40,766 nt of DNA from Candidatus Zixiibacteriota bacterium (GTDB lineage Bacteria; Zixibacteria; MSB-5A5; JAABVY01; JAHJOQ01), in NCBI GenBank assembly GCA_018820315.1, contig JAHJOQ010000016.1:1-40766 (forward strand). Direction: 5' to 3'. Shown here in pieces: positions 1-40,766 of the stretch. The first letter of the stretch is position 1; each line of letters starts with the position of its first letter. The position numbers were made by a program, and so were the translations under genes. The notes below the pieces were generated by a model. It was not told the DNA's origin, made no database searches, and worked only from the letters and a program-made list of their open reading frames with translations.

Positions 1-1
1 A

Positions 2-1204
2 GATGTCCCGACTGACGCCGAGTTGATCGAACGTGAGCTGCGGGCGTCAGGATTGAAGTTCACTGCGCGATTCGCGCACGACAAGCCGACCTTTCTCAAA
101 GAACTTGAGAATTTCTCGCCCGATTTGGTTTTGTCTGACTACAAGATGCCTCAGTTCGATGGGATGGAGGCACTGGCCGTAGTCAAGAAGCGATACCCTC
201 TGACACCGCTGATAATCGTGACCGGTTCGATCAATGAAGAGACGGCAGTCGAGTGCATGAAAGCGGGAGCAGTTGATTATGTCATCAAGGCTCATCTTAT
301 CAGAATGGCGCCGGCTGTGAAAAGCGCTCTTGAACGCAAGCACATGAGAGAGGAAAAGATGAGGGCTGAAGACGCACTGCGCGAGAGTGAAGACAAATTC
401 AGAATGATCGCTGAGCGATGCTTCGACATCATCCTGATCTCGGATCTTAGCGGGAAGCTCACTTACGTATCTCCATCGATCGAGAGAGACCTCGGCTACA
501 AGCCCGATGAGCTCGTGGGAGCCAATCTGACAGAGATCACGAGGGAGTCGGACGTCCAGACAGTTATCGAGGCATTAAACGACATCGCACATGAAAAGTG
601 TGTTGAGGGGCTTGAACTCAAGCTTATTGGAAGCAGTGGCGCTTTGTCGATTGTGGAGTTGAATGCGAGTCCTGTATATAAGTTCGGCAGGGTTACCGGA
701 GCTCAGGCAGTAGGGCGCGACATTACTGATCGAAAACGGGCGGTCGACGAACTGAAGGAGGCTCATCGAACGCTGAAGCTCAAGAACAAAGCACTTGAGA
801 AGAAGCACATTGTGCTAAGCGGTGTTCTTGATCATATACAGCAGGAGAAAGCCGAGACAGGGGAACGAGTGCAGTCCAACGTCGATCGGGTCTTGATGCC
901 TCTGCTCGATAAGCTTGAGAAGAAGATCGGAAAGAACGAGAAAGAATATGTGTTGCTACTTCGATCAAGCCTTCAGGAGATAGCGGCGCCCTTCATCAAC
1001 AAGGTTGAGGCAAGATTCAAGAGTCTCACCCCGCGCGAGTTGGAAATAGTCAACCTGATCAGGGCGGGAAAGACTACCGGTGAAATCGCCGAGACGTTTG
1101 ATACTTCAGCGGAGACCATCCGCAGCCACAGGAAGAACATTCGCAAGAAACTCGGGATTCAGAACGAAAGCGTGAACCTCATAACATTCCTGCAGACGAT
1201 TTAG
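2..1204 (+). CDS. Receiver-PAS-LuxR-type response regulator (5' end outside window)
   Basis: The reading frame is open to the first base, and the upstream codons read as more receiver sequence, so the true start lies before the window. Domains in order: the latter part of a CheY-like receiver, with the phospho-acceptor Asp in LVLSDYKMPQFDG; a PAS domain covering about the next 110 residues; a charged coiled-coil linker; and a C-terminal LuxR/GerE helix-turn-helix beginning LTPRELEIVNLIRAGKT. The likely role is a cytoplasmic transcription factor that is phosphorylated by a partner kinase and binds DNA through the HTH. The PAS domain could add a small-molecule or protein-interaction input. It reads toward the kinase genes that follow but is separated from them by about 770 bases. 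Family-level confidence is high; its target genes cannot be read from the sequence. Confidence 0.93.
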   Translation, partial: DVPTDAELIERELRASGLKFTARFAHDKPTFLKELENFSPDLVLSDYKMPQFDGMEALAVVKKRYPLTPLIIVTGSINEETAVECMKAGAVDYVIKAHLIRMAPAVKSALERKHMREEKMRAEDALRESEDKFRMIAERCFDIILISDLSGKLTYVSPSIERDLGYKPDELVGANLTEITRESDVQTVIEALNDIAHEKCVEGLELKLIGSSGALSIVELNASPVYKFGRVTGAQAVGRDITDRKRAVDELKEAHRTLKLKNKALEKKHIVLSGVLDHIQQEKAETGERVQSNVDRVLMPLLDKLEKKIGKNEKEYVLLLRSSLQEIAAPFINKVEARFKSLTPRELEIVNLIRAGKTTGEIAETFDTSAETIRSHRKNIRKKLGIQNESVNLITFLQTI

Positions 1205-1290
1205 AGGGCATTGGCCGCTGAACAATCCGTCTTTAGTTGAATAACCGCCGTTTCTCATTCAGTGCTATCAAATGCTATCGTGAATGTAGG

Positions 1291-1307
1291 GGTGAGCAGT
1301 GCTCACC
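1291..1307. promoter_or_regulatory. 17-base perfect palindrome, possible operator
   Basis: GGTGAGCA-g-TGCTCACC is an 8+8 base perfect inverted repeat around a single central base. It lies in the 225-base gap between the LuxR-type regulator and the small exported protein. Size and symmetry fit a dimeric regulator site, and there is no U-run to suggest a terminator. The rest of this gap shows nothing else recognisable. The cognate regulator is unknown. Confidence 0.4.
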
Positions 1308-1429
1308 AATGACTGACCCTTCTTACCTCCTCCTCCATATCGCATTCAATCCGAAAAAGATAAGAGGTTACAACTTGGAACTGTCACCGATAGGCAGATA
1401 ACGAAAGAACGACATGATGGAACTTTCGG

Positions 1430-1873
1430 ATGAATAAAATCGCTTCCCATATTGCTCAAGGAATTGCAGTAACATTGGCCATTGCCGTATCGTTCTCAAC
1501 GACCGGTGCAACGGTGGTCGATAGTAGCGCATCTTCACATATCTTGACTGTCGGTGTTGACGCGGAGACCAGAGCCTTCTGGAATCTGACTGCGTCAGGC
1601 TCGGATGTTTTGTCTTCCTCAAATTCTTCCTGCCCCATAAGTGATGAAGATGCTGCGTGCTTCTCCTTGAGTCAGGCAGGCCGTCCGATCCGGACCGCCA
1701 TTCGGGCGGTCCGATCGGGCAGTTTTGCTGCAGTTACGACAGACAATCAGACAGTTTTCGGCTCAAGCAAAGTTAGCTTTGGGCTTCTATACAGATCTCA
1801 AGCCCTTTCCAGTTCGAGCGTCCAAGCTGAGAAGATTGCGGCCGCGCGAGCAGTGATGCTCACAGAGTCATGA
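1430..1873 (+). CDS. Small exported protein of unknown function
   Basis: 147 codons. The N-terminus (MNKIASHIAQGIAVTLAIAV, then a small-residue region) looks like a Sec signal peptide with possible cleavage near residue 26. The mature part is Ser/Ala rich and has two cysteines about a dozen residues apart (near CPISDEDAAC), which could form a disulfide if exported. I do not recognise the family. The ATG has no convincing Shine-Dalgarno sequence, which lowers confidence, but the frame has sensible amino-acid composition and a plausible secretion signal. It lies between a LuxR-type regulator and a large PAS kinase, so a periplasmic sensing role is possible but unproven. A strong hairpin lies inside the coding sequence at 1683-1720. 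Confidence 0.5.
   Translation: MNKIASHIAQGIAVTLAIAVSFSTTGATVVDSSASSHILTVGVDAETRAFWNLTASGSDVLSSSNSSCPISDEDAACFSLSQAGRPIRTAIRAVRSGSFAAVTTDNQTVFGSSKVSFGLLYRSQALSSSSVQAEKIAAARAVMLTES
1683..1720. repeat. Long GC-rich hairpin inside the small-protein gene
   Basis: GGACCGCC (1692-1699) pairs perfectly with GGCGGTCC (1705-1712) across a 5-base loop. After one unpaired C on the left arm, the flanking GATC bases and further pairs extend the stem to about 14 pairs. In the reading frame it encodes an Arg/Ala/Val-rich segment. It may be a fortuitous coding palindrome or a small inserted repeat. Confidence 0.45.
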
Positions 1874-1909
1874 AGTCTTCGCAGTCATACTGTGAGAAGG
1901 GAATCTTCT

Positions 1910-1944
1910 GGAAAGGCGCAAGGCAAGGCAGCTTGTGCCTTTCC
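1910..1944 (+). promoter_or_regulatory. 13-pair leader hairpin upstream of the PAS kinase
   Basis: GGAAAGGCGCAAG (1910-1922) and CTTGTGCCTTTCC (1932-1944) form 13 pairs including one G-T, with a 9-base loop. No T-run follows, so it is not a standard intrinsic terminator. It ends 27 bases before the ATG at 1972 and could be an mRNA leader structure or a processing site. Confidence 0.4.
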
Positions 1945-1971
1945 ATGAAGTTGTATTAAGGTGCGGCATTC

Positions 1972-4950
1972 ATGATGGAAGATACAGTGTCAGCAACAGA
2001 AGACACCCAGCCCATTGTTGCAACGGCTAAATCTGGACTGGTGGATGACAGTGCACTTTACCATGCGTTGTTCAGTCACATGACGGATGGGGCCATCTAC
2101 TGCGATGTTATTCTCGACGACAGCGGAACGCCTGTTGACTTTGTTCACGTAGATGTAAACGATGCCTTCGCAAGGTTGCATGGCGTGTCTCGTGAGCAAA
2201 TCATTGGAAAGAAGTACACTGAGATATTCGAGCGCGATGGCCAGTTCGATCCTCTTCCGATTGAGGTCGGAGGGCGATGCGCCCTGGAAGGTACTGATGT
2301 CAAGTACGATCTCTTCTTCACCCCTCTGAATAAGTGGCTCTCCGTGTCAATGTACTGTCCTCGAAAAGGCTTCTTCGCGGCGATATTCGAAGACATCACA
2401 GAGCGCAAGCATGCTGAACAAGCATTGAAGGTCCAGGAGAACAGCTACCGCTCGATCTTTGAAACAGCTGCCCACCTCATTGCAACATTTGACCTTCAGG
2501 GCAGAATTGTCGACTGCAATAGGCATGCAAAAACAGTTCTTGGATACGATGTTCACGAACTGCTCGGTAAGCACATGTCGAATCTCTTCTGCCCCACATC
2601 ACTTGACAAGGCGGAGGCGGCCTTCCAATCGCTTCTCAATAAAGAGCGTTTCTACAATGTTGAGTTCACAATGTTACGGAAAGATGGCAGAGTTGCTGAT
2701 GTTTCGATCAACGCCTCAGTGCTGGATGGCGAGACGGTAGAGGATTCCGGGATTATTTGTGTGGTTGATGACATAACTGACCGCAAGAGGCGCGAGGAGG
2801 AATTAAGGGCATCAGAGCGCGAAAAGGCTACAAAGAACAAGGTGGCTGAGGCGTTTCTGATGTCATCCTTCCAGGGCGCTTTGCAGGAAGTGCTCAAGAT
2901 CATTCGCGCTGAGTTTAGCTGTAACGATGGCATCCTCGGGTATCTCGAACGAGACGGCACACTGGTGTGTCCGACGTCAGTGCAATCGAGTTCCTCGGTA
3001 GATGATTCAGAGGGCAGTTATGCGAGGTGTTCGCCCGAGTCGCTTAGTGCAAGCATCCTGGGACGAGCGCTGGCTGAGAAGAAAACTTTCTATTCGAATA
3101 GTCAATGCGTAATGCCCGATGGTATAGAGTGCTCCGGAAAGGCAATTGCTGTCCCGCTAATGTTCCAGGGATCGCCTGTCGGTGTATTCCTGCTTGGCAA
3201 TCGCCAAGAGGATTTCCAAAAGAATGATGTCACTCTGGCTGAATCTATCGCCGCGTCAATCGCACCAGCTATTCATGTAAGAGTTCAAGATGATTGGGAG
3301 AAGAAGGAGGCGGAGCGTTCTGCCGAACAACTGCGCTCATCGGAGCAGAAGTACAGAAGTGTGGTCAACAATGTCGGCATCGGCATTAAAGTGCTGAACC
3401 AACAGACGGAGATCATCTCGATCAATAAACGGATGCGATCCTGGTTTCCGGATCTGGACATATCAAATAACCCGATGTGCTGCCTTGCCCTCAATCTGTC
3501 CGGCGACATGCGACCATGCGATAACTGTCCCCCATTGAAGACATTGAAAGACGGATTGATTCACGAAGCGGACATAACGGCTAAGATTGGCGCTGAAATC
3601 AGGACATTCAGGGTATTGGCTACGCCGATTACTGATGATGCAGGGAACGTCGTGGCCGCAATCGAAATGCTCGATGACATAACTGAACGCAAGCAGGTTC
3701 ATGAGGCGTTAGTCGAATCGGAGCGTCGTCTGCAGCAGTTGTTCTCGTCAGTAGTGGAAGGAATTGGGATCGTAGATGTAGAGGATAACATAATCTTCTG
3801 TAATCCTGCCCTGGCGGAGATATTTGAAGAGAGTTCCGCATCAGACATGATCGGAAAGAATATTCTGGACTATCTAACGCCTGATCAGAGAGTGATTGTG
3901 AACTCGGAACACGAACGCAGGAACAATCTTGAGCGATCACGATATGAGCTACAAATTACAACGGCCAGGAACAATCATAAGTCGATTGTCGTCTCATCAT
4001 CTCCCCAATTGGATGGAAATGCAGTTCGCACGGGTTCTATCGTGGCCCTGATTGATATCACCGAGTGGAGGCATTCTGAAGAGCAGAGAATCACCCTCGA
4101 AAGACAGATTCAGCAGGCTGGCAAACTCACGGCGGTGGGGTCGCTGGCTGCGGGAATAGCGCACGAGATTAACACTCCAATTCAATTTGTCGGAGACAAT
4201 ACTCTATTTCTGTCGGATTCATTCAAATCGCTAATTGCACTTGTGGACAGCTACAGCCTGATATTTGAGGCAGCTGAAACACGCGCAGCTATCACAGATC
4301 TGATTTCGCAGAAAAAGACTGCCGAACAGGAGGCAGATATCGACTACCTGAGGGAGGAAGTGCCCAAAGCCATAGAGCAGACGATGGATGGTGTCAGTCG
4401 AGTTGCCAAAATCGTAAGAGCAATGAAAAGCTTCGCTCATAAGGATTCGGGCGAGATGGCGATGGCTGACGTCAATGAGATGCTCAGCAGCACTCTGATT
4501 GTAGCTCAGAATGAGTTGAAGTACGTGTCGGATGTTGTCACGAATTTGGAGGAAGACCTGCCACCGATAGAGTGCTATCGAGACAGTTTGAATCAGGTGT
4601 TCCTGAACTTGCTGATAAATGCGGCGCATGCCATAGAAGACGTTGTTGGTGATGGCTCTCAAGGTAGAGGAACTATCACGATCAGAACCAGGCACGAGGG
4701 GGAAGACGTTGTAATCTCTATTACGGATACGGGTACTGGAATCGAAGAATCGATCCGCGATCATATCTTCGATCCGTTTTTTACCACGAAAGATGTTGGC
4801 AAGGGCACAGGCCAGGGGTTGTCGATGGCGCACTCTGTCGTTGTCGGCAAGCACAAGGGGCAACTGACGTTTGAGACTGAAGTAGGTGCAGGTACCACTT
4901 TTTGCATAAGGCTTCCGGCCAGTGCACTGGGACTGATGGGGGGCGAATGA
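1972..4950 (+). CDS. Multi-PAS/GAF sensor histidine kinase
   Basis: 992 residues with no transmembrane segments, so probably cytoplasmic. Rough domain order: PAS (25-145), PAS (150-275), GAF (290-435), PAS with a Cys-rich stretch (460-575), PAS (585-700), then HisKA with the phospho-acceptor His near residue 731 in AAGIAHEINTPIQF, and HATPase_c with N (LNLLINAAHAIE), G1 (TDTGTGIEE), F (DPFFTTKD) and G2 (GTGQGLSMA) boxes. All catalytic boxes are intact, so it should autophosphorylate. It carries no receiver and must pass phosphate to a separate one; the next gene, which begins with a receiver, is the obvious candidate. The start has AAGGTG eight bases upstream, and the stop overlaps the next start (ATGA), implying translational coupling. 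The signals sensed are unknown. Confidence 0.95.
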   Translation: MMEDTVSATEDTQPIVATAKSGLVDDSALYHALFSHMTDGAIYCDVILDDSGTPVDFVHVDVNDAFARLHGVSREQIIGKKYTEIFERDGQFDPLPIEVGGRCALEGTDVKYDLFFTPLNKWLSVSMYCPRKGFFAAIFEDITERKHAEQALKVQENSYRSIFETAAHLIATFDLQGRIVDCNRHAKTVLGYDVHELLGKHMSNLFCPTSLDKAEAAFQSLLNKERFYNVEFTMLRKDGRVADVSINASVLDGETVEDSGIICVVDDITDRKRREEELRASEREKATKNKVAEAFLMSSFQGALQEVLKIIRAEFSCNDGILGYLERDGTLVCPTSVQSSSSVDDSEGSYARCSPESLSASILGRALAEKKTFYSNSQCVMPDGIECSGKAIAVPLMFQGSPVGVFLLGNRQEDFQKNDVTLAESIAASIAPAIHVRVQDDWEKKEAERSAEQLRSSEQKYRSVVNNVGIGIKVLNQQTEIISINKRMRSWFPDLDISNNPMCCLALNLSGDMRPCDNCPPLKTLKDGLIHEADITAKIGAEIRTFRVLATPITDDAGNVVAAIEMLDDITERKQVHEALVESERRLQQLFSSVVEGIGIVDVEDNIIFCNPALAEIFEESSASDMIGKNILDYLTPDQRVIVNSEHERRNNLERSRYELQITTARNNHKSIVVSSSPQLDGNAVRTGSIVALIDITEWRHSEEQRITLERQIQQAGKLTAVGSLAAGIAHEINTPIQFVGDNTLFLSDSFKSLIALVDSYSLIFEAAETRAAITDLISQKKTAEQEADIDYLREEVPKAIEQTMDGVSRVAKIVRAMKSFAHKDSGEMAMADVNEMLSSTLIVAQNELKYVSDVVTNLEEDLPPIECYRDSLNQVFLNLLINAAHAIEDVVGDGSQGRGTITIRTRHEGEDVVISITDTGTGIEESIRDHIFDPFFTTKDVGKGTGQGLSMAHSVVVGKHKGQLTFETEVGAGTTFCIRLPASALGLMGGE

Positions 4951-6092
4951 TGAAGATATTATTCGTTGATGACGAGCCGCATGTGCTTCAGGGTCTGCAA
5001 CGATTTGTGTGCTCTCAGAATTTGGATTGCGAGCACGAAGCAGTGACTTCTGCAGAAGCTGCCCTGGAGCGTGTTGCTGCCGGAGATATTGATGTTGTCG
5101 TCTCGGATGTACTGATGCCGAACATGACGGGAGTCGATCTGCTCGAACGTCTGAAGAATAACCCGGCGACGAGTGACGTACCAGTCATCATGCTAACGAG
5201 TCACGTGGAGCCCATGGAGAAGCGGACCGCGTTACAGCTTGGAGCTTATGACTTTGTGAATAAACCTACGGATCCGGTCGAGTTGGTCGCGCGTGTGCGG
5301 AGCGCTCTTCGCTTGAAAATAAGCGAGGATAAGCTACGTCAGCAAAATGAGATTCTGAAGCGACAATTGAGAATGGAGATAGTCGGTCTCCTTGCAGGGG
5401 GTATGTTTCACGATTTGAATAACATGCTGATGAGCATAGTCGGCCACACCGAGCTCGCTTCCTACCGCGCAATGGGCGATTCTGAGATGGAAGAGAACCT
5501 GAACATGGCGCTGCAATCTGCGGAAAAGGCTTCCAGACTGGTTCAGCAAATACTTCACCTGGGCGGAATACGGAGATCTGAGGCTGACAGCGAGGATCTT
5601 GCTCTTATCGTAGATGATAGCCTACGCCTTTCGGCAATGAGCATTCCTCCTGGAATAAGAATCAAATGGAGCAAGCCTTCGATCAGTGCGACTGTTCGTA
5701 TGGATCGCACTCAGGTATTCCAGGTGTTGGTGAATCTGTGTAGTAATGCGGTAAAGGCCATGAACGGCTCCGGTGAGCTTACGATCAGGCTGACGCAGCA
5801 AAAGATAACGGAAGAGGAAGCTGATCGAGGCGGCGATTTGCATTGCGGTGATTATGTGGTTCTGGAGGTGTCGGATACCGGTGTAGGTATTGATCCGTCA
5901 CTATTGGAGACGATATTCGATCCATTGCTCACAACCAGCGCGGAAGGGAAAGGGAGCGGTTTGGGATTGCTTGTTGTACGCCAGGTGCTGAACAGTATTG
6001 GCGGCTGTGTGCGTGTGCGAAGCGCTCTGGGAGAGGGATCTGTTTTCACAGCCTATTTCCCGTGTGACCAGCGCGGCGATCAGAGTGATTGA
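4947..6092 (+). CDS. Receiver-histidine kinase hybrid
   Basis: The start is placed at the ATG that overlaps the kinase stop by four bases, preceded by a G-rich Shine-Dalgarno; a longer frame begins 15 codons earlier inside the kinase gene. The product is about 381 residues. An N-terminal receiver starts MMKILFVDDEP, with Asp near 54 in VVSDVLMPNMTG and the conserved Lys in NKPTDP. A dimerisation helix follows with His near 155 in GGMFHDLNNMLMS, then HATPase_c with LVNLCSNAVKAM, SDTGVGIDP and GKGSGLGL. A receiver in front of a kinase core is the layout of a relay kinase whose activity is gated by its own receiver. The upstream PAS kinase is the likely phosphodonor. No membrane segments. Confidence 0.95.
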   Translation: MMKILFVDDEPHVLQGLQRFVCSQNLDCEHEAVTSAEAALERVAAGDIDVVVSDVLMPNMTGVDLLERLKNNPATSDVPVIMLTSHVEPMEKRTALQLGAYDFVNKPTDPVELVARVRSALRLKISEDKLRQQNEILKRQLRMEIVGLLAGGMFHDLNNMLMSIVGHTELASYRAMGDSEMEENLNMALQSAEKASRLVQQILHLGGIRRSEADSEDLALIVDDSLRLSAMSIPPGIRIKWSKPSISATVRMDRTQVFQVLVNLCSNAVKAMNGSGELTIRLTQQKITEEEADRGGDLHCGDYVVLEVSDTGVGIDPSLLETIFDPLLTTSAEGKGSGLGLLVVRQVLNSIGGCVRVRSALGEGSVFTAYFPCDQRGDQSD

Positions 6093-6114
6093 GAGTTGGA
6101 AAGAGGGGACGATT

Positions 6115-7320
6115 ATGCAGGCAAAGATACGCATACTGTTTGTTGATGATCAGAAGGATGTTCTTGACGGTCTCAGGCGAATGCTCCACGGACTCCGAAC
6201 CGAATGGGAGATGGAATTTGTCGAGAGCGCGGCCGAAGCACTCACCGCTCTTGGGGAGAAGCACTTCGATGTCATTGTAACCGACATGATGATGCCGGGC
6301 ATGAATGGTGCGGAACTTCTCGAAAAGGCGAGAGAACTCTGTCCGGGAACAGTGAGATATATCCTCTCAGGCTGTTCGGATCGAGAACTGGTGATGCAAT
6401 CGGTAGGAGTTGCGCACAGATACATAGCCAAGCCATGTGACCCTGAGGATCTCAAAGCCATGCTGGCCAGCTCTCTCGGCTTGCGGGAATTGCTTGCAAG
6501 TGAGACTCTTCACAGCAGAATAGCCACAATCAGATCTTTGCCCAGTCCCCCCAATATCTACTTTCAGTTGGTTAGGGAATTGCAGTCGGACAAATCATCA
6601 GTCAAGCACATCGCTGAAATAATCAGCAAGGACGTAAGCCTTACAGCGAAAATGCTCCAATTGATAAATTCGGCTTTCTTCGGCCTGCCTACTCGTATCG
6701 AGAGTCCCCTGCAGGCCGTCAACCTGCTGGGATTGGACACAGTGCGGGATCTTGCGATGATAACTGGAGCTTTCAGTAAGCTGACAAGCGCGAGTCTCTC
6801 CGGCATATCCGTTGAATCGATCTATGCTCATAGCCTCGCAGTTGGGATGGCAGCCAAGAAACTCGCCAGGGAACTGACGCTTCCAAAGCCTATCAGCGAT
6901 GATGCCATGGTGGCCGGTATGCTTCACGACATCGGAAAGCTCGTCCTGCTTGCGCATTTTCGTGATGAGATGAGTGAGGCTATCAAGATAACCAGGGAGC
7001 GGGGCATGTCTCAGCATCTTGCAGAAGCAGAGGTGCTGGGTGTGAGTCATGCTGAGATCGGGGCGCACCTTCTGTCGCTCTGGGGATTACCGGATTCAAT
7101 CCTGGAAGCTGTCGCGCATCATCACAGACCATCCGAAGTCATCGGTTTGAATCGAAACCTACTGACGGTGGTTCACATAGCCAATGGACTGGAGTATGAG
7201 AGTCATTTCGATGACTTCGGGCACTCTCTGTCAAAGCTGGATACTGTGTATCTCGACAGGCTCGGATTGACCAAAGAGTTGCCGGAACTTTGCGACGCCG
7301 TTGGAACGGCGACTAGCTGA
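6115..7320 (+). CDS. Receiver-HDOD domain response regulator
   Basis: The ATG at 6115 is chosen because AGAGGGG sits about six bases upstream and the receiver (QAKIRILFVDDQKD) begins at once. The product is 401 residues: a receiver at 1-120 with Asp near 57 in VTDMMMPGMNG and Lys in IAKPCDP, then an HDOD domain from about 150 to 350 containing HDIGKLVLL (His near 271) and an AHHHRPSE segment. HDOD proteins are non-canonical HD-fold signalling outputs, usually scaffolds rather than proven phosphohydrolases. This is the first of two similar receiver-HDOD proteins in the cluster. It follows the receiver-kinase by 22 bases and its end lies 13 bases before the next start, consistent with one operon. 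Confidence 0.93.
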   Translation: MQAKIRILFVDDQKDVLDGLRRMLHGLRTEWEMEFVESAAEALTALGEKHFDVIVTDMMMPGMNGAELLEKARELCPGTVRYILSGCSDRELVMQSVGVAHRYIAKPCDPEDLKAMLASSLGLRELLASETLHSRIATIRSLPSPPNIYFQLVRELQSDKSSVKHIAEIISKDVSLTAKMLQLINSAFFGLPTRIESPLQAVNLLGLDTVRDLAMITGAFSKLTSASLSGISVESIYAHSLAVGMAAKKLARELTLPKPISDDAMVAGMLHDIGKLVLLAHFRDEMSEAIKITRERGMSQHLAEAEVLGVSHAEIGAHLLSLWGLPDSILEAVAHHHRPSEVIGLNRNLLTVVHIANGLEYESHFDDFGHSLSKLDTVYLDRLGLTKELPELCDAVGTATS

Positions 7321-7333
7321 AAAGGAGCAGGAT

Positions 7334-8554
7334 ATGAGCGATCAAATTGCAGAAAAGATACTAGTGGTCGACGATGATTCCAATTTGCTATCTGCTGTGG
7401 AGCGTCAATTCCGTCGGAAATACACGATGGTGATAGCAGAGGGAGGTAAGGAAGGTATTCGAAAGCTCAAGGAAGAAGGTCCGTTTGCAGTCGTTATCTC
7501 AGATATGAGGATGCCGGATATGAACGGCATACAGTTTCTTGCCCAGGCGCAGGGCATGTATCCCAATACAGTACGGATCATGCTTACAGGCAATGCCGAT
7601 CTCGAAACTGCCATGCATGCGGTAAACGAAGGGAATATCTTCCGATTTCTTCTGAAGCCATGTCACAAGAGCACTCTTGAATGGGCACTCGAGGCTGCGG
7701 TGGAACAGCATCGGCTTCTTTTTGCTGAACGAGAACTGGTGGAGAAGACTTTGAAGGGAAGCGTCCAGGTCTTGACTGACATACTGGCACTTGTTAATCC
7801 GGTCGCATTTAGCCGCATATCTCGGCTTCAGAGCTATGTGTCTGAGATTGCCGAGCGCCTTGAAGTAAAACAGCTCTGGCAATACGAGCTTGCAGCGCTG
7901 CTATCTCAGATAGGTTGTGTGACCATTCCGCCGGATACTCTTGCCAAGTTCTATACCGGCGCGAATGCAACCGCTGAAGAGCGTGAGATGTTCGCCGCTC
8001 ACCCACATGTTGCTGCACGATTGCTCGGACGAATACCACGCTTACGAGTTGTGGCGGAGATGATTGCTGACCAACAAATGGGGCTCCAGGAATTGGGACT
8101 GGCCGAAGATTGTCTGCCGACAGATCCGGGAACCTTGGGAGGACAAATTCTGAGGACTGCGATAGAGTTCGACACTCAAATGTCTCGCGGAAACACAGTC
8201 TCGCAAGCTATGGGACGATTGAAGAGCGCTGCAAAGCCACACCACCCTTTCATCCTTAATACTCTCATGCACATAAGAGTGGTGGACGTGGAGATTGCCA
8301 CAAGGACTGTCAGCGTTAGGGATCTGAATGACACAATGATCCTTGCTGAAAACATCCGCGCACGAAACGGACTCTTGGTCGCAGCAAAAGGCCAGCACGT
8401 GAATTCCTCCATGCGCACACTGCTGAGGAACTATGTCGAGCGGAGGGACCTCCAGGATGGAATCGGCGTCACGGTGCCGATCGGTCACCCAAATGCTGTT
8501 GACAAGATCGAAATGCCTGCCAGCCTGCACAGACAGACTGTGAATCCGGCGTGA
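7334..8554 (+). CDS. Receiver with degenerate HD-GYP-like output
   Basis: The ATG at 7334 follows AAGGAG with a seven-base spacer. The product is about 406 residues. Receiver at 5-120, Asp near 57 in VISDMRMPDMNG, Lys in LLKPCHK. Residues 150-330 have the length and helical pattern of an HD-GYP phosphodiesterase, and segments such as ARLLGRIPRLRVVAEMI align by eye with the family. However, the metal-binding HD dyad is replaced (LLSQIGCVTIP where HDIGKIGIP is expected), and the HHE and GYP motifs are absent. The tail (VSVRDLNDTMILAENI) matches the C-terminal extension common on receiver-HD proteins. I infer a catalytically inactive cyclic-di-GMP-type domain kept for binding or scaffolding. Confidence 0.85.
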   Translation: MSDQIAEKILVVDDDSNLLSAVERQFRRKYTMVIAEGGKEGIRKLKEEGPFAVVISDMRMPDMNGIQFLAQAQGMYPNTVRIMLTGNADLETAMHAVNEGNIFRFLLKPCHKSTLEWALEAAVEQHRLLFAERELVEKTLKGSVQVLTDILALVNPVAFSRISRLQSYVSEIAERLEVKQLWQYELAALLSQIGCVTIPPDTLAKFYTGANATAEEREMFAAHPHVAARLLGRIPRLRVVAEMIADQQMGLQELGLAEDCLPTDPGTLGGQILRTAIEFDTQMSRGNTVSQAMGRLKSAAKPHHPFILNTLMHIRVVDVEIATRTVSVRDLNDTMILAENIRARNGLLVAAKGQHVNSSMRTLLRNYVERRDLQDGIGVTVPIGHPNAVDKIEMPASLHRQTVNPA

Positions 8555-8605
8555 CCGGGCAACGGGGCTGGCATTTGTCGCTCCGAATTCGAATTAGGAG
8601 AAAAC

Positions 8606-8926
8606 ATGAACAAGTATTTGCTCAGGCTCTATGTCACGGGGAGAACGCCGGGGTCGCTGGAGGCGATTAAGAGTATTCGAAACTTGTGCGAGAATCACCT
8701 CGGTGGGAGATATGAAATGGCTGTTATAGATGCACATGAACAGCCCCTATTGGCTGAGACTGAGAAGGTAGTGGCGACGCCGACTCTGATCAGGTATCTG
8801 CCACCGCCAGAGCGACGCGTGGTCGGAGACCTTTCCGACGCCGAGGCTGTCCTGGATGCGCTCGGTTTCAAGCGAAACAGATCAAGATCCGGTCATGGTA
8901 TGCGAGCATGCAAATCAACTGAGTGA
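8606..8926 (+). CDS. kaiB: KaiB-fold protein (solo KaiB homologue)
   Basis: 106 residues, close to the ~100 of cyanobacterial KaiB. Recognisable family features run the whole length: LRLYVTGRTPGSLEAIKSI at the start, a VIDAHEQPLLAE segment, the ATPTLIRYLPPPERRVVGDL core with the cis-proline-like thioredoxin-type turn, and a final helix before a short basic tail. In cyanobacteria KaiB binds KaiC and the kinase SasA, and it switches fold to do so. Here there is no kaiA or kaiC in the window; the neighbours are receiver and HDOD genes. TTAGGAG lies about six bases before the ATG. A role as a protein-interaction partner of the adjacent kinases or HD proteins is inference; clock function should not be assumed. 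Confidence 0.92.
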   Translation: MNKYLLRLYVTGRTPGSLEAIKSIRNLCENHLGGRYEMAVIDAHEQPLLAETEKVVATPTLIRYLPPPERRVVGDLSDAEAVLDALGFKRNRSRSGHGMRACKSTE

Positions 8927-9010
8927 GAATTGTGAAACGAGCATCAGACACAACTCGCATTTCTATCCCCGCTCAGACGGCTCCGAACTTCTGTAAATGG
9001 GGGATTGAGC

Positions 9011-10372
9011 ATGAACAAGCGCAAAATACTCGTGATTGACGATGAGCCTGATATCTTGAAAGCAATCGCCTGTCGTCTTGAGGCAACAAACGAGTTCATA
9101 GTAGGCCGCGCGACCGATGGTTATGATGCTGCGTTTATGACTATGGAGGATGACTATGACTGTCTGTTCATCGACATAATGATGCCCGGCTTCAACGGAC
9201 TTGAAGTGTGCAGGAAGCTGAAGAGTCATCCTCATACGGCTGCCGTTCCGATAGTCATCATGAGTGCTGCCTGCGACGAAGAGACAGTGACCGAGGCTAT
9301 AAAGGTCGGAGCGTCAGATTATCTGCGAAAGCCATTCCTTTTGAATGTGCTTGTTGACAAGGCAAGAAAGTGGTCCGGGTACAGCGCGAGAAGAAAGGCT
9401 ATGGGGTCTTCCGATGCTGACTTGCTGCCTCCGAGAGCTGGTAGCGAAATGAATTTACCCAGGCTGGGAAACAATAGTCGTGCGAAAATACGCGAGAGGT
9501 TGACCCGGCGGCTTTTTCTTGGCAGGGCGGAGCTTATCACGAGACGTCTCGGCGAGGTGGTGAACGTCGGCGCAGACCAGCCGCTGGACATTGATCTCCT
9601 GGCTTGCGACATCATGACAGCAGCTGAGCTTTTCATGCTGGCCAATTCGGCTTTTATCGGCGCTCGCTCGGAGGTCTCTGGATTCTCGGAAGCCATAAAC
9701 AGGTTGGGGACAGACAGCGTTGGAGAGAAAATATCCCGTCTTGCGGGGCAGCAGTTAAAGGTGAGAGAGATTACACAGGGGTATATCCTCAATTACTTCT
9801 GGGGACATTCACTTAGCACTGCCTGCATTGCTGAAACTCTTGGCCGTTACACGAATTACAGCAACTCTGAGGAATTGTTCACCGCAGGGCTCTTTCATGA
9901 TGTTGGAAAGCTGTTCTTCGCTACATATTATCCCGAGATATATGTTCACGTGGCCAACACTGAATCTCCACAGCATATGGATATCACTGAGCGAGAGAGA
10001 GATGTCTTTGGCATTGACCACCGCGAAGTAGGCAATCTTATCCTCAAAACATGGCGGTTGCCAGAGGCAGTTCAGAAAGCCTGTCTGCATCATAATCAAG
10101 AGGAGGCTTTTGAAGGAACGAGAGTCAGAGCTATGCTAAGAATCATCTCGGTCGCAAACGAAATCAGCAATGTCGTGATTTCGGAAAAGGGTCCTTCACA
10201 TTCAGTACGGAAAAGCGTGGATGGGCTTCGCGACGTAAGAGACCAAATGGCTTTACCAATAGGTACGATAATGGAGAGCGTCACAAGAAGGATCGCACGA
10301 GTTGCTACTATATTGCAGTTGCCTTCCCCAATTAAGCGTACAACTTCAGACATATTGGACATTGTATGTTGA
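9011..10372 (+). CDS. Second receiver-HDOD response regulator
   Basis: The ATG at 9011 is preferred over a TTG two codons upstream; GGGGGA lies just before. The product is 453 residues. Receiver at 3-125, starting KRKILVIDDEPDILKAI, with Asp near 55 in FIDIMMPGFNG and Lys in LRKPF. A basic linker follows, then an HDOD domain from about 160 to 400 with FHDVGKLFFATYY and CLHHNQEE. Unlike the middle protein of the cluster it keeps an HD-type dyad. It follows kaiB by 84 bases on the same strand. The output of these HDOD domains is not known from sequence. Confidence 0.92.
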   Translation: MNKRKILVIDDEPDILKAIACRLEATNEFIVGRATDGYDAAFMTMEDDYDCLFIDIMMPGFNGLEVCRKLKSHPHTAAVPIVIMSAACDEETVTEAIKVGASDYLRKPFLLNVLVDKARKWSGYSARRKAMGSSDADLLPPRAGSEMNLPRLGNNSRAKIRERLTRRLFLGRAELITRRLGEVVNVGADQPLDIDLLACDIMTAAELFMLANSAFIGARSEVSGFSEAINRLGTDSVGEKISRLAGQQLKVREITQGYILNYFWGHSLSTACIAETLGRYTNYSNSEELFTAGLFHDVGKLFFATYYPEIYVHVANTESPQHMDITERERDVFGIDHREVGNLILKTWRLPEAVQKACLHHNQEEAFEGTRVRAMLRIISVANEISNVVISEKGPSHSVRKSVDGLRDVRDQMALPIGTIMESVTRRIARVATILQLPSPIKRTTSDILDIVC

Positions 10373-10796
10373 AAGTAAGGACACGACAAACTGTCTCATT
10401 CGTCATGGAACATGGCGCTTATGGGCGTGTTCTACAAATCCGTTCTGAGCATCTCTAAGAAGTCAGCCACTCGGAACGGTTTGGAACTATGAATTTTTGG
10501 CATCGAAGGTCACAGGATTGCCTCATCAGTTTCAAAATAAACCGCTCAAGATGTCAAAGCACAACGGTGCTAATGGCTGTCCTGGCTGATGCCCCCGAGC
10601 GAAAGCGCTCAAGATGATGGGATTTCGTGTGGCATGTATGTGCCAACTCCTCACCAAAACAAATCAAACTTCGTCAAAACAGATCGAAACAAATGGACAA
10701 CGTCAGCCGCGGTGCCGCAGAGGCGTACGTGTTAATGCAATAGGCCACAATGTGTTGCAAGAACGTGGCCAATCGAATCCCTGTCCCCCGACCTAA
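10373..10796. other. Non-coding gap before the recombinase scar
   Basis: About 420 bases with no supportable gene. CGCTCAAGATG occurs twice, near 10545 and 10608. GGCCAC...GTGGCC forms an inverted repeat near 10743-10780. The stretch ATCGAATCCCTGTCCCCCG just upstream of 10793 resembles the 3' side of a tRNA (T-loop plus acceptor strand), but a matching 5' T-stem is missing, so it is at best a decayed tRNA end or attachment site. Confidence 0.5.
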
Positions 10797-11046
10797 TTAT
10801 AGCTGTGGCTTGCACGCGAGCGACACATTCCCGGTTGCCTGGTCGTACACGACCGACTCAACAATCTGGCGCATGAGCCTGACTCTCTCGCGCTACGCCA
10901 GCACCTCCCATAGCGAACCAAATCGCTTCAGAGCTTCGAGTAAGTGCTCTCTATCGACAGTCTCAGATTCGAGCCCTTTTAACTTTTCGTCGATCTCAGC
11001 AAGCCCTTGCTCCGTTTGGCTGACTGTTTCTGTCAGCCTAAAGTGG
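10797..11046 (-). pseudogene. C-terminal remnant of a serine recombinase
   Basis: On the reverse strand this reads as a coiled-coil segment (REHLLEALKRFGSLWEVLA), an in-frame TAG at 10893-10895, then RERVRLMRQIVESVVYDQAT and a short beta-rich end with a TAA at 10797. This is the typical tail of resolvase/invertase-type large serine recombinases, where LTPRER-RLL-LVE-VVYD is conserved; the stop sits exactly where the conserved proline would be. The catalytic and zinc-ribbon parts are absent, and the frame closes upstream at about 11065. The gene is therefore dead and truncated. It marks a former mobile or site-specific element. Confidence 0.8.
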
Positions 11047-11105
11047 ACTTTGTGAGTTGCAGGTTATGACTATGTAACCGGATGAGAACCGCAGCTGTGT
11101 GTGGG

Positions 11106-11357
11106 ATGGACCAAATGGCAGATCATCAGCCTGATAACGACAATACTCAGTCATTCTCTGCGCTCGGTGGTGGCTTGCTTGTAAACCACTACCGGATTCA
11201 GAAGCCGATCGGCGCAGGTGGAATGGGTGAGGTATTCCTTGCCGAGGACACCAAATTGGGCCGGAAAGTCGCACTCAAATTCCTCCCGCAACATCTCTAC
11301 TGCAATGATTCCTTCAAGGAGAGATTCATCAGAGAGGCGAGGTCGGCTACCGCGTAA
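11106..11357 (+). pseudogene. N-terminal fragment of a Ser/Thr protein kinase
   Basis: The frame encodes a short acidic leader, then YRIQKPIGAGGMGEVFLAED, the glycine-rich ATP loop of PknB-type kinases, followed by VALKFLPQ with the catalytic Lys. Homology ends at REARSATA, where a normal kinase continues into the alpha-C partner and HRD/DFG regions. A stop occurs immediately at 11355-11357. No continuation is seen in the other forward frames. About 80 of an expected 270 or more kinase residues remain, so this is a truncated gene, probably cut in the same event as the recombinase scar. The exact start among the ATGs at 11082, 11106 and 11115 is uncertain. Confidence 0.8.
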
Positions 11358-11678
11358 AACACAAGACCGTCTCGTCCTGCTGTTGGCCCCAACAGCACGG
11401 CATGCTAGTCGATAATGTATGTCGTTTTCCGGAACTCTCAGAAATGATACGATCTTCCGCCAAAGAACGCGAGTATTCTTTCTTCTTTTCTATCCTGGTG
11501 CTCACTGAAGTCTGACGGCACCAGGAGAGTCAAGTCTTACTGGATTGATAAAGCGGACATCTTCGTTCCATTCGGAAACTCACCCCCCGTAAAGGAACAC
11601 GCAGAGATTGCCGATTACTCTCAAAAGAGTAACGATGTAGCAGTAACTTAGAATTCAATCCAATGCTGTGAGGTAGTT
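11358..11678. other. Gap between kinase fragment and TonB receptor
   Basis: No gene is supported here. GCTGTTGG-cc-CCAACAGC (11379-11396) is a perfect 8-pair hairpin with a 2-base loop. GGTGC...GCACC forms a looser one near 11502-11524. TTACTCT-caaa-AGAGTAA (11615-11632) is a perfect 7-pair inverted repeat 47 bases before the receptor start, positioned as a possible operator. Confidence 0.5.
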
Positions 11679-13841
11679 ATGAAATCACATCTCAGTGCGT
11701 CTGTCCTGAATTGGGCTCCAATGACTGTGGCGCTGCTGCTGTCACTGGTGATGGCTCCGATGATGGCGTGCGCCGAAACAACTCAGGACATCGCAGATCT
11801 TGACCTTCAGAGTCTGCTGGATGATGTTGTGTCTTCCGCCTCCAAATATGAGGAAACTCTGGAGGAATCACCCGCGAATGTCTTCATCGTTTCACGGGCG
11901 ATGATTGAGAGCTATGGGTGCAGAACAATTGGCGATGCGTTATCGTTAGTTCCCGGTATCTACATCACCGACGATTATTCTCTGTCGCAAATCGGCGTAA
12001 GAGGCATTGCCAATTTTGGTGACTGGAACAGTCGCATGATGGTACTCGTTGACGGTCGGTCGATTACGGAGCAGTATGGTGGATCGAACAGCATCGATGT
12101 CGTTGGGCTGGATCTGGACAATATCGATCGGATCGAGGTCATCAAGGGACCCGCTTCCTCATTATACGGAAGCAATGCATTCTTCGGTATTGTGAATTTG
12201 ATTACGGAGCAGCCCACCGAGAATGAGCTGTTCGTGAGCAGCAAGTACTTCCGGAACACAGACCAAAAAGGCAGCAGCATCCGTCTATATCAGAAGTTTG
12301 ACAATGGATTGACTGCGCTCATTACGGGGAGCTATCTGGACAGAAATGGAAGTGATCTTTTCTTCAAAGAGTTCAGCGATTTGGGCGATGGAGCGATCCT
12401 GAGGCTCGACGAGGACGGCTATAATCAGTTTTATCTCGATTCAGCTGATTTCACGGGAGGTTATTCTCACAACAAGAACAGTGGCGAAAACTATGCATTT
12501 CGCAGTCGCCTTGGCTTAGGACATTTCTATCTGACAGCACATTTCGGGCAACAGCGTTCCGGCATATCCCACGGATTCTATGGAGCATTGTTCAACAGAT
12601 CGGAGAATGAATACAACGAACGCCGGTATTTTGTGGATCTGGGATATCAGAACTCACTGAGCGAAAATTCGGAGCTTTCACTGCGACTGTCGTACGATCA
12701 CTTTTTCTGGAGCGATCACATCCTATACAATTATTACTCTGATGAGGACGAGCCACTGTACCTCCCGGGGCCGACATGGATTGATGCTGAATACGACCAA
12801 TGGTACTCGTCCGAAGCCAGACTCCAAGTCGATTTCGGCGACAGAAACAGGGCAGTGTTTGGAGTAGAAGTCCAATTACATGAAATCATGCACGAGTCAG
12901 GCGAAACCGATCAGGCTGGAGAAGAAATACAGGAAAACGTCATTCCTCCCGGCTCTGTGAATTATTCGGGTCAGATATACAATGTCTACGTACAGGACGA
13001 GCATCGGTTTTCCGAGAAGATCAAGTTTGTGGGCGGGCTTCACTTCAATCACTTCACATACACTACAGGCAGGGTCACGCCCAAAGGTGCGCTCATTCTG
13101 AGTCCGTACCGCCATGGCACGTACAAACTCATTGCAAGCCAGGGTTTTCGTTCGCCGACATTCTATGAGGTCTCATTTGACGACGCGACCTACTTCATAG
13201 GAAATCCGGAATTGACGTCCGAATTGATCACCAGCTATGAGGCCATATCGACACACGAATTCCCATACGGATTCGTTGTCGAAGTGGCCGGAAATCTCAG
13301 CCGTGCGAGTGATCTGATCGTTCAAACCGTTATCGATGAATCCGATCCAGCTCACCCAGGCGGTGATTACGTGGAGGAGGTATCACAATTCAGAAATACC
13401 GGAGAAATACAATCCTCCAGCCTTGAGTTGTCACTTCAGCGGAATCCCATCTATAGTCTCAGCGGATTTGCCAATGTGACGTACCAGAAACTGGAAATTT
13501 CTGGTGATGCTCAAACCGACCAGCCGTTCAACTCCCCGCGATGGCTTGGTAACATCGGACTAACATATCAGATTAGCCGGAACCGCATGTCATTGTCGAC
13601 CAAAGCAAACTACATATCATCTCGACGACTTTGGGATCACAGCTTTGTGGACGGACAGATGACTATGGATGTGATCGCCAATTTCAGGAGGGTTCTCAGC
13701 GTGGTCGACGTAACTGTCGGAATCATGAACGTTTTCGACAGCGATTATCGAGTTCCTCTCAATTTCGATTATGCGCCATCAACGAGCATTCAGCGTCCGC
13801 GAAGATCACTGTATGTCAACCTGAAGTCCAATTTCAATTGA
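11679..13841 (+). CDS. TonB-dependent outer-membrane receptor
   Basis: 720 residues. The signal peptide covers about 1-32 and ends in a small-residue site (MACAETT). The plug domain is at about 60-175, with SPANVFIVSRAMIESYG, VRGIANFG and the highly conserved DRIEVIKGPASSLYGSNAF motif. It is followed by a beta-barrel rich in alternating aromatic strands that ends near YVNLKSNFN. It would sit in the outer membrane and take up or sense a ligand using TonB energy. The next two genes, a YfiR-like periplasmic protein and a membrane hybrid kinase, follow closely on the same strand, so a receptor that feeds a signalling pathway is plausible. The substrate cannot be deduced. A possible operator (11615-11632) lies upstream. 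Confidence 0.94.
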   Translation: MKSHLSASVLNWAPMTVALLLSLVMAPMMACAETTQDIADLDLQSLLDDVVSSASKYEETLEESPANVFIVSRAMIESYGCRTIGDALSLVPGIYITDDYSLSQIGVRGIANFGDWNSRMMVLVDGRSITEQYGGSNSIDVVGLDLDNIDRIEVIKGPASSLYGSNAFFGIVNLITEQPTENELFVSSKYFRNTDQKGSSIRLYQKFDNGLTALITGSYLDRNGSDLFFKEFSDLGDGAILRLDEDGYNQFYLDSADFTGGYSHNKNSGENYAFRSRLGLGHFYLTAHFGQQRSGISHGFYGALFNRSENEYNERRYFVDLGYQNSLSENSELSLRLSYDHFFWSDHILYNYYSDEDEPLYLPGPTWIDAEYDQWYSSEARLQVDFGDRNRAVFGVEVQLHEIMHESGETDQAGEEIQENVIPPGSVNYSGQIYNVYVQDEHRFSEKIKFVGGLHFNHFTYTTGRVTPKGALILSPYRHGTYKLIASQGFRSPTFYEVSFDDATYFIGNPELTSELITSYEAISTHEFPYGFVVEVAGNLSRASDLIVQTVIDESDPAHPGGDYVEEVSQFRNTGEIQSSSLELSLQRNPIYSLSGFANVTYQKLEISGDAQTDQPFNSPRWLGNIGLTYQISRNRMSLSTKANYISSRRLWDHSFVDGQMTMDVIANFRRVLSVVDVTVGIMNVFDSDYRVPLNFDYAPSTSIQRPRRSLYVNLKSNFN

Positions 13842-13894
13842 TAGGCAAGCCTGGCGTAACAGGCCCTAAAACGAGTTAAACAACGTGGGACGAG

Positions 13895-14473
13895 ATGCAG
13901 ACAAAGATTGCGTGTTTTCTTGGGATTCTATTGATAACAGGGGCGGCTCCCGCTTTCGGTGACAACGGGACAGTTGATCCCGGACTTGAAATTCAACTGT
14001 TCTTAAAAGTCATCACCTATGATCAGAATTTTCTGCCGGAGAGCCTCGGCGCAGTCCGTCTGTATATAGTCTATGATAGAAGTGTTCCGGAATCTTATGA
14101 GCAGTTATTGAGAGTTGACAATTTCCTGCGGGAGAGTCCTGGAATGTCTGTAAGCGGAGTTGCAGTCAAGCATGAGTCATTGCCGATTAAACAGTTCAAT
14201 TTTGCTGTGTCAAGGATGTCGAGTAGGGAGTATAATATTCTTCTGGTAACTGCTGTCGATCGACGAGAAATTGAATCGCTCGCACTCGAAGCGCAGGCAG
14301 CCGGAATGCGATCATTCTCTATCTTGCCGGAATACGTGAATCTGGGATTGGCAGTCGGTGTCAGAGTCGGTAAGAAGCGCAATTCAATAATCGTGAATCT
14401 GGAGTCTTCTCGACGTGAGGGAAGTAATTTCAGCGCTCATCTTCTGAAGATGTGCGAGGTGATTAAGAATTGA
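13895..14473 (+). CDS. YfiR-like (DUF4154) periplasmic protein
   Basis: 192 residues with a clear signal peptide (QTKIACFLGILLITGAAPAF, cleavage near 22). The mature domain has the YfiR/HmsC layout: an early FLKVITYDQNFLPES segment, a central beta-alpha region (YNILLVTAVDRREIESLA) and the characteristic end VGVRVGKKRNSIIVNLESSR followed by a Lys/Ile-rich helix. In Pseudomonas, YfiR is a periplasmic repressor of a cyclic-di-GMP synthase; in many environmental bacteria related proteins occur between a TonB receptor and a PAS kinase, as here. It follows the receptor by 53 bases and overlaps the kinase start by four bases, so it probably acts as the periplasmic modulator of that kinase (inference). 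Confidence 0.82.
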   Translation: MQTKIACFLGILLITGAAPAFGDNGTVDPGLEIQLFLKVITYDQNFLPESLGAVRLYIVYDRSVPESYEQLLRVDNFLRESPGMSVSGVAVKHESLPIKQFNFAVSRMSSREYNILLVTAVDRREIESLALEAQAAGMRSFSILPEYVNLGLAVGVRVGKKRNSIIVNLESSRREGSNFSAHLLKMCEVIKN

Positions 14474-16839
14474 ATGTGATTTTGAGATCATTGTCATTCA
14501 GGACCCAGATTCTGATTTTGACTGTATTGCTCGTACTATGCACCCTTGTGCCGCTGCTTCTGCACACCGTCAGCCATATCAGAAACGCGATGTATCGTGA
14601 CATCGAGCGGAAGGCTGTTGGCATGTGTGAGATGGTGGCAAGTACTATAGGTCCGGGTCTGGAGTTTCAGGACAGTAGTTACATCAGCGACTATGTGGCT
14701 GGCGTCTTGGTTGATGATGAGATTGTAGGGATCTGCATCTGTGACGAGAATGAGGCAAATGTCTATCGCTATACCAATTTGAATCTCCCGTGGTCCGTCC
14801 TGAATAGCAATTTTGAGTCCGACACATTGGCTGTCTATCACGAAGATGAACACTGCATTGCATCAATGCCTGTCCTGTCGATGGGCAGGAGGGTCGGCAA
14901 CATCTGGCTGGTTGTCACCGAAGCTTCGATGACAGAGCGGATCAGTGCCATTGTGACCAGCATATTGTACTTCTCCGGTCTGCTTCTGGCACTGGTTCTC
15001 ACTCTCGGAGTTCTCATATCCAGGAAGATAGTCCAGCCTATCAGATTATTCGAAAGCGCAGCAACTCGTATTAGAGACGGTGATACTGCCTCTGCCATCG
15101 ATATCAGCACAGTGAATAGGGACTTTGTAAGCCTCGGGCAATCCTTCAACGAGATGCGGGCTGCACTCGCCTCTGCGTTCGAAGATCTGAATGCTTCCAG
15201 GGAGCACCTTGAGGAAGAGGTGCAGGAGCGAACCGGCGAGTTGCGGGACCAGCTTGCCGAGCGAAGAAGAGCCGAGAAGGCACTGGTCGAGAATCAGGCT
15301 CTGCTGAGAGAGACTATCGAATCTACAGCAGATGGCATCCTCGTGGAAGGGGAAGGCAGAACGATCACTCTGACAAACACTCGTTTTGCCCAAATGTGGG
15401 GTTTTGTTTCAGATGAGTTTGAGAACTACGATTGCTTGAAGTTATGTCAGTCGATGCTGGGCCTGCTCTCAGATTCTGAGGGTTTCATGAGAAGGATCGA
15501 GGAGCTACCCAATACATCCGAGAACAGTTTCGACACTATCGAATTCAAGGATGGAAGAGCTTTCGAACTGTACACAAGCCCGTTGATCCATGGTGGCAGG
15601 GCATGGGGTCGTATATGGTGTCTCAGGGATATTACTGAACGGAAACGGTCGGACGAGAGGCAGAAAGAACTGCAAGAACATCTCAACAAAGCTGAGAAAA
15701 TGGAATCTTTGGGGCTGCTGGCAGGCGGGGTGGCTCACGATCTTAACAACATGCTCGGCCCTATGGTCGCTTATCCCGATCTGATACTCGAGCAGCTCGA
15801 GGAGCAGAGCGGGCTTCGAAAACATGTCAGGACAATCGGCACAGCTGCGAGGGCTGCAGCCAGTGTAATCCAGGATCTTCTGACTCTTGCGCGTCGCGGA
15901 AGGTACGAGATGTGCCCTACGAATCTCAATGAAGTGGTCGACGAGTATCTTGAATCTCCGAGCTTCTTGAGGCTCACAAGAGAGCACCCGGAAATCTTAG
16001 TCACACTGGAGCTGGACAAGACGATTGCCAATCTGTATGGTTCCGGACCTCATTTGTCAAAAGTAGTGATGAACTTAATTACTAACGCCTTCGACGCTAT
16101 GCCTGGAGGTGGTGAACTGACGGTCAAGACGCATCAGATGTGCATCAAAGAATTCGACGCCAGGCACGTTGATGTCGTACCGGGTGACTACGTTCTCTTG
16201 CGCGTTAGAGACACTGGGATGGGAATTGATGAGAAGGATCTTGATAAGATTTTCGAACCCTATTATTCAAAAAAGAAAATGGGGAGCAGCGGCAGCGGAC
16301 TGGGCTTAGCCGTTGTCTATGGAATCGTGAAAGACCATCAAGGGTGGTACAATATAGAATCTACAGTCGGTGAAGGCACGGAGTTCATTTTGAACTTCCC
16401 GGTCTCAACGGAGGAAGTCAAGCAAGAAGATAGCGCAAGTGTCATCCTGACCGGGAAAGAATCGGTGCTGATCGTAGATGATGATGAGGGACAGAGAGAG
16501 GTCGCTTCAGATCTCTTGCTTAGCCTTGGTTATAGAGTTGCAACGGCCAGAAACGGGCATGAGGCTGTGAAGTATCTAACTAAGCATACTGTAGACATTG
16601 TAGTGCTTGATATGATCATGGAGGACGGATTCGATGGGCTGGATACTTATGTCGAAATTCTGAAACTACACCCCGAGCAAAAAGCTATTATTGTCAGCGG
16701 CTTTTCTGCAACTGAGCGCGTCAGCCGGATGCAGGCACTCGGTGCAGGCCAGTATATCAGGAAGCCCTACAATCGCCAAACCCTGGGGCTCGCTATCAGG
16801 GAGGAAGTTGGAGCTACCAAAATACCCATAGTGAAATGA
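14470..16839 (+). CDS. Membrane hybrid sensor histidine kinase
   Basis: 789 residues, starting at a TTG that overlaps the YfiR-like stop, with GAGGTG seven bases upstream; a GTG two codons later is less well spaced. Transmembrane helices at about 12-35 and 160-185 flank a periplasmic sensor of about 125 residues. Then come HAMP (185-240), coiled coil, PAS (285-400), a kinase core with His near 423 in LAGGVAHDLNNMLGP, HATPase boxes LITNAFDAM, RDTGMGIDE and GSGLGLAVVYG, and a C-terminal receiver with Asp near 714 in VVLDMIMEDGFDG. The receiver allows intramolecular or relay phosphotransfer. Coupling to the TonB receptor and YfiR-like protein suggests it reads a periplasmic or outer-membrane state. 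Confidence 0.94.
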   Translation: MNVILRSLSFRTQILILTVLLVLCTLVPLLLHTVSHIRNAMYRDIERKAVGMCEMVASTIGPGLEFQDSSYISDYVAGVLVDDEIVGICICDENEANVYRYTNLNLPWSVLNSNFESDTLAVYHEDEHCIASMPVLSMGRRVGNIWLVVTEASMTERISAIVTSILYFSGLLLALVLTLGVLISRKIVQPIRLFESAATRIRDGDTASAIDISTVNRDFVSLGQSFNEMRAALASAFEDLNASREHLEEEVQERTGELRDQLAERRRAEKALVENQALLRETIESTADGILVEGEGRTITLTNTRFAQMWGFVSDEFENYDCLKLCQSMLGLLSDSEGFMRRIEELPNTSENSFDTIEFKDGRAFELYTSPLIHGGRAWGRIWCLRDITERKRSDERQKELQEHLNKAEKMESLGLLAGGVAHDLNNMLGPMVAYPDLILEQLEEQSGLRKHVRTIGTAARAAASVIQDLLTLARRGRYEMCPTNLNEVVDEYLESPSFLRLTREHPEILVTLELDKTIANLYGSGPHLSKVVMNLITNAFDAMPGGGELTVKTHQMCIKEFDARHVDVVPGDYVLLRVRDTGMGIDEKDLDKIFEPYYSKKKMGSSGSGLGLAVVYGIVKDHQGWYNIESTVGEGTEFILNFPVSTEEVKQEDSASVILTGKESVLIVDDDEGQREVASDLLLSLGYRVATARNGHEAVKYLTKHTVDIVVLDMIMEDGFDGLDTYVEILKLHPEQKAIIVSGFSATERVSRMQALGAGQYIRKPYNRQTLGLAIREEVGATKIPIVK

Positions 16840-17227
16840 TTAGCAGAATTCGCACATCTCTGCCTTCAAGCGCCGCACCGAGGCTCGTTTCAGCATGCAT
16901 CAATAACATAGCTTCATTAGTTCTCTCTTCTGCATCCAGTCTTTCTTCTCCAAGAACCGCACCCAAACAGCAGACGACCCAGATGAGATTGCATGGCTTT
17001 CGATTGTTGACGGATTGAAATAAAAGAGTATATTACCTCTGTTAGGTATTTGGGAAGATAATGTGCCTGACAGAGCCGTTTCCTGCCGTGAGAATTGGAA
17101 CTTTCAGAGTCGTGTCGACACTACTGCCGGTGTCTCGTGTGAAGGCAACTCCAATCGCACAACCTCAGCAGGAGTCGGATATGCCGGGGCGCAAATTCCA
17201 TGAAATGGTCGAACGGAGGAAAGCACT
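16840..17227. other. Gap between hybrid kinase and secreted peptidase
   Basis: About 390 bases without a convincing gene. One 60-codon frame (16836-17018) is Ser/Leu rich, has no ribosome site and matches no family I know. No clear terminator or promoter is visible apart from an AT-rich stretch near 17020-17035. The GGAGG for the next gene lies at 17215-17219. Confidence 0.5.
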
Positions 17228-20014
17228 GTGACAAGAAAAACATTGTTAATCGCATTACTTCTCGTCTTGACATCTGCGACGGCATCCGCAGATGATCTCT
17301 ATAAAGTCGCCGTTAACAGCCATGCAGATGCTTTGAGATTGGAAGCTGCTGGCGTCGATCCTCTGTTAAGAGTTGACGGCGGGTTTTTGGTCCTCATAAA
17401 ATCCGGTTCTGAAGCTATCATATCAAGTTCAGGGCTCGATTATGAGCGCGTTGCTGAGGGCATCACGCGCAACCGCATCGCACTTGACATTAGACTTGAT
17501 GGATCAAACATCGGGAAGTTCCCGGTCCTCTATGAAGAAGGCGGAGTTCGTCTTTTGAGAGTGGACCCCGCAGATTTGCAGGCGGAAGCGACTGAAGCTA
17601 TGGGGCTTGCTCCAATACTGACAGAAAACCTCAGGATTACCTACGATGAACCGGTTAAGCTCAGTCTGCAGCGAACTCTCGCCAGGCCGGATCTCGATTC
17701 TCTGATTAGTCTAATCAGCCAGGATTCACTTCAGTCATATGTCGAAGTCCTCGAGTCGTTTCCTCCGCGAGTGACGGGGAGCGCATCGGACTATGCGGCA
17801 CGAGACTGGTGTGTCGGCAAATTGCAGGAATTCGGGTACACGAATGTAGAGTTGGACAGCTTCACGTATAGCTCCAACGCCGTGCAGAACGTGGTGGCCT
17901 ACAAGTACGGAACGGGCCTTCTCGAACATCAAATAGTAGTGGGTGCACATCGAGATGCCGTCTCAGGCTCTCCCGGAGCTGATGACAACGGCTCCGGTAC
18001 CGCAGGTGTTCTCGAAATCGCCCGCGTCCTCAAGGATATCGAGACCGAAATGTCATTCGTATTCATACTCTTCACTGGAGAAGAACAGGGGCTGCATGGA
18101 TCGTGGCATTATGCGAACGAGGCTGCGGCTAATGGCGACAGTATTGTCCTGATGGTGAATATGGATATGATCGGATACGAGGGCAATACCAACGATGTGA
18201 CTCTATACCACAGCTCGGATGCTACCTATGCTCAGTTGTACAAGGACCTCGCCGATTCACTGTCAGGCGTGAGTCTGATCGGACATCTTAGCGGCACTTC
18301 AGCGTACTCGGATCATTATCCATTCCAGCAGAATGGCTATGATGTGGTGTTCACCATCGAGTACAATTTTTCGCCTGTATATCACACTCCCAATGACAAC
18401 TCGAGCTACCTGGATTACACGTATATGGCTCGAATAGTGAAGGGCTGCCTGGCCACAGCATATCAGGTTGATGGCTCATATATACCCGTGCCGGGCCTGA
18501 GCTTCACATATCCGGGTGGAATCCCGGAGACAGTACCTCCGGGTGCGAGCACTGCATTCGACGTCGTAGTTACAGGCTCTTCGGGCGGAGTGCCGGTTCC
18601 GGGGAGCGGTGAGTTGCATTACAAGATAAATGGCGGGCTGCTTATGACCACGCCCATGACCGATCTCGGCGGCGGCAGTTATGAGGCTACGCTTCCGCCG
18701 CTTCAGTGCGTTGATAACAAGATCGAATTCTATGTCAGCGCTCAAGAGCAGACAACCGGGCGGATCTATGATCCTTCGCCATCGAATCCAAACATGGCTG
18801 TAGTAGCCACAGATGTTCAAGTGGCATTCTGGGATGACTTCGAGCTGAATAGAGGCTGGACTGTCTCTGGTGGGCTGTGGTCTCGTGGCACACCGACAGG
18901 AGGAGGAGGGCAGTACGGCAATCCTGATCCATCCGGCGGACATAATTCATTCAATGTTTTCGGTTACAATCTTAGCGGTGATTACGAAAACGACCTGCCT
19001 GAAAGGCACCTCACTAGTCCTGCGATCGACTGCAGCGGGATGGGAGGGGTGAGCCTCAGTTTTTGGCGATGGCTTGGTGTCGAGCAGCCCTCGTATGACC
19101 ACGCGTATGTGCGCATCAGCACCAACGGCACGACATGGACTACTCTCTGGCAGAATACAGAAGAAGTCACAGATGCCAACTGGACTGAGATGTCATTTGA
19201 CATAGCGAGCATCGCCGACGGCCAGGCTACTGTTTACATCAGATTCACAATGGGCACAACAGACGGCTCCTGGCAATACTGCGGATGGAATATCGATGAT
19301 CTTGAGGTCTCTGCTTTTGTCTGCGATGATCAGCCGGATGCGGATGGCGATGGCATAGCAGATTTGGTTGATAACTGTCCGACGACGTACAATCCTGATC
19401 AGAATGACGCCGACGAAGATGGTAGCGGGGATGTTTGCGACGATTGCACCGACACGGACGGCGATGGTTACGGCGACCCCGGATATCCAGCAAACACTTG
19501 CGATCTGGACAATTGTCCTTCGGCGTACAATCCCGGGCAGGAGGATGCTGACGGTGATGCAATAGGCGATGTTTGCGACAATTGCGTTACAGTCTCCAAT
19601 CCGACTCAAGAAGACAACGATTCAGATACAATTGGTGATGCCTGCGATAACTGTATGAGCGCAGCGAACCCCGATCAGGAGGATTCTGACAGCGACACCG
19701 TTGGCGATAGCTGCGACAACTGCATTTATGTCGCAAATCCTGACCAGACTGATACGGACGGTGATGATATCGGCGATGCCTGTGAGTTTGTCTGCGGTGA
19801 CGCCGATGCCAGTGGTATTGTCGACATCGATGACGTTGTCTATCTGATAGCATATATATTCGCATCAGGGCCGGCGCCTGATCCTCTCGAATCGGCTGAC
19901 GCCGATTGCAGCGGCGGTGTCGATATCGATGATGCGGTATATATCATAGGATACATATTCTCCGGCGGTTCTGCGCCCTGCGACACTGATGGGAATGGCG
20001 ATCCAGACTGTTAG
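17228..20014 (+). CDS. Secreted M28 metallopeptidase with TSP3 repeats and dockerin-like tail
   Basis: 928 residues, GTG start with GGAGG eight bases upstream. Signal peptide 1-21. After a propeptide-like region, the M28 zinc peptidase domain spans about 160-420: His 241 in GAHRD, Asp 252 in GADDNGSG, Glu 285/286 in FTGEEQGL, VNMDMIGY, and AYSDHYPF as the last ligand. Then come a beta-sandwich region, a MAM-like jelly-roll at about 535-700 (DDFELNRGW ... CGWNIDDLEV), a run of thrombospondin type-3 calcium repeats at about 705-850 (D-x-D-x-D-G with DNCP), and a dockerin type-I-like pair of Ca loops at the end (CGDADASG ... DADCSGGVD). It probably degrades proteins outside the cell. No cohesin partner is encoded here, so the dockerin may anchor or stabilise rather than build a cellulosome. 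Confidence 0.92.
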   Translation: MTRKTLLIALLLVLTSATASADDLYKVAVNSHADALRLEAAGVDPLLRVDGGFLVLIKSGSEAIISSSGLDYERVAEGITRNRIALDIRLDGSNIGKFPVLYEEGGVRLLRVDPADLQAEATEAMGLAPILTENLRITYDEPVKLSLQRTLARPDLDSLISLISQDSLQSYVEVLESFPPRVTGSASDYAARDWCVGKLQEFGYTNVELDSFTYSSNAVQNVVAYKYGTGLLEHQIVVGAHRDAVSGSPGADDNGSGTAGVLEIARVLKDIETEMSFVFILFTGEEQGLHGSWHYANEAAANGDSIVLMVNMDMIGYEGNTNDVTLYHSSDATYAQLYKDLADSLSGVSLIGHLSGTSAYSDHYPFQQNGYDVVFTIEYNFSPVYHTPNDNSSYLDYTYMARIVKGCLATAYQVDGSYIPVPGLSFTYPGGIPETVPPGASTAFDVVVTGSSGGVPVPGSGELHYKINGGLLMTTPMTDLGGGSYEATLPPLQCVDNKIEFYVSAQEQTTGRIYDPSPSNPNMAVVATDVQVAFWDDFELNRGWTVSGGLWSRGTPTGGGGQYGNPDPSGGHNSFNVFGYNLSGDYENDLPERHLTSPAIDCSGMGGVSLSFWRWLGVEQPSYDHAYVRISTNGTTWTTLWQNTEEVTDANWTEMSFDIASIADGQATVYIRFTMGTTDGSWQYCGWNIDDLEVSAFVCDDQPDADGDGIADLVDNCPTTYNPDQNDADEDGSGDVCDDCTDTDGDGYGDPGYPANTCDLDNCPSAYNPGQEDADGDAIGDVCDNCVTVSNPTQEDNDSDTIGDACDNCMSAANPDQEDSDSDTVGDSCDNCIYVANPDQTDTDGDDIGDACEFVCGDADASGIVDIDDVVYLIAYIFASGPAPDPLESADADCSGGVDIDDAVYIIGYIFSGGSAPCDTDGNGDPDC

Positions 20015-20043
20015 ATTCTGCGGAATATCATGATATCAATAGA

Positions 20044-20071
20044 ACCGGGAGCCAGTTGATTGGCTCCCGGT
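20044..20071. terminator. Bidirectional hairpin between convergent genes
   Basis: ACCGGGAGCCA and TGGCTCCCGGT form a perfect 11-pair stem with a 6-base loop. It sits between the peptidase (+) and the single-domain response regulator (-). The U-tract is weak on the plus strand (TCTGATTT), but A-rich bases precede it, serving the minus strand. Position and stability support a shared terminator. Confidence 0.8.
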
Positions 20072-20098
20072 CTGATTTGCGGTCGTCTCACGACAGGA

Positions 20099-20473
20099 TC
20101 ACCCAATCAGTTCTTTGACCTTCTTGAGAAGAGCATCACGATCGACTGGTTTCTCAAAATAACCGGCCGGTGGATGAACCTGCTTTCTCTTCTCGATAAA
20201 TTTCTTGAACTCGGGCGACACACCGGTGATCATGATGACTGGAATTGCACTGGTTTCCGGTGTATCCTGGACATTTCGAAACATCTTGATGCCGGATTCA
20301 TTGTCCATGCTGATATCGAGCGTGATGAGATCCGGTTTTTCGGATTTGGCTTTTTCGAATCCGATTTGTCCATCCTCTGCAGAAATCGTCTCATAGTCAT
20401 TATCTGCAAAGAAGGTCTCCAGCCAGGTGCGCTGGTCTTGTTCATCTTCGACTATCAGAATTTTCTTTGCCAT
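20099..20473 (-). CDS. Single-domain response regulator
   Basis: 124 residues, a receiver and nothing else: acidic pocket KKILIVEDEQDQ, phospho-acceptor Asp in LITLDISMDNESG, Thr in IMITG and Lys in FEKPVD. It is the last gene of the six-gene minus-strand run, 78 bases after the Cys-PAS kinase. AAGGA lies upstream of its ATG. Its segment KRKQVHPPAGYFEKPV closely resembles the matching part of the receiver fused to the iron-sulfur oxidoreductase (YDRHVQPPDGYVDKPI), so the two receivers look like duplicates with a common kinase. With no output domain it must act by protein interaction or as a phosphate sink. Confidence 0.93.
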   Translation of the reverse strand: MAKKILIVEDEQDQRTWLETFFADNDYETISAEDGQIGFEKAKSEKPDLITLDISMDNESGIKMFRNVQDTPETSAIPVIMITGVSPEFKKFIEKRKQVHPPAGYFEKPVDRDALLKKVKELIG

Positions 20474-20551
20474 CGATCATATCCTTTCGCGCACATTTTC
20501 CTCATGCTGCCTTACTTCGTCAAGGTAATGCTACAATTCATATCAATGCAA

Positions 20552-21979
20552 CTACTTTTCCGGCGTGACTGGAGTTTTGGGTTGTTCGCGTGGAAGAGTC
20601 ACAACAAAGCGAGTCCCTTGGTCAGGTTCAGATTCCAGCCTTATTTTGCCGGAGTGTGATTGGACAATCTTGTTCGCAATGAATAGCCCGAGTCCTGTCC
20701 CTCCGGATCCTTTTGATGAAAAGAACAATGTGAACGCCTTCTGTCTGGTCTCTTCGTCCATGCCGATGCCATTGTCTGTTACTTCGAACACAACTTCGTC
20801 ATCAAGTCCACTCGCTTTAAATGTGATTGTGTGTGTGTCCTTCTTCTTGTCGACCCTGCATGCATCGATGGAATTATCGATCAGATTAACCAGCATAGAT
20901 CGAAGAGCCTTGGCGTCCGCTTGAAATACAGCTGCCGATGGATCAACCTGCGTATCGAAACTGATGTTGTGATCTTTGGCCTTCGCTTTCATTACATTGA
21001 AGACTTCCTGAACGACAGATTCAGCAACGATTTCTTCTAAGATCGGCTCCCTGTCCTTGGCATAGTACAGAATATCGAGCACTGTGCTCCGAATCCTATC
21101 GACGTTGCGAAGCACCATTTCCCAGCCGGTCGAAACCCGCTTCTGGTCTTCTTTCTTGAGGCCGGTATCTACCAGGTAGATGCCGCCGTCCATGCCGTTG
21201 AGAAGCCCCTTGAGATCATGCGAGATTGTACTGATTATCATTCCGACATCCGAGAGTTTCGATTGGAGCTGTCGGATCGCCGTTATATCTGTGCTCATTT
21301 CGATTACGGTCTCGATGTCTCCGTCAGCATTGTGCACAGGCGCCGTCGTTACAATCACATTCATGCGCTCGCCGTCGCGAGATGTCACAACTTCCTCGTG
21401 GGTGCGAGTCTGTCCATCTTCGAATGTGTGTCTTACAATGCAGGGCTGACATTCTGTCGCGCGCCTCTTGTACACCTCATAGCACTTCCCGCCGTAAGAA
21501 GTGCCGAAGGCTTCTCTATGGAATCGATTAGCCTCCACGATGCGAAGGTCACGATCCTGCATGGATATGAAACAGGGGACTTCCTCGAATAGCAGTCGGT
21601 ATTTCTCCTGACTCTCTTTGTGTTGTTTCTGCAGAAGCTTGATCTCTGTGACATCCGTTGACATTTCCATGACTGCTGTGATTTCTCCAGCCTCATTTCG
21701 AATCGGAGTGGTGTAGACTACAACCCAGACTTCTCTGCCGTCAAGTGTGTAGACGCGTTCCTCGCTTCGATGCCGCTGACCGTCGTGGAAAGTCCGCTCC
21801 ACCGGGCAGATTTCACACTTCTCCGGACGCTGCTTGTAGATTTGATAGCAGAACCGCCCTTCGAATGCTCCAAAATCAGTCACGAACCGTTCATTTGCAT
21901 CGATGATGTTAAGTTCCCGGTTCTGGACCGTGAGATAGCACGGCATTGAATCGAAGTAGCTTCTGTAGTCGTTCTCCAT
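20552..21979 (-). CDS. Soluble histidine kinase with two cysteine-bearing PAS domains
   Basis: 475 residues with no membrane helices. Two tandem PAS domains (about 1-115 and 125-240) share an unusual set of cysteines: a Cys in the first strand (SMPCYLTV, EVPCFISM), one in GRFCYQIYK / GGKCYEVYK, and a CxxC just after it (KCEICPVERTF, ECQPCIVRHTF). The kinase core follows: His in ISTISHDLKGLLNG, N box LVNLIDNSIDAC, G1 TDNGIGMDE, F box FTLFFSSKG, G2 GGTGLGLFIA. The cysteine layout repeated in both PAS domains suggests metal, cofactor or thiol-redox sensing (inference). It lies 18 bases after the iron-sulfur oxidoreductase gene and probably phosphorylates its fused receiver and/or the downstream regulator. 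Confidence 0.93.
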   Translation of the reverse strand: MENDYRSYFDSMPCYLTVQNRELNIIDANERFVTDFGAFEGRFCYQIYKQRPEKCEICPVERTFHDGQRHRSEERVYTLDGREVWVVVYTTPIRNEAGEITAVMEMSTDVTEIKLLQKQHKESQEKYRLLFEEVPCFISMQDRDLRIVEANRFHREAFGTSYGGKCYEVYKRRATECQPCIVRHTFEDGQTRTHEEVVTSRDGERMNVIVTTAPVHNADGDIETVIEMSTDITAIRQLQSKLSDVGMIISTISHDLKGLLNGMDGGIYLVDTGLKKEDQKRVSTGWEMVLRNVDRIRSTVLDILYYAKDREPILEEIVAESVVQEVFNVMKAKAKDHNISFDTQVDPSAAVFQADAKALRSMLVNLIDNSIDACRVDKKKDTHTITFKASGLDDEVVFEVTDNGIGMDEETRQKAFTLFFSSKGSGGTGLGLFIANKIVQSHSGKIRLESEPDQGTRFVVTLPREQPKTPVTPEK

Positions 21980-21997
21980 CGGAATATCCCTGTGGTT

Positions 21998-23761
21998 TCA
22001 CTTCTTCTTGCCGGAGACCTTCTTCTCGTGAGCAAGCTCCAGTATTCTCCTCACGCTCAAAAGCAGATGTTCTTCATTTATCGGCTTATCTACATAACCA
22101 TCCGGTGGCTGAACATGGCGGTCATAGATAAGCTTACGGAGTTCCGGCTGTCCGGTGATTATGCAGACAGGTATCGATTTCAGCTCTGGGTCATTGCGCA
22201 TTACCTCAAATACATCCGACCCCGACATGCCCGGCATCGAGAGGTCGAGCGTCATTAGGTCCGGCATTTCTCTACGAGCGATCTCGACTGCTTCATCTCC
22301 GCTGTGAGCCTGCAGCACCGTGGCGCCATTATCTTCTAATATTGCTGATGCGAAAATGACAAAATCGGGCTCATCGTCGGTGACGAGAATCTTGTATCCG
22401 GCGAGGTCACCAACCTCGGCAACTTCGGGAATCTCCGGCACAACTTCCACGACCTTCTTCTCGATCACGAGTGCATTGGCTACCAGATTGACGAGCTGTG
22501 TGACCGGCATCCCAAGCTTGTAGTGCTTGATCAGGTCGTTCAGGCCGTCGACGCAATTGTGACACGATGTGACAACGATCTCGGCTCCAGTTGCCGTGAG
22601 CTGATCAGCCTTAATCTTCGCGGACTTCAACCTGCGCGGAGTATATTCCGACATCGACATTGCACCACCGCCGCCCGTACAGCAGTAGTTTTCCGAACGG
22701 TTGGGGTACATCTCCCTGAAGTCTTCGCAGACGAGCTGAAGAAGTTCTCTGGGTTCCTCATACAGGCCGCAGCTTCGCGCATTGTTGCAGGAGTCGTGGA
22801 AGGTCACCGGTGTCTTGTTCTTGCTTTTATCTACTTTGATCCTGCCGTCTCTGATATAGCGGAGCATTGTGATGACTGAACTCTCCATTTCAAAGTTGAT
22901 GTCGACACCGCCCCAGTTCTGCCCCTCGCAGCGAGTTGATCTGTAACCATGACCGCATTCTGAAATTACGAGCTTCTTGCCTCGAAGCTCCTCGACCTTC
23001 TCATAAAGCCGTCGTGCAACAGCGCCACCGAGGTCATCATCTCCCGAAAACAGGCCGAAGTTAGTCATGTCCCAGCCTTCGCTGGGCATTGTCCAGTTCT
23101 CGCCAGCCTGATAGAAAATCAGAGCGGCATCGGAGATCGTGCGCGGATCGTATTTTGCTTCACGCGGGTTGATTGAGTAGACAACATCCACGTCTTCTCT
23201 GTCGATAGGGATGATCGCGTTCGGATCGCCGTACTCTTCTTTCATCTCATCTGAGAGCCATTCGAGTGTGTCGAGGTAGTCTTCCTTGAGAACACCCATC
23301 TGATTGCCGATCTCCCATTGGTCTTTGCTGACAACTGCTACGCCCTCCGGCATCACACCGACAGAGACCAGCAAGCCACGCGCCATGCGGTTGAAAGTAG
23401 CGTAGTCGACTCCCATCGGGCAATTGATCGAGCAACGTCTGCAGTTCGTGCACTTGCCGAAGACAGTGTCCTTGAGTTCCTCAAGTTGCTCGTCAGTGTA
23501 GAGGCTCTTGGCTTTCACCCACCAGGGCAGCACCCGTCCGGTCCAGTCGTAGTGCCTCTTGAAAAACTTCCTTATCTGGTCGGCCTTGTATGCTGGAGCA
23601 TAAGTCGGATCCCCCGGATTTGCAAGCACGTAGTGGCATGCATCGGTGCACATGCCGCAATGAACGCACGCGACAAGTGACCCGACTATCTGACGATTCA
23701 GTTTTTTGCCTAACCTGTCAATCACCATCTGAGCTTTATGTGATCTTGTTGTATTTGCCAT
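21998..23761 (-). CDS. HdrD/TmcB-like iron-sulfur oxidoreductase fused to a receiver domain
   Basis: The start is set at the ATG with GGAG six bases upstream; a frame four codons longer lacks a ribosome site. 587 residues. Two 4Fe-4S motifs of CxxCxxCxxxC type (Cys 32/35/38/42 and 104/107/110/114), a linker, then CCG-type cysteine-rich domains: the first degenerate (SECGHGYRS near 268, HDSCNNARSCG near 325), the second good (NYCCTGGGG near 360, with TSCHNC near 400). This is the layout of HdrD, DsrK, TmcB and HmcF, which pass electrons between a membrane cytochrome b and soluble carriers or thiols. Residues 456-575 are a complete receiver with Asp near 506 (LMTLDLSMPGMSG) and Lys in VDKPI. 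The preceding gene encodes the cytochrome-b-like membrane partner. The fusion implies phosphorylation could control the oxidoreductase, or its redox state could affect signalling. Confidence 0.93.
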   Translation of the reverse strand: MANTTRSHKAQMVIDRLGKKLNRQIVGSLVACVHCGMCTDACHYVLANPGDPTYAPAYKADQIRKFFKRHYDWTGRVLPWWVKAKSLYTDEQLEELKDTVFGKCTNCRRCSINCPMGVDYATFNRMARGLLVSVGVMPEGVAVVSKDQWEIGNQMGVLKEDYLDTLEWLSDEMKEEYGDPNAIIPIDREDVDVVYSINPREAKYDPRTISDAALIFYQAGENWTMPSEGWDMTNFGLFSGDDDLGGAVARRLYEKVEELRGKKLVISECGHGYRSTRCEGQNWGGVDINFEMESSVITMLRYIRDGRIKVDKSKNKTPVTFHDSCNNARSCGLYEEPRELLQLVCEDFREMYPNRSENYCCTGGGGAMSMSEYTPRRLKSAKIKADQLTATGAEIVVTSCHNCVDGLNDLIKHYKLGMPVTQLVNLVANALVIEKKVVEVVPEIPEVAEVGDLAGYKILVTDDEPDFVIFASAILEDNGATVLQAHSGDEAVEIARREMPDLMTLDLSMPGMSGSDVFEVMRNDPELKSIPVCIITGQPELRKLIYDRHVQPPDGYVDKPINEEHLLLSVRRILELAHEKKVSGKKK

Positions 23762-23806
23762 ATCTATCTCCATTCAGAGTCTGAGGTCGCTGTCATCAAG
23801 TCCGTT

Positions 23807-24481
23807 CTATTGACTGATCCTCTCGATCGGGTACACACCCCGTCGTCCCATTGTCTTGCCGAAATAATACCGAGTGAACGGATAGTACAGATAGTGCGAG
23901 ATCTTGCTGAACGGCACGTAAATCAGGAAAAACGCAGTCAGAACGAAATATGTCAGCAGAATTCCTTCACCACCGCCTGTTTTGTTAGGAACGGACAGGA
24001 AAGCAAACGCGAACCATCCAGTCAGCAGCAGAAGCGAAAAGTAATCGTCAGGTGAACTGATTGCCCGCATGTACTTGTCAGATATTCTTCTATAGATGCG
24101 AAGTACGCCGACCAGACAGGCTGCTCCTATCACAACCTGAAGAATCATGACCAGGCCGGACGATTCCAAAAGTCTGGGCGCATAGGGAATTACAAACGAA
24201 AGTCCAATTGCAGCCGTGACTCCCAGATGAAAAATCACGAACTGGATGTATAGAAAGGACTTCGTGCGAGTGCTTTCCATTGCCCAGGGCATTGCGACGT
24301 TCGCCCATGAGTAAATGAACCCCTTCCGCGAATTCGTGTCGCCTCGACCGGTCGGAGCCTGACGCTCCTTTCCGGCTTTGAACCGCAGCAGCCATGTGAG
24401 GCGAGCCGTATAAACCAGCGCCATGATGACAAGCGCGACTTCCTGCAGCGTATGTTCTGCGAAATGTAAGGTCTCAACCAT
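23807..24481 (-). CDS. NarI/DsrM/TmcC-like membrane cytochrome b subunit
   Basis: 224 residues, about five transmembrane helices (near 12-32, 75-100, 108-128, 145-163, 172-192). Histidines near helices (LHFAEHTLQ, FVIFHLGV, SKISHYLYYP) are placed like heme-b ligands in the nitrate reductase gamma/DsrM/TmcC group, and the last motif resembles the conserved FSKxxH-YP ending of that family. AAGGAG precedes the ATG. It would sit in the inner membrane and exchange electrons with the quinone pool, handing them to the adjacent HdrD-like subunit 33 bases downstream. No cytochrome c or other catalytic subunit is encoded beside it, so donor and acceptor remain open. Confidence 0.85.
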   Translation of the reverse strand: MVETLHFAEHTLQEVALVIMALVYTARLTWLLRFKAGKERQAPTGRGDTNSRKGFIYSWANVAMPWAMESTRTKSFLYIQFVIFHLGVTAAIGLSFVIPYAPRLLESSGLVMILQVVIGAACLVGVLRIYRRISDKYMRAISSPDDYFSLLLLTGWFAFAFLSVPNKTGGGEGILLTYFVLTAFFLIYVPFSKISHYLYYPFTRYYFGKTMGRRGVYPIERISQ

Positions 24482-24491
24482 TGTTTCTCCT

Positions 24492-25082
24492 TTATGCGTT
24501 GCCTGACGATGCGAGTTCTGACTGAAATGGTCTGTACTCCCTCATATCATTAAGGCATATCACAACGTCACGAATTCCTGTCTCGCCATTCAGATAGGAT
24601 GCGATTGTCTTGATAGTGATTCTGGCGCTGACATCAAGCGGAACTCCGTAGAAGCCTGCACCCATAGCAGGGAATGCGATAGCCTTGATTTTCCTATCCT
24701 CTGCCTTCTGGAGTGCGTTTTTTATTGTCTTCCTGAGTTTCTCCTCCAGATCCTCTTCCTGGAATCTCGGACCGACCGCGTGAATGATGTACGTGGCTTT
24801 CATATCACCTGCGGCAGTAACGACAGCCTCAGTGGTTTCTAGCGTACCAAGTGCTTTCAGCTCCTGCTGGACTGTCGGTCCGCCTCTCATGCTTATTGCA
24901 GTGCCGAAACCCGATCCGAGAGCCAAATCATGCTGGGCGTAGTACACAAATGACTCAATCTCGATGTCGGTTATATCGGCCTTCATCAGACGCAAGGTGC
25001 TGTTCTTCACTTGAAGCGTGTCCGACATATCTGAATCTCCTCTCAAGTCTGTCCGCTGATCAACGCTTGTTCGATTCGTCAT
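24492..25082 (-). CDS. Macrodomain protein (ADP-ribose binding or hydrolysis)
   Basis: Macrodomain over nearly the full length: LRLMKADITDIEIESFVYYA, GFGTAISMRGGPTVQQEL, YIIHAVGPR and the GAGFYGVPLDVSARI phosphate loop are all family landmarks. Such proteins bind or remove ADP-ribose or O-acetyl-ADP-ribose. The typical NAAN strand is changed to VYYAQHD, so catalytic de-ADP-ribosylation is less certain than binding. The longest start overlaps the upstream regulator stop (ATGA) with GGAG seven bases before it; an internal ATG at 25028 has a stronger AGGAG and would drop an 18-residue leader. The gene lies 10 bases before the cytochrome b gene, so it belongs to the redox operon and may link it to NAD metabolism (inference). 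Confidence 0.88.
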   Translation of the reverse strand: MTNRTSVDQRTDLRGDSDMSDTLQVKNSTLRLMKADITDIEIESFVYYAQHDLALGSGFGTAISMRGGPTVQQELKALGTLETTEAVVTAAGDMKATYIIHAVGPRFQEEDLEEKLRKTIKNALQKAEDRKIKAIAFPAMGAGFYGVPLDVSARITIKTIASYLNGETGIRDVVICLNDMREYRPFQSELASSGNA

Positions 25083-25852
25083 CAGGCGTCTCCGTTCGGT
25101 AGTTTAGCTGGTCCTTCTATCAAGTCCTTCAATTGTCTGAGCGTGAAAGGCTTGATTATCCATCCAAATACTTCACTGTCACAATAGTCTTTCATCTTTG
25201 CGTTCCTGGAGGTTAGGATAATTCGCATCAACGGGATTCGCTCATCATCGGTCAGATGATGACAGATGTCTCTTGTGCGGGCCGCACCAAATGAGCAGTC
25301 TATTATAGCATAGTCAGGTCTGAATTGTTCGATCAGCGCCGCGCATTCGTACTCACTGGATGCGAACTTGATCGTCAGCTCTTCATCACTGGCTCCTGAC
25401 AATAGTCTCGCCAGATTCTTGTTGCGGCTCACGATCATCGCGCTTGTGCCGTGGTGCGCCATTGTCCTGTAATACTCGCACTCCTTGCAGTCCGTCTCGC
25501 AGTGCAGCTTGAGGTGACCAAACTGTTCAGGAATATCCCTCATCTCGTAGCAGCGGCGCGCACGGCTACGGTAGGCGACACATTTGTGACACTGATCTTC
25601 GATCTCACCATCGCAGGCATAAAAATCCCAGCAGTACTTGAATGCTGCATCTGCATCCGGGACGACAACTGCGTGCTCAGCGGGAACTCGTTCCGGAAGG
25701 AGCGATACCACCGCAGCTTTTGGAATTCGCGCATGTCCCCCGGGAGTTCGATAGGAATCGATTTTGCCGGCACGTACCCATTTCAATACGGTGTCGGGAG
25801 AAACCGAGAGGAGTTTCGATGCTTCGGTCGTTGTATAATAGTCTTCTGCCAT
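25082..25852 (-). CDS. BldC/MerR-like HTH regulator with Cys-rich centre and receiver-like C-terminus
   Basis: 256 residues in three parts. Residues 5-50 are an excisionase/MerR-type winged HTH (TTTEASKLLSVSPDTVLKW, RTPGGHARIP), most like single-domain BldC. Residues 70-128 carry eight cysteines (74, 80, 88, 91, 101, 118, 122, 125), including a CWDFYAC motif like the CW pairs seen in some redox-linked signalling proteins; they could hold iron-sulfur or zinc. Residues 137-250 fold like a receiver (Asp near 185 in AIIDCSFG, Lys in WIIKPF), but the acidic pocket residues are missing (AMIVSRNKN), so ordinary phosphorylation is doubtful. It is the first gene of the redox-signalling run and the likely regulator. 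Three 9-base direct repeats lie just upstream. Confidence 0.85.
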   Translation of the reverse strand: MAEDYYTTTEASKLLSVSPDTVLKWVRAGKIDSYRTPGGHARIPKAAVVSLLPERVPAEHAVVVPDADAAFKYCWDFYACDGEIEDQCHKCVAYRSRARRCYEMRDIPEQFGHLKLHCETDCKECEYYRTMAHHGTSAMIVSRNKNLARLLSGASDEELTIKFASSEYECAALIEQFRPDYAIIDCSFGAARTRDICHHLTDDERIPLMRIILTSRNAKMKDYCDSEVFGWIIKPFTLRQLKDLIEGPAKLPNGDA

Positions 25853-25864
25853 TCGAACTCTGCG

Positions 25865-25891
25865 TTTTATGACTTTTATGACTTTTATCGG
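25865..25891 (-). promoter_or_regulatory. Three 9-base direct repeats upstream of the Cys-rich regulator
   Basis: TTTTATGAC, TTTTATGAC and TTTTATCGG run head to tail without gaps (plus strand), ending 13 bases upstream of the regulator's ATG on the minus strand. BldC-type HTH proteins are known to bind direct repeats in a head-to-tail filament, so an autoregulatory site is plausible. The AT content also allows a promoter element here. Confidence 0.5.
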
Positions 25892-26025
25892 AATCTAGCA
25901 TGGAGAGCTTGATCTGTCAACAGATATCTTGAGAAAATGTTCACAAATCAGATAGGGTAAGTCTTGATATGGGGCGATCTTGGTGCAAAGCAGTGCGGCT
26001 TTTGTCCTGTATCACGAATGTGGCA

Positions 26026-26046
26026 GCCGGATTCAGGGAATCCGGC
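26026..26046. repeat. Perfect 9-pair hairpin
   Basis: GCCGGATTC-agg-GAATCCGGC lies 31 bases beyond the stop of the serine-hydrolase remnant. On that gene's strand it could be its old terminator, although the T-run is weak. Confidence 0.5.
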
Positions 26047-26076
26047 CGTTGCTACTCTCATGGGTTCGTGGGATGG

Positions 26077-26223
26077 CTATCGGAGCACAAGCTCCCTGAC
26101 TTTGTGCGAAATCGTCTCGGCTGCCATGTCATAGTTGGACATCACTGCCATAGTGAAGCCGAGATTCGCGCACATGCCAGATGAATAACCGCCACCCTCC
26201 GGATTTTCTCTGGAAACGTGCAT
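26077..26223 (-). pseudogene. C-terminal remnant of a serine hydrolase (beta-lactamase-like)
   Basis: The minus-strand frame from an ATG at 26223 gives 48 codons containing GGGYSSGMCANLGF, then MAVMSNYDMAAETISHKVRE and a stop. This matches the end of class C beta-lactamase-like serine hydrolases, where a GHGGG motif and VLSNYD-P-A are conserved near the C-terminus. The catalytic S-x-x-K and Y-x-N parts are absent, so the gene is a fragment. Homology upstream of the ATG fades. The identification rests on motif recognition by eye. Confidence 0.65.
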
Positions 26224-26303
26224 AAAAAGGTTACAGTGCGACTCACTCGGATCGATTCCAACATTCCACTCGATAGTTGCGAAATGACTCAGGTGTTCTT
26301 CTG

Positions 26304-27269
26304 CTACGTCTTCTTCGTGATTGTGAGTCGCATAGCAATAGTCTTGCGTTTGTATTTTGGCAGCGGCACACCTGGATCCTCTGTCAGCCCGAATCCGACT
26401 GATCTATACAGTGCAATCGCAGCCAGCAGCTTCGGACTTGTGAAGAGTATCAGCGACTTTGCGCCTGCATTCTTCGCTCGTGAGATGATATCGAGAACCA
26501 ACTTCCTGCCCACCTGCTTTCGGCGAGCCACTTCGACGACTGCCATTTTCGACAGCTCAAAAATCGTTTTGCTGCGTTTTATCAGAGCAGCAGTACCGAC
26601 AACCTCGCCGTCGAGAAGAGCAAAAATCACTGCCCCGCCATTCTTGATGATCTCTCCATTGGGATCAGAGAGAATCTTCTCATCCTGCTGTTCGATTTCG
26701 AAATGCTCTTTCAACCACTCATAGTTCAGCGACTTGAAATACCGCTTGTAATTCGGTCTATAATCCACAATAGTAACCGAATCGAACTGCCGTTTTCTGG
26801 TTCTGCTCATCACGCGATCCAACATGCTTTTCTCGTCGAGCGAGCGTTCAATCTTGTTCAACGCCTCGATAGCATCACCGCTTCTGATGCTGACAACTTC
26901 CCGGGTAGCCTCCTCTATATCACGCCAGATTGGCTGCAGAGTGCCCGCCAGCGCAACCCCTTTATCCGTGAGTACAATCAGTCGTCGCCGCTCGTCATCG
27001 GAGTCCTTTAACGATGATATCAGGCCGTGTGATGCCATTTTCTCTGCGATCTGATTCACTGCCGGATGGGTGAGGCCGATTGCCGCCGCGATAGCTGTCA
27101 CTGATAAATATGATCTGTCTTTCAGGACATATAGCACGGGGAACCACCTGCCCTCAAAGTCAATCGATTGCGCCTTATAAATGAGCGAGGCATCTCTCTG
27201 AAGCCGCTCTCCGAGTCGCCGCAGGCGGCTGGCGAAGCCGAGTGGTCCGAGTTGCCCAAGAACATCCAT
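26304..27269 (-). CDS. MarR-type regulator fused to a GNAT acetyltransferase
   Basis: The ATG at 27269 is chosen because AGGAG sits seven bases upstream; a GTG nine codons earlier has no such site. 321 residues. Residues 1-145 are a MarR winged helix (YLSVTAIAAAIGLTHPAVNQI, then the wing DDERRRLIVLTDKG). Residues 165-321 are a GNAT domain with FALLDGEVVGTAALI, the acetyl-CoA loop VEVARRKQVGRKLV and LYRSVGF. Such two-domain proteins are known as HTH/GNAT bifunctional regulators; the acetylated substrate is not known. Palindromic TACGTA sites lie between this gene and the divergent TrmH gene. Confidence 0.92.
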   Translation of the reverse strand: MDVLGQLGPLGFASRLRRLGERLQRDASLIYKAQSIDFEGRWFPVLYVLKDRSYLSVTAIAAAIGLTHPAVNQIAEKMASHGLISSLKDSDDERRRLIVLTDKGVALAGTLQPIWRDIEEATREVVSIRSGDAIEALNKIERSLDEKSMLDRVMSRTRKRQFDSVTIVDYRPNYKRYFKSLNYEWLKEHFEIEQQDEKILSDPNGEIIKNGGAVIFALLDGEVVGTAALIKRSKTIFELSKMAVVEVARRKQVGRKLVLDIISRAKNAGAKSLILFTSPKLLAAIALYRSVGFGLTEDPGVPLPKYKRKTIAMRLTITKKT

Positions 27270-27301
27270 TGACTGGCTCCTGCATTTGAAGTCCACAACA
27301 A

Positions 27302-27323
27302 CTTACGTAAGCAACTACGTAAG
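27302..27323. promoter_or_regulatory. Paired TACGTA palindromes, likely MarR operator
   Basis: CTTACGTAAG (27302-27311) is a perfect 10-base palindrome; a second TACGTA core follows at 27316-27321 in CTACGTAAG. Core centres are 12 bases apart. They lie 33 bases upstream of the MarR-GNAT start, as expected for autoregulation by a dimeric MarR protein. Confidence 0.6.
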
Positions 27324-27449
27324 TTTGTTACTAAAGTTACTCGATTCTTGATGGTTGTACACCATCATATCTACGTTTGTTTCAGTGATGCTATTAAGAC
27401 TCCACGCTAAGCAAGCGATTGATTTCCGGTCGATTACAGCGTATCTTAT

Positions 27450-28145
27450 ATGTCTATGAATGAAGAGATGAAGAAAACGATTATAGAGCACCTAACCGAG
27501 TTTGTAACAGAGAGTCGGATGGCTCGAATAGACTCTGTGCTCGCGGACCGCACTCGATATGTAACGGTTGTGCTCGAAGATATCTGCAATGCTCACAATG
27601 CGAGCGCCGTGATTCGCAGTTGTGAGTGTTTCGGAGCACAGGATGTTCATATAATTGATAATGAGAACGAGTATTCTGTCAATCCGTGTGTCACCCAGGG
27701 ATCGGCGGAGTGGATCGATATCATCCGCTATCACAAGCCGGGCGCAATCAACAGCGAAACTTGTTTAAAGAGATTGAAAACTTCCGGCTACAGGCTGGTG
27801 GCGACTACTCTCGATGAACATGACTGCGTTCTCGATGATCTGCCCATCGACAGACCGCTTGCGATTATGTTTGGCAACGAGGAGAATGGACTGACCGACT
27901 ATGCCATGAAGCAAGCGGATATGCGCATGATCATCCCAATGTTCGGATTCACGCAGAGTTTCAATCTATCCGTGAGCGCGGCGTTGACGCTGCACAGCAT
28001 AGTACCGAGACTACACGATTCTGAGATAGATTGGCATTTGTCTGAGGGCGAAATCCTGGACTTGAAGTACCGCTGGATGAAACGCATAGTCCGCCGCAGC
28101 GATCTGCTCGAACGGCGATTTCTTGAATCTCTCGAGAATAGCTGA
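27450..28145 (+). CDS. trmH: TrmH-family tRNA (guanosine-2'-O)-methyltransferase
   Basis: 231 residues of the SpoU class. Motif 1 is close to HNASAVIRSCECFG, motif 2 is LAIMFGNEENGL, and motif 3 is MFGFTQSFNLSVSAAL; these form the SAM-binding trefoil knot and catalytic Arg/Asn/Ser set. The length and the C-terminal extension (KYRWMKRIVRRSDLLERRF) fit TrmH, which methylates G18 in the tRNA D-loop, rather than the longer RlmB. The start is uncertain: there is no strong ribosome site before the ATGs at 27450, 27456 or 27468. It is divergent from the MarR-GNAT gene. Confidence 0.88.
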   Translation: MSMNEEMKKTIIEHLTEFVTESRMARIDSVLADRTRYVTVVLEDICNAHNASAVIRSCECFGAQDVHIIDNENEYSVNPCVTQGSAEWIDIIRYHKPGAINSETCLKRLKTSGYRLVATTLDEHDCVLDDLPIDRPLAIMFGNEENGLTDYAMKQADMRMIIPMFGFTQSFNLSVSAALTLHSIVPRLHDSEIDWHLSEGEILDLKYRWMKRIVRRSDLLERRFLESLENS

Positions 28146-28171
28146 TGGGTCCCTTCGCGATGTCATTGTCT

Positions 28172-28204
28172 CATGAAGGCCACATGAAGGCTACATGAAG
28201 GCTA
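28172..28204. repeat. Three tandem 11-base repeats
   Basis: CATGAAGGCCA, CATGAAGGCTA and CATGAAGGCTA run head to tail in the 135-base gap between trmH and tldD. Near-identity suggests recent slippage or a small binding array. The period of 11 bases places each copy on about the same helix face. Confidence 0.7.
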
Positions 28205-28280
28205 CGTTTCTGTTGACTTGTCGGCTGGGAGAACTTAGATTGGGCGATCATCACAGTCTTTCCACGGAGGGAGGTTCAGT

Positions 28281-29723
28281 TTGAAAGATAGACTTCTCGA
28301 AACGATTGAATATCTCAAGTCGATGGGTGCGGACTATGCCGATATTCGATTTGTCAGAGTCGAAACCGAGAATATCCAGGTTAAGAATTTCACCGTAGAC
28401 TCAATCACGCGCAATATCAATCAGGGTTTTGGAATCCGGGTGATTGCCGATGGTGCCTGGGGATTCGCAGCGAGTTCGACTCTCAAAGCCGCGAATTTTC
28501 GCAAAGTCGCTAACCGTGCGTTGCAGGTTGCCAAGGCCTCTGCCATGACCAAAAAGCTGGATGTCAGGTTGGCTGGTGGAGAAATCTACACCGATCACTT
28601 CGAGACGCCATTTGAGATCGATCCATTCAAGGTTAAACTTGACAAGAAGCTGAAGCTATTGCTGGCGATCAACGAAATCCTGAAGAAGGACGCCAAGATT
28701 CACACTGCCGAGAGTTCGATGGCTTTCTATAAGACGAACAAGATTTTCGCATCGACCGAGGGATCGTATATCGAGCAGGATCTCCTTGAGACCGGTGCTG
28801 GATATGTCGCGATGGCTGTCGAGGGGAGCGAGACTCAAAAGCGATCCTTTCCCACTTCATTTGGCGGGGATTTCGGAACGGCAGGATACGAACTCGTCGA
28901 GAATATGCAACTCGTCGAAAACGCAGAGAGAGTCCGCGAAGAGGCTATCGCATTACTGACCGCGCCTCCGATGCCGAAAGGTGAGGCGGACATCATCATC
29001 GGAAGTTCCCAGATGGCGCTACAGATTCACGAGTCCTGCGGTCATCCGACCGAACTTGACAGAGTGCTCGGTACGGAGATATCCCTTGCCGGTGGGTCGT
29101 TCATGACCATCGATCAGCTTAACAAGCTGAAATATGGTTCGGATATCGTGAACATCAACGCCGATGCCACCATCTCGGGAGCACTCGGGACGTTTGGCTA
29201 TGATGATGAAGGCGTGAAGGCTCAACATGCTCCGATCGTGAAAGATGGCCTTTTCGTCGGCTACCTTACTTCTCGCGAGACCGCTCCGGTCGTTAATCAG
29301 CGCTCTAACGGTACTATGAGAGCAGATGGTTGGAGCGCGATTCCATTGATCCGGATGACCAATATCAACCTCGATCCCGGGAAAGTGGATCTCGATGATC
29401 TGATTGCGGACACCGAGGGGGGATACATGCTCGAGACGAATAAGAGCTGGTCCATTGATGACAAACGTCTCAATTTCCAATTCGGGCTTGAAGCTGCCTG
29501 GAAAATCGAGAACGGCAAGAAGGGGCAGTTGTACAAGAACCCGCTCTATACCGGCATGACTCCGAAATTCTGGAATTCATGCGATGCTATTTGCAACAGG
29601 GATCATTGGCACGTCTGGGGTATCCCGAATTGCGGAAAAGGTGAGCCGATGCAGACAGCTCATGTAGCGCACGGTGCTTCACCTGCAAGATTCAGAAATA
29701 TTGAAGTGGGGGTGAGCAAATGA
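28281..29723 (+). CDS. tldD: TldD metalloprotease subunit
   Basis: 480 residues, TTG start with GGAGGGAGG upstream. The zinc site HESCGHP (His near 250, HExxxH) is intact, and the family segments ADYADIRFVR, GFGIRVIADGAWGFA and GYLTSRETAP are present. TldD and TldE form a heterodimeric protease active on unfolded small peptides, known for microcin B17 maturation and CcdA degradation in E. coli. The stop overlaps the tldE start by four bases, so the pair is translationally coupled, as expected for equimolar subunits. Confidence 0.96.
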   Translation: MKDRLLETIEYLKSMGADYADIRFVRVETENIQVKNFTVDSITRNINQGFGIRVIADGAWGFAASSTLKAANFRKVANRALQVAKASAMTKKLDVRLAGGEIYTDHFETPFEIDPFKVKLDKKLKLLLAINEILKKDAKIHTAESSMAFYKTNKIFASTEGSYIEQDLLETGAGYVAMAVEGSETQKRSFPTSFGGDFGTAGYELVENMQLVENAERVREEAIALLTAPPMPKGEADIIIGSSQMALQIHESCGHPTELDRVLGTEISLAGGSFMTIDQLNKLKYGSDIVNINADATISGALGTFGYDDEGVKAQHAPIVKDGLFVGYLTSRETAPVVNQRSNGTMRADGWSAIPLIRMTNINLDPGKVDLDDLIADTEGGYMLETNKSWSIDDKRLNFQFGLEAAWKIENGKKGQLYKNPLYTGMTPKFWNSCDAICNRDHWHVWGIPNCGKGEPMQTAHVAHGASPARFRNIEVGVSK

Positions 29724-31072
29724 TAGGACAGGACAAGATATTCACGACGTTAGAGAAGGTGATGGTTTCTACTAAGGCCGACGAGACTGAGGCTGTCTTC
29801 GTCGGTGGTACATCGGGTTTAACGCGATACGCAAATTCATTCATCCATCAGAACGTCGCAGTGGAAAATACCAAAGTGACATTCAGGGTCGCGATTGGCA
29901 ACAAGATCGGTACGGCAGCATGCAATTCATTCGTGCTGACCGATTTAAAGAAGGCGCTTCGCTCTGCCTATGAGATCGCCAAGCAGCAGAAGCCTAACAA
30001 CGATTTCAAGGGCTTCGCCAGGCCGGCGAGTTATGCCGAACTTGAGACATTCGATCAAAAGACCTCTAAGTTCACTCCGAAGCAGCGTGCAACCAAGCTG
30101 AAGAGAGTTTTTGCGAAGGGCGCCAGGTACAATTATGACATGGCGGGTGCGCTGTCGACCGAGGATGGCGAGATCGCAGTTCTGAATTCACATGGCGTTC
30201 GTTGTTACCAGCCGCACACGACTGCCTCGATCAATATCATAGCTACCGGTGAGGATTCATCCGGATATGCGTCGGGGCTATCGTCGAAAATCGAGGACCT
30301 TGATATTCCAGCGTTGGCAACAACGGCCGTGACTAAGTGTCGGAAGTCAAAGCACCCGAAGGACATCAAGCCGGGCGAGTATGAGGTAATCCTCGAGCCG
30401 GCAGCGCTCGGTGAGCTGTTTGAGTGGCTCAACTTTGTCGCATTTGGGTCTAAGGCTTTCGAGGAGAATACTTCGTTCCTTGCTGGCCGCATCGGCGAAA
30501 AAGTGATGGGAGAGAATGTCTCGATCACGGATGACGCATTCGATCCGGGAAATCCGGGAATCGCCTTCGATTTTGAGGGTGTGCCGAAAAAGAAGGTAGA
30601 CTTAGTTCTGAAAGGCGTAGCCAAGGGAGTCGTGTACAATCTGATTTCTGCAAGCCGCGCGGGCATACAATCCACCGGTCATGGGCTGCCTGCGGAGTAT
30701 GCTTCCGAAGGTTCTATGCCATCGAATATTCGTCTATCTGCGGGAGATTCAACGCTTGACGAAATGATCAGCCAGGTGGAAGATGGCCTTCTTGTGACGA
30801 GATTTCACTACATAAACGGCTTTCTCGATCCACGCGTTGCGCTGATGACCGGAATGACGCGGGATGGCCTATTCCGGATCAAGAAAGGCAAACTTCGCGG
30901 CGGTGTGAAGAACCTGCGATTCACAGACAGCATGATGGATGTTTTTTCCAATGTATTAGGCGCAAGTTCGGAGCGAAAAGCTGTGGGTTCATGGTGGGGG
31001 TCGGTAGCGTCTATGTATATGCCAACCATGAGGATAGGGAAATTCAAGTTCACAGGGAAAACCGATTTTTGA
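29720..31072 (+). CDS. tldE: TldE/PmbA subunit
   Basis: 450 residues, starting in an ATGA overlap with tldD. It has the same fold as TldD (RYANSFIHQNVAVENTKVTF, then GHGLPAEYASEG and a final DSMMDVFSNVLGASSER segment) but lacks the HExxxH zinc motif, which is the usual division of labour: TldE shapes the tunnel while TldD holds zinc. No relation to a RiPP precursor is visible around it. Often annotated pmbA. Confidence 0.94.
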   Translation: MIGQDKIFTTLEKVMVSTKADETEAVFVGGTSGLTRYANSFIHQNVAVENTKVTFRVAIGNKIGTAACNSFVLTDLKKALRSAYEIAKQQKPNNDFKGFARPASYAELETFDQKTSKFTPKQRATKLKRVFAKGARYNYDMAGALSTEDGEIAVLNSHGVRCYQPHTTASINIIATGEDSSGYASGLSSKIEDLDIPALATTAVTKCRKSKHPKDIKPGEYEVILEPAALGELFEWLNFVAFGSKAFEENTSFLAGRIGEKVMGENVSITDDAFDPGNPGIAFDFEGVPKKKVDLVLKGVAKGVVYNLISASRAGIQSTGHGLPAEYASEGSMPSNIRLSAGDSTLDEMISQVEDGLLVTRFHYINGFLDPRVALMTGMTRDGLFRIKKGKLRGGVKNLRFTDSMMDVFSNVLGASSERKAVGSWWGSVASMYMPTMRIGKFKFTGKTDF

Positions 31073-31199
31073 GGTGTGTCCATAACTTCTGCATCGTATC
31101 TAAGCGACTCAATCGATGAAACTTCCATCGGCTGATTTCGTAATGTAAACCGTAGTGATGGATCGACGACACTCCGCAGCTTTGTGGGAGGGATGGAAT

Positions 31200-32948
31200 A
31201 TGAGTAGTCTCAAGAGTTTGATAGTAGCGGCTCTAGCGCTCTTCGTCATCGGGTTTACACTTCTTATCTTGGCCTCCCAATTACGGGCAGAGGAATATAC
31301 GGCTGTCCTATTTGATCGCATGACGATAGGGGAGTTGGAGCAGAAGTCTTTCGAAACCTCTGAACCAATCACAATTCACATCAACGCTATCGGGGCAGGA
31401 CGGCGAGAATCTGATGATCTGTACGCTTACGGGTGGATTCTGAATAACAACACTCGCGAGCCGGAATGGATTATGGATTACGACAATACGACCGGTGTTC
31501 AGAGGAAGAGCAACATCAGAGAGTTTGACGGAGACGTCCGACTGGATCGTGGCTCCTTCACCGCTTTCTTCTATCCCGGAAACCCCTTCAGTGCCGGGGT
31601 GAACATCAGCCTCGAAGACTTTGGTGACGTCTTCACGATAATTGGCGACGCTTTGTCAGATCATGATGAAGTCACTGACGAATTCAAGATCGAGATCACG
31701 ACTGATAGTCAAGCATTCTCGGTAATCGGAAGGCCGTCGCCGTCCGACGACAGGATGGTGCTCCAGTTGCTGGCCACTGATGATGATTACTACGAGAGCG
31801 AAGGCATGACCCTTACGAAGCAAGTTCCTCTCAGGATCTATGCCGTTGGGGAGTACTCGCGGGGTGATAAGACCATGGTCGACTATGCCTGGATAGTGGA
31901 TGCTGACAGTCGAGAGAAAGTGTGGATGATGGAGCGGTGGAATACAGAGCTCGCAGGTGGTGCCAGAAAGAACAGAATGTCTGACGAAGTCGTAACTTTG
32001 CCCGCAGGCGATTATATCGTCTATTGCTCGACTGACGATTCTCACTCTCCGGCTGAATGGAATATGGCGCCTCCGTATGATCCGTATGGCTGGGGGGTCA
32101 CTATTTTTGTAGAAGATCCCAATGACGCCAGCTCGGTGAAACCATACTCTGACGAGCAGTCATCAAGGGAGATCCTCTCAATCACGCGCGTGGGCAACAG
32201 CGAATATGAAGCTCGGTACTTCACACTCAAGAAGCCTGCCGAACTGCATATCTACGCAATAGGTGAATATGACAACTACGGTGATGATTTTGCGGATTAT
32301 GCGTGGATCGAGAACCGCAAGAGTTTCGAAAGAGTCTGGGAGATGGGTGACCGCAACACCGAGCACGCCGGAGGAGCATCCAAGAACCGGAAATTTGTCG
32401 GGAATGTGAAATTCGCTCCAGGAGACTATGTAGTCTATTATGTCACTGATGACTCCCACGCTTACAGAGACTGGAACTCATCGCCTCCGGCAGATCAGCG
32501 TAACTACGGCATCACGATATATGGCGTAGGCTCTGGCTTTGATAAGTCGATAGTTGAAGTCACCGACCGTCCAGCGAAGGATGGCAACGCGCTGGCCAGT
32601 ATAACTGCGGTCGGCAGCGATGAGGAGGAGAGCCAGTCATTCACACTTGATCGAAGGACCAAAGTCCGGATTTACGCTATCGGCGAAGGTGTGAAGAACG
32701 AAATGTATGATTACGCCTGGATAGAGGACTCCGAGACTGGAAGAATCGTGTGGGAGATGACCTATCGCAGGACGGAGCACGCAGGCGGTGCGAACAAGAA
32801 TCGCATGGTCAACGATGTTATCGAACTCGATAAGGGTGCCTATGAGGTCTATTACATAACCGATGATTCGCATGCATTTGGAGACTGGAATTCGTCAAAG
32901 CCTGACGATCAAACGCACTGGGGTGTGACGATTACGATAGTCAATTAG
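31200..32948 (+). CDS. Exported protein of four ~110-residue repeats, unknown family
   Basis: The ATG at 31200 follows GGGAGGG with eight bases spacing; a longer frame 15 codons upstream lacks this. 582 residues. The N-terminal hydrophobic helix (LIVAALALFVIGFTLLIL) is a signal peptide or anchor. The rest repeats one unit four times. The first copy (about 40-150) is diverged; the next three (about 195-310, 335-450, 470-582) share IYAIGE-Y, DYAWIED, VWEM--RNTEHAGGA-KNR, a GDYVVYY-TDDSHA-GDWNSS block and an ending -WGVTI. The conserved aromatic, Asp and His residues suggest a beta-sandwich binding domain. I do not recognise the family. It is probably periplasmic or surface located. A strong terminator follows. 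Confidence 0.88.
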   Translation: MSSLKSLIVAALALFVIGFTLLILASQLRAEEYTAVLFDRMTIGELEQKSFETSEPITIHINAIGAGRRESDDLYAYGWILNNNTREPEWIMDYDNTTGVQRKSNIREFDGDVRLDRGSFTAFFYPGNPFSAGVNISLEDFGDVFTIIGDALSDHDEVTDEFKIEITTDSQAFSVIGRPSPSDDRMVLQLLATDDDYYESEGMTLTKQVPLRIYAVGEYSRGDKTMVDYAWIVDADSREKVWMMERWNTELAGGARKNRMSDEVVTLPAGDYIVYCSTDDSHSPAEWNMAPPYDPYGWGVTIFVEDPNDASSVKPYSDEQSSREILSITRVGNSEYEARYFTLKKPAELHIYAIGEYDNYGDDFADYAWIENRKSFERVWEMGDRNTEHAGGASKNRKFVGNVKFAPGDYVVYYVTDDSHAYRDWNSSPPADQRNYGITIYGVGSGFDKSIVEVTDRPAKDGNALASITAVGSDEEESQSFTLDRRTKVRIYAIGEGVKNEMYDYAWIEDSETGRIVWEMTYRRTEHAGGANKNRMVNDVIELDKGAYEVYYITDDSHAFGDWNSSKPDDQTHWGVTITIVN

Positions 32949-32994
32949 ACTGAGAGCAGTATGTCCCTGAGGGCTTGTCAATTGAACGCCTAAA

Positions 32995-33026
32995 GCGGAC
33001 AGGTTAACTGTCCGCCTCTTATTTTT
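32995..33026. terminator. Intrinsic terminator
   Basis: GCGGACAG-gttaa-CTGTCCGC is a perfect 8-pair stem, followed on the plus strand by a T-run (ATTTTT at 33021-33026). It closes the repeat-protein gene and lies between it and the convergent lipoprotein gene, for which upstream A-rich bases could also serve. Confidence 0.85.
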
Positions 33027-33059
33027 CTGTACAAATAGCAAATTCTGCCAGAATCGATG

Positions 33060-34586
33060 CTACTTTGTTAGATCATTCAGTAGCCACGATAATATCTCGT
33101 CCATATCAGGACGATATCCGCTGTGCTCATATCTGATGTTGCCATCCCTGCCGACTGCGAACAGTGTCGGTATGCCCTTCACGCCGAAATCGGATGCAGT
33201 TTCCGCAGATCCGAAGAGATTATTGAAACTGTATCCGTATTTTGAGAGAAATGGTCGCACCAGCGAAGTATCTGCTTGCCATACATTGACCGCGTAGTAT
33301 TTCATGTCGTTGTGACGAGCATCGTGAAAAGTTTGCAGCAGCGGCATCGTCAGTCTGCATGGTCCACACCAGGTCGCCCAGAAATCGAGTACTACGACAT
33401 TTCCCCTGAGCTCTGACAAATTCACCGAGTTTCCGTGCAGGTCTGTAAGAGTGAAATCGGGCGCCGGTCGATTGATCATCTCTTCTGCCAGCGTCTTCCG
33501 GCGCTCTTCACGATCTTTCTTACGCTCCGCTTCAGTTGCGTTTCTGATGCTGTCCTGAGTTGCCTCAATTGAAGTTCTCATTTCGGCAAAACCGTCGAAC
33601 GCGCGCAGCTGATCAAGTTGAGGATCATGAAGGACGAGCCGGTAATCGTCGAAGCCCTTGCTCATGGCTTCCTGAAGAACTGAGTAAGCCAGATCGGGCT
33701 GCTTCATTTTGCAGAAAGTGACCATCAGTTTATGGAAAGCAGTGTTGGGGTTACTGGCCAGGTCAGTCATCCGTGTCAGATGTGGAATGGCATCCTGGAA
33801 TCTGTCCTGATCCAGATAAAGTTCCGCGTACTCATTTTCGAGGCTGTAATCGTCCGGATATTTCTCGGCAAACGCAATCAAGCAACTCTCGGCATCCTCG
33901 AATCTGCCCATCTTCTTCAGAAGCGATATTTTGGGAGATAGGGATCGCATATTATCTGGTTCTGTCTGGGTAAGCAGATTATAGAACGTCAGCGCCTTGT
34001 CGTACTGCCCTCGCGCTTCGACGATGCTCCCGATCTGTCTGAATGGTGCAGGCTGAGAGTTGTCGATTGCGATGGCTTTTCGTAACGATTCAATTGATTC
34101 GGTGGTATCGCTGAAAGGCTCGTCTATGACAGTCACACCGAGAGCATACCAACCCCAGTAGTAGTTTGAGTCCAGATCGGTGGCTCTGCGGAAAAGTCTC
34201 AATTGCTCTTCTCTGCCAGAGATGATTCGCCCGTAAAGGTACGAGAGCATAGCCGAATTCGAGTCTGCCTCGTATCTGGACTTGTATAATTTAGTCAATT
34301 CGTCAGACTTGTCGAACCCGAAGTAGTTATCTTGTATGTAACGCATCAGGCTTGTTGAATTGGGGTCTTTCGCTGCGTACGAATCTATTATAGCCGCAAC
34401 CTGCGCGAAGTCGTAATCCTCACCATGTTCGGCCATGTATGCGTTTACTGCGCTGTCGCACTCTGCTATCAGCTTGTTCTCCACGAACAGACTTGCGGTG
34501 ATTTTGTCGTCATTGTCAGATGTGCTGCATGAGACAATCAGCAACGCTGCCAATGCAGATAGCATGATCAGATACAGACTTTTCAC
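33060..34586 (-). CDS. TPR lipoprotein with C-terminal TlpA-type thioredoxin domain
   Basis: 508 residues, GTG start with AAGGAG six bases upstream. The signal peptide ends in a lipobox (ALLIVSC, lipidated Cys near 20). Residues 60-330 form TPR-type helical repeats (YYWGWYALGVTVID, ARGQYDKALTFYNLL). Residues 365-508 are a thioredoxin-like domain of the TlpA/ResA class: APDFTLTDLHG, VVVLDFWATWCGPCRL with the CGPC redox pair, and GIPTLFAVG with the cis-Pro. It probably faces the periplasm and reduces or exchanges disulfides of a client held by the TPRs. It follows the GH57 gene by 61 bases on the same strand. Confidence 0.93.
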   Translation of the reverse strand: MKSLYLIMLSALAALLIVSCSTSDNDDKITASLFVENKLIAECDSAVNAYMAEHGEDYDFAQVAAIIDSYAAKDPNSTSLMRYIQDNYFGFDKSDELTKLYKSRYEADSNSAMLSYLYGRIISGREEQLRLFRRATDLDSNYYWGWYALGVTVIDEPFSDTTESIESLRKAIAIDNSQPAPFRQIGSIVEARGQYDKALTFYNLLTQTEPDNMRSLSPKISLLKKMGRFEDAESCLIAFAEKYPDDYSLENEYAELYLDQDRFQDAIPHLTRMTDLASNPNTAFHKLMVTFCKMKQPDLAYSVLQEAMSKGFDDYRLVLHDPQLDQLRAFDGFAEMRTSIEATQDSIRNATEAERKKDREERRKTLAEEMINRPAPDFTLTDLHGNSVNLSELRGNVVVLDFWATWCGPCRLTMPLLQTFHDARHNDMKYYAVNVWQADTSLVRPFLSKYGYSFNNLFGSAETASDFGVKGIPTLFAVGRDGNIRYEHSGYRPDMDEILSWLLNDLTK

Positions 34587-34647
34587 AATCTACTCCTTAG
34601 TTGTCGATTTAATGCGGCTAACGAGCCTGCGGTGACAGCCGAATCGG

Positions 34648-36387
34648 TCAGGCTGGATATTCCACCCTGGCGAACCATTCCAAGCGTATATCGGGGAAGA
34701 GGCTGTCTTGCTCCTTGATGTCTCCAAGGTATGTCCAGTCAGATTCGTCAAGTGCCTCGCCTGATCCATATCTGTCAGCCATATCCGCCAGCTTCACAAA
34801 AGCGTCGTGATGTTCCGCGAGGCGCATCTCTGCGTAGTCGCGTGCGGCCCATGTCGAAATGAGAAACTGCCAATCGGAAGCAGCTTCAAGCATGAGTTCT
34901 CTCGCGGTCTGCTTCAGGATGTCCAGCAGCCTGTCATCCGGTGAGTCAGCATACATGCGGGCAAGCTCCGACATCCTGGCTTCATCTTCATAAATATGCT
35001 TCCACGTCCAGGCGGTCCATTCATTCAGCCAGATATAATGATAGCCACCTTCACCCCATGAACCTTCAGGAATCGAGATAACATCCTTCGGTGTATTCTG
35101 ATCCAGATAGGCTGAGCAGGTAGTAAGTTCAATATCCGCAGACTTGGTTATGTTTCGCATTACCTCTTTCAAGAAGACTACTCCTTCAGACCACCAGTGA
35201 CCGAACAGCTCTGCGTCAAAAGGAGCACACAGAATACCCCTGCTGCCGGTCTTCTTGTGATGCTCTCGCAGTACGTCGCCGATCATGCCCGCGAAATGGG
35301 CTGCATTTTCGGGGATCCTTGCCAGGGCTGCATCAGAATCATATTCGAGTTTATCGGCGAGATCACTCTTCGGGGAGGTCACTTTCCAGTATCTGTGACC
35401 ACCGGGAAAATGCTTCTTATGGAAGTCTAAGTAATTACCGTCTCCCGGATAGCCATGTTCGCCCGACCACACCTGTAGTCCCGTTTCGGGGTCGCGAGTG
35501 AAGATTGTCACCGGTTTCTTGTTTTCGATAGCGGAAGATACCAGATACAACTCCTGAGGATAGCGGTTCGTAACTTCTCCACGTGGCTCATACGATTTCT
35601 CGAACTGCCCCCACAATTTCTGGAGCGCTTCGAATCGGTCTATGTAGACGCCGATCGCCTTGCCACCCTTCAGGAGAGCACTATCGATAATAAAGTAGTC
35701 AATTCCGTTTTCGGAGAGGAACTCCTCGACGCCCTTTCTGTCGTATGCCTTTTGGCCGATATCAGATTCGACTGGCGGCGACCATTTGTAGCGCGGTCTG
35801 TAGGCGCATTCCGGCAGCCAGATTCCGCGCGGCTGTCGGCCAAAGGCATTCTTGTATGATTGCACAGCCTGCTTTACCTGTGCCTGAACGGTTGTGTCAT
35901 GCGAGAGCAGCGGTAAATAACCATGCGTCGCAGCACAAGTCATGATTTCGATATGCCCTGCATCCTGCAGACGTCTGAATTCGCTGATGATGTCGAAACT
36001 ATAGCGCTCCTCGAAATGTATCTTAGTGTCGGTAAAAAACTTCTGCCAGCGCTCCGCAAGTTCCGCCATCGACTTCCGGCCATGCTTCCAGAATGTCTCT
36101 TTATCAACAACGGCTGCCTTAATCTTGGTCTCGAGGTAATCGTCAAACTCATCTTTGAATCCCTGATGCATGAGCTGCTCGCAGAGTACCGGGGAGATGC
36201 CGATGGTTATGTGCGGACTGATGCCCTCACTCACCAGGTCATTGAGCATATCCAGAATCGGTAGATATGTTTCCGAAGCAGCTTCCACAAGCCAGTCGGT
36301 TCCGTGTGGCCAGCGTCCGTGAGAGAGTACGTAGGGAAGATGCGAATGCAATACGAATGTGAATGCGCCAATTCCTTTAGCAGCCAT
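34648..36387 (-). CDS. GH57 alpha-glucan branching-type enzyme
   Basis: 579 residues from the ATG at 36387, which has AAAGGA six bases upstream; a GTG one codon earlier is too close to it. GH57 features: an N-terminal FTFVLHSHLPYVL with the early His, the nucleophile Glu near 193 in GIWLPECAYRP, and the acid/base Asp near 391 in CAPFDAELFGHWW. Length and the C-terminal helical part (WTAWTWKHIYEDEARM) fit the GH57 1,4-alpha-glucan branching enzyme group (TK1436/TTHA1902 type) rather than amylopullulanase. No glycogen synthase is adjacent. It is cytoplasmic (no signal peptide). It is flanked by a DUF3467 gene upstream and the TPR lipoprotein downstream. Confidence 0.92.
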   Translation of the reverse strand: MAAKGIGAFTFVLHSHLPYVLSHGRWPHGTDWLVEAASETYLPILDMLNDLVSEGISPHITIGISPVLCEQLMHQGFKDEFDDYLETKIKAAVVDKETFWKHGRKSMAELAERWQKFFTDTKIHFEERYSFDIISEFRRLQDAGHIEIMTCAATHGYLPLLSHDTTVQAQVKQAVQSYKNAFGRQPRGIWLPECAYRPRYKWSPPVESDIGQKAYDRKGVEEFLSENGIDYFIIDSALLKGGKAIGVYIDRFEALQKLWGQFEKSYEPRGEVTNRYPQELYLVSSAIENKKPVTIFTRDPETGLQVWSGEHGYPGDGNYLDFHKKHFPGGHRYWKVTSPKSDLADKLEYDSDAALARIPENAAHFAGMIGDVLREHHKKTGSRGILCAPFDAELFGHWWSEGVVFLKEVMRNITKSADIELTTCSAYLDQNTPKDVISIPEGSWGEGGYHYIWLNEWTAWTWKHIYEDEARMSELARMYADSPDDRLLDILKQTARELMLEAASDWQFLISTWAARDYAEMRLAEHHDAFVKLADMADRYGSGEALDESDWTYLGDIKEQDSLFPDIRLEWFARVEYPA

Positions 36388-36429
36388 CACGAATCCTTTC
36401 TATAGAAGAAATATCATCTAGAGTGAAAC

Positions 36430-36750
36430 TTAGTCCTGCTCGGAGTTTTCCTCGCGACCGACTCCGAAGCCGATCACTTTATCATCTTGGCTCTTGATAC
36501 TGACAGCCCCAAACTTGCTCTCAAAGCCTTTCATTGCCATTTCGAGCGTTTTGAGTAATCCTTTAGCGGTGGCCGGATTAACTATAATTCGCGCATGAAT
36601 CTTCGCCTTGGTCATACCGGGCGAGAATCGCGCGAAATCTATGATGAATTCATTCGGGGTGAAGTTTATGATCGGAACATTTGAATAGACTTCATCAGGG
36701 ATAGAATCCCCAAGCTGTACCTGTATTTTCTGCATCGGCTGCTTTTGCAT
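36430..36750 (-). CDS. DUF3467 family protein
   Basis: 106 residues from the ATG at 36750, preceded by AGGAGGAATTTTCG, an excellent ribosome site; a 27-codon longer frame is not supported. The sequence has the DUF3467 pattern: QVQLGDSIPDEVYSNVPIIN, NEFIIDFARFSPG and a second half KIHARIIVNPATAKGLLKTL. Function is unknown; the proteins are small, soluble and widespread. It heads the minus-strand run DUF3467, GH57, TPR-thioredoxin lipoprotein. Confidence 0.9.
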   Translation of the reverse strand: MQKQPMQKIQVQLGDSIPDEVYSNVPIINFTPNEFIIDFARFSPGMTKAKIHARIIVNPATAKGLLKTLEMAMKGFESKFGAVSIKSQDDKVIGFGVGREENSEQD

Positions 36751-36786
36751 CGAAAATTCCTCCTTGTACTTTCGGGCCAATTTGGA

Positions 36787-36792
36787 TATAAT
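36787..36792 (+). promoter_or_regulatory. Candidate -10 box for rfaE1
   Basis: TATAAT is an exact sigma-70 -10 match, 66 bases before the rfaE1 start in the 107-base divergent gap. The -35 at 17-base spacing (TTGTAC, 36764-36769) is weak, matching only the TTG. Confidence 0.45.
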
Positions 36793-36857
36793 GGCTCGCG
36801 ATGTCAAGTGAAAAGGCCGATTGCGGCGCAATGGGTGCTTTTAATGGGAGATAGTCC

Positions 36858-37871
36858 TTGAGAAATCACAACCTGCCCAACTTTGAGCGAATCGAAAAGA
36901 TCATTGACGGCTGGCAGGAGAAGCAAGTTGTCGTGTTGGGCGACATTATGCTCGATCATTATCTTTGGGGCGTGGTCGACCGTATTTCTCCCGAAGCTCC
37001 GGTGCCGGTTGTTAACGTTCAGCGTGAATCGCATCTGCTCGGCGGGGCGGCCAATGTCGCTCTCAATCTGAAGAAGCTCGGATGCAATCCGCTGGTAATC
37101 GGTGTAATCGGTGACGATGCCGCCGGCAGTGAACTCAGGAAGATTCTATCCATAACTGGGATCGATGGCAACGGTATCGAGACCGATCAATATCGCCCCA
37201 CAACGATAAAGACACGTGTAATCGCGAACCATCAGCAGGTTGTACGTGCCGATCGGGAAGATGCGACTGAAATCGATGATGACCTCCAGCGGAGGTTTCT
37301 CGGCAAGCTGAAAGACCGGATTGCCTCGATATCGGGGCTGATAATCTCTGACTATGGCAAAGGCATGATTACGAAAGCGCTGCTCGAACAGGTGATTTCG
37401 CTCTGCCGCGAGAATGATGTCTTCATAGCTGTCGACCCGAAAGATGTTCATTTCAAGTCATACCGGAAAGTCTCCGTCATTACTCCGAACCATCACGAGG
37501 CTGGATTCGCGTTTGGCATGAAGATTCGCGATGAGGCTACTCTTAACGAAGTGGGGGCGGGACTCCTGATTCAGCTCGAATTGGATTCGATACTGATTAC
37601 TCGGGGGGCTGACGGCATGGCGCTGTTCCTGAACGATGGTTCGAAATATCTCCTTCCGACCGTTGCGCAGAAGGTATTCGATGTTACAGGCGCGGGTGAT
37701 ACGGTCATAGCGACATATTCCTCGGCGTTATCCGGGGGCGCCACGCCATTCGAAGCTGCCTATATCTCCAATCAGGCGGCGGGGATCGTAGTCGGCGAGA
37801 TCGGCACCGCGCAGGTCGAGGCTGAACAGCTCAAAGAGACCATAGCGGCTCATATCGAGGGGCAGGAATGA
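36858..37871 (+). CDS. rfaE1: D-glycero-beta-D-manno-heptose-7-phosphate kinase
   Basis: 337 residues, TTG start with GGGAG seven bases upstream. PfkB/ribokinase fold: VVLGDIMLDHYLWG, the first signature LLGGAANVALNLKKLG, and the second, DVTGAGDTVIATYSSAL, which holds the catalytic Asp. The combination with the adenylyltransferase gene overlapping by four bases identifies it as the heptose kinase (HldA/RfaE domain I) of ADP-L-glycero-D-manno-heptose synthesis for LPS core. In E. coli the two activities are fused in HldE; here they are separate genes. Epimerase and isomerase genes are not in the window. Confidence 0.95.
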   Translation: MRNHNLPNFERIEKIIDGWQEKQVVVLGDIMLDHYLWGVVDRISPEAPVPVVNVQRESHLLGGAANVALNLKKLGCNPLVIGVIGDDAAGSELRKILSITGIDGNGIETDQYRPTTIKTRVIANHQQVVRADREDATEIDDDLQRRFLGKLKDRIASISGLIISDYGKGMITKALLEQVISLCRENDVFIAVDPKDVHFKSYRKVSVITPNHHEAGFAFGMKIRDEATLNEVGAGLLIQLELDSILITRGADGMALFLNDGSKYLLPTVAQKVFDVTGAGDTVIATYSSALSGGATPFEAAYISNQAAGIVVGEIGTAQVEAEQLKETIAAHIEGQE

Positions 37872-38332
37872 CAAAGCGAGTCCTCAGCCTGACCGAGATG
37901 GTCGCGCTCCGGAAAAAGCTGCGAAGACAGGGCAAGAAAGTCGTCTTCACGAATGGTGTTTTTGATATTCTGCATGTCGGACACCTGAGTCTGCTGGAAA
38001 AATCGAAAGATTTGGGCGACATTCTAATCGTTGGACTGAACTCTGACGCATCGACTCGTCGCCTGAAGGGGAATTCGAGACCGCTCGTGCCATTCAAAGA
38101 TCGTGCACGACTGCTGGCGAGCATCCGCCCGGTCGATTATGTCGTCGGATTCAGCCAGGACACACCGCTTCAGCTAATCAAGAAACTCCTTCCCGACATC
38201 CTCGTCAAAGGCGCTGATTACAAGATATCAGAGATCGTAGGCGCAAAAGAAGTGACCGACGCAGGCGGCAAAGTTGTCCGAGTGCGTCTGCTGGCAGGCC
38301 GCTCGACGAGCAAACTCGTCGAATTGCTGTAG
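37868..38332 (+). CDS. rfaE2: D-glycero-beta-D-manno-heptose 1-phosphate adenylyltransferase
   Basis: 154 residues, starting in an ATGA overlap with the kinase. Nucleotidyltransferase motifs: FTNGVFDILHVGHLSLLEKS with the HxGH ATP-binding site, LNSDASTRRLKG, and the late GRSTSKLVE that replaces ISTS/GKST. It transfers AMP to heptose-1-phosphate, giving ADP-heptose. Length and motifs match the stand-alone RfaE domain II (HldC). Confidence 0.95.
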   Translation: MTKRVLSLTEMVALRKKLRRQGKKVVFTNGVFDILHVGHLSLLEKSKDLGDILIVGLNSDASTRRLKGNSRPLVPFKDRARLLASIRPVDYVVGFSQDTPLQLIKKLLPDILVKGADYKISEIVGAKEVTDAGGKVVRVRLLAGRSTSKLVELL

Positions 38333-38341
38333 ATCCGGTAG

Positions 38342-38474
38342 GTCAAAACCCCTGTGGTTTTGACTCTTAATCGTAGGTCAGTGATCCGAAGTCACGCGGA
38401 GCGTGACGGAGCGATCCTGACTACTTCCACGGCGCGCAAAGGGAATAGTCAGGATCGCAGGGATCCTGACCTAC
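38342..38474. repeat. Nested inverted-repeat element
   Basis: Four hairpins are packed into 133 bases. GTCAAAACC-cctgt-GGTTTTGAC (38342-38364) stands alone. GTAGGTCAGTGATCC (38373-38387) pairs, with one extra base, with GGATCCTGACCTAC (38461-38474). Inside it, GTCACGC-gga-GCGTGAC (38391-38407) and CGATCCTGACTA (38412-38423) with TAGTCAGGATCG (38446-38457) form two further stems. The shared GTAGGTCA words suggest a repeated intergenic unit such as a REP- or MITE-like element. It follows rfaE2 directly and may also end its transcript. Confidence 0.75.
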
Positions 38475-38595
38475 AGAACTTTTTATGTTGTGCCTAGAGT
38501 CTAGAACAGCCATATTTGTAACAAACAAAATCTCTCAAGAACCTAATGAGGTGATGAAGAAATCAATCTGATCCTTTAATCTACAGGATGAAGCG

Positions 38596-39732
38596 ATGAA
38601 GAAATATTCTCTGATTGTTGTTCTTGGGCTGATGATGACATCTTCAAGCCTGTTGGGGCAAATATCCTCAGCGCGTGGATCATGGTCACCTCTTGGCACA
38701 GGAGTGGATCGTGAGGTGTTTGCAATGACCGTCTATAAAGATAAGCTTATAGTAGGTGGCAATTTCAAGACTGTCGGAGGAGTTGCTGCAAATGGTATTG
38801 CCGCGTGGGATGGGAAGACGTGGTCGTCGCTGGGTTCTGAGTTTACGCGTCCTTCAGCCATGGTTGTGTATGATGATCGGCTGATCGTGCCTGGAGTTTT
38901 CTATACTGAGGGTGAACTAGCGCATTACAAATTACAAGCGTGGGATGGGAATGAATGGACCACGATGGACATTGGTGCACGGGGGCTGAAATTCGCCCAC
39001 GTCAATTATCTTGCCGCAGGCGGGGATAGACTAGTCATGTTCGCAGAGATCAAGAACATGGGGGTCTCGGGCGATAAGCTTGTAATGTGGGATGGACATT
39101 CTCTGAGCTATTCTAGCGTGGACGGGGATTTTGATGCTCTCGCTGTTTATGGAGACCGGGTGATTGTTGCGCGTGAGAGCGGCTTGAGCAAACATCAGAA
39201 CAAGGATATGGCGTATCTATCTGCTTGGGACGGGAGGGATTTTTCACCTATTGGTTCGGAGCTGGATGGTAGAGTTTTAAGCATGGTCGTCTTTGATGAT
39301 CAGCTTATAGTTTCTGGTTATTTCACGACAGCCGGAGGAGTTGCTGCAAATGGCATCGCCGCTTGGGATGGGAAGACGTGGTCGTCGCTGGGTTCTGAGT
39401 TCTCAGGCAGGGTGGACTGCATGGCTGTTCACGACGATCGCCTATTTGCGGGGGGGTATTGCACGACCGACGGAAACATAGGGTGCCACATTTCTGTCTG
39501 GGACGGGAATCGCTGGTCGCGATTGGATTCTGGTCTTGACGAAAGGAAATACTGGGCAAAGTACAAATCGCACTGCACGTCAATGTTCACCGTGGATAGT
39601 GGTAACCCTGATTTTGTCCAGCCCGGTTCCGTTACAGCCCTCACAGTGTACAAGGGGCGGCTCATAGTAGGGGGCTGGTTCACCAGCGCCGGAGGCGTAC
39701 CATGCAACAGAATTGCTGTCTGGCAAGACTGA
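38596..39732 (+). CDS. Secreted beta-propeller-like repeat protein
   Basis: 378 residues. Signal peptide 1-21 (KKYSLIVVLGLMMTSSSLLG). The mature part is built of about eight units of roughly 40 residues, such as WSPLGTGVDREVFAMTVYKDK, LIVGGNFKTVGGVAANGIAAW and DGKTWSSLGSEF, with repeating motifs AWDG, LIVGG-F-T-GG and a VYDDRL strand. This is the style of secreted delta-60/Kelch-like propeller proteins common in the FCB group. Two units are nearly identical at DNA level (about 38775-38844 and 39331-39401), indicating recent duplication or gene conversion. No sorting domain is visible at the C-terminus (NRIAVWQD). Function unknown; probably a surface or secreted binding protein. Confidence 0.88.
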   Translation: MKKYSLIVVLGLMMTSSSLLGQISSARGSWSPLGTGVDREVFAMTVYKDKLIVGGNFKTVGGVAANGIAAWDGKTWSSLGSEFTRPSAMVVYDDRLIVPGVFYTEGELAHYKLQAWDGNEWTTMDIGARGLKFAHVNYLAAGGDRLVMFAEIKNMGVSGDKLVMWDGHSLSYSSVDGDFDALAVYGDRVIVARESGLSKHQNKDMAYLSAWDGRDFSPIGSELDGRVLSMVVFDDQLIVSGYFTTAGGVAANGIAAWDGKTWSSLGSEFSGRVDCMAVHDDRLFAGGYCTTDGNIGCHISVWDGNRWSRLDSGLDERKYWAKYKSHCTSMFTVDSGNPDFVQPGSVTALTVYKGRLIVGGWFTSAGGVPCNRIAVWQD

Positions 39733-40132
39733 AGACACTCAATCGAGAAATCCTCCATCTCTGTGACGTGTGCTACGGCAGTGTACGTCGTTAGAATGTG
39801 ATATTACGTACCCTCGGCAATACATCACGTGTGACATCGTAAGTGTGATGGGTCCTGTACGTCTTCAGACAAAGTGGAAATGGTGAACTGCGAGTTAAGC
39901 AACAGTTCTTGCTCTGGCAATTGCTTTTTTGGTATTCATGTTCTCTCTATTCCACCGCTACCAGTAAGTTGACTAAGCCACGTTGACATACGCCTCTTTC
40001 TAACATCTTTCTAACAAAACGAGCAAAAACAACAGAAAATAAGGGAAAACACCTGACACTGTGTTCCCCATAAGTAATTGCTATTACTATAGGTTAGTGC
40101 CTGGTGTTTCCTACTGATTGGACAAAGTATAA
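39733..40132. other. Non-coding stretch before the tRNA fragment
   Basis: About 400 bases with no supportable gene. It contains short TACGTC/TACGTA words and, at its right end, the inverted repeat described separately. Base composition is more A/T rich than the flanking genes around 39960-40130, as often seen at insertion boundaries. Confidence 0.5.
40047..40109. repeat. Imperfect terminal-type inverted repeat beside the tRNA fragment
   Basis: AAACACCTGACACT (40047-40060) and AGTGCCTGGTGTTT (40096-40109) match as inverted repeats at 12 of 14 positions around a 35-base centre. The left arm also folds locally with GTGTTCCCC (about 40060-40068). The ends resemble those of small transposon relics, but no target duplication is clear. 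Confidence 0.5.
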
Positions 40133-40176
40133 GGCTCATAACCCGAAGGTCGCAGGTTCAAATCCTGCCCCGTTAT
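40133..40176 (+). tRNA. 3' half of a Met (CAT) tRNA, truncated
   Basis: From GGCTCATAACCCGAAGG on, the sequence follows a Met-type tRNA: anticodon loop CTCATAA, variable region, T arm GCAGG (40152-40156), loop TTCAAAT, CCTGC (40164-40168), then an acceptor-like CCCGTTA. The 5' half is absent: the preceding bases cannot pair with the anticodon stem beyond the first two pairs, and no D arm or matching 5' acceptor strand is found in the 90 bases upstream. Half-tRNAs cut at the anticodon are typical attachment-site relics of integrated elements. I do not regard it as functional. Confidence 0.75.
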
Positions 40177-40191
40177 TGAATTCGCGCCTCT

Positions 40192-40223
40192 GAGGACGAA
40201 GTCCCTCGGATGTGTCCTCTTTT
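40192..40223 (+). terminator. Terminator-like hairpin after the tRNA fragment
   Basis: GAGGAC (40192-40197) pairs with GTCCTC (40214-40219), followed by TTTT. An alternative fold, GGAC-gaa-GTCC, lies inside it. It may be the old tRNA terminator. Confidence 0.5.
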
Positions 40224-40374
40224 GAGAAACCCACGCAAAGGGTGGGCCAATCAGCCATTGTCGGCCGCCCGTACGAATCGGTGGAACATGTTCCGCCCTA
40301 ATTCTTCCCCAAGAAGTTTACTGTTGACACGGGCATAGCGTGGGGTTATCGTGAAGCTGAGGTGGAAGGCACGG

Positions 40375-40766
40375 ATGCCCAGAATTAGGATTTCCAGACC
40401 GGCCGAGACAGACCTTACTACGGTTTTGACCGAAGGGCTGCCGGATACATTCGCCCAACTCGCAGACGTTCATAGGCTTGAAGGTCGATTTGACGATGCC
40501 GAAACAGTCTGCCGGGAAGGGCTGAAACGGTTTCCGGATTACGGCTCCGGCCACATGGTTCTGGCTCTGGTCTATCAGGACCGGGGAGAGATAGAGAAAG
40601 CGCTGATGGGATTTCACTCCGTGCTCAAATGCGAGCCGGGGAACTTATTGGCGCTTAAGTCGATTGCAGATATTCACTGGGAGGCGGAAGCCTATTCACT
40701 TGCGCGGTCGTATTACAGACAGGTACTTCAGCGCGACAGATATTGTGTAGAGGCTGCCGAGCGGGC
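40375..40766 (+). CDS. TPR-repeat protein (3' end outside window)
   Basis: An open frame runs to the last base. The ATG at 40375 has GGAAGG upstream; an in-frame GTG at 40351 is an alternative. The 130 visible codons contain at least three tetratricopeptide units: FAQLADVHRLEGRFDDAETV, then MVLALVYQDRGEIEKALMGF and LLALKSIADIHWEAEAYSLA, with the expected small and aromatic positions. There is no signal peptide, so it is likely cytoplasmic, perhaps a pilus or assembly-associated TPR protein, but the partner is unknown. A TTGACA at 40324-40329 with a weak TATCGT 17 bases on could be its promoter. Confidence 0.85.
   Translation, partial: MPRIRISRPAETDLTTVLTEGLPDTFAQLADVHRLEGRFDDAETVCREGLKRFPDYGSGHMVLALVYQDRGEIEKALMGFHSVLKCEPGNLLALKSIADIHWEAEAYSLARSYYRQVLQRDRYCVEAAER

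Follow-up and report, generated by a model that had tools for sequence, protein, structure and literature searches.

DsrC is a central carrier of sulfur in the respiration of sulfate and sulfite, and to our knowledge a partnership with DsrC has been demonstrated only for HdrD-type proteins other than the one described below (DsrK and HdrABC). Dissimilatory sulfite reduction ranks among the major processes worldwide; little is known of the post-transcriptional control of its electron flow. Among the closest described systems, DsrK and DsrM of DsrMKJOP comprise a CCG protein with two [4Fe-4S] motifs and a NarI-like cytochrome b in dsr-bearing hosts, and HmcF/HmcE and TmcB/TmcC of Desulfovibrio combine an HdrD-type fold with a NarI-like membrane partner and have response-regulator genes nearby, all traits shared with the locus described here. 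DsrMK acts on the DsrC-trisulfide in sulfate reducers, and dsrM2/dsrK2 paralogues have been reported in Acidobacteria (PMC6018796); Dsr synteny has also been surveyed (PMC10504309). At the Desulfovibrio hmc locus the regulators are rrf1 and rrf2 (PMC10924467), and DVU0259 is numbered close to tmc, DVU0263-0266 (PMC10920352).

The window analysed here, a stretch of 40,766 nucleotides from a Candidatus Zixiibacteriota genome, carries a compact minus-strand operon of six genes extending from 25852 down to 20099, as delimited by open reading frames and Pfam matches (Table 1). The gene order is HTH_17/Cys-rich/pseudo-receiver, macro, NarI-like membrane protein, HdrD-receiver fusion (HdrD-REC), Cys-PAS kinase and REC-only regulator (RR2); the first two genes overlap by 1 nt, and the later gaps are 10, 33, 18 and 78 nt. 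The initial annotation had described an HdrD/TmcB-like protein fused to an intact receiver, which is borne out by one 591-aa ORF with conserved Fe-S cysteines, D510 and K563, and it rightly placed a kinase gene just downstream. Its interval of 21998-24481 takes in HdrD-REC, but the portion from 23807 belongs to the NarI-like membrane protein; similarly, the cytochrome b and kinase had been seen, but the HTH/Cys/pseudo-REC gene, the macro gene, the second response regulator and the link to sulfite reductase were left out. Adjoining the operon on the opposite strand (17228-20014) is a gene for a 928-aa M28-type peptidase-like protein with thrombospondin-3-like and dockerin-like C-terminal repeats.

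Table 1. Genes and domains of the HdrD-REC operon in the window
Feature	Coordinates	Strand	Evidence
HTH_17/excisionase-type DNA-binding protein with Cys-rich middle and degenerate receiver	25082..25852	-	Pfam HTH_17 above cut-off, Response_reg weak
Macro-domain protein	24492..25082	-	Pfam Macro, 97 bits
NarI/HmcE/TmcC-like membrane cytochrome b	23807..24481	-	NCBIfam HmcE/TmcC, below cut-off
HdrD-REC fusion, 591 aa	21998..23773	-	Single ORF; Pfam, NCBIfam
HdrD/HmcF-like part, residues 1-440	22454..23773	-	Cys conservation in at least 80/81 orthologues
Receiver domain, residues 461-579	22037..22393	-	Pfam Response_reg, 64.6 bits
Soluble histidine kinase, two Cys-PAS, H-box H254 and HATPase_c	20552..21979	-	Pfam
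REC-only response regulator (RR2)	20099..20473	-	Pfam; nearest NCBIfam family DVU0259, below cut-off

In HdrD-REC, three Pfam domains score above their cut-offs: CCG, Fer4 and Response_reg. The HdrD part contains two [4Fe-4S] motifs (Cys 36/39/42/46 and 108/111/114/118) and a CCG site formed by Cys 329/335/364/365/404/407, together with C273/C282. CCG-type domains had been claimed in the plural, and the second is indeed complete, but the first retains only CGH plus C282; two [4Fe-4S] motifs and one complete CCG Cys set place the protein within the broad HdrD-type CCG definition. Over residues 16-440 the nearest NCBIfam families are HmcF (337 bits; cut-off 750, NF045711), TmcB (320 bits; cut-off 735, NF045724) and DsrK (249 bits; cut-off 400, NF045796), and identity with any of the three proper was rejected on these scores. 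With an acid pair (D466/D467), a phospho-acceptor (D510, codon 22244-22246), T540 and K563, the fused receiver carries the complete response-regulator residue set of acid pair, Asp, Thr/Ser and Lys. An AlphaFold model of the whole protein has a mean pLDDT of 80 (moderate), with a low-confidence linker at about residues 440-455; its receiver is CheY-like, with Foldseek matches that include DivK and RR468. The Foldseek match of the HdrD part is a LutA/LutB model, and a PDB search with this part returned a single clear relative, 9ojn.

The upstream NarI/DsrM/TmcC-like subunit of the initial annotation is present, but of the four haem-ligating histidines it retains just two. H85 and H196 are found in 79/79 sequences, with no further invariant His, and align with NarI H56/H205, whereas DsrM/HmcE-type paralogues aligned alongside keep four. 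In NarI the ligands are H56, H66, H187 and H205, the H56/H205 pair holding the cytoplasm-near haem. A canonical di-haem NarI/DsrM-type cytochrome b was thus rejected, because the distal His pair is missing and only equivalents of H56/H205 remain, a state already reached in unfused relatives. Without the distal ligands the subunit is a poor candidate for a normal two-haem transmembrane quinol oxidase, and a two-haem path through it across the membrane is unlikely. Electron exchange with quinone is still possible through the one remaining haem, although the missing pair leaves bulk electron flow less certain.

In the first gene of the operon, which is probably a transcription regulator, C74, C88, C91, C101, C118, C122 and C125 are conserved amongst 41 homologues; a homologue lies upstream of the module on the same strand at 17/67 loci, and an Rrf2-type gene is common at the remaining ones. 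Macro domains are an ADP-ribose-binding fold. Here YYAQ replaces the canonical NAAN motif while the LGSGFGTAI loop is retained, and altered Asn motifs occur elsewhere (FYAQ, FYAR, YYAT) although the macro gene itself is invariant in the operon. Both C-x10-C-x2-C motifs of the kinase (C44-x10-C55-x2-C58 and C166-x10-C177-x2-C180) and H254 are invariant in 73 homologues.

Two further loci of the window's genome carry related genes. On contig C105 (L039, 6399-9989) a paralogous cassette encodes an HTH/Cys/pseudo-REC protein, a DsrC variant, a four-His cytochrome b and an HdrD protein; the DsrC variant (LFPCG...GAYRLAGLPRPYGCL) has Tyr at the penultimate conserved Cys and a new Cys nearby, and cassettes of this type with the identical Cys shift are found at L122 and L144. 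On contig C13 (L038, 1-10167) an Hmc-like locus encodes an HdrD protein nearest DsrK/TmcB, a cytochrome b, a ferredoxin and a multihaem/NrfD-like fusion, as well as a Cys-PAS kinase and three response regulators; judged from its gene content, it gives the genome a second electron-transfer complex served by a dedicated two-component system.

A scan of one genome per species kept 80 loci (164 relatives) at 65-85% identity, the named records being metagenome assemblies only. The fusion is thereby found in at least 15 NCBI phyla, counting labels that may be wrong for metagenome bins: Zixiibacteriota, Myxococcota, Acidobacteriota, Thermodesulfobacteriota, Planctomycetota, Calditrichota, Gemmatimonadota, Electryoneota, LCP-89, Pseudomonadota, Poribacteria, Hydrogenedentota, Ignavibacteriota, Elusimicrobiota and Bacteroidota. 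Within Zixibacteria, 34/133 genomes, from 11 families, contain whole copies or clear fragments, identity being mostly 74-84%, and several copies sit on single-contig chromosomes. Amongst orthologues covering each site, D510 is conserved in 80/80, K563 in 79/79 and T/S540 in 80/80, D466/D467 are kept in essentially all, and the cysteines of both [4Fe-4S] motifs and the CCG site in 80-81 of 81. The recurrence of the fusion with the cytochrome b and Cys-PAS kinase that had been predicted was found across many phyla: at testable loci the partners of HdrD-REC are the cytochrome b (77/77), the macro gene, always at the same place (74/74), the kinase (67/69) and RR2 (52/69).

The HdrD-REC module is Dsr-associated, as seen in its co-occurrence with dsrAB. 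In Zixibacteria, dsrA is present in 31/34 genomes with the fusion versus 22/99 without it (p=7e-13, uncorrected for shared ancestry), and in Acidobacteriota in 12/12 fusion genomes versus 20/384 others (p=9e-15, likewise uncorrected), with 0/36 amongst Acidobacteriota carrying receiver-less homologues. In a further set of fusion genomes, almost all from other phyla, dsrA scores above cut-off in 44/50, compared to 0/14 control genomes. Furthermore, in Zixibacteria (L081, L154) and Syntrophaceae (L120, L138, L139, L142, L149) the module is part of a dsr cluster and begins immediately downstream of dsrC. For instance, the order at L081 is dsrA-dsrB-dsrN-dsrL-dsrC-[macro-cytb-HdrD_REC-HK]-dsrM-K-J-O-P, and at L139 dsrA-dsrB-dsrN-dsrC-[macro-cytb-HdrD_REC-HK] followed by DsrK-type genes and dsrO; in the window's genome the dsr cluster is on a different contig (C65) from the module. 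The 22 Zixibacteria and 20 Acidobacteriota that bear dsr and no fusion indicate that the fusion is not required for Dsr metabolism. A strict link to DsrD, the reductive marker, was dropped, since only 11/50 fusion genomes encode it, and the direction of sulfur metabolism is therefore not readable from DsrD. Tandem DsrC-DsrC proteins adjoin the module at L122 (Gemmatimonadota, 6077-6724) and L144 (Elusimicrobiota, 9757-10503); these proteins, of 215 and 248 aa respectively, apparently lack the C-terminal Cys in both halves.

Relatives in which the receiver is not fused bear on the origin of the arrangement. Receiver-less relatives in Zixibacteria have a canonical dsrC directly upstream of cytb-HdrD at 11/11 loci and no dsrA, and in Acidobacteriota dsrC is nearby, mostly adjacent, at 10/11 loci fetched. 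A cysteine desulfurase family gene is convergent to unfused DsrC-cytb-HdrD operons at L073 (6008-7180), L065, L067 and L071, hinting at a sulfur-transfer role in those dsrA-free genomes. In Thermodesulfobacteriota L183-L185 the order is cytb-HdrD-REC-HK-RR, the receiver being encoded on its own directly after HdrD, which is the pre-fusion state; L186 is arranged similarly, and a second response regulator follows the kinase in three of these four loci. Scores of the window's receiver against the separate RECs are 285 (L186), 273 (L184), 234 (L185) and 229 (L183), all above the 214 obtained with the RR2 of its own operon; the fused receivers moreover form one clade, a lineage distinct from the main RR2 group, so that an origin by copying of RR2 was rejected. 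A first tree unites the sampled close fusions in one clade with full support and puts DsrK rows in a distant clade; in a second tree, seven related Thermodesulfobacteriota HdrD proteins lacking a fused receiver nest within the fused proteins, suggesting that the receiver was probably lost there. In 5/7 of these loci, genes for a response regulator and a Cys-PAS kinase follow downstream after a few intervening genes, the contigs of the other two being too short to cover that region. That one lineage encodes REC on its own, between the genes for HdrD and the kinase, argues that receiver and HdrD act together, and the separate, adjacent and fused states jointly provide good evidence that the two function as a unit.

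The earlier proposal of a respiratory module coupled to phosphorylation therefore stands as to coupling, which the recurrence and the separate-REC lineage support well, but 'respiratory' is too vague, as dsrAB association and dsrC adjacency point more specifically to Dsr sulfur metabolism with a DsrC-type substrate. The best reading of the module, to which we would give about an even chance, makes it a membrane-anchored thiol/disulfide oxidoreductase that belongs to Dsr-type sulfur metabolism and is under two-component control. The one-haem cytochrome b would anchor the HdrD part at the membrane, and the enzyme would connect a DsrC-type protein with the (mena)quinone pool, electrons most likely travelling by way of quinone, haem b, [4Fe-4S], CCG site and thiol. 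The cytosolic Cys-PAS kinase would sense a redox or sulfur signal and phosphorylate the fused receiver, thereby changing the activity or assembly of the oxidoreductase; RR2 would be a second kinase target and may relay the signal elsewhere, as may an HTH or Rrf2 regulator in loci that have one. Phosphotransfer from the operon kinase, the DsrC substrate, the quinone partner and the direction of control are the steps that we infer, and the reading gives the macro domain no role, which counts against it. It is possible, at somewhat less than even likelihood, that phosphorylation of the fused receiver directly switches the activity of a Dsr-linked oxidoreductase on DsrC, and that this is common to many phyla.

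A chance fusion or assembly artefact of two adjacent genes is effectively refuted. Frames are broken or shifted in L078 (G023, 6061-8361) and in L036/L154, the latter giving one or two metagenome-assembled genomes with a break between the parts, but these are probably sequencing errors; the in-frame fusion occurs in about 100 independent loci at 65-84% identity, its receivers form one clade, and dozens of independent assemblies, single-contig chromosomes included, exclude the unique or missed-stop case that would have undone the initial annotation. It is unlikely, although worth weighing, that HdrD and the one-haem cytochrome b act instead as a redox sensor that would read the quinone pool or the redox/persulfide state of DsrC and inform the receiver and kinase, leaving bulk flux to DsrMKJOP. 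Consistent with this, one haem pair is left in the cytochrome b, DsrMKJOP is additionally present in the window's genome (C65), and the operon genes are mostly regulatory, with a second receiver retained at most loci. However, a complete catalytic CCG site with all its cysteines exceeds the needs of a sensor, the kinase already has its own in the Cys-PAS domains, and receivers fused to enzymes are normally inputs. Less probable still is an ordinary Tmc/Hmc-type respiratory complex whose receiver would serve docking or stability only and whose two-component genes would act on transcription alone, as rrf1/rrf2 do for hmc (PMC10924467). HmcF/TmcB are the nearest families of the HdrD part and RR2 is nearest the DVU0259 family, encoded near tmc by its numbering (PMC10920352), but none of the six operon genes encodes a periplasmic multihaem cytochrome c or an NrfD-type protein, half of the haem ligands are gone, and an invariant phospho-site would be superfluous for mere docking.

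The open-licence literature yielded no receiver fused to an HdrD-type or other iron-sulfur electron-transfer protein and no two-component system tied to DsrC/HdrD, and the passages searched in PMC10924467, PMC6018796 and PMC10504309 contain no mention of a receiver-fused HdrD or a kinase/macro module. The module may have gone unnoticed because all 80 named records examined are metagenome assemblies, and the fusion may mark out a sizeable group of dsr-bearing bacteria, most of them uncultured. These observations suggest that global sulfite-respiration metabolism is directly wired to a seemingly undescribed bacterial signalling system. If true, a two-component system directly controls a respiratory electron-transfer protein across many phyla. 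The conserved, dsrAB-tied receiver fusion makes the question of electron-flow control directly testable with two purified proteins, for which the natural unfused forms are ready controls.

Compared to Hmc and Tmc, the module has no HmcA/TmcA or NrfD partner and a cytochrome b with one haem pair, its receiver is fused, and a macro gene and kinase lie inside the operon. DsrK differs in having no receiver and falling in a separate clade, and DsrM-type paralogues in having four His. Unfused DsrC-cytb-HdrD units (L065-L075, L190-L197, L199, L200), whose HdrD is 38-62% identical to the fusion, share the one-haem cytochrome b (shown for L065-L075, L190 and L193) but are without a receiver, macro gene or associated Cys-PAS kinase, and their host genomes are without dsrA. 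In PleD, CheB and RpfG a receiver is likewise covalently joined to a catalytic domain, whereas HdrD-REC has an iron-sulfur electron-transfer protein as its catalytic part. It was already known that receiver genes occur close to Hmc/Tmc loci and that dsrMK has paralogues; the fusion of a receiver to HdrD and the kinase/macro module appear to be new, judged by the passages searched.
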